Shown here: positions 1 to 64,000 of the stretch, piece after piece
How the letters are laid out: every line of letters starts with the position of its first letter
Position numbering within the stretch: position 1 is the stretch's first letter
Assembly: GCA_002011235.1 (NCBI GenBank)
Contig: MTMO01000034.1
Span: forward strand, 1 to 64,000
Direction of reading: 5' to 3'
DNA length: 64,000 nt
Source: Archaeoglobus sp. JdFR-27
GTDB lineage: Archaea > Halobacteriota > Archaeoglobi > Archaeoglobales > Archaeoglobaceae
Position numbers and translations under genes: made by a program
Notes under the pieces: model-generated
Database searches by the model: none
The model's input: the letters and a program-made list of their open reading frames with translations, nothing else
Told to the model about the DNA's origin: nothing

Positions 1-674
1 TCATAGTACCTTTTTAAAACTTTTAGAATCTTTTCCCACTCGATACTACCGACACCCGGTGGAAGGTGCAGATCTCTTGACTTATTGTTATCATGGAGGT
101 GAACATGCTTCAGCCTACCATGAAATTTTCTGATGAAATCCTCTGGTTTCCTCCCGTGGATGCTTGTATGACCTATATCAAGATGCAAATAGAGATCAGG
201 CACAGCCATCAAAATCGAAGAGATGTTTTTAACTGTATCAAACCTTGTGTCCAAAGGTTCCAACATTAAGTTGATTCCGAATCCTTTCGCCTCCTTCACG
301 AGCTTTTTTAGTGTCTCAATCTGGAACTTTACACCCTCTTTGTCTGAGAACAAGCCCCCAGGCCAGTTTGCATGGATATTAACATATTCTACTCCAAGTT
401 CTGCGAAAATTTCAAAATATCTTTTCAACTCACTGACTGCAGCATCTCTAAATGCCTTAACGGGAGAGCCTATAGGCATATACCATGCAGTATGGCCTAT
501 AACACCGAGATCGTATTTTTCAAGAAGTTTTCTCGTTTTACTTATGTTAACTTTTTCGGGAGCGGCCATATCCTCTTCTAAAAAGAGATCCACGAAATCG
601 AAGCCATTCTTTCCTATCCACTCGATCTCTTTTAGTAAATTTTTCCTTGGGTGATTTGGGAAGCCAATTTCCAT
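1..674 (-). CDS. Sugar phosphate isomerase/epimerase (xylose-isomerase-like TIM barrel), 3' end outside window
   Basis: Minus-strand reading frame from ATG at 674: MEIGFPNHPRKNLLKEIEWIGKNGFDFVDLFLEED...LHLDIGHTSIHG...LKHVHLHDNN. Plus-strand ORFs here are antisense. Confidence 0.8.
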   Translation of the reverse strand, partial: MEIGFPNHPRKNLLKEIEWIGKNGFDFVDLFLEEDMAAPEKVNISKTRKLLEKYDLGVIGHTAWYMPIGSPVKAFRDAAVSELKRYFEIFAELGVEYVNIHANWPGGLFSDKEGVKFQIETLKKLVKEAKGFGINLMLEPLDTRFDTVKNISSILMAVPDLYLHLDIGHTSIHGRKPEDFIRKFHGRLKHVHLHDNNKSRDLHLPPGVGSIEWEKILKVLKRYY

Positions 675-860
675 GATAGCTGATGCGGGCTATCTGCTAT
701 AAATTTGTTGATTTGGTGGATGTTTTTTCTGATATTTTCATACCCATCTTTATTATGTCCTAAAACCCTCTTCCTAAAACCCTCTAGTTCCTTAGCCATT
801 TCTCAAAAACTTAAAAGTGTAGAGATTCAACGATTTATTTCACATGTAAATCATGATATT

Positions 861-2039
861 TTAAACTTGGAAGAGTTCTCTTGGAGTTATACTTAGGATT
901 TTATTCTTTTTCTCACCTATCAATAGCATGTCCTCCAATTTGACGACGCAGTTTTTGCTCATCATGTGCATTTCCAAAGTAACTACAACTCCGCTTGATA
1001 CTTTAGAGTGATCATAATTTGACAGTAATGGAGGTTCATTCAACTCTAAACCTATCCCATGCCCTACAAAATGAGCTTTCCTATTGCCCAATCTCAAAAA
1101 ATAATCCTCCACGTTGAGCCCTTTTGCTTTTTCTACAGCCATCTGGAATATTTCCCCATACTTCATCTCGATCTCAATGTTATCGACAAGATGGTTGGAT
1201 ATCTCCTTCAACGCATCAAATAGTCGTTGAGCTTTGTCGTTGGCCCCCAAAACATACATTCTTGTTTGATCTGCATGATATCCATTTACGAGGACAGGAA
1301 TGTCAACCAAAATCAGGTCTCCTCTCTCAATTCTTTTTCTCGAAGGCCCTGCAGGTACTGCGGAACTTAACCCAACTCCTGTGATCGTGTAAACAACTCC
1401 ACTTATTCTAAAAAGATTTGAACTGGATGCCAATGGACCACGACTCATAAAAAAGTCAGGTTGTCTAATAAAGAAAATTCCCTCATGCCCTGCCAACCTA
1501 TGTGCATGCTCAACACAAGCTGCAAGTTCAAGTTCGGTCATCCCCTCCTTTAAATTTGATAGAACAGCCTCGTGTCCGGCATCTATAACTTTACAAGCTT
1601 CTTTGATCATCTCAATTTCATATGCATCTTTCTGTTTTCTCTGTTCGAGTATAATGGGAGACAAATTTACGAACTCAGATTCTGAGAAAACTTTTTTAAA
1701 TTGTGAGAATCTGTTGGCTGGTAGCAAATCCAATTCAGTCCCTATTTTACCTTCTATTGGAAGTTCCACCTTAATTTGTTCTTTAATTTTCTCCAATCTC
1801 CCCTCCTCAATAATTTTATCTTTCTTAATAGCCACTTCGTCAATAACAAAATCAAATCCACTTCTGACAAATAGAAAATATTCATCAGGAAACACGACGA
1901 AATAAGATGGTTGAGCTGTGCCTGTGTAATACAATATGTCCCGTGAGTAGAATAATATAGCCCCAGTGAAACCATTCAATGCTATCTGTTCTTGCAGATG
2001 TCCTATTCTCGCTTCGCACAAATTTTTCTGATTAAACAC
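861..2039 (-). CDS. M24 family metallopeptidase (Xaa-Pro dipeptidase/aminopeptidase-like)
   Basis: Creatinase/prolidase-type C-terminal domain with DIPVLVNGYHADQTRMY, HFVGHGIGLELNEPP and VVTLEMH metal-site motifs. Confidence 0.88.
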   Translation of the reverse strand: MFNQKNLCEARIGHLQEQIALNGFTGAILFYSRDILYYTGTAQPSYFVVFPDEYFLFVRSGFDFVIDEVAIKKDKIIEEGRLEKIKEQIKVELPIEGKIGTELDLLPANRFSQFKKVFSESEFVNLSPIILEQRKQKDAYEIEMIKEACKVIDAGHEAVLSNLKEGMTELELAACVEHAHRLAGHEGIFFIRQPDFFMSRGPLASSSNLFRISGVVYTITGVGLSSAVPAGPSRKRIERGDLILVDIPVLVNGYHADQTRMYVLGANDKAQRLFDALKEISNHLVDNIEIEMKYGEIFQMAVEKAKGLNVEDYFLRLGNRKAHFVGHGIGLELNEPPLLSNYDHSKVSSGVVVTLEMHMMSKNCVVKLEDMLLIGEKKNKILSITPRELFQV

Positions 2040-2214
2040 CTCTTAAATTTGAATTTACAATTTAATAAAACCATCGGAATTAGATAAAACTCTCGAAAGT
2101 TTTAGATGAGTATTAAATCATAAAAGATTTGTTTGTGGTTAGATTGAATATTGAAAATTGAAATTGAAGCAATTGAAGCAAACTTTTATAAATTGTTAAG
2201 ATTATATAAAACCT

Positions 2215-2928
2215 ATGTCCATTTTTCAATCCATCTATGAAATATTAGATGACTCCAAAGCCGTTTACGGAGCTACAAGAATTGAACAAAATTTTATCTT
2301 CCCAAATGCCAGAAGTGCTCTCGTCTTTGGATTGCCAATACCAAGAGCAGTTCTTAAATCTACAAAACCTCTACACAATTACTGGAGAACTGCAAACCTT
2401 TTTTACAGACATCTCGATACCTTAGCAGTTAAAATTGCACTTATCTTGGAGGAGAAGGGTTTTGACTCTTTACCGATATTTGGTTGTTTCCCTTTTCAGA
2501 TAAAAGGGCTATACGAATACAACGGATTTGTAGATCTCATTGGACTTGCAGTCAAATGTGGACTTGGAAAACTCTCGAAAAGTTCAATGCTCATAAATCC
2601 AGAATATGGTACGAGATTAATTCTGGCAGGAATTCTTACAGAAGCTGAATTGGAGGAGATTAAAAGAGAAGCTGGGAATGGATGTCCAGAGGATTGTTTT
2701 GAATGTATTAAAGCATGTCCGGCTAAAGCTCTTGAACCATACAGCATTGATGTCGAAAAATGTATAAAGATGCAGTCATTCTCACCACTCTTTGTACATC
2801 TCCTAAAATCAGAAAATAGAAGACTCTCGCCCGATGAAATTGAAATTCTCCAGCACGTTACCGTTGTGGACGACCATAATTGGTATATGTGCATTGAATG
2901 TACAGCCAGATGTCCGATGAACTTCTAA
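2215..2928 (+). CDS. 4Fe-4S binding protein, epoxyqueuosine-reductase-like (QueG-related)
   Basis: CPEDCFECIKACPAKAL and C-terminal CIECTARCPMNF cluster motifs. Confidence 0.65.
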   Translation: MSIFQSIYEILDDSKAVYGATRIEQNFIFPNARSALVFGLPIPRAVLKSTKPLHNYWRTANLFYRHLDTLAVKIALILEEKGFDSLPIFGCFPFQIKGLYEYNGFVDLIGLAVKCGLGKLSKSSMLINPEYGTRLILAGILTEAELEEIKREAGNGCPEDCFECIKACPAKALEPYSIDVEKCIKMQSFSPLFVHLLKSENRRLSPDEIEILQHVTVVDDHNWYMCIECTARCPMNF

Positions 2929-3208
2929 AGACATTCTAAAGAAATTTTTTATCTCCTATAGAACTATTGTTGGTTGTGTGGAGGATTGACTCATTATCGA
3001 GAGGGTGCAATCTTTTTCAGAAATCAGAGAATATAACTTCACATCTGAGTAAGTTTGGGCTTGTAAAAAGATAGCTAAAAATAGACTTTTACTAAACTAA
3101 TGCCTAATGGCTGCAAACCGTACGAGGTCTAATAGCTGCTGGCAAGTATCGAGCACAGTAATTCAAAAAAGCAGTTGGAGAGAGATATCACTAATAATAC
3201 AAGCTCCT

Positions 3209-3934
3209 TCACTTTTTCGGTTTCTCACTTTTTCCGAAAGGACAGATAGCCATGCAGATACCACATATATGACCCTCGCAAATAGCGTAATAGTTCCTCT
3301 TTTTCCACTTATCACACCTAAAAACATCTATCAGCCTTTCCCTATCTAATCCGGGATACCATTTCTCTCCGATGATTGCTCCTGCCGGGCATGCGTCTAT
3401 ACATTTGGTACATTTACCACAATAGCTTTTTTTGATAGGTTTGGCAGCTTTAAGAGGTAGATCCGTTAGAACTGTCACCAACCTTATGCGCGGACCGTAT
3501 TTTCGCGTAATAAGAAGAGAGTTTTTCCCTATCCAACCTAATCCAGCTCTGGTTGCTGCTGTCTTATGTGGAAACTCCCCTCTGAGTGCAAAACCTGTCT
3601 TTTTAGATGCTGGAATTGCTAGAGCGTTGTATCCGCTCTTTTTAATCTTGTTCTCAATATTAGATGCGATTTTATCCAGCATCAGGTTTGTGTTTCTGTA
3701 TTCCTCACAGTATTCTTGAGTAGGGCTTAGATTATCAACTATACCATCAACAATCGAATTACTGAGTTTCACTGCTATGGAGATCGCATACTTCAGTTTC
3801 TGGAATTTTAATACGATATCTTCTAGATACGCAAATCCATAGATGTCTGCTCTTTTATTCAAAATTTTGATTATGGATTGCTGAAGATTTTTTGCCTTAA
3901 CAGGCATGTTATGGTTGTCGTGGTTGTTACGCAT
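3209..3934 (-). CDS. 4Fe-4S double-cluster protein, epoxyqueuosine-reductase-like
   Basis: GWIGKNSLLITRKYGPRIRLVTVLTDLPL...CGKCTKCIDACPAGAI...CGICMAICPFGK. Confidence 0.72.
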   Translation of the reverse strand: MRNNHDNHNMPVKAKNLQQSIIKILNKRADIYGFAYLEDIVLKFQKLKYAISIAVKLSNSIVDGIVDNLSPTQEYCEEYRNTNLMLDKIASNIENKIKKSGYNALAIPASKKTGFALRGEFPHKTAATRAGLGWIGKNSLLITRKYGPRIRLVTVLTDLPLKAAKPIKKSYCGKCTKCIDACPAGAIIGEKWYPGLDRERLIDVFRCDKWKKRNYYAICEGHICGICMAICPFGKSEKPKK

Positions 3935-4065
3935 GCTACCAGCTCATTTGTTAATATGGATATTCTGTTCCTTTACATGTTTTTCTGCGTATCCTTACAC
4001 TTCAGATACATCGATGTGTCTAAATTGTCTTATAAATACGCAAAAACATAAAACGAAAATTTTTT

Positions 4066-4093
4066 ATCGTTATGCATAGCAACACATAACGAT
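4066..4093. promoter_or_regulatory. Candidate ModE/tungstate-responsive operator palindrome upstream of tup operon
   Basis: ATCGTTATG-N10-CATAACGAT perfect 9-bp inverted repeat, about 30 bp downstream of a TTATAAATA box (4030-4038) and 4 bp before the ATG at 4098. Confidence 0.6.
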
Positions 4094-4097
4094 CTGC

Positions 4098-5108
4098 ATG
4101 GTGAGAGAGAGAAATCCATCCAAACCTGCATTTATTGCAATAGTGCTACTCCTGCTGGTTGTAGGCAATGTTATCTGGTACTACCAGAGCATACAGCATA
4201 GGGAGAGAGTGCTGACGATCTCCACAACCACGAGCCTTTACGACACCGGATTACTTGAAAATATCATAGCACCAACTTTTAAAAAAGAAACTGGAATAGA
4301 GTTGCGTTTTATACCTAAAGGCACGGGTGCAGCGATACAGGATGCGAAGAATGGAGTTGCTGATGCAATTATGGTGCATGCAAGAAGCAAGGAAGTAGCG
4401 TTCATGAAAGAGGGTTATGGGGTAAACAGAAAGGTGTTTGCCTACAACTTCTTCGCTATAGTCGGGCCAACAAACGATCCGGCAGGAATAAAGGGAATGA
4501 CACCAATCGATGCTCTGAAGAAGATAGTCGAAGAGGGGAGAAAGGGTAACGCTATCTGGGTTTCAAGAGACGATGGTTCGGGAACAAATACGAAGGAGAT
4601 AGCACTTTGGAAAAAGGCCGGTTTTGATTATGCCAAGATAAAGAATGAAGAATGGTTCAGAAATACCGGTTCGGGCATGGGGCAGACGTTGAACTATGCG
4701 AACAATGTTAAAGGCTACACCCTCACTGACATGGGCACCTATCTGAAATATAGAAAGGATAGCCTCATCGAACTTGAGATACTCGTCAATAAGGGTGAGG
4801 AGCTCATAAACATCTACAGCATAATTCTGGTCAATCCGGAAAAATATAAAAAGGACTTTGACGGAGCGATGAAGCTTGTCAAATGGCTTGTTTCTGAAAA
4901 AGGTCAGGAGATTATAGGAAACTACGGTAAGGAAGAATATGGAGCTCCTCTATTCTTCCCAATAGTAGGTATCCTAAAGAACGGCTCAGGAGATCTTCAC
5001 AACTGGATCGTGAAATATGGGTCCATCAAAGATGGAAACATGCTTACAGAGTGCCCGAAGAGATATCGTTATAAGGCAGACATCAGCTTTTTCGAAACTG
5101 GAGATTAG
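4098..5108 (+). CDS. tupA: Tungstate ABC transporter substrate-binding protein
   Basis: N-terminal membrane anchor, then STTTSLYDTGLLENIIAPTFKKETGIELRFIPKGTGAAIQDAKNGVADAIMVHA, TupA-like; followed by permease and ATPase genes. Confidence 0.88.
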   Translation: MVRERNPSKPAFIAIVLLLLVVGNVIWYYQSIQHRERVLTISTTTSLYDTGLLENIIAPTFKKETGIELRFIPKGTGAAIQDAKNGVADAIMVHARSKEVAFMKEGYGVNRKVFAYNFFAIVGPTNDPAGIKGMTPIDALKKIVEEGRKGNAIWVSRDDGSGTNTKEIALWKKAGFDYAKIKNEEWFRNTGSGMGQTLNYANNVKGYTLTDMGTYLKYRKDSLIELEILVNKGEELINIYSIILVNPEKYKKDFDGAMKLVKWLVSEKGQEIIGNYGKEEYGAPLFFPIVGILKNGSGDLHNWIVKYGSIKDGNMLTECPKRYRYKADISFFETGD

Positions 5109-5162
5109 ATGATGGATAGTAGTGGCAGATAGTTGAGGTTAAAGGGAAGGGAGGGTTAAGAC

Positions 5163-5876
5163 TTGGGTATGGAACTGATATTCAACGGAATCCGTGGGGC
5201 AATTGAACTCATACTGGGTGCAAACCCTGATGTTGCTGAGATTGCTGCCCGATCCGTTAGGGTTTCGGGAATGGCAACTCTGATTGCATCCACATGGAGT
5301 TTGCCCGCCGGACTTGCAATCGGTCTTTACAGCTTTAAGGGAAAAGGTTTGCTGAAAAGCCTCTTCAACAGTATGCTGGGAATCCCGACAGTCGTTCTTG
5401 GCCTAATCCTTTATCTTTTATTGGTACCCTCTGGCCCTCTTGGTTTTTTAGGACTGATCTATACAGAGATGGGGATAAGTTTCGGACAAGCCCTTCTGAT
5501 AACTCCCATCATCATCAGCTTCGTCACCACATCAATCGAATCGGTAGAGAAGGAGGTGAGGGAGTTAGCCAAAACCCTTGGTGCTGGAAGGTTTGATGCA
5601 TCGATTGCGGTGATGAGAGAAACTATGGCAGGGGTTGTGCTCTCAATTATAGCAGCCTTCAACAGAGCCGTTGCAGAGCTGGGTGTTGCCATAATGATCG
5701 GTGGCAACGTATTTGTGAGGGGTAGCGCTCTTAATACGAGGGTGCTCACAACTGCAATCCAGATGTACACATCAAGAGGTGATATAGAGATGGCCATAGC
5801 TCTTGGCATAATTCTGTTGCTTATCGTATTTGTGGTGAGTATGGTTCTTAACTTCCTTCAGAGTAGATTCGCATGA
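5163..5876 (+). CDS. tupB: Tungstate ABC transporter permease
   Basis: Polytopic membrane protein with EVRELAKTLGAGRFDASIAVMRET permease EAA-type loop; between tupA and ATPase. Alternative ATG at 5169. Confidence 0.85.
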   Translation: MGMELIFNGIRGAIELILGANPDVAEIAARSVRVSGMATLIASTWSLPAGLAIGLYSFKGKGLLKSLFNSMLGIPTVVLGLILYLLLVPSGPLGFLGLIYTEMGISFGQALLITPIIISFVTTSIESVEKEVRELAKTLGAGRFDASIAVMRETMAGVVLSIIAAFNRAVAELGVAIMIGGNVFVRGSALNTRVLTTAIQMYTSRGDIEMAIALGIILLLIVFVVSMVLNFLQSRFA

Positions 5877-6586
5877 TAGAACTCGAGGGTATAACAAAAA
5901 GGTTTGGAGAAGTCATAGCCCTTGATAGGGTTAGTCTCAAAATAGATGAAGCAAGGATCTTTGCGGTAATCGGGAATAGCGGTGCAGGCAAGACAACGCT
6001 TCTAAGGATAATCTCACTTTTAGAAAGACAGGATGAAGGCAGGTACCTCTACAAGGGAGAAGATGCGTGGAGTAAAGAGGAAGATCTGAAGAGGAGAATA
6101 ACCATGGTCTTCCAGAAGCCCGTCATGTTCAACACAACCGTGTACAACAACATAGCGTATGGATTAAAGTTGAGGGGATACACGAGAGAGGAAATCAAGA
6201 CGAAGGTTGCCGAGATGCTTGAGCTCGTGAGGCTTGAGGGCTATGAAAAAAAGAATGCAAAAAGGCTTTCTGGCGGGGAGCAGCAAAGAGTTGCGATAGC
6301 CAGGGCTCTCATAACGGAACCTGAGCTTCTCGTACTCGACGAGCCGACGGCAAACTTAGATGCTGCAAACGCATCTGTGGTGGAGAGATGCATAAAAGAG
6401 TTGGTAGGCGACGGCACTACAGTCATCATGGCCACCCACAACCTGTTTCAGGCAAAACGGTTATCGGACAGGGTCGCCTACCTTTTCAACGGCAGGTTAA
6501 TTGAAGTTGGTAAAACGGAAAGAGTTTTTGAAAAGCCTGAAAATGAGCTTACAGAGAAGTTCATAAATGGAGAATTGTACTTCTAG
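5873..6586 (+). CDS. tupC: Tungstate ABC transporter ATP-binding protein
   Basis: GNSGAGKTTLLR Walker A, LSGGEQQRVAIARAL signature, LLVLDEPTANLD Walker B; overlaps the permease stop. Confidence 0.88.
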   Translation: MIELEGITKRFGEVIALDRVSLKIDEARIFAVIGNSGAGKTTLLRIISLLERQDEGRYLYKGEDAWSKEEDLKRRITMVFQKPVMFNTTVYNNIAYGLKLRGYTREEIKTKVAEMLELVRLEGYEKKNAKRLSGGEQQRVAIARALITEPELLVLDEPTANLDAANASVVERCIKELVGDGTTVIMATHNLFQAKRLSDRVAYLFNGRLIEVGKTERVFEKPENELTEKFINGELYF

Positions 6587-6806
6587 ATTTTTGAGAAACT
6601 GGCCATCAAATTCGTTTTCTGTATGATTACATTCTTACAGGCCCTTACGTTCTTCAAAGAGTCTAATCCTTATGCACTTTTTAAGACGGTTTTTGAGATG
6701 GTATCCATTCGTATATTGGCTATTATTATCTTGTAACATATGATCTAGCAGAAAGTTTCTACTAATCTCATCTGTCCCTAGAAATCTAAACAAAACTAGC
6801 TAAAAG

Positions 6807-7931
6807 CTAAACCAGCTTCCCAAGCTCAGACATGAGTTTGTCAACATCTTCCTCGTTGTTGTATACATGTACAGAAACCCTCAATCCCCTTCCGCGTGCG
6901 GAAACAACGATATTTTTCTTATGCAGCTCCTGAACAATCGTTTCTGCGTTTTTAAGTCCTATCACAGTTATACCAGACCTATACTTTCTGTCAAGTGGTG
7001 ACACTATTTGCTGGCTTAGCTCCGAATCTAACTCTTCCAGCTTTTTAACTAAATAATCTCCCAATTCATATATTCTTCTTTCAACATTTTCCTTCCCAAT
7101 CTCATTTAACAAATCCAAAGCCCCACCCAAAGCGAAAATATTCGAAAAGTGCGGACATCCTAATTCGAACGCTGATGCTTCTTTTCTTAGATCCAATTTC
7201 CTGTTATCCACTAGGAAAGGATCTCTCACACTCTGCCAACCGGCAACCGGATAATCTACTTTTTCAAACCATTCTTTGTCCATGTAAAAAACACCAATCC
7301 CATAACCCGCCATCATCCATTTCAAGCCCGAGAAAACAAGAAAATCGATGTTTGCTTTTCTAACATCTATCGGCATAGCTCCTGCTGACTGGGTTGCGTT
7401 CACGACAAAAATTAAACCCCTATCTTTGCACAATTTCCCAAGTTCAACCAGATCCTGTTTAAATCCAGTTTTATATTGAACATGGCTGGTTACAAGGATC
7501 TTTGTGTTGGAGGTGATATTTTTCTCGATTTCATCTATCGAATAAACAGCATCCTCAGGTTTAACGAAACGGAGTTCGTAACCAAGATTCAGCCATGGTA
7601 GGGTTGTTGAGGGAAATTCATCATCCATCGTTACGACTTCTTTGCCAAACCGCTTCAGCATTCCAGCTATCAAGTTCATCCCGTGGGAGGTGTTCAATGT
7701 GAAAGCAATTTCACTTTTATCAGCGTTTATTAGTTCTACAACCTTCTTTCTAATCTTTTCACGTTTTTCAAGCCATTCATTCCAGGGTAAATCTCCTCTT
7801 GTGAGAATTTCATCGTAGAACGTTTTTGCTTCTCTAGCAGACAAAATAGAGACTGGAGAGGCTTCTGCTGCATTGAGGTAAACGAACTTTTTTGTTGCGG
7901 GAAAAAGATCCCTAATTTTATCCCAATCCAT
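6807..7931 (-). CDS. Aminotransferase class V (cysteine desulfurase / isopenicillin-N epimerase-like)
   Basis: PLP fold type I; VNATQSAGAMPIDVRKANIDFLVFSGLKWMMAGYGIG with PLP lysine. ORF extends to 7970 but MDWDK at 7931 is the likelier start. Confidence 0.85.
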   Translation of the reverse strand: MDWDKIRDLFPATKKFVYLNAAEASPVSILSAREAKTFYDEILTRGDLPWNEWLEKREKIRKKVVELINADKSEIAFTLNTSHGMNLIAGMLKRFGKEVVTMDDEFPSTTLPWLNLGYELRFVKPEDAVYSIDEIEKNITSNTKILVTSHVQYKTGFKQDLVELGKLCKDRGLIFVVNATQSAGAMPIDVRKANIDFLVFSGLKWMMAGYGIGVFYMDKEWFEKVDYPVAGWQSVRDPFLVDNRKLDLRKEASAFELGCPHFSNIFALGGALDLLNEIGKENVERRIYELGDYLVKKLEELDSELSQQIVSPLDRKYRSGITVIGLKNAETIVQELHKKNIVVSARGRGLRVSVHVYNNEEDVDKLMSELGKLV

Positions 7932-7953
7932 TATAACAATATATCGACCACAT

Positions 7954-8616
7954 TTATAAGTTCTTTTCAAGGTGAAGGTTCACACTATTTTCCCATTTTA
8001 ACGAGGCATTTTTAATCGCATTTCTAATCTTCTTCCGTAAAAAAGCTTCTTTAGTCAGAGCAACGTCATATCTGTATTTCGCCTTCCTATCTTCTTTTAT
8101 TTTTAAGGTGATTTCATATCCCACTTTTTCGAATGCTCTCAAACTTCTAGTGTTGTAATCTGCTATATCGCATCCAAAAATCATATCAGCCTTTTCTCTG
8201 AGAAAGCCAAATTCTGTGAGTAATCGAATCACCTCCGTTCCAATTCCTTGACCCCAATATTCTTTCTCTGCAATCGTCAAGTCAATTCGACGACAATCTG
8301 CATTGGGATACTTTTGGAGAATTCTCTCCAGATTCATTTTCTGGATCCAACATTCTCCAACCGGTTTACAATCTACCTCAATAATAAAACAAAAGGCATT
8401 CTTGCTTACTGAACGATATATTTTTTGGATTTGGCTTGGTGTATAATTACTAACATCGTCTCCTTCAGAGTAGTAAAGAACTTCTGGATCGCTATTCCAT
8501 TTAACTAAAATATTCCAGTCTTCTTCTCTTATGGGACGTAGTTTGATACTTCTGCCTTGTGAAGTTTTACCTTCCAATACGATATTGTGTTGTCTAATTT
8601 CAAACATGGTGACCAC
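7954..8616 (-). CDS. GNAT family N-acetyltransferase
   Basis: RPIREEDWNILVKWNSDPEV...EKEYWGQGIGTEVIRLLTEFGF acetyl-CoA binding motif. Confidence 0.82.
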   Translation of the reverse strand: MVTMFEIRQHNIVLEGKTSQGRSIKLRPIREEDWNILVKWNSDPEVLYYSEGDDVSNYTPSQIQKIYRSVSKNAFCFIIEVDCKPVGECWIQKMNLERILQKYPNADCRRIDLTIAEKEYWGQGIGTEVIRLLTEFGFLREKADMIFGCDIADYNTRSLRAFEKVGYEITLKIKEDRKAKYRYDVALTKEAFLRKKIRNAIKNASLKWENSVNLHLEKNL

Positions 8617-8794
8617 TTTTTCTTGGTTCAGTAGTAACCCTAATTGATCAACTGATCTAAAATGTAAATGTTAAAAAATCTACGTTAGTGACATCTCTCA
8701 AATTTTTTCGATGTTTTCTCCAGTCTTTGGTTTCCGGTATGCTTCCGTTGAGACACACTCATAGATTATTCAAATAAAATAAAAGTAAGCTACC

Positions 8795-9154
8795 TCAATC
8801 TGTTGGAAAGTCAAGCTCGTTCTCAGGAATTCCCTGAGCCTTCCCATGATCTATTGCTTCTCTCCATGTGCTCCTATCATTTCTATCAAGTTCAAATTGT
8901 TTATCATGGTAAACTACTATAATTTTGTCTTCTTTCCAGAAATGCGCATACCATCCAGGTTTGACATAAGGTTGCAGAGTATCAATTTCTTCTCTTGAAC
9001 ATCTCACCCCATACTCATGCCATCTTCCAATGTTTCCTTCGTAGTCAATTGGCATATTTTCTGTGATAGTTGCTTTGTAAACGGTAAGTTCGTTGATAAT
9101 CGTTGGATCGGTCAATCCCTCAGCAATTATACTACCTTTCCAATCTTTCTCCAT
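8795..9154 (-). CDS. Hypothetical protein
   Basis: 119-aa ORF with good amino-acid composition and no overlapping better ORF. Confidence 0.6.
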   Translation of the reverse strand: MEKDWKGSIIAEGLTDPTIINELTVYKATITENMPIDYEGNIGRWHEYGVRCSREEIDTLQPYVKPGWYAHFWKEDKIIVVYHDKQFELDRNDRSTWREAIDHGKAQGIPENELDFPTD

Positions 9155-9278
9155 ATTTTATCACCTGATTTTAGATACATAACATTAAGGTGCGAAACCA
9201 CGTATCTAACAACGTATTTCCCAAATATGGTTACTCCAGCTACTAGGACTTTTATCTTTTCAACTCCTATTTGAACTC

Positions 9279-9767
9279 TCAACCTTTTCTTTTATTCAAC
9301 TTCCGTCGCCTTGCAAAAAGACTTCCAATCATCAGACTTGTGATTACAGTTCCGATAATGGCAGAAATTATGAAGTTGGGCCAGGAAATCATTCCTTGGA
9401 GTAAACCATAGCGTATTATGAAGTACATAACAATCCAGTAGAGTGGACTGGTCATCAGTCCTGGAGAATACTCCTTGAAGATTGCTGTTCCAAGCACATG
9501 CCAGAAACCATTTGTAACAAATACCCAACTCATGGCTAAAGGAAAAATGACCCAATCACCACCGAAAGCCTCGTAGAGAATTATGCCGAAAACATTAATC
9601 GAGTGAAAAACCGTATTAAACCAAAAGAACATTCTTCCGTTGTATTCCGGCCAGAAATGTCTTTTCACCATGTTTACAAATCCGTCACTGATAGCTGTTT
9701 CATCAAGACAGTGAACTATATAGGATGCTTCCATTCCCCAGAACAAAATGTTTAATGGTATCACCAT
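9279..9767 (-). CDS. HXXEE-domain-like membrane protein
   Basis: Multi-TM protein with N-terminal HCLDE and WPEYNGR...FWHVLGTAIFKEYSPGLMTSPLYW. Confidence 0.55.
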   Translation of the reverse strand: MVIPLNILFWGMEASYIVHCLDETAISDGFVNMVKRHFWPEYNGRMFFWFNTVFHSINVFGIILYEAFGGDWVIFPLAMSWVFVTNGFWHVLGTAIFKEYSPGLMTSPLYWIVMYFIIRYGLLQGMISWPNFIISAIIGTVITSLMIGSLFARRRKLNKRKG

Positions 9768-10000
9768 TTTATCCCCACTATTTCCTTTCCATCAATATTC
9801 TTCTTTACATTATTTTTCCGTCATTTCGGTTCTTTAATTGCGAGTGCGTGAATTTATCTACATGTGAGAAGTTGAATGGTAGCTAAGTATTTAGATGAGT
9901 TCAATCTACTTAAATTACCTTACTTCCTTAAGTATAAGTTTTCCTATTTTAAAAAGTTCAAACTACAATGGATTTCTGCTCTAAGATATAATGTTGTGGT

Positions 10001-10067
10001 AAAATCACGATGACAAAATCACGATGACAAAATCACGATGACAAAATCACGATGACAAAATCACGAC
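10001..10067. repeat. 14-bp tandem repeat AAAATCACGATGAC, about 4.8 copies
   Basis: Four exact units (10001-10056) plus a partial unit AAAATCACGAC. Confidence 0.97.
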
Positions 10068-10143
10068 AAAATGCAAAACTAAAAAATCTTCTAAATCAGC
10101 ATTTCAACAAATATTTATTCAACACCTTATAAACAACCAAGCA

Positions 10144-11010
10144 ATGAGATATGAAGAACCAGTATTCCGTCCACCAAGTGAGGCTTACAGCCTGATAATT
10201 CAAGCTACGATAGGATGCTCCCACAATAAATGTACATTCTGTGGGATGTATAGGGGGAAAAAGTTTAGAATCAGAGATCTCGACGAAATCAAAGAAGACA
10301 TTCTTCTATCTAAAGAATACTATGGAGAAGTAAGGAGAATTTTTCTTGCTGACGGAAATGCCTTCGCTATGCCAACAGATCAACTCCTTGAAATCTTGGA
10401 TTTTGCATATGCAATTTATCCGAAGCTTGAGAGAGTCAGTGCCTACGCTGGCCCCCTCGATCTACTAGAAAAGGATGATAATGAGATAATGGAGCTGAAA
10501 AAAAGGGGACTTAAGCTACTTTACCTCGGAGTGGAAACGGGAGATGATGAACTCCTCAAAAAAATCAGAAAAGGAGCAACAGCCGAAGAAACGGTCGAAG
10601 CTGGAAGAAAAGCTATCAGGAATGAAATGACTCTCTCCATTACCGTGCTCATTGGTTTAGGTGGAAAACAAGGATCATTTAGGCACGCTAAAGAGACAGC
10701 AAAAGTCATAAATCAAATAGAGCCCCACTATACAGCCGCCCTTACACTAATCCTAATCCCCGACACACCTCTCCACAGGATGTATGAGAGGGGTTTATTC
10801 CAGCCTCTTGATAAAATGGAGACCCTACAGGAATTAAGATGGATGATTGAAGATATAAACTGCAGAACGATTTTCAGAAGTAACCATGCCTCAAACTACT
10901 TGCCAATAAAAGGAAATCTCCCAGATGACAAGGAAGAAATTCTGAGAATGATCGATTACTCAATGAAAAATCCGAGAGTCCTGAGACAGGAGTTTTTGAG
11001 GGGGCTTTAA
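10144..11010 (+). CDS. Radical SAM protein
   Basis: CSHNKCTFCGMYRGKKFRIR (CxxxCxxC cluster), LGVETGDDELLKKIRKG, typical radical SAM/Elp3-like region. Confidence 0.88.
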   Translation: MRYEEPVFRPPSEAYSLIIQATIGCSHNKCTFCGMYRGKKFRIRDLDEIKEDILLSKEYYGEVRRIFLADGNAFAMPTDQLLEILDFAYAIYPKLERVSAYAGPLDLLEKDDNEIMELKKRGLKLLYLGVETGDDELLKKIRKGATAEETVEAGRKAIRNEMTLSITVLIGLGGKQGSFRHAKETAKVINQIEPHYTAALTLILIPDTPLHRMYERGLFQPLDKMETLQELRWMIEDINCRTIFRSNHASNYLPIKGNLPDDKEEILRMIDYSMKNPRVLRQEFLRGL

Positions 11011-11231
11011 TTGGATTTTTTGATTGTTTTTGGATGTTTTTAGGTGTATCACAATTACCGATCCTTTTTTCTCTAACGAAGCTAAACATTCTATCCAGAA
11101 TGTTTCATGGTTTCTTTAAAAAGAATATTTAAAAAGAATAAAAATCAAAAGGGAGAACAGTTGAAAGGCACCCCCAACTTCTATAAAAGTTGTATAAGCT
11201 GTATAAATTTTAGATTTGACACTTGAGCGAC

Positions 11232-11726
11232 TTAGTGAAAATCCTTAATCCTCTTCAGCAAACCCTCAATTTCATCGATCCATCTGCTAACAATTGTTTT
11301 GTACTCACCACTTTCAATCTTTTTCCTTTTTATAAGCAGGATTTTAGGAATCCGAGCATCTTTTTTCTCTATTTCCTCAACCATGCTTTTTGTATATCTC
11401 TCTTCATCAAATCCTCCGTAGGTAATAACAAGAAAAACAGTTTTTCCCCTCAAATCAACTTTATTTAAAAAAGTTGTGATTGGGGGACAGTTAAAAGTCC
11501 ATTTAGGCATTCCAAGGAAAAAGATGTCTGAAGACACTTCAATTGGATTGATCTTCACCCCTACACCCGGTATGAACGAGAGAAAAAGCCATACAAGGTA
11601 AGGAAAATCCCTTTTTGGCTTGATTTCTTGAACTTTAACGGAAAAGCCCCTTTTCTCAAGTTCAGCAGATATACATTCAAAGACCTTCCTCGTATTTCCG
11701 CTCCAGGAAAAGTATACGAGTTCCAT
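11232..11726 (-). CDS. Flavodoxin family protein
   Basis: N-terminal MELVYFSWSGNTRKVFE FMN-phosphate loop; LGMPKWTFNCPP, FLVITYGG. Confidence 0.72.
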   Translation of the reverse strand: MELVYFSWSGNTRKVFECISAELEKRGFSVKVQEIKPKRDFPYLVWLFLSFIPGVGVKINPIEVSSDIFFLGMPKWTFNCPPITTFLNKVDLRGKTVFLVITYGGFDEERYTKSMVEEIEKKDARIPKILLIKRKKIESGEYKTIVSRWIDEIEGLLKRIKDFH

Positions 11727-11813
11727 GATATTGTTTTTTGTTCTAAATTATTAAAGTAATTTCTAAATTTCTAGATTTACACGCCTCATCAAGTAAAATT
11801 GGCCAAAATGGAA

Positions 11814-12026
11814 TCAGAAATCATAAATTTCAACACCTGCAATCTTGAAAATCTGGATGATGCCCTTTGAACTACAATCTTCGCATTCAACTTCCATTAT
11901 TATCCTATTCCCTCTTTCCATTTTCCTCAATATCTTTGCTTTATGCTTTTTACCATCGTCACACACGGGACAATCAATTTCATAAAATTCTGAATCCGAA
12001 CCTTGTTCTGACAACTCCATCTTCAT
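11814..12026 (-). CDS. Small zinc-ribbon protein, possibly HVO_0476-like
   Basis: 70 aa with CPVC...CEDC; 4 bp downstream of serS. Confidence 0.6.
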   Translation of the reverse strand: MKMELSEQGSDSEFYEIDCPVCDDGKKHKAKILRKMERGNRIIMEVECEDCSSKGIIQIFKIAGVEIYDF

Positions 12027-12030
12027 TCAC

Positions 12031-13392
12031 CTACTTTTTCACTCTCGGCAAGATGTAATCTTCCGGTGCAGAATCTATCTGCCTTAGATACTTTTTCAGG
12101 GCTTTAGGAATTCTTACTGCTCCATCCTCCTCTTGGAAGTTCTCGATAATTGCAGTTATCGCTCTGGTTGTTGCAATTGCCGTTGAGTTGAGGGTATGAA
12201 CGAAACCCTTTGTTGGTTTCCCCCTTTCCTCAGCATACCTGATGTTAAGCCTGTAGCTCTGCCAGTCCGTGCAATTGGAGCATGAGACCATCTCCCTATA
12301 TTTCCCCTGAGCCGGCATCCATGCCTCGAGATCATACTTCTTGGCTGCTACAATTCCGATATCTCCTGTACATATATTCACGATCCTGTAAGGCAACTCC
12401 AACCCCTGCCACAAAGTTTCAACGTTCTCAAGCAACTTCTCGTGCCATTCCCATGATTGTTCTGGCAAGCAGAAGACGAACTGTTCTACCTTGTTGAATT
12501 GATGTACGCGAAATATACCCTTGGTGTCCTTTCCATGGGCTCCGGCCTCCTTCCTAAAACATGGGCTGACTCCGGCATAGAGTAGAGGAAGCTCTTTCTC
12601 CTCAAGAACTTCATCCATGTGCATCGCTGCAATCGGATGTTCTGATGTTGCTATTAGATATAAATCCTCGTCCTCAACCTTATATATTACCTCCTCAAAA
12701 TCCTCAAATGCCGTAACACCGGAATATGCTTTTCTTTTCATCATGTAAGGTGGAGAGACAATTCTAAATCCTTTTTTGGAGAGAAAATCAAGAGCATAGG
12801 TTGTTATCGCAAGATCCAGCCATACGAGATCATCCAGAAGATAGAAAAACCTAGAGCCCGCAACCTTTGCCGCTCTTTCAACGTCTGTCCAGCCAAAAAT
12901 CTCTCCAGCATCTGCATGGGGCATGGGAGGTTTGTCTATGAGTTCATAATCCACTTTTCCATCTGTTTGCTTTCTGAACTCTTCTTCAAACTCCTTCAAA
13001 ACCTTTGGCTTTCCCCAGAACTTCAAAGGTACATTCTCAGAATCATCAGCTCCAATGGGAACTGAGTCATGGAGGATGTTTGGAATTGAAAGTAGAACGG
13101 AATTTAGTTCTTCCTCAATTTTTTTAAGCTCTTTTTCCCCTTCTTTTACCATTTCAGAGATTTTCTTCGCCTCTCTAATTGTTTTCTCCCTTTCGTTCCC
13201 CTTTAACTTCTTGATTTGGTGAGAAATCTTGTTTCTCTCATGCCTAAGAGCATCAAGCTCGTATCTTTTCTTTCTCCATAGCCTATCAAGTTCTATCGCT
13301 TTGTTTACGATCTCTAGATCTCCATTCCTCCTTTTTTGTGATTCGACAAGAACTTCAGGGTTCTCTCTCAATGCTCTCAATATACTCCACAT
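12031..13392 (-). CDS. serS: Serine--tRNA ligase
   Basis: N-terminal coiled-coil arm, class II motifs (CFRKEAGAHGKDTKGIFRVHQFNKVEQFVF; NSTAIATTRAITAIIENFQ). Confidence 0.95.
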   Translation of the reverse strand: MWSILRALRENPEVLVESQKRRNGDLEIVNKAIELDRLWRKKRYELDALRHERNKISHQIKKLKGNEREKTIREAKKISEMVKEGEKELKKIEEELNSVLLSIPNILHDSVPIGADDSENVPLKFWGKPKVLKEFEEEFRKQTDGKVDYELIDKPPMPHADAGEIFGWTDVERAAKVAGSRFFYLLDDLVWLDLAITTYALDFLSKKGFRIVSPPYMMKRKAYSGVTAFEDFEEVIYKVEDEDLYLIATSEHPIAAMHMDEVLEEKELPLLYAGVSPCFRKEAGAHGKDTKGIFRVHQFNKVEQFVFCLPEQSWEWHEKLLENVETLWQGLELPYRIVNICTGDIGIVAAKKYDLEAWMPAQGKYREMVSCSNCTDWQSYRLNIRYAEERGKPTKGFVHTLNSTAIATTRAITAIIENFQEEDGAVRIPKALKKYLRQIDSAPEDYILPRVKK

Positions 13393-13515
13393 AGAATTCC
13401 TCCCGGCTAATTTTTTCCTTTTTGGGGTTAAAAAATGTTATGAGTATTTGTTATGAGTGCTAAGTTATGCATAGTCTTTCATATGTTCAGACTTTAGCTT
13501 AGATTCTCCTCAGTT

Positions 13516-14808
13516 CTAAATCTCCCCATATCCAGCTATCAGGATCTCCCTTCCATCCTTTCCATCCCTTCCAAATTTTATCTTCTCCTTAGTAAATTCT
13601 GATTTCGTTATCCACCATTCGCCTTGCTTGTACGCAACCTTATCGAGCATTTTCTCAAAAGTTTCCTGGAACTCAATCGCTTCGCTTTCGTCATCAAACA
13701 TGATCTTCCAGTAGAAAACGAATTCATTGTTCTTTCTGAAAATTTTGAGATTATCACCATTCCATCCTTCTGCAGCATTAAAAGAGTAGCAGTCAGGGAG
13801 GTGAGAGGAGAGGAAAACGTAGAGGAAAAACTCTCCCATTCTTGTATCTTTTATAAGCTTGAAATCATTTAAATCGATCTTAAGAAAATCATAGTCATCC
13901 CCATCAACCTTTACCTTCTCAAATCCCTCGTTACGCTTTTCCGGATGTAGAATTTGCTCTGTTGTAATTGGAGGGTTTTTTAGGATTTCGTCTACAGCTT
14001 TATAACCGCCTTTGAGATATGCTTTAGCTATGAACTTGGTTCCGAAAGTATAGGGGAAGAAGTAGAGGAAGTTAAGGTCACTCTCCTGACTCCCATAGCC
14101 CTTATTCGGTTCGGCACTGCAGTTTATATCCTGATCGATCCCTTTAACCTCTTCATCAACCTTTTTCCCTGCGTAAATCCAGCCCATTAGAACTGCATCT
14201 CCTTCAACAATGGCTCCATAAGCCTTGTTTCCATCAAAACTCTGATCATGCTTTATGGAAAAATACATGTCCTGTATCACGTGCTCAAGTTCATGGGCAA
14301 GAGCTTCACCTGCGTTTTTAGAATCGGGATCAAAATTTTCCTTAACAACATATACCTTATTTTTCCAGTAAAATGCCATAAAGCCTCCCACTTCTTTATT
14401 TTTTCTAGTCTCAAAACTAAAGTTAGAGGGGACAAGAAGCAGAGATTTGTAAAATATCTCTTCGTCCTTGAGTCTCTCTTCATCTATTGAAGGTGAGCCC
14501 CATTTTTTTACCACCCACTCTTTGGTTACAACTTCGAGGGGCACATCAGGCATGTAACCCCTAGTTTCCGTTACCCTTTTAACGACATCATCAAACAAAT
14601 CTGATGCTTTTTTATCGTAATCTGTTACATCTGTTTTTACGTAACCATTTCCTGTTCTCTCAGTCTTCTCTGGAGTCGAATTATCTTCAGGAGTAGATTT
14701 CGGGATTTCAGAATGGATGTTCCAAGAGATCGAAATTAGTGAAATGACAACTCCAGCAATTAAAAAGATTAAAAGCAGTAACATTGTGAGTTTTCCAATC
14801 CTCATCAC
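13516..14808 (-). CDS. Putative membrane-anchored/secreted zinc metalloprotease-like protein
   Basis: N-terminal TM segment; ALAHELEHVIQDMYF (HExxH) followed by GAIVEGDAVLMGW (candidate third ligand Glu). Confidence 0.65.
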   Translation of the reverse strand: MMRIGKLTMLLLLIFLIAGVVISLISISWNIHSEIPKSTPEDNSTPEKTERTGNGYVKTDVTDYDKKASDLFDDVVKRVTETRGYMPDVPLEVVTKEWVVKKWGSPSIDEERLKDEEIFYKSLLLVPSNFSFETRKNKEVGGFMAFYWKNKVYVVKENFDPDSKNAGEALAHELEHVIQDMYFSIKHDQSFDGNKAYGAIVEGDAVLMGWIYAGKKVDEEVKGIDQDINCSAEPNKGYGSQESDLNFLYFFPYTFGTKFIAKAYLKGGYKAVDEILKNPPITTEQILHPEKRNEGFEKVKVDGDDYDFLKIDLNDFKLIKDTRMGEFFLYVFLSSHLPDCYSFNAAEGWNGDNLKIFRKNNEFVFYWKIMFDDESEAIEFQETFEKMLDKVAYKQGEWWITKSEFTKEKIKFGRDGKDGREILIAGYGEI

Positions 14809-14857
14809 TTTGAGCCCGACCGAAAGATTTATTTCATTTTTCCTCGATTTTTATTCG

Positions 14858-15091
14858 ATGTCATGTATTTTCTGCAGATATTTCTCCAGCTGTGGAGGTA
14901 TGGGAGAAATATGTGAACACTTTAGACTAAAAGAAGCAAAGAAAAATGGAAATTCAATAAACAGGTTAAAGGAAGTCAAGAGCATGAGTATAAGTGAAGC
15001 TGCAGAAAATCTCAACATGACGGTTACCGACTTTTTGACGTATATAGGAAACCTTGAGAAGGAGGGAAAGCTTAAAATTAAGTTTCTCTAG
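14858..15091 (+). CDS. Small Cys-rich protein with HTH-like C-terminus
   Basis: MSCIFCRYFSSCGGMGEICEHF then SISEAAENLNMTVTDFLTYIGNLEKEGKLKIKFL; start set at 14858 inside a longer ORF. Confidence 0.55.
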   Translation: MSCIFCRYFSSCGGMGEICEHFRLKEAKKNGNSINRLKEVKSMSISEAAENLNMTVTDFLTYIGNLEKEGKLKIKFL

Positions 15092-15250
15092 TTTTGATTT
15101 AGATTTGGCTTTTTAGGTTTGGCGTTTTAGGTTTAGTTTTTAGCCGATTATTAAACGTTTTGTGTTTAATTGGTACAGAGTTAGATCAAGGAGTTACTAG
15201 ATCAGATTCATTGAAAGAGGTTTAGACCAGCTAAAAGAAACTAAAAGAAA

Positions 15251-16375
15251 CTAAAAGAGATCTTTCTCCACCATACTTATCGCTTTATCTATTTCTCTCT
15301 TAAGTACCTCAGGAATTCCCTTTATGTCAACTTCAAGGAACCCTCTTATTATCGCAGCGGTTGCCTCATCCCTCGACATTCCCCTCGACTGGAGATAGAA
15401 AATCTCCTCCTCGGCAATTTTCCCGATCGCAGCCTCATGGCTTAGATCTACATTCGGATATTTCGCTTCAAGCTCAGGAATGGCATGGATTACACCCTCT
15501 TCGGAGAGCATTAAGCCTCTACATTCCAAATGCCCCTTAACCTCGGGAGCCTCTCCAGCAATATGACCTCTTGCAATAATGGTGCCACCTTTGCTTATTG
15601 TTCTTGAAACTATCTCAGCACTGCTTCCTTCCCCTTTAAGAATCACTCTACTTCCTGAATCCACGGTTGAGTTTTCAAGGGCAACTATTATGCTGCTGAA
15701 AATGGCTGTACTGTTCTTTTCAACATAGGCTGTTGGATACATCTGAACGAGTTTTACGGGGTTCATCAAGACATAGTTACTGATGAAAACTCCATTTTCC
15801 TCGACATGGGCTGCACTTCTTGGCCTCACCTCTATGTCGGACTCCCAGCTATGGATCATTGTGAATGTGAGCTTTGCATCTTTTTTAACATAAAATTCGG
15901 AGATTCCGAGGTGCATGCCGGAAGTAACTCCGGGATGAGATGTACATCCTGAAATTATGTTGAGTTCTGACCCTTCTTCTGCAATTATAACGTTATGTAC
16001 TTTCTGCTTCGATTTTGCCTTTCTTAGATACAAACAAGCCTCGACAGGTATATCAACCTTCTTTCCAGGTAAGGATCTGATGAAATAACCGTTAACATCT
16101 TCACTATCTGCCTCTCTCGTAAAATCATCTTGATCCCTTCTCACGATTTTCCAATAATAGTCCTTAAGCCACTCATACTTTTCAAGCGCATCCCTTATGC
16201 TCATAACTTCAACGCTCTCAAGGAAAGATGAGGCTGTAGTAGTCTCCTGATCTACTTGGACAAAGCTCGCAGCTCTTCTACTTGGATCGAGTTCGATACC
16301 CACACTCTCAAGTCTCTTTTTTACCTCTGGTTTTTCTATTTCAAGTTGTTCAGATTCGGAAACTCCTTTAGACAT
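15251..16375 (-). CDS. sufB: SufB/SufD-family Fe-S cluster scaffold protein
   Basis: Beta-helix SufBD core; RGHIAGEAPEVKGHLECRGLMLSEEGVIHAIPELEAKYPNVDLSHEAAIGKIAEEEIFYLQSRGM. Confidence 0.9.
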   Translation of the reverse strand: MSKGVSESEQLEIEKPEVKKRLESVGIELDPSRRAASFVQVDQETTTASSFLESVEVMSIRDALEKYEWLKDYYWKIVRRDQDDFTREADSEDVNGYFIRSLPGKKVDIPVEACLYLRKAKSKQKVHNVIIAEEGSELNIISGCTSHPGVTSGMHLGISEFYVKKDAKLTFTMIHSWESDIEVRPRSAAHVEENGVFISNYVLMNPVKLVQMYPTAYVEKNSTAIFSSIIVALENSTVDSGSRVILKGEGSSAEIVSRTISKGGTIIARGHIAGEAPEVKGHLECRGLMLSEEGVIHAIPELEAKYPNVDLSHEAAIGKIAEEEIFYLQSRGMSRDEATAAIIRGFLEVDIKGIPEVLKREIDKAISMVEKDLF

Positions 16376-17121
16376 CTATCTATACACCCCTCATATCCGT
16401 TTTGACTAATCTCATTCAGAATATCTTCCGGATTACCAACGCATGCAATCCTTCCTTTGTAAAGAATTACCCCATAGTCTGCATCCACGTAATCAAGGAT
16501 ATTTCCAGTATGGGTTATGATTATCCCGGACTTTCTTCTCTTCTCAACGTCTTCATCCCTCTCAAGAATCTCCCTTATGGTTTTTCCAATTAAGCTTATG
16601 TTTTCAAGGTCAACACCGCTGTCTGGCTCATCCAACATCACAAAATCCCTGTTCAGTAAAAGAAGTTGTAACAGTTCGGATCTCTTAACCTCTCCACCTG
16701 AAAACCCTTGATTTACAGGCCGATTAAGGAAATCCTCCATTTTAAGCTTCTTAGCAAATTCGTAGATCTCATCCTCGCTCCTATTCCCAATCTTTGCGCA
16801 GAATCTCAAAACATCGATTAGTTTTACTCCACTTACCTTTGGTGGAGTTTGAAAGGCAATCCCCATCCCAAGCTTAATTCGCTCATCTGTCGGGAGTGGG
16901 TTAATCTCCTGGCCTTTGAAAATTATTCTCCCACTGGAAACCTGATATGCAGGATTTCCAATGATTGCGGATAGGAATGATGACTTTCCACTCCCATTTG
17001 GCCCGAAAAGGGCATAGGTTTCTCCTTCTTTGATGTAAAGGTTAACATTTTGGAGGATTGTTTTTCCATCCACCTTCAAACCGAGATTTACAATTCTCAG
17101 CACATCTCCTCTGGGTTTCAT
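16336..17121 (-). CDS. sufC: SufC Fe-S assembly ATPase
   Basis: FGPNGSGKSSFLSAI Walker A, GFSGGEVKRSELLQLLLLNRDFVMLDEPDSGVD; overlaps sufB by 40 bp. Confidence 0.92.
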   Translation of the reverse strand: MKPRGDVLRIVNLGLKVDGKTILQNVNLYIKEGETYALFGPNGSGKSSFLSAIIGNPAYQVSSGRIIFKGQEINPLPTDERIKLGMGIAFQTPPKVSGVKLIDVLRFCAKIGNRSEDEIYEFAKKLKMEDFLNRPVNQGFSGGEVKRSELLQLLLLNRDFVMLDEPDSGVDLENISLIGKTIREILERDEDVEKRRKSGIIITHTGNILDYVDADYGVILYKGRIACVGNPEDILNEISQNGYEGCIDRCLKEFPNLNNLK

Positions 17122-17582
17122 CCTTTGAATTCAAGGACGGAGGATTATAAATTTTTTGGGTTTTACATGCCGTATATACAGAAGGCCAAGAACCAGTATG
17201 TTAAGGATGGGATATCTAGAGTAAAATGCTAAATCATAGGATCTACGCTAAAAAACCTCACCAAACCTATTTAGAACATTCTCTATTTGGTGACGCTTCC
17301 CATTTCTCTTTAGCATACAGCCCAAAAACAATATACAGAGAGATTATACTGTACTCTAAGCTACCATACCTGAGCTTCTCCACAAGTAAGATAGATACGA
17401 GACCTCCAAAAACCTTTTTTCAGATTGAAGACGTTTCTTTAATCTCACAGAGAATTTTTACCTCATATATTTCTTACTACTGCAATATCAACGAAAGAGA
17501 AGAAGTATTTTTCTCGAATAATCTTTGAAGTAAGCAACTATCTTGTGTTTCTGCCCCTCTATGATCGTAATGTAGAGTATGG

Positions 17583-18350
17583 TTAGAAAAGAATTTTTTC
17601 TAAGTCTTCACCTCCATAAAAAAGCTCCTGGATTCCATCATATATATCCTCCAACCCGAGATTCTCCATTGCAGAAACGGGCACTAAAGGTCTGAAAAGA
17701 CCAAGATCACGGAGGAGGTGAAATAGTTCAGAACTTATGTTTCTATCCATCATTCGGTGCATGTCATCATAGATTTTTTCTGGGTCCAAAGCCCAGCTCA
17801 AAATCCTCTCGACTTCCTGTTCGGTCAGAACATCTGCCTTTGCAAGAACCTGGATTTGAGGTATGTTCAGCTTGAAGATCGCTGATGAACACATGAAAAG
17901 AAGGGAGAGGAATCCGGAAGGTGTTTTTGCAACGATTGGATCGAACAGATAAACCATAACACTCCGTTCTTTTCCAAGTGCATCAACAAGCAGGTTACTG
18001 CTCTCTCTCAGGGTGAAAAGCTCCATCTGCCCGGGAGTGTCTATCAAAACGTAAGGGACATCGTAATATTCGATTTCATCTTTTATATCTTCGATTTTTG
18101 TGCTGATTAGATCTGCTGCGATTATTTGCGCTCCATTGGGCCCAACACCGTAGTTCAACATGACATCCTCGAGTGTGAAGTAATCACGAATATCTATTTC
18201 CGGATTGTAAGGAAGGTTTTCAGCTCCAGGATCGAGATTCACAATAACATTTTCAAGATTCTTGTAATCAAACCAGTCTGAGAGGGCTTTGGTGAGATAA
18301 GTCTTGCCAGATCCTGCGGTACCTACCATGTATATCAGAACTTGAAGCAT
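17583..18350 (-). CDS. GPN-loop GTPase
   Basis: GTAGSGKTYLTKAL P-loop, GPNGAQI GPN motif, VLIDTPGQMELF; likely start MLQVLIYMVGTAG at 18350, not 18473. Confidence 0.9.
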   Translation of the reverse strand: MLQVLIYMVGTAGSGKTYLTKALSDWFDYKNLENVIVNLDPGAENLPYNPEIDIRDYFTLEDVMLNYGVGPNGAQIIAADLISTKIEDIKDEIEYYDVPYVLIDTPGQMELFTLRESSNLLVDALGKERSVMVYLFDPIVAKTPSGFLSLLFMCSSAIFKLNIPQIQVLAKADVLTEQEVERILSWALDPEKIYDDMHRMMDRNISSELFHLLRDLGLFRPLVPVSAMENLGLEDIYDGIQELFYGGEDLEKILF

Positions 18351-18426
18351 AAAGTAATGAAACCAGGAGGGAAATTTAGTTTTTTGCCATTTAGAAAGAT
18401 TGGCTGAAACAAAATTTAGTAGTATA

Positions 18427-18467
18427 CTAAATACTAAACTAAATACCAAACTAAATACTAAACTAAT
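18427..18467. repeat. 12-bp imperfect tandem repeat CTAAATACTAAA, about 3.4 copies
   Basis: CTAAATACTAAA / CTAAATACCAAA / CTAAATACTAAA / CTAAT. Confidence 0.9.
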
Positions 18468-18497
18468 GGACAATCAAACGGACAAACATCTAACAGT

Positions 18498-18752
18498 TCA
18501 ACCTTTTTTGACCTCTATCACCTCAACTTCCCTATTACCCCTTATAACAACATGTTTTCTTTCTTTACCATCCAATCCTTGCTTCCTCAACTCATTAAAG
18601 CTGGTGGTTTCAAGAAATTTTCTTAAAAGTTCCAGCTCCTCTTCTTTTTCAGGATCTTCATTTTAAAGTAGGTAGCTAACAAGTCTGTTGAAAACTCTTT
18701 TTGCCTCTGTCTCTATACAGTGACCTTCAATGATTAAATGTATTTCAGTCAT
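18498..18752 (-). pseudogene. Small conserved-looking gene with one in-frame TAA stop at codon 30
   Basis: Reads MTEIHLIIEGHCIETEAKRVFNRLVSYLL*NEDPEKEEELELLRKFLETTSFNELRKQGLDGKERKHVVIRGNREVEVIEVKKG*; ATG overlaps the last base of the UDG stop codon; TAA at 18663-18665. Confidence 0.65.
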
Positions 18753-19447
18753 TATAACAACTCTGAGAAAAAGTCCTTTAAGGTCTTATTTTTTGTTTTT
18801 AGTCCTAGTTTATTCTTACTTGATTTTTTATCCATCCTGACAAACTCCTTCAACTTGGAAAAGTCCTTTTCAAGATGCTCTTTTAGTTGAGGCCTATAAA
18901 GAGCTGCAGCCGGATGATAGATAGCGATAAGCCTCAACTTTCCCCATTCAACCGCAATTTCAAAAGGTTTCCCCCTTATTCTAGTTATTCCTGGAAAGGT
19001 TAGATTGAAGTGGTTAAAGATTAGAGATGCTGAATGTCTCCCAAGACATACGATAACGGATGGTTTCAGAATCTTCAGCTGCTCGAAAAGGTAAGGTTTG
19101 CATGCTTCTACCTCTTCAGGCAAAGGATCACGGTTGTTAGGGGGTCTGCATTTAAGCACATTCGCTATAAAAACCTGATTTCTTTTCAACCCTAACTTTT
19201 CTTCGATCATCTCCGTTAAAAGCTTTCCAGCGTTTCCCACAAAGGGCCTTCCTTGAATATCCTCTTCCCTTCCAGGGGCTTCTCCGACAAAAACGATTCC
19301 AGAATAACCACTCCCTTCACCTGGGACATAATTAGTCTTTGTTTTCCAGAGATCACACCTCTTACATCTTCTTATTTTTTCTGCAATGAGTTCAAGTTTC
19401 TCGGTAGCTGAGTTTTCATTAATGATCACATTAGAATTATCCATCAT
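18752..19447 (-). CDS. Uracil-DNA glycosylase, Fe-S type (family 4)
   Basis: CKRCDLWKTKTNYVPGEGSGYSGIVFVGEAPGREEDIQGRPFVGNAGKLL; VLKCRPPNNRDPLPEEVEAC. Confidence 0.92.
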   Translation of the reverse strand: MMDNSNVIINENSATEKLELIAEKIRRCKRCDLWKTKTNYVPGEGSGYSGIVFVGEAPGREEDIQGRPFVGNAGKLLTEMIEEKLGLKRNQVFIANVLKCRPPNNRDPLPEEVEACKPYLFEQLKILKPSVIVCLGRHSASLIFNHFNLTFPGITRIRGKPFEIAVEWGKLRLIAIYHPAAALYRPQLKEHLEKDFSKLKEFVRMDKKSSKNKLGLKTKNKTLKDFFSELL

Positions 19448-19498
19448 TCAAACAAAAAATGAGAAGGTAAAAAAGTTTACTAAACAAAACGAATTAAC

Positions 19499-20851
19499 TT
19501 AAAATTTTAGAACTCTCGCAGCAACAACCAGCGGCTCCCATGTTGGTGCAAAAGGCGGGGCATATGCAAGATCTGCAAAGAAGAGGTCTTTAGTCGTGAA
19601 ACCTGCCTGAATGGCTGCAGCCATAGTATCAACTCTGGCAAGAACGGAATCGTATCCAACTATTTGAGCTCCTAGAATTCTGTTCGTATTTTTATCTGCA
19701 ACGACCTTAATTTGAGTTTCTCTCCCACCTGGATAGTAATGAACCCTAGTTTGGGCTTTTATCAACGCGGTTTTTACCTCAAAACCATTTTCTTTTGCCT
19801 CTTTTTCACTAAATCCTGTTTTGGCTATCTCAAGTTCATGGAATTTTGTTATCTGTGTCCCAAGCACCCCAGGAAACTCTATATCGCCTCCGGCGATGTT
19901 TACTCCTGCAACATATCCCATTTTATTGCCGGGTGGAGCTAGAGGGTTCCATACCCTTTTGCCAGTGATCATGTGGTACGTTTCGGCACAGTCGCCTGCA
20001 GCATAAACGTTTTCCATGCTCGTTCTCATCTTTCTATCTGTCCATATCGCTCCTGTCTCACCCAGCTTTACTCCAAGCTTCTCTGCGAGCTCAACATTTG
20101 GCTTGACCCCGGTTGCGACTATAACGAGTTCTGCCTTGTACTCCCCCTTGTCCGTAACAACTTTCTCAACCTTATCCTTCCCCTCAAAAGCCTGAACCTT
20201 TTCATTTAACCTTAAATTCACCTTCTTCTCCATCTCGGCCTTGACAACTTCGGCGATATCTTCATCGAAATTCGGGAGGGGGTGAGGTAGCATTTCAATA
20301 ACGGTGACGTTTTTCCCTCTCGCCGAGAATGCTTCAGCCATCTCGAGGCCAATGTAGCCGGAGCCGACAATTACAACTTCACTAACATCTTTCGAAGCGG
20401 AATTTATCCTTTCAGCATCCGGTGGAAGATCCACTGTGAATATACCTTCCAGATCTTTTCCCTCGATCGGAGGGATTATGGGGGAGGCTCCAGTCCCGAA
20501 CACAAGATAATCCCATTCCATTTCTTTTTCTTCCCCATTCTCTATATATTGTAGTGACCCTTTAGAGACATCGATTACCCTTGTATTCATGCGCAGATCG
20601 ATACCTCTCTTTTCAATGAAAACGCTTGGAGGATAGTACATCAGCTTTGAAGTCTCACTTATTCCTTCCACAACATACGGAATGCCGCATGGTGCATGGC
20701 TGACGAAACTGGTAGCCTCAAAAACAGAAACTATCCATTCTGGTTTTAAGGCTTTAATCCTGGATGCTGCACTCATTCCTCCAGCTCCACCACCGATAAT
20801 GGCAACCCTAATATCAGAATCGGAATCTCCCATATTAGTTCCTTCAACCAC
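19499..20851 (-). CDS. FAD-dependent pyridine nucleotide-disulfide oxidoreductase (NADH oxidase / CoA-disulfide reductase-like)
   Basis: [31 protein letters not shown] redox Cys, [24 protein letters not shown]. Confidence 0.92.
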
Positions 20852-20988
20852 AAAATCACCTCTCTTGAAAGTGAATTTTAACCTTAATTATTTTTCTGGT
20901 TGTTTCAATAAATAAAATTCTGAAGGTAAAATAAAATGCTGGGAAAAATCAAAAAGCTTAACTTAAGATGGCCTAAGAGATGTTGTAA

Positions 20989-22041
20989 ATGGCAAAGTTG
21001 ATCAAAGAGGCCGATATCATAGAAATTAAGAAAACGGGCTCGAATAAGCCCTCAAAAAGGATCATAACCTTCTCAAGAAACGTTTTCATCCCCCTTACAA
21101 ATGCTTGTAGAAACAGATGCCATTACTGTGGCTTTAGATCTGATAACCCCAGTTTGATGGAGCCAAACGAAGTCGAAAATTTGCTTTTAATTGCCAAAAA
21201 TGCGAGCGAAGCCCTCTTCACGTTTGGTGAGAAGCCTGAAACCGATAGCAAAATACGAAACTCTCTTTTGGAGATGGGATACAAGAGTTTCTTGGATTAC
21301 GTAATCGAAATGAACAAAAGGGCAATCGAGTTGGGAAAGCTCCCCCACACAAATGCAGGGATTTTGAGTTATTCTGAGTTAAAAAAACTGAAGCCATGGA
21401 ATGCATCCATGGGTCTGATGTTAGAACAAGCTGTAGAGCTCCCGTGCCATAATGAAAGTCCTGGTAAGAAACCGATGGAAAGGATTAAAGTAATAACAAA
21501 CGCTGGAAAACTCGAAATTCCATTTACGACTGGTATTCTTGTTGGCATTGGAGAGAGATTTGATGATGACCTCTATTCAATTGAGGTGATTAAAGATCTA
21601 CACTTGAACTACGATCACATCCAAGAATGCATAATCCAGAACTTCAGTCCGAAAAAAGGCACACCTATGGAAGATTTTCCGCCCCCCTCCATTGGAAGGA
21701 TGATTAAAATCGTAAGGGAGGCAAGAAAGATTCTTCCCAGAGATGTAGAGGTGCAGATCCCACCAAACCTGGTTGAGGACATAAGACCGTTTCTGAAAGA
21801 AGGTGTTGGAGATATCGGAGGTATTTCCGATGTAACCATAGACCACATAAATCCTGAAGCTCCATGGCCCTCGATCGAGAAAATCGAAAGATGTTTAAAC
21901 GGTGAGTTTGTCCTTAGGGAAAGATTACCCGTTTATCCGAAATACATAAAAAGGGGTTGGTATGGAAGCATGACCGAGGCCTTAATCAAAAAGTTATCCG
22001 ATAATGAAGGATACAGGAAAGGATGTAGAAAACCGCTGTGA
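20989..22041 (+). CDS. cofG: 7,8-didemethyl-8-hydroxy-5-deazariboflavin synthase subunit CofG
   Basis: Radical SAM CRNRCHYCGF; adjacent to cofH; GILVGIGERFDDDLYSIEVIKDLH. Confidence 0.93.
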   Translation: MAKLIKEADIIEIKKTGSNKPSKRIITFSRNVFIPLTNACRNRCHYCGFRSDNPSLMEPNEVENLLLIAKNASEALFTFGEKPETDSKIRNSLLEMGYKSFLDYVIEMNKRAIELGKLPHTNAGILSYSELKKLKPWNASMGLMLEQAVELPCHNESPGKKPMERIKVITNAGKLEIPFTTGILVGIGERFDDDLYSIEVIKDLHLNYDHIQECIIQNFSPKKGTPMEDFPPPSIGRMIKIVREARKILPRDVEVQIPPNLVEDIRPFLKEGVGDIGGISDVTIDHINPEAPWPSIEKIERCLNGEFVLRERLPVYPKYIKRGWYGSMTEALIKKLSDNEGYRKGCRKPL

Positions 22042-22050
22042 GGTGAACTC

Positions 22051-23070
22051 ATGTTAATTCAGGAATACGTCTCCCTTCTTTCAAATCCCTATGAGACCTT
22101 TAAAATAGCAGACACCCTCAGGAGGAGGGTTTGTGGAGATGAGGTTACCTTCGTTATCAACAGAAACATTAACTTCACTGATAGGTGCATAAATAAATGC
22201 AAATTCTGTTCATTCAGATACAGAAAAAACTACCTTCTTAAAATGGAAGAGATAGCAAGGAAGGTAGAGGAGGCTTTGGATTACGGCTGTACAGAGGTCT
22301 GCATCCAAGGTGGGTTGCTAAAGGATGCCGATATTAATTTCTACGTTGAAATTCTACAGACAGTGAGAGATGTGTCTAAAACAATCCACATCCACGCCTT
22401 CTCTCCAATGGAGGTTCTCCATGCTGCAAGAAACAGCAAGATGCATGTAGAGGATACTTTAAGAGAATTGAGAAATGCAGGACTTGATTCGATGCCAGGG
22501 ACCGCTGCAGAAATACTTGTCGATGAGATAAGGGAAAAGATATGTCCGGGAAAGCTCAAAACATCCGAATGGGTTTCCGTTGTGAAAACTGCCCATAAAC
22601 TTGGTATTCCTACTACAGCAACGATGATGTACGGACATATAGAGAGCTGGGAGGACAGGATCAGACATCTTCTCCTCATCAAAAAAATCCAGCAGGAAAC
22701 AGGTGGCATAACAGAATTTATACCCCTCCCCTTCATGCCGAAAAACAACCCTCTCGGGGAGCTTTCAAGCGGGTCCTCCGGATTCGAGGATTTGCTGCTG
22801 ATAGCGATTGCGAGAATAATCCTGTACCCTGAGATACAGAACATTCAGGCCTCATGGGTGAAATTGGGTAAAAAGCTAGTCCAAGCATCCCTTTTCACCG
22901 GGGCGAATGATATTGGTGGAACTCTTATGGAGGAAAATATCTCTAAGGCTGCAGGGTCTTCCAGCGGTGAGTTTCTTGAGGTTGAAGAGATAATTAAACT
23001 GATAAAAACCGCAAAGAGAATTCCAGTTCAGAGATCAACAGTTTATGAGGTGATAAAAAGATACAATTAA
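22051..23070 (+). CDS. cofH: 5-amino-6-(D-ribitylamino)uracil--L-tyrosine 4-hydroxyphenyl transferase CofH
   Basis: INFTDRCINKCKFCSFRYR; MPGTAAEILVDEIREKICPGKL; adjacent to cofG. Confidence 0.93.
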   Translation: MLIQEYVSLLSNPYETFKIADTLRRRVCGDEVTFVINRNINFTDRCINKCKFCSFRYRKNYLLKMEEIARKVEEALDYGCTEVCIQGGLLKDADINFYVEILQTVRDVSKTIHIHAFSPMEVLHAARNSKMHVEDTLRELRNAGLDSMPGTAAEILVDEIREKICPGKLKTSEWVSVVKTAHKLGIPTTATMMYGHIESWEDRIRHLLLIKKIQQETGGITEFIPLPFMPKNNPLGELSSGSSGFEDLLLIAIARIILYPEIQNIQASWVKLGKKLVQASLFTGANDIGGTLMEENISKAAGSSSGEFLEVEEIIKLIKTAKRIPVQRSTVYEVIKRYN

Positions 23071-23273
23071 GATTAAGTGAGAATTGATTTTATAAAATCT
23101 AATTCAGAAAAACTCAAAAATTCAAGATTTGACAATTTTACTTTCTGAAATGAATTATTAGTTTAAGATAAATCTTGATAATCCTAGTTTAAATTCCTAA
23201 GATCTAATTGATCTAATCGAGCTAACATTTATAGGAGTAAGATCTAAAATAAGACAAAGGATAAGGTGAAAGA

Positions 23274-25259
23274 ATGGAAGGTCCAGATAAATCGATAGGA
23301 GATTCCCAGTTAAGAAGGTCAAGATTATTGAGTTCGAAGAGTGCATACCTAAAGGAAGCAGCCCTCCAACCGGTTAACTGGTTCCCATATTGCAAGGAAG
23401 CATTTGAAGAAGCCCAAGAAAATGACAAACCAATTTTAATAGACATAGGAGCTTCCTGGTGTCATTGGTGCCACGTTATGGATGAGGAGTCCTACAGCGA
23501 TCCAGAAATTGCAAAATTTTTGAACGAACATTTCGTATGTATCAGGGTCGACCGTGATGAGATGCCCGCTGTCGATAGAAAGTATCAGGAGGCTATAGCC
23601 ACAATTACCGGCCAGGGAGGATGGCCGCTAACCGTTTTCGCTCTTCCCAGCAGTGAAGTATTCTATGGGGGAACTTATTTTCCGAAAGAGGAAAGATTCG
23701 GGAAACCACCATTTCTTGCAGTTCTCAAAGCTGTTCTAAGGTCTTATAAGGAGGAGAAGGAGAAGACGAAGGAGCTAGCATCTCAGATAATGAAACATGT
23801 TGGGAAAAAGCTTGAAATGGAATATCCTTCTGAGCTAAATCAGAATATCTTGATAAAGGGCCTTGATTCAGTTTTAAGAATGGGTGATCCTGTTTATGGG
23901 GGATTCGGATTTTCCCAAAAGTTTCCAATGCCCACAGCGGTTAGATTTTTACTATCATCGCAAACCAAGTTCGATGATGCAATTAAGTTTGCAGATCATA
24001 CGCTAGAGGAGATGTACGCTGGTGGGATTCGGGATCACATCTTTGGAGGCTTTTTTAGATATACCGTTGATCGGGACTGGACGATTCCCCATTTTGAGAA
24101 GATCTCCTATGACAACGGCGAGCTGATGATAAACTACTCAATTGCATACAGAAACACGGGGAGAAAAATTTTCAGAGAATGTGTGAAAGAGATAATCGAA
24201 TTCTTAGAGACTTTTATGGCCTCAAGTGATGGCTACTACACATCCATCGATGCCGATTTTCGGGGAGATGAAGGTGGATTTTACACTTATTCATACGAGG
24301 AGGTTAAAGAGACTCTTGATGATGAAGAATTCAGGGTATTGAGACTTCTTTATGGAATTACAGAGGATGGTAACTTCAACGGAAAGAACCACCTGAGAAT
24401 CGACGCTTCTGTTGCAACCGTTGCTGAAGAACTCAAACTAGATGTGGAAGAACTGGAAGAAATTGCCCAGAATGCCAGGAACAAGCTTCGAAAACTCAGG
24501 ATTGAGTTTAAAAACGATCTGAACATCGACAGGAGCATTTATACCGGATACAACTCGATAATTTACAGCGGGCTGATCTACTCTGGATTGATCTTGGACG
24601 ACGATGAACTCGTTAAGAAAGGGGTTTCCGGTGTGGATACACTTTTCAAAGCAAGATTTGAGGATGTCCTCAAAAGGAGAGAAGATTTAGATGGTATAAT
24701 TGAGGATTATGCGTTCTTAATTTCCTCCTTGATAAACTGTTACACAGCTTCATTCGATCAGTCCTTTCTATGGAGGGCTGAAGAGGTTATGAACGTCGCT
24801 ATTAAAGAGTTCTACAGAAATGGGAAGTTTATAGAAAAGGAAGGTGTTGTTACGATTTACGATCTGTCTTATAGATCACCTCTTTCCCAGATGATTGAGA
24901 ATCTTACTGCCCTTGGGATTCTTGGAGACGTTTCTAGAGATAGCAAATACCTTGAAATCGCAGAGAAATTGCTTAAAAAATACGCGGGAATGGATCATGG
25001 GCTTTTTGATGCCGGTTATTTGCTTGCTCTTCAATCATATCTCAGTCCAATTATAATTGAGGCAGATGAGGCAGAGCTGTATCAATTAAGGAAGTACATC
25101 AACCACAACACTTTCTTCAAAGTGGGAAAAGCTTCCATTTGTGTGGGTGAAAGGTGTATTATTGCTGGAAATTACGAGGAAATGGAGCCCATTTTAAAAG
25201 AAGAATTGAATGTTAAAATTTTTGAATGTAAAAATTCGAAATTTAGTGATATTTGGTAG
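23274..25259 (+). CDS. Thioredoxin-fold DUF255 / YyaL-like protein
   Basis: NPVNW-like PVNWFPYCKEAFEEAQENDKPILIDIGASWCHWCHVMDEESYSDPEIAKFLN. Confidence 0.9.
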   Translation: MEGPDKSIGDSQLRRSRLLSSKSAYLKEAALQPVNWFPYCKEAFEEAQENDKPILIDIGASWCHWCHVMDEESYSDPEIAKFLNEHFVCIRVDRDEMPAVDRKYQEAIATITGQGGWPLTVFALPSSEVFYGGTYFPKEERFGKPPFLAVLKAVLRSYKEEKEKTKELASQIMKHVGKKLEMEYPSELNQNILIKGLDSVLRMGDPVYGGFGFSQKFPMPTAVRFLLSSQTKFDDAIKFADHTLEEMYAGGIRDHIFGGFFRYTVDRDWTIPHFEKISYDNGELMINYSIAYRNTGRKIFRECVKEIIEFLETFMASSDGYYTSIDADFRGDEGGFYTYSYEEVKETLDDEEFRVLRLLYGITEDGNFNGKNHLRIDASVATVAEELKLDVEELEEIAQNARNKLRKLRIEFKNDLNIDRSIYTGYNSIIYSGLIYSGLILDDDELVKKGVSGVDTLFKARFEDVLKRREDLDGIIEDYAFLISSLINCYTASFDQSFLWRAEEVMNVAIKEFYRNGKFIEKEGVVTIYDLSYRSPLSQMIENLTALGILGDVSRDSKYLEIAEKLLKKYAGMDHGLFDAGYLLALQSYLSPIIIEADEAELYQLRKYINHNTFFKVGKASICVGERCIIAGNYEEMEPILKEELNVKIFECKNSKFSDIW

Positions 25260-25267
25260 GGATTGAC

Positions 25268-25720
25268 ATGAATAGCGTCCTCATCAGAGAGGCAAGGGAA
25301 TCTGACTTGTCTACGATTGAAAAATTGACTGAAGAGCTAATAGAGTCTATAGAAAATAAAGAAGGTATAAACCACGCAAATATCTCTAGGAACTTTCAAG
25401 ACCTCTTGAAAGATAGCAATTCATACATTTTAGTCGCAGAGTTAAATGAAACCGTAGTGGGTTTTATTAGTTTTTCAATTCGTAAAACACTTCTTCACAT
25501 TGCTCCTTCCGGGCAGATCGATGAACTTATCGTTAACAAAAATCATCGTCATGGAGGCATTGGTAAACTGTTGATGCAAGCTGCCATCGAGAAGTGTAAA
25601 CATCTTGGATGCTGTGAAGTTGAGGTAAGTACAGAGACCACGAACGATACTGCAAGAGAATTTTATAAGATGTGTGGATTTAAGGAGAAAGGTGTAATTC
25701 TCGAAAAAGACTTGTTATAA
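25268..25720 (+). CDS. GNAT family N-acetyltransferase
   Basis: IDELIVNKNHRHGGIGKLLMQAAIEKCKHLGC...EFYKMCGFKEKG; ORF from 25253 with the ATG at 25268 preferred. Confidence 0.85.
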   Translation: MNSVLIREARESDLSTIEKLTEELIESIENKEGINHANISRNFQDLLKDSNSYILVAELNETVVGFISFSIRKTLLHIAPSGQIDELIVNKNHRHGGIGKLLMQAAIEKCKHLGCCEVEVSTETTNDTAREFYKMCGFKEKGVILEKDLL

Positions 25721-25762
25721 AACAAAGAGATACAAGCAGTATTGCTTAGATTGAGCTAAGTT

Positions 25763-25810
25763 CCATGATAGCAAGTAAAAAGTAGCCCATGATAGCAAGT
25801 AAAAAGTAGC
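25763..25810. repeat. 24-bp direct repeat, two exact tandem copies
   Basis: CCATGATAGCAAGTAAAAAGTAGC x2 between convergent genes. Confidence 0.95.
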
Positions 25811-25875
25811 CCATCATGAGTCATGTTGGCTGGCTTATTCAAATCTAATTTATAAAGTTTTAAGGTGGAGAAAAA

Positions 25876-26748
25876 TTATAGGATGTCTCTTATATAATCA
25901 ATCATAGATTGGAAGATAACCTTCCCCTCTCCGAAAGCCTCTGAAGTAACCTCTGAGAAAACATCTCCTTTCTTCGGATAGTCTAAATGATTCCAGCTGA
26001 AGAAAGCTCTTTCTGGGTGTGGCATCAACCCAAATACGTTTCCCTTAACGTTGCAAATTCCTGCGATGTTATATACACTTCCATTGGGATTCCAAGGATA
26101 GCCTGCGTAGTTTCCTTCTTCATCCACATATCTGAACACTATCTGGTCGTTTTGGACAAGCCTGTTTATGTAAACCCGCTCCATCGATGAAGGAAATGTG
26201 ACCTTTCCCTCAGCATGAGCAACCGGATACCTCACCACCTGCTCTCCAAGATTCCTTGTAAAAATGCATTTACCTCTGTTTTCATGCTTGAGTAAACTCT
26301 GCCTGCATTCAAAGCGATTGGAGTTGTTTATCGCAAGAACCATTTCAGGAGTTTCGGAAAGTGGTCTATCTTCATCGAATCCTGGAAGAGCCCCCAATTC
26401 GACTAAAATCTGAAATCCATTACAGATGCCAAGAACAGGAAAGCCTTGCCTGATAAATTCCTCGAGATCCTTTCTGAGGACACTCTTAACTCTTGCTGAA
26501 AATATGGCTCCTGCTCTCACATAGTCTCCGGCAGAAAAGCCTCCGGGGAATATAATGCCTGAGTAATCTGAGATGTTTCTCTTCTCACTTTCTTTGATTA
26601 TATCGCTGTAAAACTGTTTGAGATGGACTGCTTCAGCAAAAACTCCAAGGTTTCTCAAAGCTCTAACCGTTTCATCCTCACAATTCGTTCCCTCGATTCT
26701 TAGAACAGCAATTTTAATGTCTTCAATCTTGTCTTCGATTTCACCCAT
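25876..26748 (-). CDS. purQ: Phosphoribosylformylglycinamidine synthase subunit PurQ
   Basis: GATase class I: FPGGFSAGDYVRAG, VLGICNGFQILVELGALPG, HPERAFF. Confidence 0.93.
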   Translation of the reverse strand: MGEIEDKIEDIKIAVLRIEGTNCEDETVRALRNLGVFAEAVHLKQFYSDIIKESEKRNISDYSGIIFPGGFSAGDYVRAGAIFSARVKSVLRKDLEEFIRQGFPVLGICNGFQILVELGALPGFDEDRPLSETPEMVLAINNSNRFECRQSLLKHENRGKCIFTRNLGEQVVRYPVAHAEGKVTFPSSMERVYINRLVQNDQIVFRYVDEEGNYAGYPWNPNGSVYNIAGICNVKGNVFGLMPHPERAFFSWNHLDYPKKGDVFSEVTSEAFGEGKVIFQSMIDYIRDIL

Positions 26749-26760
26749 ACTACCACCTTT

Positions 26761-29094
26761 CTACCAGCCAGTATATCTCACCAGCCCGTTCCTCCAGAGA
26801 TCTTCTACCTCTTTCATGTCGATTTCAAGGTTGAAATTGCGATCGTTAATAGAGAGGTCACTTCTGGAGACCACTCCTAGCTCATAAGCCTTGCATCCTC
26901 TAGATAGGAGGAATGAGACGAAATCCTGAGCCTGTGATTGGGAGATTTCAACTATCCACCTCGTGTTAGATTCGGAGAACAATTTAACAAAAACATCTCC
27001 TTCAATGCCGATAAGGTCTATCTCTGCACCGAGTCTGTTTCCTATCCCCATTTCAGCAATTGCTACGACTAATCCACCCTCGGAGATATCATGGCAAGAG
27101 AACACTTTAAACTCTTTAAAGGCGTTTAGCATACAGTCTATATACATTTTAAGCCTTTCAGGGGAGGTTCTTGGAACAAAAAAGCTTTTTTGCCCTGTTA
27201 CCTCTGAGTAAACACTTCCCCCAAACTCTGGCCTAGTTTCTCCAACTAGAATGATGGCGTTACCTTTCTTTTTGAAAAATGAGGTTATTGCATTCCTCAC
27301 ATCATCGATAACACCGATTCCCATAAGAGTTGGGGTTGGAGCAACAGCAGAATAGGGTGTTTCATTGTAAAAGCTCACGTTCCCACTCACACAAGGTAGG
27401 TTCAGCCCTGATGCCATCCAGCCTAAAGCTTTAACACTCTCAACGAACTCTCCCATCCTTTCTGGCTTCTCAGGATTCCCGAAGTTTAAGCAATCAACAA
27501 ACGAGTGTGGAACTGAGTTCACAGCTACGAGATTCCTTATCATCTCATCGAAGGAGGCTGCTGTTCCCCAGTACGGATCGATTGAGGTCATCCATGGATT
27601 CACATCAGCGGTAATCGATAATCCTTTCATCGAATCAGTTGGCTTAATAACGGCAGCATCTCCATGGGTTTCGAAGTTTATCTTCCCTTGCAAAGGCCTT
27701 AGAATCGTTGAAGCTCTAACTTGGTGATCATACTGTCGTATAATCCAGTCCTTCGAAGCGACATTTGGGTGCTGTAGAATCCTTTTGAAAACATCCAAGT
27801 AGTCTGAAGGTGGCTTTAATCTTTCCTCTTCTTTTATTTCGGGTTTCTTTGAAACATACGTTCTGCAGTACTCTGGGCCTGAAGTTACGAACTCTATCTC
27901 CATGTCATAGATCTTCATTCCCTTGTAGTAAACCTCCAGAGTTTTTTCCGCTTTGGTTTCTCCTATTACATTTGCAGGTACATCCCATTTATCGAATACA
28001 TAGAGTACCTCGTCCACAAGTTCTGGTTTTACTGTTACAAGCATCCTTTCCTGGCTTTCAGAAACCCAGATCTCCCAGGGAGCCATTTCAGCTTCTTTAA
28101 GCGGTACATTATCTAGGTTGACTTTAGCCCCATAGCCTGCTGCGAGAGCCATCTCTCCAACGGCACAGCTCAAACCTCCTCCTCCTAAATCCTTCATGCC
28201 TGTTATCAGCTTCTTCTCAACGATCTCTAAGCATGCATGCATCAATGGCTCCTTCACAATCGGATTTCCAAGTTGTACTGCCCCTCTGGACTCCTCCTCA
28301 CTCGTCTCCTTAAGCTCTGCTGAGGCGAAAGTGACGCCATGAATACCATCTCTGCCCGTAAGTCCTCCAGCCAAAACGAAATATTCTCCCTCTCCTCCAG
28401 CCCTACTGGGAACTATGTTCTCCTTTTTTGCGATTCCTATGCATCCTACATTAACAAGGCAATTTGTAAGGTATCTATCATCAAAGAAAACCATGCCTGA
28501 GACAGTTGGAATACCGACTCTATTTCCGTAATCTCTAATCCCGGCAACAACTCCTGAAAGGAGGTAAAGTGGGTGCTTCGTACCTCTCGGAAGTTCGAAA
28601 TGCGAAATATCGAGGTTTCCGAAGAATAGAGGATCTATCAATGCAATCGGCTGAGCACCCATGCAAACGACATCTCTCAAGATCCCTCCGATGCCCGTTG
28701 CTGCTCCGCCATAGGGCTCTATAGCCGAGGGATGGTTGTGGGATTCAAAGGCAACGACGTATGCATGTTTATCATCGAATTCAACTACTCCAGCGTCTTC
28801 CTTTATGGCTGAGATAACGTAGTCCCTCTCAAGGTTGAATATGAACTGCTTAAGATAGTACTTCGAGCTTTTATAGCAGCAATGCTCGCTCCAAGCTTGG
28901 CCTAAAGCCTGAAGTTCAATGTCGTATGGATTTCTTCCTTTAGATTTGAAGTACTCCTTTATCCTTCTCATTTCATCGACATTTAACGCCAATCCAAGTT
29001 CATCACTTATTCTCTGGAGGGTTTCATCATCTGCAGATATAACATCTATCTGGTAAAGCAAAAAAGGTGCCTCAATCCTCTTGAAAACATCCAT
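26761..29094 (-). CDS. purL: Phosphoribosylformylglycinamidine synthase subunit PurL
   Basis: [55 protein letters not shown]; start trimmed to ATG at 29094. Confidence 0.94.
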
Positions 29095-29104
29095 ATGAAC
29101 ACCC

Positions 29105-29347
29105 TCAGGAAATCCAGTTGATCTTATACTTCTGAATGACCGGATTTGCAAGGAGTTTTTCACACATCTGCCTTATTTCTTCTTCAGCCTTCTTCCTGTC
29201 ATTCTCATCGATTTCTATTCTGAAAACTTTCCTCGTTGAGACCTTTTTCACATTATCAAAGCCCAGAAGCTTCAAGGCCTTCTTTGTCGATTCTCCCTCT
29301 GGATCTGTAACACCTTCTTTAAGCTCTATGTAGACATCGGCAATCAT
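29105..29347 (-). CDS. purS: Phosphoribosylformylglycinamidine synthase subunit PurS
   Basis: 80 aa, [44 protein letters not shown]; purSLQ order. Confidence 0.93.
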
Positions 29348-29513
29348 GGTTGATCGTAGATCCCAATGTATAAAATGATTTTGAGATTTTTATCCTGAAA
29401 TTTCTGAAAATTTTTTAGAAATTTAATGGGTTTCTAAAATTTTTTAAAGTCAAGAAATAAAAAACCCCAGCAGCAGGTGAAAAGATTTATAGTTTGCAAA
29501 ATTTATTTTAATC

Positions 29514-30140
29514 ATGCAAATTGAGGAGATCTTCTCTGATGGCATTGAAACCTCTAAAAAATTACTTGATGATACACCCAAGCTGTTAATTTTAGCTGTA
29601 ATCGCAATTATCCCGATTGTTAACTTTATCCTTCTCGGGTACTTTGCGAGAATAATTAGAAACGGGTCATCCGATCTTCCGCCTCTTTCAGACTATGTCG
29701 GTTTGTTCATTGATGGGTTGAAAATTTTCTTAGTCCTTTTAGCTTATCTGTTGATTCCTCTGATTTTAATTTTCGCTGGAGTTTGGACAACTGTTATCTC
29801 AGGCGGATTTGCCCTTACGTTTTTCGCTTTTGGGGTTATTCTTTCACTTCTAATTGCCCTGATTGCCGCGATGGGCATAGTCCATATGGTCTATACAGAG
29901 AACCTGGTAAAGGCGTTCTCTTTTGGAGAGATAATAGAGGTAATAAGAACTGCTGGCTGGGGAAATTATATCATATGGATCCTTTCAATTTGGGTCCTTT
30001 CTTTGATCATATCTGCATTCTCTCAGATTACCCCTGCTGGTTGGCTAATAACAGCCTTCATAAGTCCATTTTTCACAGTTTTTGTTGCCAGAACCGCCTA
30101 TGTGATCTACTCGATCGGTGCGGGGATCACCATGGATTAA
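29514..30140 (+). CDS. DUF4013-like membrane protein
   Basis: Multi-TM; DDTPKLLILAVIAIIPIVNFILLGYFARIIRN, AGWGNYIIWI. Confidence 0.7.
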   Translation: MQIEEIFSDGIETSKKLLDDTPKLLILAVIAIIPIVNFILLGYFARIIRNGSSDLPPLSDYVGLFIDGLKIFLVLLAYLLIPLILIFAGVWTTVISGGFALTFFAFGVILSLLIALIAAMGIVHMVYTENLVKAFSFGEIIEVIRTAGWGNYIIWILSIWVLSLIISAFSQITPAGWLITAFISPFFTVFVARTAYVIYSIGAGITMD

Positions 30141-30281
30141 AGTAGGCAATTTTTAGAGATTTAAGTATCTTCAGTTCAACCTCTATTAATTTAAAATATT
30201 TTTAAGAAATTGAACTCTATCAAAAATTTTATATAACTCTCTTTTTTCTGCTCTAAAGTAAACTTAAGTGGAGGAATGTAG

Positions 30282-31724
30282 ATGGAAGGGGCGAAAAAAT
30301 TGCTAAAAGATAATGACGTGAAGCAAGTCTTGTGCGCCTTTAGCGATGTAAGAGGGTTCATGCAGACATTTTCCATTCCTGCTAGGGAATTCCTCGAAGG
30401 TGGTGCATTTGAAAACGGGATTGGTTTCGATGGATCGTCAATAAGGGGTTTCAAAACTATAGAAGCAAGTGACCTTGTCTGGATGCCTGATCCAAAAACC
30501 ACAAAGATAATTCCGTGGATTGATGACCCAATTCAGAAAACAGCAATAATGTTTGGGAATGTTTATGAAGCATGGGGAGCAGAAATGGCTGACTGCGACC
30601 CTAGAGGTTATGTTGCAACAAGATATGAAAAGTTGCTTAAAGATGAAGGTATGAGTGCCATTTTCGGTCCAGAAATCGAATTCTTTGTCTTTGAAGGAAT
30701 GGATCCAACAAATCTGAACTGGGATATGTGGGTTTCACCGAATGGTGGAGCAGGAGATTCTTGGGGGCCACCAAGGATTATGCCCGAGAGTAGTGAAATC
30801 TCAGCGGGTGGATTTTTCATAAGGCCAAAAGAAGGATATTTCAGACCACCACCAGAGGATACAACCGTCGAATATAGAAACGAGTTAACGTACTATTTAG
30901 ATAAATTGGGTGTTCAAATTGAATATCACCACCACGAAGTGGCAACTGCTGGCCAAGTAGAGCTTGACTTCAAGCCGAAAACACTTGTGGATGTTGGGGA
31001 TGCGTTTTATCTCTATAAATTCGCCGCTAAAAATATTGCAGCCATGAACGGCTTGGTGGCTACCTTCATGCCCAAACCACTGTATCTCGATAATGCAAGT
31101 GGAATGCACACACATCAGAGTCTTTGGAAAGGAGAGCCATTTTCTGGAGAGGCTCTTTTTGCAGATCCCGATGATGATTACATGTTAAGCCAGAAGGCTC
31201 GCTATTACATAGGTGGATTGCTTGAGCATGCAAAAGCTCTTACCGCCTTGTGCTGCCCATCAATCAACTCATATAAGAGACTCGTTCCAGGATTTGAGGC
31301 TCCGATATACGTCTGCTGGAGCCCAAGAAACAGATCTGCCCTTGTTAGAGTTCCAATGTACCTGAAAAAACCCTCGGCAATAAGGCTCGAATACAGAGGG
31401 GTAGATCCAAGCTGCAACCCATATCTTGCGTTCTCGGCACAGCTTGCAGCGGGACTTGATGGTATAAAGAAGAAGATCGACCCAGGAGATCCGGTGTTGG
31501 AGGATGTTTACGAGCTGTCCCCTGAAAAGAAGAGGGAGTTCGGAATAGGTGAGCTTCCAACCACCCTCAGAGATGCATTGGATCACCTGGCAAGCGATGA
31601 ACTGATGCGCGAGGTTCTTGGTTCACACATATTCGATGCTTTTATGAGCTTGAAATACGATGAGTGGAACCAGTACTGCCTCTATATAACTCCGTGGGAA
31701 ATACTGAAATACTTCGATATCTAA
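30282..31724 (+). CDS. glnA: Glutamine synthetase type I
   Basis: GIGFDGSSIRGF, GPEIEFFVF, ASGMHTHQSLWK, KRLVPGFEAPIYVCWSPRNRSALVRVP. Confidence 0.95.
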   Translation: MEGAKKLLKDNDVKQVLCAFSDVRGFMQTFSIPAREFLEGGAFENGIGFDGSSIRGFKTIEASDLVWMPDPKTTKIIPWIDDPIQKTAIMFGNVYEAWGAEMADCDPRGYVATRYEKLLKDEGMSAIFGPEIEFFVFEGMDPTNLNWDMWVSPNGGAGDSWGPPRIMPESSEISAGGFFIRPKEGYFRPPPEDTTVEYRNELTYYLDKLGVQIEYHHHEVATAGQVELDFKPKTLVDVGDAFYLYKFAAKNIAAMNGLVATFMPKPLYLDNASGMHTHQSLWKGEPFSGEALFADPDDDYMLSQKARYYIGGLLEHAKALTALCCPSINSYKRLVPGFEAPIYVCWSPRNRSALVRVPMYLKKPSAIRLEYRGVDPSCNPYLAFSAQLAAGLDGIKKKIDPGDPVLEDVYELSPEKKREFGIGELPTTLRDALDHLASDELMREVLGSHIFDAFMSLKYDEWNQYCLYITPWEILKYFDI

Positions 31725-31758
31725 TATTTTTATCCAAAAAATTTAGGAGGTGTATAAA

Positions 31759-32076
31759 ATGGGCGTTCACAGGATCACGAGTGAGGCTGCAAAATATTAT
31801 GCCACAAAGGAGAAAATTTTAGGAACGGGAATTACCCTTTTCGGTACGGCTAGTGAAAAAGTGAATGAGATTAATAAAGAGGATTTGGAGGCTTTAGGAG
31901 ATCTTGCTGCTGCACTACTCCCCCACACTCCCGGTAACTCCGGTAAACTTATGGTTGTAGTTGCCAGACTTTTCTGGGCACTTGCCGGAGTTTCTGAAAA
32001 AGAATTCAAAATCCTGCCGTTGGAAGAAATAGAATCAATGGTAGAGAACCTTAAACAGAGAGTAGGGACAGAGTAA
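31759..32076 (+). CDS. Hypothetical small protein downstream of glnA
   Basis: MGVHRITSEAAKYYATKEKILGTGITLFGTASEKVNEINK...; preceded by GGAGGTG ribosome-binding site. Confidence 0.65.
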   Translation: MGVHRITSEAAKYYATKEKILGTGITLFGTASEKVNEINKEDLEALGDLAAALLPHTPGNSGKLMVVVARLFWALAGVSEKEFKILPLEEIESMVENLKQRVGTE

Positions 32077-32123
32077 CTTATAACCCAAACTTTTATTTTT
32101 AGCTATTTTCTTGGTGTTATAAG

Positions 32124-33200
32124 ATGGTGAGAGGAGTAATCCACATAATTAACCCCTACGACCCCGGAAAGTTCCCAGAGGATATCGCAAAGAAATACGG
32201 CATTCCTGAGGCGGAGGTTATATCCCTCTCTTCAAACGAGAACCCCTACCCACCTCCTGAGAGTGTAAGGAAAACTTATGAAGCTGCTTATGATAAAATA
32301 AATCTTTATCCTCATCCTTACTACCAAGAACTGAAAGAGGGGATCGCTGAATACGTTGGTCTAGATGAAGAATTGATAGCTGTTGGAAACGGTGCAAGTG
32401 AACTCCTGAAAATGATCTGTGAGGTAAATTTAGAGGCTTTTGATCCGGTAACAATTCCCATTCCTGGGTATACTCTATATGCGGTTCTTGCGATGCTGAT
32501 GGATGCCTCTATCAAGTTTATCGAATTTCCAGAGTATAAAATCAATGGTGATGACATTCTAAAAAACGATAGCAAGCTAATTTTTCTCTGCTCACCCAAC
32601 AATCCTACGGGTAATCTTATACCAGGGAAAGAGGTTAAGAAAATTTTAAAAGAAACCGAAGGTATAGTTGTAGTTGACGAAGCCTATACAGAGTTCTCCA
32701 AAAAATCCCACATCCATCTTTTGAAAAAGTACGATAACCTCATCATTGTCAGATCATTTTCCAAGTTCTTCTCTCTGGCTGGATTGAGGGTTGGTTATGC
32801 TGTTGGGAACCCCGAAACTATCGGAGCAATAGAGAAAATCAGACTTCCCTTCAACATCTCTTACATTTCAGCCCTCGTGGCAAGAGCCTGTCTCGATTCT
32901 TTAGATTACTTCGAATCGGCAAGAGACGAAATAATTAAAGAAAGAAATAGACTCGAGAAAGAATTAAGTAAGTTTGAGGAGATCGATGTATATCCATCTG
33001 ACTCGAATTTTATTTTAATAAAAATCAAAAAAGAGAGAGATTTTGAGACCAAGTTTCAAGAGAGTTTTGAGAGAAAAGGAATAATTCTCAGGAATGTTAC
33101 AGGCCTGTTAGGCCTAGAAGGGATCCATTTTCGAATTACAGTTAGCAGAAAGGATCATAACGATAAACTCTTAGATGTGATGCACAAACTTTTCGAGTAA
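32124..33200 (+). CDS. hisC: Histidinol-phosphate aminotransferase
   Basis: SSNENPYPPPESV, SPNNPTGNLIP, VVDEAYTEFS, RSFSKFFSLAGLRVGYAVGNP. Confidence 0.92.
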   Translation: MVRGVIHIINPYDPGKFPEDIAKKYGIPEAEVISLSSNENPYPPPESVRKTYEAAYDKINLYPHPYYQELKEGIAEYVGLDEELIAVGNGASELLKMICEVNLEAFDPVTIPIPGYTLYAVLAMLMDASIKFIEFPEYKINGDDILKNDSKLIFLCSPNNPTGNLIPGKEVKKILKETEGIVVVDEAYTEFSKKSHIHLLKKYDNLIIVRSFSKFFSLAGLRVGYAVGNPETIGAIEKIRLPFNISYISALVARACLDSLDYFESARDEIIKERNRLEKELSKFEEIDVYPSDSNFILIKIKKERDFETKFQESFERKGIILRNVTGLLGLEGIHFRITVSRKDHNDKLLDVMHKLFE

Positions 33201-33290
33201 TCTGTTATATTGTTACTATACTAAGGAAGTCTAAGGAAGTGGTATGTACATTTTCTCAAATTTACTTTTAATCAATCAGGATTCTATTAT

Positions 33291-33578
33291 TTGGGCTATC
33301 CCGAACCTAATGAGGGATCTCCAACAAATAAAACAATTCAGACGGCCAATCAAACAGAACTAAACGAGACAAACACTTCTGGAGCTAATCCTGTAGAAGT
33401 GAATACAACTTCATTGAACTTGAACCAGACTGAGCAGAACAATCAAACCGCATCTCAAAATCCAAACCTTATGAGTTCAGAACCCCTCCAAGAAAGCCTT
33501 ATCGGGGACGTTCTCAGTGATATATTAGAATTCATTTCGAACCTCATTCAAACAATAAGAGAATTTTTCAGCATTTAA
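33291..33578 (+). CDS. Asn/Thr/Gln-rich small protein with many N-x-T/S sequons
   Basis: TTG start; NKT, NQT, NET, NTS, NTT, NQT, NQT sequons; no signal peptide visible. Confidence 0.4.
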   Translation: MGYPEPNEGSPTNKTIQTANQTELNETNTSGANPVEVNTTSLNLNQTEQNNQTASQNPNLMSSEPLQESLIGDVLSDILEFISNLIQTIREFFSI

Positions 33579-33798
33579 TCTTAAAAAAGTAGAGGTTGGG
33601 CCACGAAAGTGGTCCTAAGGTAGGGGTTGGATGGAAGTAACCAAGTGGGAGCAAGAATATCTGCTTATATTATACCTAATAAACTTAACACTGTTATATA
33701 CAAGATTGAAATACCAGAAAAAATTTTGAAACATTTAACTTGAGTAACTCTGATTTAATTTAGATAAAATTCAGACAAAAATCAAAGGAATGATAAAA

Positions 33799-34569
33799 AT
33801 GGAGATGTATGTAGAGGCAAGCAAGAAAATAAAAAAGATAGCATCTGAGGTTGAGAATTCATTTTACACAACTGTTCTCACCGGAGCTGGAATTTCAGCA
33901 GAAAGCGGAATCCCAACTTTTCGAGGCAGGGATGGGCTTTGGAATAAATACCGTCCAGAGGAACTTGCAACTCCCCAGGCATTCGAAAAAGATCCCAAAC
34001 TTGTATGGGGGTGGTATACATGGAGAATGAAGCTCGTTTTCAGTAAGGAACCAAATCCAGGACATAAAGCTCTGGCAGAGATGGAGAAGATGGATCTGGT
34101 TAAATCCATAATAACACAGAATGTTGATGACTTGCATGAAAGAGCCGGGAGCAGAAACGTGATACACCTTCATGGAGAGCTAAAAGAAGTTATTTGCTCA
34201 AATAGAAGTTGTGATTACAAGGTCGAGGCAAAAACGATTCTTGATGAAATTGAGAAGAGACTCCCTACCTGCCCAGAATGTGGGTCATTGCTCAGACCGG
34301 GAGTGGTATGGTTTGGGGAGAGCTTACCAACGGAAGAACTCTCAAAGGCCTTCCAGGAGGCTGAAAAGAGCAAGGTCATTCTGGTTATAGGAACTTCAGC
34401 GGTTGTTCAGCCGGCTGCCTCGATTCCATTGATTACCAAACGAAAGGGTGGAAAAATAATCGAGATAAACCCAGATACCACCTCTCTCACCGGATTTGCC
34501 GATGTATCAGTTAGGGGAGGGGCCGGAGAAGTTCTAACTGCGATCCTTGAAATTTTGAAAAGAGATTAG
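33799..34569 (+). CDS. cobB: NAD-dependent protein deacylase (Sir2 family)
   Basis: LTGAGISAESGIPTFRGRDGLW, TQNVDDLHERAGSRNVIHLHGEL, CxxxxC...CPEC, GVVWFGE. Confidence 0.94.
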   Translation: MEMYVEASKKIKKIASEVENSFYTTVLTGAGISAESGIPTFRGRDGLWNKYRPEELATPQAFEKDPKLVWGWYTWRMKLVFSKEPNPGHKALAEMEKMDLVKSIITQNVDDLHERAGSRNVIHLHGELKEVICSNRSCDYKVEAKTILDEIEKRLPTCPECGSLLRPGVVWFGESLPTEELSKAFQEAEKSKVILVIGTSAVVQPAASIPLITKRKGGKIIEINPDTTSLTGFADVSVRGGAGEVLTAILEILKRD

Positions 34570-34593
34570 TGATAGATTTAATGATTTAACCCT

Positions 34594-35523
34594 CTAAAAC
34601 TTCTGCTCTCTGATGTAAGGCTTCCCCAGAGCAGAAGGAGCTCCAAATTTTTCTCTCTCCCTTATAACGCTGAATAGCAGCACAAGGATTGTGAATATGT
34701 AGGGGATCATTCTCATGAAATGGTATGAGACACCCAAACCGACCGCCTGAAGCTTGAAGGAGAGAACATCAAGACCACCGAAGAGATAGGCTCCGAAGAT
34801 GGCTCTCTGAGGCATCCATCCACTGAAAATAACCAAAGCCAGACAGATCCAACCTCTCCCAGCTGTAAGGCCGTCTGTCCATACCTTTGCATAGGCGAGA
34901 CTTAAATGCGCCCCACCAATTCCAGCAAGAAATCCACCTATAAGGACTGCCAGGAACCTTATTCTGTCTACAGGAATTCCCATCGTGTCTGCAGCCTCAG
35001 GATTCTCTCCAACTGCAAAGAGTTCCATCCCATACCTCGTCTTGTTCATCAAAAACCAGAGAAGAGGAACGAGAAAGATACCCACATAAACGACAGGATC
35101 TTGGTTGAAGATCGCATTTCCATACGGAATGCTGGAAAGAATGGGAATGTTTATGGGCTGAATGTAAGTGGCAACCTGCCCTACGAGATCTCTGCCAAGA
35201 AAGCCTGTAAGGCCGAGACCAAGAAGGACGAGCATCAATCCAGTCACAGCCTGATCTACCTTCAGCGATACCGTAAAGAAGGCATGAATCAATGCGAGTA
35301 GCAAACCAGCAATACCCCCAGCCAGAACTCCAAGCCAAGGATTTCCTGTTACCAAACTAATATAAAATCCGGTCATAGCACCGCTTACCATCACTCCCTC
35401 CAACCCCAGATTCAGCACTCCACTTCTCTCAGCTATTATTTCTCCAAGGGTAGCGAATAGCAATGGGGTTCCAGCCCTCATCGACGCAGCTATGAGAGAT
35501 GCAAGGAATTCAGCCTCAATCAT
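34594..35523 (-). CDS. ABC transporter permease (nucleoside/BMP type, COG1079-like)
   Basis: LLFATLGEIIAERSGVLNLGLEGVMVSGA...GENPEAADTMGIPVDRIRFLAVLIGG. Confidence 0.9.
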   Translation of the reverse strand: MIEAEFLASLIAASMRAGTPLLFATLGEIIAERSGVLNLGLEGVMVSGAMTGFYISLVTGNPWLGVLAGGIAGLLLALIHAFFTVSLKVDQAVTGLMLVLLGLGLTGFLGRDLVGQVATYIQPINIPILSSIPYGNAIFNQDPVVYVGIFLVPLLWFLMNKTRYGMELFAVGENPEAADTMGIPVDRIRFLAVLIGGFLAGIGGAHLSLAYAKVWTDGLTAGRGWICLALVIFSGWMPQRAIFGAYLFGGLDVLSFKLQAVGLGVSYHFMRMIPYIFTILVLLFSVIREREKFGAPSALGKPYIREQKF

Positions 35524-36584
35524 CTTTTCTCACCTTTTTCTCCAAATGATATGCTATATCTTGTGAAGAAATCGCCACCTATGATGAAAAGCACAACTAA
35601 AGCTTGAAAAACATCTACTATCGCAACGGGGATACCAAAGGTTGTTTGCATAGCAGAGCCTCCAACATATAGCAATCCGAAAAGGAAGGCAGCGACTATC
35701 ACAAACAACGGATTTCCTCTGGCAAGTAAAGCAACTGGGATTCCTGTATAGCCGTAGCCTGGAGAGACTGCTGCTCTAAGCCTTAAATGCAACCCGCTAA
35801 CCTCCATCATCCCAGCAAACCCTGCTATTGCACCACCTATAAGCATCGCTGAAACAATGATCTTCTTTCTGCTTATTCCAGCAAACTCAGCAGCTTTAGG
35901 GTTTGAGCCAACGATTTTAACAGCGAAGCCATAAGATGTTTTTGTTATAAGAATATAGATTGCAATAGCTATTAAAAATGAAATTATTACTCCAACATGA
36001 AATCTTGTTCCAAAAAATCTTGGAAGAATCGCATAATCATTAAAAAGATCTGAATACGGGAAGTTATAAACCTCCTTCCCCCTCATAGGCCCGTAAACAA
36101 GATACTCAACCCAATATATTGCAACGTAATTCAACAGAAGCGTTGAAATAATCTCGTTCAGATCAAACTTCGCTTTAAGAAAACCAGGAATCGACGCCCA
36201 TGCCATTCCAGCCAGCAAACCGAAAAGAACCATCAAGGGAAGCACGATAATCGGAGGATAGAAATAAAGAGCTACGAAGCTGGCAGCAAATGCTCCCATA
36301 TAAAGTTGGCCTTCAGCCCCTATGTTCCATAGTCCAGCCCTGAGTGGGATGGAGACTGCGAGTCCGGTGAGAATTATAGGGGCAGTTTTGACGAAGAGCT
36401 CTGTAAACCCGAATTTGGTACCAAACGCCCTACTGAGCATAACGCCATAGGCTTCCAATGGATTAACACCTATCGCTAAAAGCAAAACGCCGACGAAAAG
36501 AAGAGAAGTCAAAATGGAAGCGACTGGAATGATTATGTAAACAATTTTTGGTGTTTCAAGCCTCTTTTCAACCTTTATCCGCAT
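35520..36584 (-). CDS. ABC transporter permease (nucleoside/BMP type, COG4603-like)
   Basis: LRAGLWNIGAEGQLYMGAFAASFVAL...VGSNPKAAEFAGISRKKIIVSAMLIGGA; overlaps downstream permease. Confidence 0.9.
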   Translation of the reverse strand: MRIKVEKRLETPKIVYIIIPVASILTSLLFVGVLLLAIGVNPLEAYGVMLSRAFGTKFGFTELFVKTAPIILTGLAVSIPLRAGLWNIGAEGQLYMGAFAASFVALYFYPPIIVLPLMVLFGLLAGMAWASIPGFLKAKFDLNEIISTLLLNYVAIYWVEYLVYGPMRGKEVYNFPYSDLFNDYAILPRFFGTRFHVGVIISFLIAIAIYILITKTSYGFAVKIVGSNPKAAEFAGISRKKIIVSAMLIGGAIAGFAGMMEVSGLHLRLRAAVSPGYGYTGIPVALLARGNPLFVIVAAFLFGLLYVGGSAMQTTFGIPVAIVDVFQALVVLFIIGGDFFTRYSISFGEKGEKR

Positions 36585-36601
36585 TTTCTACACCTTTGAG
36601 T

Positions 36602-38185
36602 TTAGTTTTCCAGAAAACCACCTGACATAAGAATTCCAATTTTCTCCAAGTCAGCCTCTTCCCTGTCAAAGATTCCCCTTATCTTCCCTTCATAAATGAC
36701 TGCTATCCTGTCGCTAAGCTGCATTATCTCTTCTAAGTCTTCTGAGATGAGTAATACCGCTTTCCCCTCTTCAGCAAATGAGATTAGCCTTTTTCTCACG
36801 TACTCTATGCCAGCTATATCTAGACCACGAGTTGGTTGTGATGCAACAAGCAATACAGGATTTCTTGAGAGCTCTCTAGCAATTATCAGCCTCTGAATAT
36901 TTCCCCCAGAGAGCGTTCTTGCTGCAACCTTAGGTGATGGAGTTTTTATCCCAAATTCATCAATCAGCTTTTCAGCGTGCTTTTCGATAATCTCAAAATC
37001 CATAAACCCATTTTTTGTGAATTTTACATAATCGCGAAGGATAAGATTCTCTTCAACCGTTAGCGAAGGAGCCATTCCGGTTTCTATTCTGTCCTCTGGT
37101 ATGCATGAAATTCCCAAGGCCACTCTTCTGCCAACTCCGTAATCGGTTATGTCTTCACCATTGAAAATCAACCTTCCTTTCTCAACCTTCCTAGTCCCTA
37201 CTATCACCTCTTCTAGTTCCTTCTGTCCATTTCCAGAAACCCCAGCCATTCCGAGAATCTCTCCTCGCTTTACTGTAAGGTTGATTCCCTTTAAAGCAGG
37301 TAATCCACGATCGTTCTTTGCGTAGATCTCTTCAATCCTAAGAACAGGTTCACCAGATTCCTTTTTTTTCTTTTCAATGACGATCTCAACCTCTCTCCCT
37401 ACCATCAGCCTTGCAAGATCTTTCTCGTTCGTATCCTTTGTGATGAGTGTTCCAACATTTTTACCTCTCCTCAGGACTGTAATCCTGTCCGTTACTTCTA
37501 GAGCCTCTTTCAGCTTGTGAGTGATGAAAATTACCGTTAAACCCTCCTCAGACATTCTTCTTAGGGCTTTGAAAAGCTTTTCTGTTTCAATGGGGGTAAG
37601 AACAGAAGTTGGTTCATCGAGAATCAGAAGTTTTACATCTCTAAAAAGGGCTTTCAGAATTTCGACCCTCTGCTGCTCACCAACACTCATGTTAATAACT
37701 TGTTCATCAAAATCAACTTCTATACCATAGGTTTTAGATAATTTCTCAACCCTCTTTCTGGCCCATTCGTAGTCCATCAGCGGATCTTTAGGCGTTCGAT
37801 ATCCTAGGAGTATGTTATTCAGGGCTGTCATCTTGTTTACGAGCATGAAATGCTGATGGACCATTCCGATTCCAGCTTTGATTGCATCTCCAGGAGAATG
37901 AAACTCAACTTTCCCTCCATCAAATATTATCTCTCCTCCATCAGGTCTGTAAAGCCCATATAGAATGCTCATGAGAGTTGTTTTTCCCGCTCCGTTCTCT
38001 CCAAGCAGACCATGGATTTCACCTGCATTCACTTCAAAATCAACTTTATCGTTGGCAACCACTCTTGGGAAAATCTTCGTTATTCCTTTCATTTCAAGGA
38101 TTTTTTTATTCTCCATTTTGTTGTCTTCTGTTTTGTTTTCTGAATTCAATTCAGAACTTACCAAATTCGATCCCCCAAATCTCAT
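36602..38185 (-). CDS. ABC transporter ATP-binding protein, duplicated nucleoside/sugar type (COG3845-like)
   Basis: Two ATPase halves: GENGAGKTTLMSILYG...MSVGEQQRVEILKAL; GVSGNGQKELEEV...LSGGNIQRLIIAREL. Confidence 0.92.
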   Translation of the reverse strand: MRFGGSNLVSSELNSENKTEDNKMENKKILEMKGITKIFPRVVANDKVDFEVNAGEIHGLLGENGAGKTTLMSILYGLYRPDGGEIIFDGGKVEFHSPGDAIKAGIGMVHQHFMLVNKMTALNNILLGYRTPKDPLMDYEWARKRVEKLSKTYGIEVDFDEQVINMSVGEQQRVEILKALFRDVKLLILDEPTSVLTPIETEKLFKALRRMSEEGLTVIFITHKLKEALEVTDRITVLRRGKNVGTLITKDTNEKDLARLMVGREVEIVIEKKKKESGEPVLRIEEIYAKNDRGLPALKGINLTVKRGEILGMAGVSGNGQKELEEVIVGTRKVEKGRLIFNGEDITDYGVGRRVALGISCIPEDRIETGMAPSLTVEENLILRDYVKFTKNGFMDFEIIEKHAEKLIDEFGIKTPSPKVAARTLSGGNIQRLIIARELSRNPVLLVASQPTRGLDIAGIEYVRKRLISFAEEGKAVLLISEDLEEIMQLSDRIAVIYEGKIRGIFDREEADLEKIGILMSGGFLEN

Positions 38186-38208
38186 TCGAGGTTTAAAAGT
38201 TTAAAGAT

Positions 38209-38808
38209 TTAAAAGTTTAAAACATCTCTTGCACATTTAACAAGCTCAGGAGAGACAGAAAGATTAAATCTTTTTTTCAGTTCTTCTGCAATACTCTCGT
38301 CCTTTTTTACCCCACATCCATCGATTTTTTGCATGAAACCAGCTATCGTTTCAATTAATCCCCAAGGGTAAACAACCCAAACCCATTTTTTAAGAACCTC
38401 ACCCGAGTAATCTGGAGAGAATTTTGAGGTTTTTTTGTATTGAAGCACGACTGTTCTGATTTCTGAAGCTCCGGTTTTCTTAAGATGGGAGATTACAACA
38501 TTCAAAGTTTTACCGGTATCGGCAACATCATCCACCACCAAGACCTTCTTCCCTTCAATTTCAACGTTTATCGGTTGAGTTATTATTGCCTCATCTTTCG
38601 TCTGAACCACATCCCAATATTCCGCTTTCACGCTGTAAAGCTCTCTTATACCTAGAAAATCGCTTATAATCCTCCCAGGAATCCATCCTCCCCTTCCGAT
38701 TGCCACAATTACATCGGGCTTAAATCCTGATTTTTTGATGGACTTTGAGATCTTCAAACAGAGATCATAAATCTGATTCCATGAAAGCTGCCGACATTCG
38801 ACTTCCAT
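38209..38808 (-). CDS. Phosphoribosyltransferase (hypoxanthine/xanthine-type)
   Basis: VIVAIGRGGWIPGRIISDFLG; KVLVVDDVADTGKTL PRPP-binding motif. Confidence 0.88.
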   Translation of the reverse strand: MEVECRQLSWNQIYDLCLKISKSIKKSGFKPDVIVAIGRGGWIPGRIISDFLGIRELYSVKAEYWDVVQTKDEAIITQPINVEIEGKKVLVVDDVADTGKTLNVVISHLKKTGASEIRTVVLQYKKTSKFSPDYSGEVLKKWVWVVYPWGLIETIAGFMQKIDGCGVKKDESIAEELKKRFNLSVSPELVKCARDVLNF

Positions 38809-38982
38809 GTCTCTGAATAGTTATTGAGTTTTAAACCTTTTCCAATTTGGTTAAGGTTGAATGTTAGAATGGGGGTGGTTTTGTCGATTGATGTGTAAAG
38901 TTTAATTGCCGTCTTACAAATTTGTTCAAATTGGAATTGAAAAACCAAAACGAAAACCAAAATGAAAACTTAAATATGAAGT

Positions 38983-39903
38983 TTACAGCTTTCTTTTCCA
39001 ATATTCAATAGTTTCTGCGAGTCCTCCCTCTAAACTATAGCTCGGCTTGAAACCTATCTCTCTCGCCCTTGAAATGTCTGCTGCCGAATGTTTTATGTCT
39101 CCCTCCCTCTCTTCTTCGTAGATTGGATTTAGTTCCTTACCGGCAAGTCTGCATATAAGATGGGCAAGCTCATTTATACTAACGCTTTTTCCACTCGCTA
39201 TATTGTAAACACCCTTTCCCTTCTCCATAGCAAGCATATTTGCTTTCACCACATCCTTAACGTAGATAAAATCCCTTGTTTGCTCACCGTCTCCATAAAT
39301 TATCGGGTTCTCTCCTCGAAGAACCCTGAGGATGAATTTTGGTATTACAGCAGCGTAATCTGAGAAAGGGTCTTGCCTTGGACCATACACATTGAAGTAT
39401 CTAAGGCTTACACTTTTCAACCCATAAATCTCATTGTAAACCTTGCAGTAGTTTTCTGCAGCAAGTTTCGAAACTGCATATGGGGATTTAGGTTTTGGGA
39501 GAGTTGTTTCTTTAAGCGGAAGAGAATCGCTGTCTCCGTAAACAGCACAGGAAGAAGAGTAAATTATCTTTCTCACATCCCGAATTCTTGCAGCTTCAAG
39601 CACGTTAAGTGTTCCTTTTACATTCACTTCATTGGCTCGTGTTGGGTCTTTAACACTCTCCTGAACGCTAACAACAGCAGCAAGGTGGAAAACATAGTCT
39701 GTTTCTTTAAAAACATTCTTCAGCAAACTTAAATCGAGTATGTCCCCTCTCACCAGTTTTACATCCATTCCCTCTAGGTTTGAGAGGTTACCAGTCGAAA
39801 GGTTATCTATTACTGTAACCTCCATGGATTTAAAAAGCCCCCTTACAAGATTTGATCCAATGAAACCACAGCCTCCCGTTACAACTACTCTCATCCTCAC
39901 CAC
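38983..39903 (-). CDS. NAD-dependent epimerase/dehydratase (UDP-glucose 4-epimerase-like)
   Basis: VTGGCGFIGSNLV, YSSSCAVYG, SPYAVSKLAAENY, RYFNVYGPRQDP; ATG at 39894 also possible. Confidence 0.92.
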   Translation of the reverse strand: MVRMRVVVTGGCGFIGSNLVRGLFKSMEVTVIDNLSTGNLSNLEGMDVKLVRGDILDLSLLKNVFKETDYVFHLAAVVSVQESVKDPTRANEVNVKGTLNVLEAARIRDVRKIIYSSSCAVYGDSDSLPLKETTLPKPKSPYAVSKLAAENYCKVYNEIYGLKSVSLRYFNVYGPRQDPFSDYAAVIPKFILRVLRGENPIIYGDGEQTRDFIYVKDVVKANMLAMEKGKGVYNIASGKSVSINELAHLICRLAGKELNPIYEEEREGDIKHSAADISRAREIGFKPSYSLEGGLAETIEYWKRKL

Positions 39904-40368
39904 CTAAGGAAGAGGAAATAAAATGTTTCTGGAATTCATCATCATTTCGTTTTAACTTATTCAACTACCTTTTCAACTTTAACTTTCCTCTTTCCGATTA
40001 AACTTGAGATTCTGTATCCAACAAAAACCAATAATTGGGCAAATAAATCCCCAACTTGGTTCTTCTCGTTCTTGTAAATTACACAATCTACCTGCATTTT
40101 TGGAACTATGCTCGCAGCAATATTAAATGATTAATCTCCTTGACATGATTTTGGTCTTATCGAGAGCTGGCGCTACAATTAGCGTTTTACTCTTGAGAAA
40201 AATTGACAAAGAGGACACTCTCAAAGTATCTTCCCTTATAAACGTTCCTACGGTTTTCTCCTTAGAATTGCTAAGAACTTAAACTTCTCAAAATCTTGGT
40301 GGCTTTTCTGACTTCTCTGTAATTCCATTGAGCAAACTACAGATTACTTTGCAGATTACACTCGTAAC

Positions 40369-41550
40369 TTACTTGTAAAGTACTAAAGTACTTTTATCCG
40401 GGGGTCTCACCATTCTGATGAGTACTGAGGAAATCAGACAGAATACGCCGAGATACATCAAAACGAGTGTGAAATCACCTGTAAAATCAAGGATGTACCC
40501 ACTGAGAGATGGACCAATTATACCAGCAATGAAGCCATAGGCCGTGAAAACAAGTCCAAAAATTGCTCCAAAATGCTTTAAACCGAAGCAATCACTTGCC
40601 AATGGAGCAGAAACTGCAAACAATGTACCGAAAGCAAAACCGATGAATGCAGCAAGGATGTAAATCAAAAGTGGATTTAAAGGCTGCAATAACAAGAAGT
40701 AAGCGATTCCTGCGAGAAGGAAACTGAGACTCATTATGTTGTTCCTTCCAAAGTGGTCTGAGATTACTCCTGAAATCAATCTGCTGACTCCGTTCGTTAG
40801 GTTAAATGATGTCAGGACAAGAATGGCTGATTGAGCTGTCAATCCTTTTAATACTCCTAAAGGAACGGACAAGCTGATCATGGATATGCCAGCAGCTCCT
40901 TGCAATGCCCAGACAAGCCATAAAAACCAGAAGCTGGATTTTTTAAGACTTTCTTTTACAGTTAATGATGGTAAATGAACCTCTTTTCTCTCTTTTACTT
41001 TGGGTGAATGAATAGGAATCGATGCAAGAATGCCGGTGACAAGAATAACTGCTGCAAGGATTAAGTTCATGTTCAAGTATCCTAAGGTCTCAAACAATCC
41101 AAGAAAGACTGGAGACATTATCGCAGCCGACAAACCAAAAATCATCGTTGCCGCTCCTGAAACGAGACCCTTTGATTCGGGGAACCAGAGCTGAACGACT
41201 GTTACTGCTGGAATATAAATAAAACAAGAGTGAATACCGTTGATAAACGCCCATAGATATACAAGTTCTATGGAAACAGGAAAAGCTATAAGAAAAAAGT
41301 TCAAACCAGAGATTAGAATACCAAGGATTATCATCAGTCTAAAACCATACTTTTCCTGCCATTTTCCTACGAAGAACATGAAAATGCCCACGGCTGCAAG
41401 AATGAAGAAAATGATGTTTCCGATCTCCCCACTGCCCACGTTCAGCAATTGCTTCCAGTATGAACCCATAACGCCAGGATAGCCGAAAACGAGAGACCCC
41501 GACCAGAACAAAACGATCAAACTTCCAGCAAACGAGGCGTACTTTCCCAT
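40369..41550 (-). CDS. MFS transporter (oxalate/formate-antiporter-like)
   Basis: 12-TM pattern; GVMGSYWKQLLNVGSGEIGNIIFFILAAVGIFMFFVGKWQEKYGFR. Confidence 0.85.
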   Translation of the reverse strand: MGKYASFAGSLIVLFWSGSLVFGYPGVMGSYWKQLLNVGSGEIGNIIFFILAAVGIFMFFVGKWQEKYGFRLMIILGILISGLNFFLIAFPVSIELVYLWAFINGIHSCFIYIPAVTVVQLWFPESKGLVSGAATMIFGLSAAIMSPVFLGLFETLGYLNMNLILAAVILVTGILASIPIHSPKVKERKEVHLPSLTVKESLKKSSFWFLWLVWALQGAAGISMISLSVPLGVLKGLTAQSAILVLTSFNLTNGVSRLISGVISDHFGRNNIMSLSFLLAGIAYFLLLQPLNPLLIYILAAFIGFAFGTLFAVSAPLASDCFGLKHFGAIFGLVFTAYGFIAGIIGPSLSGYILDFTGDFTLVLMYLGVFCLISSVLIRMVRPPDKSTLVLYK

Positions 41551-42016
41551 GATTTCACCGTCTAAAATCTAAAATTTTTAAACATTAAATTAACCAGATC
41601 CTAAAAATCTTTTGTTTTTTGAGATATCTTGAGGTTAAAATCAAACTAATTCCACAAACATGTGCTACTTAAACACACAGTGGAGGGACAAACTCGTAAA
41701 ATTGGTGATAAAAATGAGAATTGCGCTCTCTCTTAAACAAATTTCGACAATCTTGTATAAGACTATTCACTCCTTGATTTTTTAAAGTTTGAAAAAGTTG
41801 AAGAATAGTGATAAGATGCTCTGACTTCAATATTGTGAGCTAACCTAAATGGGTTGCCAATGCTGCATGAAAAGAAGGTGAAGATCTTAGTGATGATGCT
41901 TTGAAGTAAGCTTTGAGACTCGTTTTAGAGTTTATTGATAAAGTACGTACATTGAAGACATTAAAGCAGTATTTTGTCTTTCTCTCCAGCACCTCACAAG
42001 GGGCTAAAGAGTGTCT

Positions 42017-42433
42017 CTACTCAGAAGGGATGACACCGAGTTGTTGCATCAGACCTAATGCGTCATTTAAGCCCCAGATCTCCCCGATCTTGCCACCAGC
42101 AAAACGATAGATGGCAATTCCCATCCATGTTACATGCTTGCCAGTGGGGGCAATGTCTCGAAAAGGGCCCTTGTGCGTGCCATGAGCCGTCCAGCGCGCT
42201 ACAACTTTGTCCTCTTCAGCGACTATATCTTCAATGGAAACGTGTAGGTTAGGAAATGCAGTAAGGAACATTGTAGCAAACTGTTTCCATCCTTCCAGTC
42301 CTTTAATATCGGTACTAGCAAAGTGAAGAACACAATCGGCAGCTAACCATTTATCCCCCACAGACAAATTTCCCTTATTGTAGGCTTCATCCAGAAACTG
42401 CTGAACAATAGATTTGTTTCTTTCTGCAGACAT
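42017..42433 (-). CDS. SnoaL-like ester cyclase family protein
   Basis: AERNKSIVQQFLDEAYNKGNL...FPNLHVSIEDIVAEEDKVVARWTAHGTHKGPFRDIAPTGKHVTWMGIAIYRF. Confidence 0.85.
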   Translation of the reverse strand: MSAERNKSIVQQFLDEAYNKGNLSVGDKWLAADCVLHFASTDIKGLEGWKQFATMFLTAFPNLHVSIEDIVAEEDKVVARWTAHGTHKGPFRDIAPTGKHVTWMGIAIYRFAGGKIGEIWGLNDALGLMQQLGVIPSE

Positions 42434-42933
42434 ACTTTACCACCTATTTTTAATATATTTTATAATTAGCATTTAAACATAAATACTTTTCTATCAAATT
42501 TTATACCAAATTTATAAAGTAATCCAACTTGTGTTTATTTACGACCAAATTCTTAGATGAGGGCGAAGATTGAGTGGGTAAGAAAAAAGAATTGCTAATA
42601 CAGTTGATATTGTTCTCACAACTCTTCCCGACACGATAATGATTTCGAAGAACTTAGATATGAAAAATTTTGTAGGCTTACATCAGGGTATTTTCTTGGA
42701 TATTTAGATAAATACCCTAAATTATATTATTTTTCATGAAATTGGGTGTACAGAAACGTAATTGTACGTACACTAAACAAACCAACCAGAAGGGGGAAAA
42801 AGAAGGATACTGTACCAGAGACGAAACAGGTCAAGATTAATTTAACAGTATCAAAAGTAAACCTGCGACTGGCTAAAAATAAACAACTTCGAAATTAGAT
42901 TAAACCCTATATACTAGTTCTTTACCTGAAAGA

Positions 42934-43574
42934 TTGGATGCTCCAGTAATGGATGCAACCACGGAAAAATACTTTAGACTTGAGCCTAATGGGTATTCCA
43001 TAACTTTCCCGGAACCAAATGATGAACAACTTAAAATAATAGAAAAACTTGTAGGAAAAGATATTACATTGGAAGAATACATTGAAAAGGTCTACCCTGA
43101 GCTGTTAAAAGATGTGCCGGAAAATGTGAGGATAAACTTTATTCAACAAAAATCGTTTGGCCTAGCGAAAAAGCTGTTAGCTATGCAACTGAAAAAGCGG
43201 TGAATGAATCAATAAAACAGGAATACATACTTCGACTTGACAAATCGGAACTCTGGCTAGCTCCAAGGTGGCCGCATCTTAAATACACATCATGGAGCGA
43301 AATAATTTATCCATGGCATCGCACGATTCCATTCATGGCTGTGGAATCTTATCTGTGGTACAGACCAATTTTAGACTGGCCACCTGAGCTGAAGTCTTTT
43401 ACGGCAAAAGTATGTAGCAATTGTTATGAAGTCCGTGCAGAAAAAGTGTATGCTGCTAGTTACGGAGGTTACTGGCATGTAACTGGACATCACTGGGGAG
43501 ATTATCCATCAGGATATAATCCACCAGATTACGATTCGGTAACAGACACGGGGTGGGTTCATGTTGGCCCTTAG
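42934..43574 (+). pseudogene. Frameshifted gene of unknown function
   Basis: ORF 42934-43203 and ORF 43200-43574 join as ...NFIQQK/IVWPSEKAVSYATEKAVNESIKQEYILRL... if one A is restored in the A run at 43148-43152. Confidence 0.65.
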
Positions 43575-44094
43575 CTCAACGCCCATAGTAAGCGATTCGA
43601 ACATAGGGATTGCAATCCATAAAACTTTCATTTTTGAAGTAATTGGTTTTATAATTTTTTTATTGATATTGTATTTAATATATCGAAAAACCAAGAGAAG
43701 AATACTGTTTGTAATAATCTTGATTACTGTAGTCATAGGAGTATTTTTCACCTTCTACCCATTTGTATCATCTATATTTATGCAAGGTCCAGATGACACC
43801 CAACCTCCTGAAACAATCATATTAGAGATCGTGAAACTCAAGCAAGAGCCAGGGGTCTATTCTATACTAAATGAAAGCGAGCTGGAAAATAATAGGCTAA
43901 GAAATCTAAAGAAAATTCTGGTGGAGATGGAGGAAAAGAAAATTAAGAGAATAGGCTTTGAGTTGTCGAGGGATGAGGGGTTTGCCATCAGCAATTACCT
44001 TATACATAAACAAGGTGAGCCATGCTGTACACCTTATCATGCCCAGTTTAAGTACAAAGGAGAGTTCTACGGATTGGAGATTAAAGGCAATTGA
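43561..44094 (+). CDS. Hypothetical membrane protein (two TM helices plus soluble domain)
   Basis: FEVIGFIIFLLILYLIYRKTKRRILFVIILITVVIGVFFTF then charged domain. Confidence 0.6.
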   Translation: MLALSSTPIVSDSNIGIAIHKTFIFEVIGFIIFLLILYLIYRKTKRRILFVIILITVVIGVFFTFYPFVSSIFMQGPDDTQPPETIILEIVKLKQEPGVYSILNESELENNRLRNLKKILVEMEEKKIKRIGFELSRDEGFAISNYLIHKQGEPCCTPYHAQFKYKGEFYGLEIKGN

Positions 44095-44095
44095 T

Positions 44096-44349
44096 GTGAT
44101 AGTTGTGAAAGCGACAAAACTTGTTCTATTGTTGGTGATATTGGTGATTGTAGAAGGAACTGCGACAGCAACCATAGTGAAAGACAACCAACTCGATAAA
44201 AAACTCGAAAATCTCAGAGAAGTTCTGAAAAATAAGAAGCTGACAGGAGAACAGGTAGAAAAATCATCGAGATAATTAAAATCCTTAGCAAAAAACTGCC
44301 AGAGAAACAGATAGATGATATAATAAAATCCTGTAAGGAGGGTGGATAG
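44096..44349 (+). pseudogene. Frameshifted small exported protein
   Basis: VIVVKATKLVLLLVILVIVEGTATATIVKDNQLDKKLENLREVLKNKKLTGEQVEK then, after restoring one A at 44259-44263, IIEIIKILSKKLPEKQIDDIIKSCKEGG*. Confidence 0.6.
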
Positions 44350-45262
44350 TTTGTTCAACATTGTCTCTAGAGTAGCGTGAAGAGCTGAGAAAGCTTGCAA
44401 TGAAGCATCCTAGGCCACCCCTAGGCTATACCGGAAACAAATCCATGGAAAATAAAAGATACAACTGTCCTCGGATCCTATGATGTACAAAGAGATGGAA
44501 GGATGTATACAAATGCCTTCGCTTATGCTTCACTGCCAGTCTGGGTTTGAGATTCTGCATTTCAGGAGCTTACCTTCTACATCGATTAACTCAGATTTTA
44601 CTCCCAGCTTGTCGTGTGGTATTCGAAATGGGTGGAAACATAGTCGTCTATTGTGTTCGCTGTCTCTCCGGGATTGTTCAAAAATGCAAGATTTGAAATC
44701 CACTTTCTCTCCTCTTCTAAAGTTTTAAGACTGATAAACAGCCATTTAAAGTCCTCAATGTTCATCTTTCTTTCATCGAAGGTGTTGTACAGAAAATTAT
44801 CCATGCTTTAACCCCTTTTAATTCCTTTAACCCGTAGAAAGATGTCTATAATGTCAATGTTAAGCAATGTGTGGTTTTAAAGGAGACAGAAAGGAGACAG
44901 GTTTCATGCTTACTTTTTTAGAAAGGAATTCTAAAGCATTGTGGAAGTTAGCCGGAGATAATTGTGAATAGAGATTCTGGTACAGATGGGCTTTGCAGAG
45001 GTAAAGACAAGTTATAGACATAAAATTTGGCCATAGGGTTCAGCAGAAGGATTCTTTTCAAGGTTTAAAGATAGAACGAAAAGATTCTGTAATAATTTCT
45101 TTATAATCGCCCAGGTATTATCTTCTTGAGGATACTGTTAGCTCGAATCAATCATTTACCATATATAAATTTTTCGAAATTGCTAGGTTTTTTCCTAACA
45201 TTTTCGTGTGTTTTATATATGATTATGTTGGAAAGCTATAGGTAGCGGGAGGTGACGGCGGG

Positions 45263-45670
45263 ATGAAAGCAATAAGAGTGGGTTTGGTTTTGTTGATGGT
45301 GCTGGTGACTGCTGGAGTAGCGATTGCAATGACAGGCGCGAATTCTAAAACAGAACATTATCGACACGACATGCAGGGTCGATGAAGCACACGAAACATG
45401 GGCAGAAAGAGAAGACTTCTTTGAAGAGTCTAACCACAGCTATTTCAGACTTTCGAGTTTGTATTGCACCAAATTACAACAAAGTAAATTGGGGGGATAA
45501 CATTCCAACGACGCACTATGCTTTGTGGCCGATGATGACGTTGTTTACCTCTTCTCGGGGATACAGGCACCTGGTGCTGGAAGTTGGAGTGGAAGAACGA
45601 CTATAATACAACCTGTACTCGAACATAACCAGGACAAGCTAATTCCTTCTAGCATTGGTAGGTATTAGTG
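45263..45670 (+). pseudogene. Decayed gene for a secreted protein
   Basis: RBS GGAGGTGA and signal peptide MKAIRVGLVLLMVLVTAGVAIAMTGA, then coding-like segments in successive frames: NIIDTTCRVDEAHETWAEREDFFEESNHSYFRLSSLYC, DDDVVYLFSGIQAPGAGSWSGRTTIIQPVLEHNQ. Confidence 0.6.
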
Positions 45671-45706
45671 ATAATTTTTAAAATTTAGAGTAGTAAATTC
45701 TTATAA

Positions 45707-46804
45707 GTGAGAAAAATGATAAACAGGTACATCGATCCGGAGAAGATAGATATAAAAGAGGATTGTGCCGAGATTGACGAAATTTATGCCGGAGAGAGAA
45801 TTGAAGGTTTCAGCCTGAGAGGTTTTGAGCTTGTTGAAAAGGCTGATAGCTTCGAGGATGGAATCGAGCTGGTCATCCCTTCGTTTCTCTCTGATGTGGA
45901 AGTGGCAGGATTTCACATAAAGGTTGCATGTGAGCTGAGTGAAGAAGCTGTCTCAGCCCTAGAATCTTTGATTGGAGAAGTCTTAAACAGAATTAAAGGA
46001 GTCGAGTACAAATTCAGGAAGGAAAAGGTTGTGCTAAATCTAACCAATATCGATCAGAAGACCTTTGAATGTATGGCAAAGCTTTTGTATGATGCATTTA
46101 AGAAAATTCCGGTTGTTGAAAAGGTTAGAGTTAAAATAATCCTTGATAAAGAGGAGTTCGACAAAATTTTGAAATATGCAGCTAGGAAACATGAAGAAAG
46201 GGAGAGGTTATTTCAAAGGAAAGAGGGGGAGGTTGACAAATTCTACATCTGCACCTCTTGCCAGTACTACCTCCCCGGTCATGGATGTGTGATCTCTCCT
46301 GAAAGGCCCTCTCCATGTGGAACAACATGGATTGAAGCAAAGGCTGCAGAGGAGCTTGAAGTCGTGAAATACTACTCTCCAGCTAAAAAGGGTGAGAAAA
46401 TCGCTGAATCTGAGTATTTAGGTGTCAATTCTGCCATTGAGGCTGTAACGGAAGGAAAAATTAGTAAAATCTCTTTGCACTCTGTTCTCAAGAATCCTCC
46501 ATCTATCGGTTTATATTCTGAGCTGATAATCTTTTACGACCCTGACAAGGATGGCTTTGGGATAGTTGATAGGAATTTCAAAGGAAAAACACCTCTTGGC
46601 CTAACTTTTGAGGAGATGGAGAAAATAATGGTTGGGCAGCAAGTTGAGGGGTTCGTTGGGGCGAGCTATGCCTACCTCAAAAGCGAGAAGTTTTTAAAGG
46701 ATGAAGGAGGATGGAACAGGGTTTACTGGGTATCTCCTAACGTTTACGAATACATTAAATCCTTCGTTGATAAGAGGCTTTTGGAGAAACTGAAGGGGAA
46801 TTGA
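45707..46804 (+). CDS. Acetyl-CoA synthase beta subunit (CdhC/ACS)-like protein lacking the Ni-site CGC motif
   Basis: CTSCQYYLPGHGCVISPERPSPCG with spacing C-x2-C-x8-C-x9-C; DPDKDGFGIVDRNFKGKTPLGLTFEEMEK...GQQVEGFVGASYAYLKSEKFLKDEGGWNRVYWV. GTG start at 45707, ATG at 45716. Confidence 0.75.
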   Translation: MRKMINRYIDPEKIDIKEDCAEIDEIYAGERIEGFSLRGFELVEKADSFEDGIELVIPSFLSDVEVAGFHIKVACELSEEAVSALESLIGEVLNRIKGVEYKFRKEKVVLNLTNIDQKTFECMAKLLYDAFKKIPVVEKVRVKIILDKEEFDKILKYAARKHEERERLFQRKEGEVDKFYICTSCQYYLPGHGCVISPERPSPCGTTWIEAKAAEELEVVKYYSPAKKGEKIAESEYLGVNSAIEAVTEGKISKISLHSVLKNPPSIGLYSELIIFYDPDKDGFGIVDRNFKGKTPLGLTFEEMEKIMVGQQVEGFVGASYAYLKSEKFLKDEGGWNRVYWVSPNVYEYIKSFVDKRLLEKLKGN

Positions 46805-46877
46805 GGATCTTGGAGTTTCCTTTTTGGCACTATATCTCACGTTACATTCATATACTCTTCAAATTCAATTTAGGGTG

Positions 46878-47144
46878 ATGGTGAAGGTAAAACTCTTTGC
46901 GAACTTCAGAGAGGCAGCTGGAGAGAAAGAAGTAGATCTAGCTGCTACAACTGTAAAAGAACTTCTTAACAATCTTGTAAAAAAGTTTCAGAATCTCGAG
47001 CCATTGATTTTCGAAGATGGGGAGCTTAGAGATTATGTCCACATAATGGTTAATGGAAGACACGTAAACCATTTAGAAGGCTTGGACACTCCACTGAAAG
47101 AAAATGACACCGTTGCAATTTTCCCTCCAGTAAGTGGCGGATAG
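46878..47144 (+). CDS. MoaD/ThiS/SAMP-like small ubiquitin-like protein
   Basis: MVKVKLFANFREAAGEKEVDL...LKENDTVAIFPPVSGG with C-terminal diglycine. Confidence 0.9.
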   Translation: MVKVKLFANFREAAGEKEVDLAATTVKELLNNLVKKFQNLEPLIFEDGELRDYVHIMVNGRHVNHLEGLDTPLKENDTVAIFPPVSGG

Positions 47145-47193
47145 ATTTTTTAGATTGAAGGATTGGCAGGTTTAAGATATTAAGATAAAAAGG

Positions 47194-48375
47194 ATGGAGA
47201 AAATGACTGACAAGATTATCTCTTATAAAAAAGCTCTTAACATGGTAAAAAACAGGTTCAGTCCTACAGGCATCGAGGAGGCTAGCTTAGAAGCATCTGT
47301 TGGGAGAATTCTTACAGAAGACTTGAGAGCTAAAGTCAGTGTACCACCATTTGATATTTCATTAGTGGATGGATACACTTTTGCTGTTGATTCTGTAGCT
47401 TCCGATGAAGAGGTCAGCAATTACGTTTGGGTCAACACGGGTGATAGAATTCCTGAAGGTATGGATAGGGTTGTGAAATTCGAGGATGTAGTTGAAGAGG
47501 TTGGAGAGAGGGGCAAACTCATTTTAAAACATAAGCCAAAGAAGTGGGAGAATATCAGAAGGAAAGGTGAGGATATTTCAGAGGGGGAATTAATTCTTAA
47601 GAAGGGGACGATAATCGATGGATTGAAGATCGTTTCACTAAAAAACTGTGGAATAGAAGGGTTAAAGGTTTACAAGAAGCCAAGAGTTGCCGTAATTGCA
47701 ACGGGAGACGAGCTTGGCGATGAAATCGCTTCAAGCAACGATCTTATGCTTTCTCTTCTCCTCCGGCAATGGGGATGTGAGGTAAAAAACTTCCCCGTGC
47801 TGAAAGATAGGGAAGAAGAGATCAGAGTTGCTCTCGAAAGTTTAAGGGAATTCGATCTCATTTTAACGACAGGAGGAACTTCAAAGGGCAGAAGAGATCT
47901 GATGAGAGGGGTTGTATCAAAGATTGGGAGAATCTATTTCCACCAGACTAGAATTAAACCTGGAAGAACAGCATTTTTTGGTGAAATTCATTCCAAAATT
48001 TATTCCAAAGTTTCTAAAGTTCATTCTAACTCAGAAAATTCAAAAAGGTCAATTCCAATCTTCTGCCTGCCTGGAAACCCACCCGCATGCCTCGCTGCTT
48101 TTATGCTGTATGTAAGGCCTGCTGTTCTTAAGATGATTGGAACTGAGGAATTTACTTTTAGGGCGACGATTTCTGGCCATCTTTCCCCTTCCAAAAGCAC
48201 GAGATTCATTCTTCTGAACTTTAACGGCGATAAGGCAACCCCGCTAAAAGGAGGGTTTTTCAAGAGTTTGTTAGCCGCCAACAGCTATCTAATCTTAGAA
48301 GAGGGCAAAGGGATTAAAGAGGGGGAGATCGCTGAAATTCATCCCTTGATAAATTTGTCATCTCTGGGGGCTTGA
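47194..48375 (+). CDS. moeA: Molybdopterin molybdenumtransferase MoeA-like
   Basis: VPPFDISLVDGYTFAVDS, IRRKGEDISEGELILKKGTII, VAVIATGDEL, TTGGTSKGRRD, FCLPGNPPACLAAF. Confidence 0.92.
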   Translation: MEKMTDKIISYKKALNMVKNRFSPTGIEEASLEASVGRILTEDLRAKVSVPPFDISLVDGYTFAVDSVASDEEVSNYVWVNTGDRIPEGMDRVVKFEDVVEEVGERGKLILKHKPKKWENIRRKGEDISEGELILKKGTIIDGLKIVSLKNCGIEGLKVYKKPRVAVIATGDELGDEIASSNDLMLSLLLRQWGCEVKNFPVLKDREEEIRVALESLREFDLILTTGGTSKGRRDLMRGVVSKIGRIYFHQTRIKPGRTAFFGEIHSKIYSKVSKVHSNSENSKRSIPIFCLPGNPPACLAAFMLYVRPAVLKMIGTEEFTFRATISGHLSPSKSTRFILLNFNGDKATPLKGGFFKSLLAANSYLILEEGKGIKEGEIAEIHPLINLSSLGA

Positions 48376-49208
48376 GAATGAAGAACGTAGAGAATCTCAA
48401 ATCTTTCAAAGGCTCTGAAAGATTAGAAAAACATGTTCGGAGAGGATCTAAAAACCTGATAACTCTCCTTACCGACTTTGGAGACTTCTATTCGGGGATT
48501 ATGAAAGGTATAATCCTCTCGATTAATCCTAATGTTTGGATAGTAGATATCACTCATTCAGTTGAGCCCCAAAATGTTAAACAGGCGGCATTCCTTCTTG
48601 TGAGCTACCACAGCTTCTTCAAGAATTGCGTGCATGTTGTGGTTGTTGATCCAGGTGTTGGGAGTGAAAGGGAAATTATTTTAGCTGAAAACGATTCGAA
48701 CTGCTTTATCGCTCCAAACAATGGTGTTCTGTCTGAAATAATGGAAGGATGTGAAATTTACCGTGTGGATATAAGAAAAGCGTCAAAGTATACAGGCAAG
48801 CTATCATCAACCTTCCATGGCAGAGATGTTTTCGCTCCTGCAGCAGCTCTGGTTGCGATGGGCAGAAAGGATGAGATAGCCGAGCCTTTTGAAGGTGAAG
48901 TCATCAAGATAGATATTTTTGATGCAAAAATTGAAGGAAACCAGATAGAATTCTCAATTCTCTATATCGATACTTTTGGAAATGCGGTTACGAATATAAC
49001 AAAAGAAATGATCGATGAAATTCAACCAAGAGAGTTCATTTTAAACGGAAGAACTTTCCCGTTTGTTGAGAAGTACGTGGATGTCAATGAAAGAGAGCCT
49101 TTAGCCCTCATAGGAAGTTTTGAAACCTTGGAATTCAGTATCAGGGAGGGAAATGCTGCAAAGGAATTTGGGCTTAAGACCGGCAGGTTTAGGGCGAGCT
49201 TTAGGTGA
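48372..49208 (+). CDS. S-adenosyl-L-methionine hydrolase (adenosine-forming), DUF62/chlorinase-fluorinase fold
   Basis: LITLLTDFGDFYSGIMKGIILSINPNVWIVDITHSVEPQNVKQAAFLL; VVVDPGVGSERE; FHGRDVFAPAAA. Confidence 0.9.
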   Translation: MRMKNVENLKSFKGSERLEKHVRRGSKNLITLLTDFGDFYSGIMKGIILSINPNVWIVDITHSVEPQNVKQAAFLLVSYHSFFKNCVHVVVVDPGVGSEREIILAENDSNCFIAPNNGVLSEIMEGCEIYRVDIRKASKYTGKLSSTFHGRDVFAPAAALVAMGRKDEIAEPFEGEVIKIDIFDAKIEGNQIEFSILYIDTFGNAVTNITKEMIDEIQPREFILNGRTFPFVEKYVDVNEREPLALIGSFETLEFSIREGNAAKEFGLKTGRFRASFR

Positions 49209-49233
49209 AAGTTAAAATGTATTGTAAGAATTG

Positions 49234-49710
49234 TCAAAGAATAAAAACAGCGGCAGAAACAACAGTGGTGTAGTCTTCCACTTCTGCTACCTTGTGAATA
49301 CTCAGTTTTTTTGAAGCCTTCGTGTTAAAGGCACTTTCAACCATATAGTTGGCTATCTCCTCTGCATGATCAAGCGATCCTTCATACCACTCTCCCGCAT
49401 GTTCTGCGATATACCCGTTTTTTGCATCATCTTCTGGTTTAGCAGCAGCAATGCTTGCAAAAATCTTTTTTCCCTTTTCGTTGCTTGTATATCTCGCCAT
49501 CACCGTGAAGACTATCTGTCCAGGCTTTAGTTCTGAAAGTCCTTCTTTGCTGTCAACGAATTCACATTCTGGTGGCAAAATGCTGCTCACTGGAACGAGG
49601 TTGAATTTCTCGATTCCGGCATCTCTCAAAGCGAGTTCAAAGCTAACCAGCGGATCTTTGTGCTTTCCTACTCCACTAACGAAAAAAACCTTTTTAGGTA
49701 TGAGATTCAT
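49234..49710 (-). CDS. pdaD: Pyruvoyl-dependent arginine decarboxylase
   Basis: KKVFFVSGVGKHKDPLVSFELALRDAGIEKFNLVPVSSILPPEC with the Ser-Ser self-cleavage region. Confidence 0.92.
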   Translation of the reverse strand: MNLIPKKVFFVSGVGKHKDPLVSFELALRDAGIEKFNLVPVSSILPPECEFVDSKEGLSELKPGQIVFTVMARYTSNEKGKKIFASIAAAKPEDDAKNGYIAEHAGEWYEGSLDHAEEIANYMVESAFNTKASKKLSIHKVAEVEDYTTVVSAAVFIL

Positions 49711-49719
49711 TTACTCACC

Positions 49720-50898
49720 TTAGAAGAAAAGATCTCTTAAATCCCAGAGAAGCCTGGGATTTTTCTTGATCATTTCAATCATGAGTCTTCTAAAACTTAT
49801 CTGTTCGAGATCATAGCCCGAAATACTCTTCATGAGTTTGTTGATCGTTTCGTCATCCATTTTTAGCATCTTTTTCTGGATTATCTTGTTTCTCCTAAGA
49901 GTCTCGCCGAAATCGTTCTTCCACATTTCATCGTACCTCCTCAAAAATTCCTTTGAAAAGTCGTTTGCATCGATGGCTTCTTTGGCAACTTTTCCTGCGA
50001 AATAGCCCCCCTTTATTGCGTTTGCTATTCCGCCACCTGTCATCGGGTCTGCATGTCTTGCTGCATCTCCCACGAGCATAACGTTATCCGCTACAGCCGT
50101 CTCTATTGGTCCCGTAACGGGAACCCCTCCCGCAACCACCTCGATTATCTCCCCTTCTGGGTAGCGTTCCTCGATGAATTTATCGAGATGCGATTTCGGC
50201 CCCTTCTTCGTCTTTGTGGGAAGCACACCAATCCCAACGTTTGCTGTGTTTTCACCCTTTGGAAAGAGCCAGATGTATCCGCCAGGAGCATATCTGTTCC
50301 CGAGCCAGAAGTGTGTGTAGTCTGCATCGAATTCGATTCCCGTCATGAGATATTGCACGCAGCTTTCTATCTCTCCAATCTTTACTGTGGTATCGATTCC
50401 TGCCCATTTGCCAACTCTACTTTCAACACCGTCCGCTCCTATGACTAGCTTAGATTTCATGCTGAATCTTTCCCCCATTCTTCTTAGCTCAACCTCAACC
50501 CCATTTTCGGATCTTTTCATGGAAGTTGCGGTTGTTTTGACTAAAACATCAGCTCCAGCTCTTGCTGCCATCCTTGCAAGCGCCCTATCGAAGATTTTCC
50601 TTTCGAGGACAAACCCAACCTCGTTTCCTGCCATCTTCGCGGTCATTTTGATCTGGGTTCCATCAGGGGAGTAGATAATCGCTCCAACTACTTCTTTTGC
50701 AATCCAGCTTTTTTCAATCTCAAAAAATTCCTCTAATACCTCTCTGCTCACCCCTTCAGCACACCTAACGGGTGCTCCAATTTCCTGTCTTTTCTCAATC
50801 AGAAGGACATCCAAACCAGCTTCGGCTGCTGTTTTTGCTGCCATCGAACCTCCAGGTCCGGCTCCAACAATTATGACATCGTAATCGTAATCTTGCAT
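49720..50898 (-). CDS. Geranylgeranyl reductase family (digeranylgeranylglycerophospholipid reductase)
   Basis: [58 protein letters not shown]. Confidence 0.93.
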
Positions 50899-50913
50899 GC
50901 TATCACCTGAAAA

Positions 50914-51147
50914 CTAGCTTTCTGTCTCGATTATCTCAATTGCCTGCATTGGACAAGCCCTTACGCATGCCTTACAGAGGGTACACTTCTCCTCATCTAT
51001 GTAAACGAAGGTCTCGATGAGAACGTTTGCATCGTATTTGCAAACAGCTATGCAAGCGGCACAGTAAGCGCATTTGTATCTATCAATTACGATCTTACCG
51101 GTTTCATTGTTTTTACCATCTTTCTTTTGCTCTGGCAAGGCGATCAC
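50914..51147 (-). CDS. 2[4Fe-4S] ferredoxin-type protein
   Basis: CAYCAACIAVCKYDAN and CTLCKACVRACPMQAI. Confidence 0.9.
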   Translation of the reverse strand: MIALPEQKKDGKNNETGKIVIDRYKCAYCAACIAVCKYDANVLIETFVYIDEEKCTLCKACVRACPMQAIEIIETES

Positions 51148-51200
51148 CCTGATTTATTTTAATCTTTTTTAATTCTTTTTAATTTTAATCTTTAATTGCT

Positions 51201-52670
51201 TTAATAGGCTTTTGAAATGGCAGAAAGCACACCTCTACCCCCACAAACTATGCATTCTCCCACATACTCTCCCTCAAACCAACCTTCAGCTTCCTCAAAA
51301 CTTCCAAGTATGCCTGCGGAGGTGTCCTTTTCAATTGTCTCAGCACAATCTTCAGACATGCAGAAATGAACAAGGGCGACTCCCTTTTCTACCCAATCTT
51401 TGATGTCATCGATGACATCGAAGTATTTAACCCTAGCTCTCATCTCCTCAAAAGCCTTATTCCTCATCCTACCCTTCATTTCTGTTGCCCATCTTTCTAT
51501 GTTCTCCTTTGTAATCTCTGTGGAGTTTATTCTGCTTTTCTTCTTTTCATCTCTGAAAGAAATCGTTACCTCATTCTCCTCTACCTCTTTTGGTCCTATT
51601 TCGATTCTTATTGCAGCCCCCTTGAGTTCCCACTTGTAATATTTCGAGCCTGGCCTGTCGTCGCTATCATCCAAAACAACCCTGTAACCCATTTCTTTAA
51701 GCTTTCTTTCGATTCCCCTTGCTTTTTCCATAACTGCTTCTTCCTTACCTTTATAAAGCACGGGTATTATCACGAACTGAACCGGCGAAACTTCAAAGGG
51801 TAGAACGAGACCTTGGTCATCTCCATGGATGCTTATAAGTGCTGCGACGCACCTCTCCGATATCCCGTAGCATGTCTGGTGGGTAAGGTTGTGGTCTCCT
51901 TCTGGAGTTTCATATTTTATATCGAATGTCTTCGCGAAATTGTCGGCTAAATGATGAACGGTTCCAATTTGCATAGTCTTTCCATCCGGCATTATCGTAT
52001 CGAAAGCTATAGTATAGGCCGCTCCGGGAAACTTATCCCATTCTGGCCTTTTGAAGACCATGTATGGAATGCCGAGAAAATCGTAAAACTCCTTGTAAAG
52101 GTTTATCGCCATTTTTACCTGTTCTTCTGCCTCCTCAAAGTTTCTGTGAACGGTATGGGCTTCTTTGAATGATGTTATCTCCCTAAGCCTTATCATTGGC
52201 CTTGTGTGTTTAGTTTCATATCGAAAGATGTTTACGATCTGGTAAACTCTCAGTGGCATGTCGGAATGGCTTCTTATCCAGAGCTTGAACATCGGGTACA
52301 TGGCTGTCTCGCTTGTTGGCCTTAATGCAAGCTTTATATCGAGTTCGTCAAGCCCACCATGGGTTACCCAGTAAACCTCGTCCTCAAACCCTTTAATGTG
52401 TTCTCCTTCTTTTCCAAGCTCCGTTTCAGGGATGAGGGTAGGGAAGTAAACCTCATTGTGATCTCTATCCATTATCTCCCTCAACTTTCCATAAACCAGT
52501 TGTCTAAGTTTGAATCCAAAGGGGAACCACACATAAAGTCCCTTTACTGGATATCTCACGTCCATAAGCTCTGCTCTCTGGATGAGCTCATGATACCACT
52601 CTGAAAAATTCTCTTTGGGTGGCAAGCTCTCTACTTTCTTCTCTCGAACCTTCACCTTTTCCTGAACCAT
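51201..52670 (-). CDS. proS: Proline--tRNA ligase (archaeal/eukaryotic type)
   Basis: FSEWYHELIQRAELMDVRYPVKGLYVWFPFGFKLR, RPTSETAMYPMFKLWIRSHSDMP, TVHHLADNFAKTFDI. Confidence 0.95.
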   Translation of the reverse strand: MVQEKVKVREKKVESLPPKENFSEWYHELIQRAELMDVRYPVKGLYVWFPFGFKLRQLVYGKLREIMDRDHNEVYFPTLIPETELGKEGEHIKGFEDEVYWVTHGGLDELDIKLALRPTSETAMYPMFKLWIRSHSDMPLRVYQIVNIFRYETKHTRPMIRLREITSFKEAHTVHRNFEEAEEQVKMAINLYKEFYDFLGIPYMVFKRPEWDKFPGAAYTIAFDTIMPDGKTMQIGTVHHLADNFAKTFDIKYETPEGDHNLTHQTCYGISERCVAALISIHGDDQGLVLPFEVSPVQFVIIPVLYKGKEEAVMEKARGIERKLKEMGYRVVLDDSDDRPGSKYYKWELKGAAIRIEIGPKEVEENEVTISFRDEKKKSRINSTEITKENIERWATEMKGRMRNKAFEEMRARVKYFDVIDDIKDWVEKGVALVHFCMSEDCAETIEKDTSAGILGSFEEAEGWFEGEYVGECIVCGGRGVLSAISKAY

Positions 52671-52859
52671 TCTTTCACCTGGGATAATTATGTTCTTATT
52701 GTTGAGCGAAGCTTTGCTTGGTTTGACAAGAAGCTAAAAATAGCTTTCGAATTTTAAGTTTTTTTTCAGAGTTTGTACTATTCATATTGTTTGCTGATTT
52801 TCTTGAATCATTTGTGATTTTGCAATACGGCCTTTGATACGCAACCTCAATAGTTAAAT

Positions 52860-53459
52860 TTAAACTAGTATAAATCTATTCAAATAAAAAACTATTGCAG
52901 GTGTTATGAAAGTCTCAATTAGAGCTGCTGCGAAAAGTATTGGAACGACTATTTTTAAAAATTTTTTAAGGAAAAATCTCAAAGCGTTGGCGATATCCAC
53001 TTGTTCTCCTTTGAAAACCTTTTGATAAAATAATCCTCCTAACTTCATCCCGTAGGCAGATGCTAGGATCACAGCTGGAATTTCAAGAATTCCATGGGGT
53101 AAGAGTGCTAACAAAATCGTAAGAAATCCAACTTCCGAGCCTTTTATAAATGCAACCATGCCAATTAGATACCCATTAACGAAAACGAAGAAAAATGGAA
53201 AAATTCCAAAAAAGAATCCGCTTATCAGGGAAATGAGGGATTTAGCTGTATTGTTTAGGAAAATTATACCAAAAACCTCAATGGGATTGCTAAAATCAAT
53301 AAATTTGAACCCCTCAAAGAGCTGTTCAACGAATTGCGATGATGTATCAGGATTAGACGATGCGAAGGTATATCCCAAGGAGGCGGCAAAAAAGAATACG
53401 ACAAGTAATATCCAGAAAAGTTTCGTACTTCCCTCTGAAAATTCTGCTTCTGCCATCAT
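52860..53459 (-). CDS. SpoIIM/DUF95-family membrane protein
   Basis: IFLNNTAKSLISLISGFFFGIFPFFFVFVNGYLIG...LLPHGILEIPAVILASAYGMKLG. Confidence 0.85.
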   Translation of the reverse strand: MMAEAEFSEGSTKLFWILLVVFFFAASLGYTFASSNPDTSSQFVEQLFEGFKFIDFSNPIEVFGIIFLNNTAKSLISLISGFFFGIFPFFFVFVNGYLIGMVAFIKGSEVGFLTILLALLPHGILEIPAVILASAYGMKLGGLFYQKVFKGEQVDIANALRFFLKKFLKIVVPILFAAALIETFITPAIVFYLNRFILV

Positions 53460-53560
53460 TCCAGAATATTACACTAGCTTTAGTTAAATTTAGCGGTTTT
53501 TGTAAAAATAAAGAGAGGTAAAAGAAAATTTTAAATTAATGGAGTTTTATTTTTTACTGA

Positions 53561-54547
53561 ATGTCAACAGACATCAGAAAACCCATAGTAACAACTGTAG
53601 TTCTTCTTCTCGTTATAGTTCTCCTGGGGACGATCGGTTTCACAGTTCTCGAAGGTTGGAACCTTTTTGACTCTTTTTACATGACGGTTATAACCATAAC
53701 TACTACTGGCTACAGAGAGATTTACGAGTTATCCTTCTATGGGAGATTGCTTGCGGTTGTGTTGATGTTCTTCGGGATTGGAGTTTTTTTCTATGGTATC
53801 AATCTCATTATGCCTGCACTCGTTCAAAGAAGGATGGAGAGGTGGAGAAAGGTGCTTGAAAGTATTACGGACCATTATATAGTTTGTGGTTTTGGTGTTA
53901 TGGGAAAAGAAATTGTAGATGAACTCTCAAAGATAACGGATAAAGATAAGATAGTAATAATCGATGAGAATATCGAGAAGGTGACTGTTGCCAGAGAAAA
54001 TGGTTACATTGCTTTTCAAGGAGATAGCATAGAGGAAAAGACCCTTGAAAGGGCAAGAATAAGACATGCCAAGGCGTTGATAGCGTGTATGTCAGATTCA
54101 GCTAATGCTTTCACAATAATGACGGCAAAAGAACTAAACCCCAACATTTACACAATGGCAATTGCAAGGACTCCTGCCGGGATCAAGAATACGAAAAGGG
54201 CTGGAGCTGATCAGGTTCTTTCCCCCTATTCCGATACGGCGAAAAAAGCATCGATAATACTGAGAAGACGTGGAGCAGCTGAGTTCTTTGAAATAATCAG
54301 CAAGGTTGGAGAAGACTTTATGCTGGAAAAAGTTACAATGACGAACCGTGAATTCGATGGAATAAACATAAGAAACATCGATTTGAGGAATAAGACAGGA
54401 GCTACAGTCGTTGCAATTGAAAGGAATGGTGAAATAATTGTTCCATACGCAACACTCGAGCTTGAGTACGGTGACAATCTTTACCTTATTGGGAATGAAG
54501 AGCAATTGAGAAAAGCGTCGGAATATCTTGGAAAATCAGAAATTTAG
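53561..54547 (+). CDS. TrkA-N/TrkA-C potassium-channel-like protein
   Basis: Two TM helices flanking a pore loop TITTTGYREI; YIVCGFGVMGKEIVDELS NAD-binding RCK domain; TrkA_C. Confidence 0.88.
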   Translation: MSTDIRKPIVTTVVLLLVIVLLGTIGFTVLEGWNLFDSFYMTVITITTTGYREIYELSFYGRLLAVVLMFFGIGVFFYGINLIMPALVQRRMERWRKVLESITDHYIVCGFGVMGKEIVDELSKITDKDKIVIIDENIEKVTVARENGYIAFQGDSIEEKTLERARIRHAKALIACMSDSANAFTIMTAKELNPNIYTMAIARTPAGIKNTKRAGADQVLSPYSDTAKKASIILRRRGAAEFFEIISKVGEDFMLEKVTMTNREFDGINIRNIDLRNKTGATVVAIERNGEIIVPYATLELEYGDNLYLIGNEEQLRKASEYLGKSEI

Positions 54548-54589
54548 ATCAGATAGTCTGAAATGTTCAGATTCTGAGATTTACAGGAG

Positions 54590-55210
54590 TTATAGATCAA
54601 TAAACTTCTCGATCTCCCTCAAACTTCTAATGTGTCCGTTTTCTCCTCTTCGGTCAATAAGAATCGATTTTATCCCTGCTTTTGTTGGTACTTCAAAGTC
54701 GAAATAAGGGTGGTCTCCGATATGTATGATTTTGGATGGGTGTAGGTTAAGGATTCGACAAATTTTGAGATAGACCTCGGGTTCTCTTCTTATATCTCCT
54801 ATGTCGGAGGGGCAAGAAAAAGTCCTCCAAAAAAATTCGGACAACTCTGACAATTCGAAATCCATGATTTCTCTAACTGCATTGGAGACTGCTATTAGTT
54901 TGTATCTTCCTTTTAGTTTTTCAAGCACCTCTAACGCGTCGGGATATATCTTTAGTTCATCTTTGAATTCTTCTAGAATATCTTTTAGCTCTATATCCAG
55001 CTGGAATCTTTTAAACCAATAGTCAGGAAGATACCACCTTAGGTCTTTGTCTCCAACCTCATCATAGCATCTCTTAACAAATTCGAGAGCCTCTGAGTAA
55101 TCAATTCCGTGTTTCTTAGAATAGTATTTCGGGATAAGCTCATTCCAGAATCTATCCATGAATTTTCCATCCACTACAGTTCCGTCGACATCGAAGGAAA
55201 TTACTTTCAT
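54590..55210 (-). CDS. HAD-superfamily hydrolase
   Basis: MKVISFDVDGTVVDGKF motif I; LIAVSNA motif II; IIHIGDHPYFDFEVPTKAG motif IV. Confidence 0.88.
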   Translation of the reverse strand: MKVISFDVDGTVVDGKFMDRFWNELIPKYYSKKHGIDYSEALEFVKRCYDEVGDKDLRWYLPDYWFKRFQLDIELKDILEEFKDELKIYPDALEVLEKLKGRYKLIAVSNAVREIMDFELSELSEFFWRTFSCPSDIGDIRREPEVYLKICRILNLHPSKIIHIGDHPYFDFEVPTKAGIKSILIDRRGENGHIRSLREIEKFIDL

Positions 55211-55333
55211 CTTTCTCTTTGAAATTGTTAAAGAGCTAAAATACTTTTGGTCTTGTTTAAAGTTGCAAAAAATTTTTATATGATTAAATTAATTGTATCA
55301 TATTGTAACGCTAATTTGATATGGTGACAAATT

Positions 55334-56360
55334 ATGACCGAAGAGAAAAATCAGATAGAAGCCCTAATCAAAGATCTTGGTTCAAGAGATAAGGATAAGA
55401 GATGGAAAGCATCTGAGGATCTTTCTAGGCTGGGTGAAAAGGCAGTGAGTCTATTAGTTGAAGCGCTGAAGAAAGGAAGGGATGAAGTTAAAGTTGGGGC
55501 AGCAATAACCCTTGGAAAGATTGAAGGGGCAAATCCGAAACCATTAATCGAGGCTTTGAAGGATAAAAACTGGGAAGTAAGATGGGCTGCAGCGACATCT
55601 CTCGGAAATCTAAGGGCTAAAGAGGCTGTTGATGATTTGGTGAAACTTCTCAGAGATGAAGCGTGGGATGTGAGGAGAGCAGCTGTGATTTCTCTTGGTA
55701 GGATCAAAGATCCAAGAGTTGTAGAACCACTTGTTGACGCTCTGAAATCAGATCTCATGATAAGATTCGAAGCTGCCAGAGCTCTGATCCAGATAGAGGG
55801 AAGCTGTGCCTGGACTGATATCTCTGCTTAATACGAGCGACCTTGATGTTAAGATAAAGGCTGCGGAAGCATTGGGATTGATAGGTTATGAAAGAGCGGT
55901 AGATAATTTAGTGGGTTTGTTAGACGATCCTGAGCAGGGCGTAAGAGAAGCAACTTCAAAGGCTCTTGCAAAAATAGGTGGAAAAGCGATCGATGAGCTC
56001 TTTTCATTTCTAAAATCAGGAGATTATAAACTGGAGGCTTTGAAAGCCTTAGAAGCCAATCTTGATGGGAAACACATAGAAGAACTTCTTGAAGTCTTAG
56101 TAGGATTGCTAAATGAAAGAGATGAGTATATAAGGTATGAAACTGTGGTAAATCTGGGTAAGGTGGGTGAAAAGGGGATTAAACATTTAATCGAGGCATT
56201 GGACGATGAAAGCGCACTGGTGAGGAGAGGTGCAGCAATGGCTCTCATTCTTAATAGAGAAACCTCCCTTAGATACCTTGAGAGGGAGCTGGAGGTTATA
56301 TCTCCCAACATAGAAAAAGCCAGATTAATCCAAGATATAATCAAAAAGATAAAGCAATAG
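55334..56360 (+). pseudogene. HEAT-repeat (PBS lyase-like) protein split by a one-base frameshift
   Basis: ORF 55334-55831 and ORF 55806-56360 are both HEAT repeats; removing one G from GAGGGAAGC near 55797-55801 gives continuous ARALIQIEEAVPGLISLLNTSDLDVKIKAAEALG. Confidence 0.7.
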
Positions 56361-56429
56361 TGGGATTAATTCAGCTATTATGAGGGTTTTTGAAAAAGAT
56401 TTTTATTTCATCTTTCAGAATCATAAAGG

Positions 56430-58016
56430 ATGAAGGGACTTGTTGGCAGGATTTTCGGTGAGGCAAGCTCTACTGAATTCAATTTCGTTGTTTTTGATCC
56501 CAAAGATGTAAAAAGAACAGATTACGTTAAGGTATGGAATGACAGTGATGGATGGGTGGTCGCTCAGGTTATAGATATAGTTGCTACAACGGATCTCAAG
56601 GAGACGGACGTTTTGAAGGGCAGAAATGCAGAAAAGGAAACCTATATCGCAAAAGCTTACGTTATTGGTAAGAGAGATGAAAAAGGACTCTTGAGGATCC
56701 CAAAAACTCCTCTCGTACCGGGTGAGAATGTTTTTAAGGTGGATAAGGATCTAATAGTTGATGTTTTAGGTCTGAAAAGGGAAGGTGTTTATCTCGGTCT
56801 AATTGAGGATACTGATATTAGAGTAAATCTAGATGTGAACTCCCTTGTTCAAAAGCATTGCTGCATCTTGGCAAAAACAGGGAGTGGGAAAAGCTACACT
56901 GCTGGTGTGATAATCGAGGAATTGATTGAACGGGGAGTTCCGATGTTCATAATCGATCCGCATGGGGAGTACGCTTCGTTAAGAGAACCCAACGATAACC
57001 CGGATGAGATTGACAGGATGGGGTTCTATGGTGTATCTCCCAGAGGATATGGCAACAGAATAAGGATTTACGTTCCACCAAACTCTCCATTTATGGATAA
57101 GGCAGATGGAGTTCTGAAGCTAGATGGACTGAACCTCACCCCTGAGGAGATTATAGAACTCACGGGGATAACAAATTCAACCCAACAAGCATTGCTGTAT
57201 CAGGCAATCAAGAACCTTAAAGGGAGAGATTACACGATAGAGGACATCATATCAGAGGTTGAGGCGTTAAAACATAATGCAAGATTTGGGTTACTTGGGC
57301 ATCTGGAGAAGATACTTGACTCGAATCTCTTTGAAAGAGATGCCACCCCTATAGAAATTTTGCTCCAGAAGGAGAGGGCTGTCGTTCTTGATATGAGAGG
57401 TAGCCCACCTGAGCACCAAGATTTGATAGTTTCCCGGGTTTGCAGCATGCTTTTCGAACTTAGGAAGAGAGAGGAAGTCCCTCCAGGAATGATAGTGATA
57501 GAGGAGGCACATAACTTCATTCCAGAGCGTGGTTTTGGTAGAACGGTCTCAACTCAAATTTTAAGAACTATTGCGAGTGAGGGGAGGAAATTCGGTCTCG
57601 GACTACTCGTAATAAGCCAGAGACCTGCGAGGGTAGATAAAAATGTAGTAAGTCAATGTAATACGCAGATAATTCTAAGAATAACAAATCCCAATGACTT
57701 GACAGCAATAAAAAAGGGTGTTGAAGGTTTGACAGCTGAAACAGTCGATGAAATAAGAAGATTGCCCCCTGGTACAGCTTTAGTGGTAAGTCCGGAGCTT
57801 GAGAAGCCGGTTATTGTCAACATCAGAGTGAGAAAAAGCAAACATGGTGGAGCATCGGTCAGCGTGGTTAGTGATAAGAAAGAGAGGAGGGGTAAGGAAA
57901 AGAAAGATAAGAAGAATAAGAAAGAAAAGAAAGAGAAGAATAAAAAAGAGAGAAAGGATAAAACTATGGTTGGAAAATCTGAGAAAAAAGGATTTTTCAG
58001 GAAGATGTTTGGATGA
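56430..58016 (+). CDS. HerA-like ATPase (DUF87) with Lys-rich C-terminal tail
   Basis: ILAKTGSGKSYTAGVIIEEL, FIIDPHGEYASL, IVIEEAHNFIPERG, TIASEGRKFGLGLLVISQRPARVDKNVVSQCNTQI. Confidence 0.92.
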   Translation: MKGLVGRIFGEASSTEFNFVVFDPKDVKRTDYVKVWNDSDGWVVAQVIDIVATTDLKETDVLKGRNAEKETYIAKAYVIGKRDEKGLLRIPKTPLVPGENVFKVDKDLIVDVLGLKREGVYLGLIEDTDIRVNLDVNSLVQKHCCILAKTGSGKSYTAGVIIEELIERGVPMFIIDPHGEYASLREPNDNPDEIDRMGFYGVSPRGYGNRIRIYVPPNSPFMDKADGVLKLDGLNLTPEEIIELTGITNSTQQALLYQAIKNLKGRDYTIEDIISEVEALKHNARFGLLGHLEKILDSNLFERDATPIEILLQKERAVVLDMRGSPPEHQDLIVSRVCSMLFELRKREEVPPGMIVIEEAHNFIPERGFGRTVSTQILRTIASEGRKFGLGLLVISQRPARVDKNVVSQCNTQIILRITNPNDLTAIKKGVEGLTAETVDEIRRLPPGTALVVSPELEKPVIVNIRVRKSKHGGASVSVVSDKKERRGKEKKDKKNKKEKKEKNKKERKDKTMVGKSEKKGFFRKMFG

Positions 58017-58113
58017 TTGAATACTTAAGATTGAATATTTAACAAACTGGATTGGATGAAGTAAGAAGAAGTAAAAAGTAGAGTAAAAAGATAAGGTAAA
58101 ATTAAATAAAAGG

Positions 58114-58461
58114 GTGATTGGGTTGAACTACCTCGTTAGGCTTCAGGGTGGTTGGATCGTAAAGAACGCGAGAACAATCGAGGATGCGATGAACATAGCT
58201 GTTGCTGAGGCTGGGAAAAGGTTAAATCCAGATCTTGACTTCGTTGAAATAGACGTGGGAGATGTTGAATGCCCTAAGTGTGGCGAAGCATTTAAATCTG
58301 CTTTTATGGTGGCAGGAGTCGCTTTGGTTGGTCTTTTGTTTGAGATGAAGGTTTTCAACGCCGATAGCGAGGAGCATGCAGCAAGAATCGCTAAATATGA
58401 GATTGGGAAGCGTTTGGGAAGAATTCCACTGGATGTACTCGAGATTTTAGAAATTGATTGA
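58114..58461 (+). CDS. DUF555 (UPF0212) protein
   Basis: WIVKNARTIEDAMNIAVAEAGKRLNPDLDFVEIDVGDVECPKCGEAF. Confidence 0.85.
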   Translation: MIGLNYLVRLQGGWIVKNARTIEDAMNIAVAEAGKRLNPDLDFVEIDVGDVECPKCGEAFKSAFMVAGVALVGLLFEMKVFNADSEEHAARIAKYEIGKRLGRIPLDVLEILEID

Positions 58462-58599
58462 TTTTCGAAATTTCGAGAAAATTTATCAAATCATATGTTG
58501 ATGGTAGATAGTTAAGACCTTAGAGCTGTTTTTTAGAATATGTGGATGTTTTTTATTCTTTACCCCAAAATTTTTGTTTTTGGATGCTGAAAAACAACC

Positions 58600-59385
58600 A
58601 TGAAAACCATGAAGATCGCAACCTTCAACGTGAATTCAATCAGATCTCGCTTGCATATAGTTATACCCTGGTTAAAAGCGAACAAGCCAGATATTTTCTG
58701 CATGCAAGAAACAAAAGTAGATGACAGAAATTTTCCTGAGGCTGATTTTCATAGAATTGGATATCATATTTTTTTCAGCGGGGTAAAGGGGAGGAATGGT
58801 GTTGCAATCGCCTCGCTCAAAGAGCCGGATAGAGTTGAATTCGGGCTTGACAGCGAACCTCAAGATAGGGACAGGCTCATCAGGGTTGATTACTCTAATC
58901 TGACAGTTGTGAATACCTATGTTCCTCAGGGATTCAAAATTGATAGCCCGAAATATCGGTATAAACTCGAATGGTTTGCAAGGCTTAAGGAGTATTTCCA
59001 GGGGAGGGTGGATCTTGATGGCTACGTTGCATGGTGTGGAGACATGAACGTTGCACCTCAGGATATTGATGTTCACAACCCGAAGAGGCTGAGAAATCAC
59101 GTTTGCTTTCATGAGGATGCCAAATGTGCTTTCGAAGAGATCAAGGCTTTGGGCTTCGTTGACATCTTCAGAAAGTATCATCCTGAGGCGGAGCAGTACA
59201 CGTTCTTTGATTACCGTGTAAGAGATGCGGTTCAAAGGAAGCTGGGCTGGAGAGTGGATCATATCCTTGCTACAAAGCCTTTGGCAGACAAATCGAAGGA
59301 TTGCTACATCGATATGAAACCAAGGCTGGAGAACAAACCCTCTGACCACACCATCGTTGTTGCTGAGTTTGATTTCGAGATGTAG
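58600..59385 (+). CDS. xth: Exodeoxyribonuclease III / AP endonuclease
   Basis: KIATFNVNSIRSRL, FCMQETKVDD, NTYVPQG, CGDMNVAPQDIDVHNPK, WRVDHILAT, KPSDHTIVVAEF. Confidence 0.95.
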   Translation: MKTMKIATFNVNSIRSRLHIVIPWLKANKPDIFCMQETKVDDRNFPEADFHRIGYHIFFSGVKGRNGVAIASLKEPDRVEFGLDSEPQDRDRLIRVDYSNLTVVNTYVPQGFKIDSPKYRYKLEWFARLKEYFQGRVDLDGYVAWCGDMNVAPQDIDVHNPKRLRNHVCFHEDAKCAFEEIKALGFVDIFRKYHPEAEQYTFFDYRVRDAVQRKLGWRVDHILATKPLADKSKDCYIDMKPRLENKPSDHTIVVAEFDFEM

Positions 59386-59520
59386 TCTTGGACTGGTACT
59401 CTAGTATCGTTCTCTATTTTTAAAAACTGATGCACTTCACCCTCAAAAAAGGGATAAGTTCAAGAAAGCTCAAAAATATGTGTAGAAAAGTATAAATGGT
59501 ATAAAAATATACAAAAGATT

Positions 59521-59790
59521 GTGACGACAATTAAGGTGAGGGACTCAGACAAAAGAAGGTTCGACAAATTACAGCATGAATACATAGCCTTGCATGGAGA
59601 AAAGATAAATCAACAGGAATTGTTTTCAATGATCATTGAGTACGTTGAGAAACTTAAAGATGATTTTCTTAGAGTCAGGATATCTAGTCTGAGCGAGGAA
59701 GAGATAAAAAAGTTTAGACAACTTCAGAAGGACTGGGGTGTAGAGACCAGGGAGGAAGAAATAGATTTGATATTGTATGAGCGCCTATGA
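59521..59790 (+). CDS. Putative antitoxin (VapB-like)
   Basis: GTG start; MTTIKVRDSDKRRFDKLQHEYIALHGEKINQQELFSMIIEYVEKL; overlaps PIN gene start. Confidence 0.65.
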   Translation: MTTIKVRDSDKRRFDKLQHEYIALHGEKINQQELFSMIIEYVEKLKDDFLRVRISSLSEEEIKKFRQLQKDWGVETREEEIDLILYERL

Positions 59791-60206
59791 GCATCTTCAT
59801 TGACACTAGCGTGTTCGTTGCCTATATCAATAAAAGAGACTCAAGTCATGATAGGGCTGTTCACTTGCTCGAAGATATCATGGGGGGCAAATATGGAAGA
59901 GCGTACACTTCTGATTACATTTTTGATGAGGCTGTGACCTTCTCGCTACTGAAAACAAAAGATGTAAAAAAAGCATTGGATGTTGGCAAGTTGATTTTGG
60001 GAGATGGGAATCTTCCAAGGTTCACTGATATTTTGTTTGTGGACAGAGGCGTATTTAACAAAGCGTGGGAAATCTTTCTTAAATATGGTCGACTGAGCTT
60101 TACTGATTGCACCTCCATTGCATTGATGAGTGAGTACGAAATCAGGTACATCGCCAGCTTTGATTCTGGATTTGATGGTGTTGTTATAAGGTTGCCTGAA
60201 TACTGA
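59787..60206 (+). CDS. PIN-domain protein (VapC-type toxin)
   Basis: MSIFIDTSVFVAYINKRDSSHDRA...YTSDYIFDEAVT...LSFTDCTSIALM...IASFDSGFD. Confidence 0.88.
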   Translation: MSIFIDTSVFVAYINKRDSSHDRAVHLLEDIMGGKYGRAYTSDYIFDEAVTFSLLKTKDVKKALDVGKLILGDGNLPRFTDILFVDRGVFNKAWEIFLKYGRLSFTDCTSIALMSEYEIRYIASFDSGFDGVVIRLPEY

Positions 60207-60358
60207 AAAGTCAATTTATTTTTCAACGAGTAACAACAAATTTTTCTTCGTCGACTTATGATAAATTCTATTTTTTGGATCGCTATAACCTATCATTATC
60301 ATATGGTAACCAAGAAACTTTTAGAAAATCTTAAGTTTTAAATTAAAAATCTAAGTCC

Positions 60359-60493
60359 ATGAAGGCGACAAACATCCAGATCGTAATTTCTGAAGATGTT
60401 TTAGATAAATTGATGCGTGTTTCGTGTGCAGATTCAATCGATACGGCGATAAGAATGGCGGTTGAGCACTTCCTCGAGTGTGAGGGTTTTTAA
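60359..60493 (+). CDS. 44-aa small protein, DUF5371-like
   Basis: MKATNIQIVISEDVLDKLMRVSCADSIDTAIRMAVEHFLECEGF; below the ORF-track length cutoff. Confidence 0.55.
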   Translation: MKATNIQIVISEDVLDKLMRVSCADSIDTAIRMAVEHFLECEGF

Positions 60494-60709
60494 TTAATTA
60501 AAAAATTTTTATAAGTCCTATGCTTCAGTGAAATTATTTCTCCTGTCTCGACGAATTATTTTTTACACTATAAAGCTAAATCTTTGAAATCCAGAAATAT
60601 AGAGGATTGAACTGGATCATCCAATAATTCGATCTTCACGCCGATATATTTATTAACTCACTCAAACCTCTGTTTCCAATCAAGCTCAAGAGGTAAGAGG
60701 TGTTAATTC

Positions 60710-61288
60710 ATGAAGTCAAGTTACGCGTACATCAGAGAGGCATGGAAGAAGCCTGAGGAAAGCTACGTAGGCGAGCTGATGTGGTCAAGGCTTCAAATGT
60801 GGAGGAGAGAGCCAACTGTGGTTAGAATCAGGAGACCGACAAGACTTGATAGAGCTAGAAGCCTCGGATACAAGGCGAAAAGAGGGATCATCGTTGTGAG
60901 GGTTAGAGTTGGCAGGGGAGGCAGACATATTACGAGGTTCAGAAAGGGAAGAAAGACCAAGAGAATGCTTGTGAACAAGAAAACTCCGAAGAAGAGCCAT
61001 CAGAGGATTGCCGAAGAAAGAGCGGCAAGGAGATATCCTAATATGGAGGTTCTCAACTCATACTGGGTCGGGGAAGATGGAAGATACAAGTGGTTTGAGG
61101 TAATTCTTGTTGATAGAGACATACCTGACATCAAAGCGGATAAGGATCTTTCTTGGATAACAAATAAGAAGGGAAGGGCATTCAGGGGCCTCACTTCTGC
61201 GGGGAAAAAAGGAAGGGGATTGAGACATAGAGGTAGAGGGGCCGAGAAGGCAAGGCCAAGCGCGAGAGCTAAGCTGAGAAGGCGTTAA
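60710..61288 (+). CDS. rpl15e: Large ribosomal subunit protein eL15
   Basis: [65 protein letters not shown]. Confidence 0.97.
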
Positions 61289-61319
61289 TCATTTTTAATT
61301 TTAGTTTTATGTAAATTTT

Positions 61320-61754
61320 ATGAAAGTTGAAAGGATAATCATCTATGCAACAGTTCACTCGACAGAAGATGCCGAAAAGGTGGCAGAGGCAATAGCAACT
61401 CTTATCCCTTTTGAGTTTGAAATCATTGCTTCGAATGCTGAAGGACATTTTGGAAATCCCCTTGTCTTTCTTGAGGTTGAGATAGATAAGAAAAAGGAAA
61501 TCAGAGACTTCTGGAACTTTTTTATTGAAAGGATCGAGGATCAGAAGGATCTTCTCTTGGATGAACTGGATCTTAGAATTGATGAGGATGGCTTTCTGCA
61601 CATAAGGGTGGATAAGCAGGAGGCGTATCTTGGTAGAGTTGTTCTCATAAGTCACGGTGATGGAATCGTTGTTAGAGTGAAGATCACAACCTATCCCTTA
61701 AAAAGGGAAAGTGTGATCAATGCTGCAAGAGAGTTGATATTGAAAGGGTACTGA
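61320..61754 (+). CDS. RNA-binding protein (DUF54-like, often next to rpl15e/rnp3)
   Basis: IIIYATVHSTEDAEKVAEAIATLIPFEFEIIASNAEGHFGNPLVFLEVEI. Confidence 0.85.
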   Translation: MKVERIIIYATVHSTEDAEKVAEAIATLIPFEFEIIASNAEGHFGNPLVFLEVEIDKKKEIRDFWNFFIERIEDQKDLLLDELDLRIDEDGFLHIRVDKQEAYLGRVVLISHGDGIVVRVKITTYPLKRESVINAARELILKGY

Positions 61755-61827
61755 GACTGAAGTGAAGTGTTAGAGTATAGAGTATGTAGGGTAGAGTATT
61801 TTAAAATCGAAATGTTGAGGTATATGG

Positions 61828-62523
61828 ATGGCCATTGAAAAAAATATCCAATTCAAAACCTTAAAACTAGATCTGGTCAGGTTCAAGCCAGATCCTGAGA
61901 AGCTTAGATTGTTGGATTATGATTCCTGCATTTATTTCACCAAAGATCCTTCAGAAATGGAAGTAGATTACGCAGAGCACTCAGAGCATTCAGAGCATGC
62001 AAATTATACAAATTATGCAATCTTCCCCGCATACCTGATCGAATGCGATGACGTTACAACCCTCAAACGGGAGTTAAGAAAGGCAGAAAAGTCATGGATA
62101 ATTGGAGTGAAATCCTCTGAAATATCTGTGTTGAGAGAGGCGATCTCGAGGAAAAAGGTAGATATTCTCCTTGATTCTGTGCAGAACAGGATCGATTACG
62201 TTGCATTAAAATTGGCAAGTGAAAAGGATGTTGCTGTCGAGTTATCGTTTTCAAAGTTTCTTGGAGTCAAAGGAACAAAAAGAATGAGATTGTTTGAACA
62301 TGCAGGGGATGTGATATCAATGGCAAAAAAGCTTTCAACCCCACTTGTACTTTCATCTGCTGCATCAAACTTTTTTGAAATGCGATCTCTTCGGCAGATA
62401 GAGGATTTTTTCAGGTTTTTGGGAGCTGATTTCGATTCATGTTTGGCAAATGTAAGAAAAATCATCAGAAGATACTTCGATGATAGCTATATTCTTGATG
62501 GTCTGGAGTATGATTCAGGGTGA
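61828..62523 (+). CDS. rnp3: Ribonuclease P protein component 3 (Rpp30)
   Basis: RKKVDILLDSVQNRIDYVALKLASEKDVAVELSFSKFLGVKGTKRMRLFEHAGDVISMAKKLSTPLVLSSAA; neighbour of rpl15e. Confidence 0.85.
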   Translation: MAIEKNIQFKTLKLDLVRFKPDPEKLRLLDYDSCIYFTKDPSEMEVDYAEHSEHSEHANYTNYAIFPAYLIECDDVTTLKRELRKAEKSWIIGVKSSEISVLREAISRKKVDILLDSVQNRIDYVALKLASEKDVAVELSFSKFLGVKGTKRMRLFEHAGDVISMAKKLSTPLVLSSAASNFFEMRSLRQIEDFFRFLGADFDSCLANVRKIIRRYFDDSYILDGLEYDSG

Positions 62524-62616
62524 TTCAGGGTAATCTCGGATAATCCCATGCTGAATAAAATCTGTAAACAATGATCACAAAAAAGACAAAATAGAAGAAT
62601 AGAGGATGGAGGATAA

Positions 62617-63729
62617 TTAGATAAGAAAATGGATAAGAATCCCTGCAGCCATAGCGGATCCAATTACCCCAGCAACATTCGGCCCCATTGCATGCATTAG
62701 CAAATGATTCTCCGGATCTTCGCTTAGAGCAAGCTTCTGAACAACCCTCGCAGACATCGGCACGGCAGAAACGCCAGCAGCCCCTATCATCGGATTTACT
62801 TTTTCTTTCACAAATAAATTCATCAGTTTCGCGAGGATAACCCCTCCAGCCGTTGCCGTCGCAAATGCAACAATACCCAAAATCAAAATTAGGAGAGTTT
62901 TTGGGTGAAGAAAGCTCTCAGCCTTCATGGTTGCGCCAACAGTTAGTCCAAGGATTATCGTCATGATGTTGAGCATTTCCTCACTCGCACCCTTTGCAAG
63001 CCTATCAGTCACTCCACTTTCTCTAAAAAGATTTCCTGCCATGAGCATTCCAATCAACGGCAAAGCCTTTGGAACGAGCAGACCTGAAACCACTATTGTG
63101 ACAATTGGAAAGATTATTTTCTCCTTTCTTGAAACCTTTCGAAGGGTCTTCATCCTTATCCTTCTTTCTTCCTTCGTTGTTAGAGCTTTGATTACTGGTG
63201 GCTGGATTAAAGGCACCAGAGACATGTAGCTGTAGGCAGCAACGGCTGTCGCTGCGAGTATATGGGGGGCAAGGATTGTTGTCGTATAAATCGTTGTTGG
63301 GCCATCAGCACCTCCAATAATTCCGATGGATGCTGCTTCTTGCGGTGAGAATCCGAGAATTAGGGCAAAGATCAATGCGAGGAATATGCCTATTTGAGCT
63401 GCTGCTCCGAGAAGAAAGGTTTTTGGGTCAGCAATGAGGGGACCGAAGTCAGTCAGAGCCCCCAAACCGAGGAAAATGAGCAATGGAACTATCTCTGTTC
63501 CAATCAGATAGTTAAGAAAAAGTGCAAGTATCCCTCCCATTTCTCCAAGATCTGCTATTCCACCTTTTGGGATATTAGCGAGGATTGCACCAAGACCAAT
63601 TGGTACCAAGAGCAGAGGCTCCATTTTCTTTTCGATTCCGAGATATATCAGCCCCCCTCCTATAAGGAGCATGAATACCTCACCAGGGGTGATGGAAACC
63701 AGCCCTGTCACTTCTAAAAAATCGAACAA
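62617..63729 (-). CDS. Sodium-ion-translocating decarboxylase beta subunit (OadB/GcdB family)
   Basis: LIADPKTFLLGAAAQIGIFLALIFAL, ASIGIIGGADGPTTIYTT, GAAGVSAVPMSARVVQKLAL, HAMGPNVAGVIGSAMAAG. Confidence 0.93.
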   Translation of the reverse strand: MFDFLEVTGLVSITPGEVFMLLIGGGLIYLGIEKKMEPLLLVPIGLGAILANIPKGGIADLGEMGGILALFLNYLIGTEIVPLLIFLGLGALTDFGPLIADPKTFLLGAAAQIGIFLALIFALILGFSPQEAASIGIIGGADGPTTIYTTTILAPHILAATAVAAYSYMSLVPLIQPPVIKALTTKEERRIRMKTLRKVSRKEKIIFPIVTIVVSGLLVPKALPLIGMLMAGNLFRESGVTDRLAKGASEEMLNIMTIILGLTVGATMKAESFLHPKTLLILILGIVAFATATAGGVILAKLMNLFVKEKVNPMIGAAGVSAVPMSARVVQKLALSEDPENHLLMHAMGPNVAGVIGSAMAAGILIHFLI

Positions 63730-63758
63730 GCAATCACCTCTTTATCTTTTGTCATTTC

Positions 63759-64000
63759 TTATCCGATTATAGCTAGCAAATCTCCCGTCTCAACTTTTTC
63801 TCCTTTCCTGACATTCAGCTTTTTTATAACGCCGCTTGCAGGAGAGGTTATCTCGTTTTCCATCTTCATGGCCTCAAGCACAAGGATCGGATCTCCCGCC
63901 TGAACTTCATCACCCTCATTCACAAAGATTTTCACAACCGTTCCTGGAAGCATTGCATAGATACTTCCTGGCTCCACTTTCACCTTTTCTGCTCTTTCCA
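63759..64000 (-). CDS. Biotin carboxyl carrier domain protein, N-terminus outside window
   Basis: VLEAMKMENEITSPASGVIKKLNVRKGEKVETGDLLAIIG; frame stays open to the window edge. Confidence 0.88.
   Translation of the reverse strand, partial: ERAEKVKVEPGSIYAMLPGTVVKIFVNEGDEVQAGDPILVLEAMKMENEITSPASGVIKKLNVRKGEKVETGDLLAIIG

Follow-up and report, generated by a model that had tools for sequence, protein, structure and literature searches.

In the 64,000-nucleotide stretch of DNA from Archaeoglobus sp. JdFR-27 analysed here (hereafter the window), we identified a gene for a paralog of CdhC, the beta subunit of acetyl-CoA synthase (ACS), that retains the four cysteines of the [4Fe-4S] cubane but has lost the Cys-Gly-Cys (CGC) nickel ligands of the A-cluster. 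To judge from the aligned relatives, the loss of the nickel ligands is a clade-wide trait and more than the oddity of a single genome. The paralog is almost certainly an ACS-fold protein without a classical A-cluster. As a composite statement, to which we give an even chance, it may be best explained as a non-catalytic ACS relative with a lone [4Fe-4S] cluster that acts as an accessory protein in redox reactions or docking, and not as an acetyl-CoA synthase.

The initial annotation had assigned the gene to positions 45707–46804 on the forward strand. This open reading frame was confirmed (365 codons when counted from an alternative GTG start at 45707, which is residue 1 in the numbering used below), but its start was not. 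Since the relatives of the paralog begin with MINRY or MIERF, the ATG at 45716 is the likelier start, and the protein then comprises 362 aa with an A2-like and an A3 domain (Table 1). Upstream of the gene, about 1.6 kb (44100–45700) contain no convincing gene. In close relatives this side is occupied by a SLOG gene and tRNA-synthetase-side genes, which in the genome of the window are found on contig C34 (L180), and the region therefore looks rearranged.

Table 1 Features of the CGC-less CdhC paralog and its downstream neighbors in the window
Feature	Position	Strand	Evidence
CGC-less CdhC/ACS paralog	45716–46804	+	PF19436, 3.1e-42; NF003379, 1.4e-87; AlphaFold2 mean pLDDT 92.5; Foldseek TM 0.85 to 9c0s_E
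A2-like domain	45794–46201	+	Fold retained in model; canonical invariants replaced; no match to PF03598
A3 (cluster-bearing) domain, PF19436	46202–46789	+	Profile match
Four cubane cysteines	46250–46318	+	Codons 46250, 46259, 46286 and 46316; spacing 3/9/10 as in ACS
Tyr replacing CO-alcove Phe (MetACS Phe195, Moorella Phe512)	46268–46270	+	Alignment; position from PMC11474084
Gly-Leu-Tyr replacing Cys-Gly-Cys nickel ligands	46508–46516	+	Codons GGT-TTA-TAT; alignment
MoaD/ThiS-family protein, directly downstream of the paralog	46878–47144	+	PF02597, 4e-21
MoeA	47194–48375	+	PF03453/PF00994

The only significant Pfam family in the paralog was PF19436 (ACS/CODH beta C-terminal). The full-length CdhC models NF003379 and TIGR00316 (4.6e-61) also matched with high significance, at scores below their curated cut-offs (294 of 372 bits for NF003379 and 207 of 356 bits for the equivalog model TIGR00316). 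PF03598, the profile named in the initial annotation, gave no match at E ≤ 1, yet the whole-length CdhC models align over residues 14–360, and it is these models and PF19436 that place the paralog in the CdhC/ACS family; in the current Pfam release, PF03598 represents the A2 domain only (155 positions). Searches of the PDB with phmmer yielded significant matches to ACS only, with 9c0s_E as the best (7e-41). Likewise, the AlphaFold2 model, built from 33 natural sequences, retrieved only ACS structures in Foldseek at E ≤ 0.001, and the closest was CdhC of Methanosarcina thermophila. The profile matches and the predicted structure bear out the proposed ACS fold and indicate that the paralog still folds like the A2–A3 part of ACS.

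To assess the metal site, we aligned 18 of the 21 clade members with 79 canonical CdhC/ACS sequences. The four cubane cysteines, intact in the paralog as C182, C185, C194 and C204, are present in all 18 clade members and in all 79 canonical sequences, and the codons confirm the spacing that had been read from the window. In contrast, neither of the two CGC cysteines occurs in any of the 18 clade members, whereas all 79 canonical proteins possess both, and the same distribution (0/18 versus 79/79) was found for the CO-alcove Phe. The roles of the CGC cysteines and the alcove Phe have been described (PMC11474084, PMC11321310). In a gapless alignment from the Pro of the PP motif to FY276–277, residues G268, L269 and Y270 lie exactly under C, G and C of the 79 canonical CdhC, and the phmmer alignment to the solved ACS 9c0s_E puts Gly-Leu-Tyr at the same place, which upholds the replacement noted initially. 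No CGC that could map to Cys595/597 occurs elsewhere in the paralog. Further differences affect A2, in which the canonical invariants R87, H90, H101, R105, W109 and R111 are replaced; the A2 Trp-x-Arg pair presumably matches residues tied to CoA binding in Moorella. The paralog also lacks the C-terminal extension of canonical archaeal CdhC, which measures roughly 75 residues (PMC11474084). Conversely, the invariant residues specific to the clade include Y101, K105, C122, H162, S184, E305 and S343-P344. These data suggest that the paralog very probably binds one [4Fe-4S] cubane through its four invariant cysteines, in line with the retained cluster site of the initial annotation. The cysteine spacing and homology point to a 4Fe-4S cluster over a 3Fe-4S cluster or Zn. 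Nickel, and hence the Ni-Ni site whose absence had also been proposed, would be missing along with the CGC cysteines.

Searches of 60 relatives and then of 394 genomes of the phylum recovered 21 clade members, all from the hot-vent archaeal family Archaeoglobaceae, which scored 252–344 bits and were clearly set apart from canonical CdhC (<180 bits). The carriers are patchily distributed and amount to 21 of 55 Archaeoglobaceae genomes. No orthologs outside this family were found among the 394 genomes or among the best 80 matches of a collection of 84,980 species, where the named matches were MAGs and genomes of Archaeoglobus, Geoglobus and Ferroglobus, and in plasmid records the only match was a distant bacterial ACS. 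In the phylogenetic tree, which the initial annotation had proposed as a check for a conserved clade, the paralog clade is set apart from all other proteins by a branch with 100% support. A sister relationship to the family's own CdhC was not rejected (AU test, p = 0.40), and neither was a grouping with the CSC-type copies discussed below. The paralog may stem from a recent duplication of the canonical CdhC of its family or from an older split; the tree separates the two proteins, which may nevertheless be sisters.

Two forms of the protein exist within the clade. Sixteen members are long forms (about 342–385 aa where complete), whereas five members from two genera consist of A3 alone (172–178 aa). 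The model of an A3-only form (pLDDT 93.8) superimposes on A3 of ACS with a Foldseek TM of 0.83–0.90, and no A2 remnants above chance were detected upstream of the A3-only genes. There is experimental precedent for an isolated ACS C-terminal domain that carries the A-cluster (PMC5298270). Because five members get by with A3, the function of the paralog would reside in this cluster domain.

The genomic neighborhood of the paralog differs among genera. In the genus of the window, moaD follows in five of six genomes and moeA lies downstream in the same direction in all six, whereas in most other genera the paralog is oriented divergently from a SLOG (PF18306) gene, with or without an adjoining UPF0047 gene. 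SLOG was rejected as specific evidence for a functional partner: it is present in all 13 genera of the Archaeoglobaceae, whether or not they carry the paralog, and its proximity thus seems to be inherited synteny rather than a functional clue. Where genomes or genera lack the paralog, no remnants of it were detected next to SLOG. In genome G005 (L040:7971-9846), the paralog overlaps by 4 bp with a gene for an Mrp/ApbC-type P-loop ATPase, which is preceded by a DUF134 gene. The genome of the window has an intact cdhABC-cooC-DE operon on contig C19, including a CdhE with all Fe-S cysteines, while the paralog lies outside this operon on contig C16. Canonical CdhC is encoded by all 21 carriers and by 27 of 34 non-carriers, a weak association that ignores kinship (Fisher's exact test, p = 0.036). 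Extra copies of CdhD or CdhE were discarded as candidate partners, as carriers and non-carriers have essentially the same two. In every Archaeoglobaceae neighborhood examined the paralog was unlinked to cdhDE and cdhAB, and the SLOG/UPF0047, MoaD-MoeA (one genus) and Mrp (one genome) neighbors point elsewhere or nowhere.

A second case of CGC loss was found in gut Methanosarcinaceae by scanning the genome collection. CdhC of Methanimicrococcus blatticola reads PHTTGSVFE where canonical proteins read PHTSCGCFE, and CGC is likewise missing from CdhC in four further genomes of the same family, which have PHTTGSVF or PHTTGASV at this place. In all five genomes, the four cubane cysteines are kept and the alcove Phe is absent (L091:7428-8681 (L161:1501-2754) and L182-L185). 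The M. blatticola protein passes the NCBIfam cut-off of NF003379 despite its missing nickel ligands. In this group, cdhC has remained in situ before cdhD and cdhE. The adjoining CdhE has one or none left of the N-terminal Fe-S cysteines (L091:9951-11390, L193:7106-8551 and L196:7427-8962), which in ordinary archaeal CdhE form the motif NCGECG..TC...C. Methanimicrococcus and relatives have lost cdhAB and retained CdhCDE, for which a role in anabolism or CO detoxification has been proposed; the passages on this complex in PMC9723798 and PMC11362671 treat CdhC as ordinary and do not mention missing nickel ligands. Methanimicrococcus falls outside the fully supported paralog clade, on a long branch whose exact place is unsure. 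Judged by this placement, its CGC loss is independent, and it is an analogy for the protein in the window rather than an ortholog. By the same analogy, the relationship that is retained without CODH is that between CdhC and CdhDE.

Taken together, the paralog would be a lineage-specific copy of CdhC with an A2–A3 fold and one [4Fe-4S] cubane. As the Ni-Ni A-cluster could no longer be built, it would neither make nor split acetyl-CoA, and because it fails the defining CGC feature it should be classified apart from the acetyl-CoA synthases, despite its homology to them. The accessory protein would instead present its lone cluster to a partner, in a redox or a docking/regulatory role. As partner, the leading candidate would be the CODH/ACS machinery and, within it, above all the corrinoid protein CdhDE, to which ordinary ACS has to present the cluster of its A3 domain. 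A redox or docking role with the CODH/ACS-corrinoid system is more speculative than the composition of the metal site. The partner is argued from the normal role of A3 and from the analogous, non-orthologous Methanimicrococcus case. We further suggest, as a tentative extension that we regard as rather improbable, that ACS proteins stripped of nickel form a recurrent class in which CdhC was turned at least twice (in Archaeoglobaceae and in gut Methanosarcinaceae) into a lone-[4Fe-4S] partner of CdhDE, for example a reductive activator or a methyl-transfer chaperone, which in Methanimicrococcus would replace the Fe-S cluster lost by CdhE.

Several other explanations must be weighed against an accessory role. 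The loss of catalytic residues, the shortening to A3 and the patchy distribution could reflect a functionless CdhC copy in decay. This view is already contradicted by purifying selection (pairwise dN/dS of about 0.05–0.23 between species, for both long and A3-only forms), open reading frames, the clade-specific invariant residues and the four cysteines that have stayed invariant at only 44–66% identity in the A3 core, and we therefore consider decay very improbable. We see just as little room for an acetyl-CoA synthase with unconventional nickel ligands: although the fold is the same and the sections of the Geoglobus genome paper on this enzyme (PMC4600277) count it as a further beta subunit, the protein has lost both nickel thiolates, the alcove Phe and the invariant Trp, Arg and His of A2, and its carriers without exception encode a normal CdhC as well. 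An enzyme of different chemistry that holds a single metal beside the cubane, through the bridging C185 and new ligands (Tyr188, Tyr270, or C20/C122), is unlikely but deserves more consideration. Tyr occupies the alcove-Phe position in 12 of 18 members and Tyr or Phe the Cys597 position in 13 of 18, and among the long forms that have the respective region C122 is found in 13/13 and C20 in 11/12. However, C20 and C122 are missing from the A3-only forms, which carry R/H/K and L at the other two positions and are still under purifying selection. No common ligand set is conserved throughout the clade.

The paralog could also mimic ACS on the CO-channel exit of CdhAB, either as a cap or decoy while the real ACS meets the corrinoid protein (CFeSP) or as a competitor that regulates flux. 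MetACS must leave CODH for methylation, A2 and A3 both touch CODH (PMC11474084), and all carriers possess CODH/ACS genes. On the other hand, the packing of the A-cluster against CODH involves residues that are gone (CGC, Phe195), the A3-only forms lack A2 and thus half of the interface, and Methanimicrococcus retains its CGC-less CdhC without CODH, which leaves this proposal about as doubtful as the single-metal enzyme. Slightly less probable still is a factor for the maturation of Fe-S or Mo/W cofactors, whose cubane would be a delivery or scaffold cluster. The overlap with the ATPase gene in G005 and the moaD and moeA genes of the window's genus would fit such a factor, but the former was seen once and the latter in one genus only, and the Geoglobus, Ferroglobus and A3-only carriers have no such neighbors.

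ACS ranks among the most ancient and best-studied nickel enzymes, and the cubane-only clade, together with the independent second case, offers natural mutants in which cluster binding and docking are uncoupled from the chemistry of nickel. A role with CFeSP, if true, would bear directly on how archaea keep their corrinoid reduced. Moreover, counts of CdhC genes overstate acetyl-CoA synthesis, since nickel ligands are missing from CdhC of Methanimicrococcus and, very probably, from GAH_00919 of Geoglobus ahangari.

The ACS/CdhC fold family is known; new here is a conserved ACS-like clade that lacks the nickel ligands. A CGC-less ACS was not reported in the open-access literature that we searched, a scope that excludes most subscription journals. 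GAH_00919 has been published as an additional ACS beta copy, and the sections of that paper concerned with it make no mention of lost nickel ligands (PMC4600277). No other CdhC-like gene of its genome lies apart from the cdh operon, and GAH_00919 very probably belongs to the paralog clade. With M. thermophila MetACS CdhC (PDB 9c0s/9c0t), the paralog shares the A2–A3 fold, the cubane cysteine spacing and many A3 glycines and aromatic residues, but it differs by the absence of CGC, Phe195 and the C-terminal extension, the altered A2 residues and its location outside the cdh operon. Bacterial AcsB (Moorella 1oao/1mjg, Carboxydothermus 1ru3) has the A3 fold and equivalent cubane ligands (Cys506/509/518/528) in common with the paralog, which lacks the A1 domain and equivalents of Cys595/597 and Phe512. 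Compared to the Archaeoglobaceae paralog, Methanimicrococcus CdhC retains the normal cdhC-D-E position and more canonical A2 residues, and is followed by the Fe-S-less CdhE. Second CdhC copies of the CSC type in Hydrothermarchaeota/Pyrohabitans relatives (L068:7476-8786, L077:1548-2936, L086:7467-8828 and L103:7437-8783) resemble the paralog in being extra copies beside a CGC copy and in the replacement of the alcove Phe (by His). Unlike the paralog, they are nearly full length and have kept both nickel cysteines as Cys-Ser-Cys.
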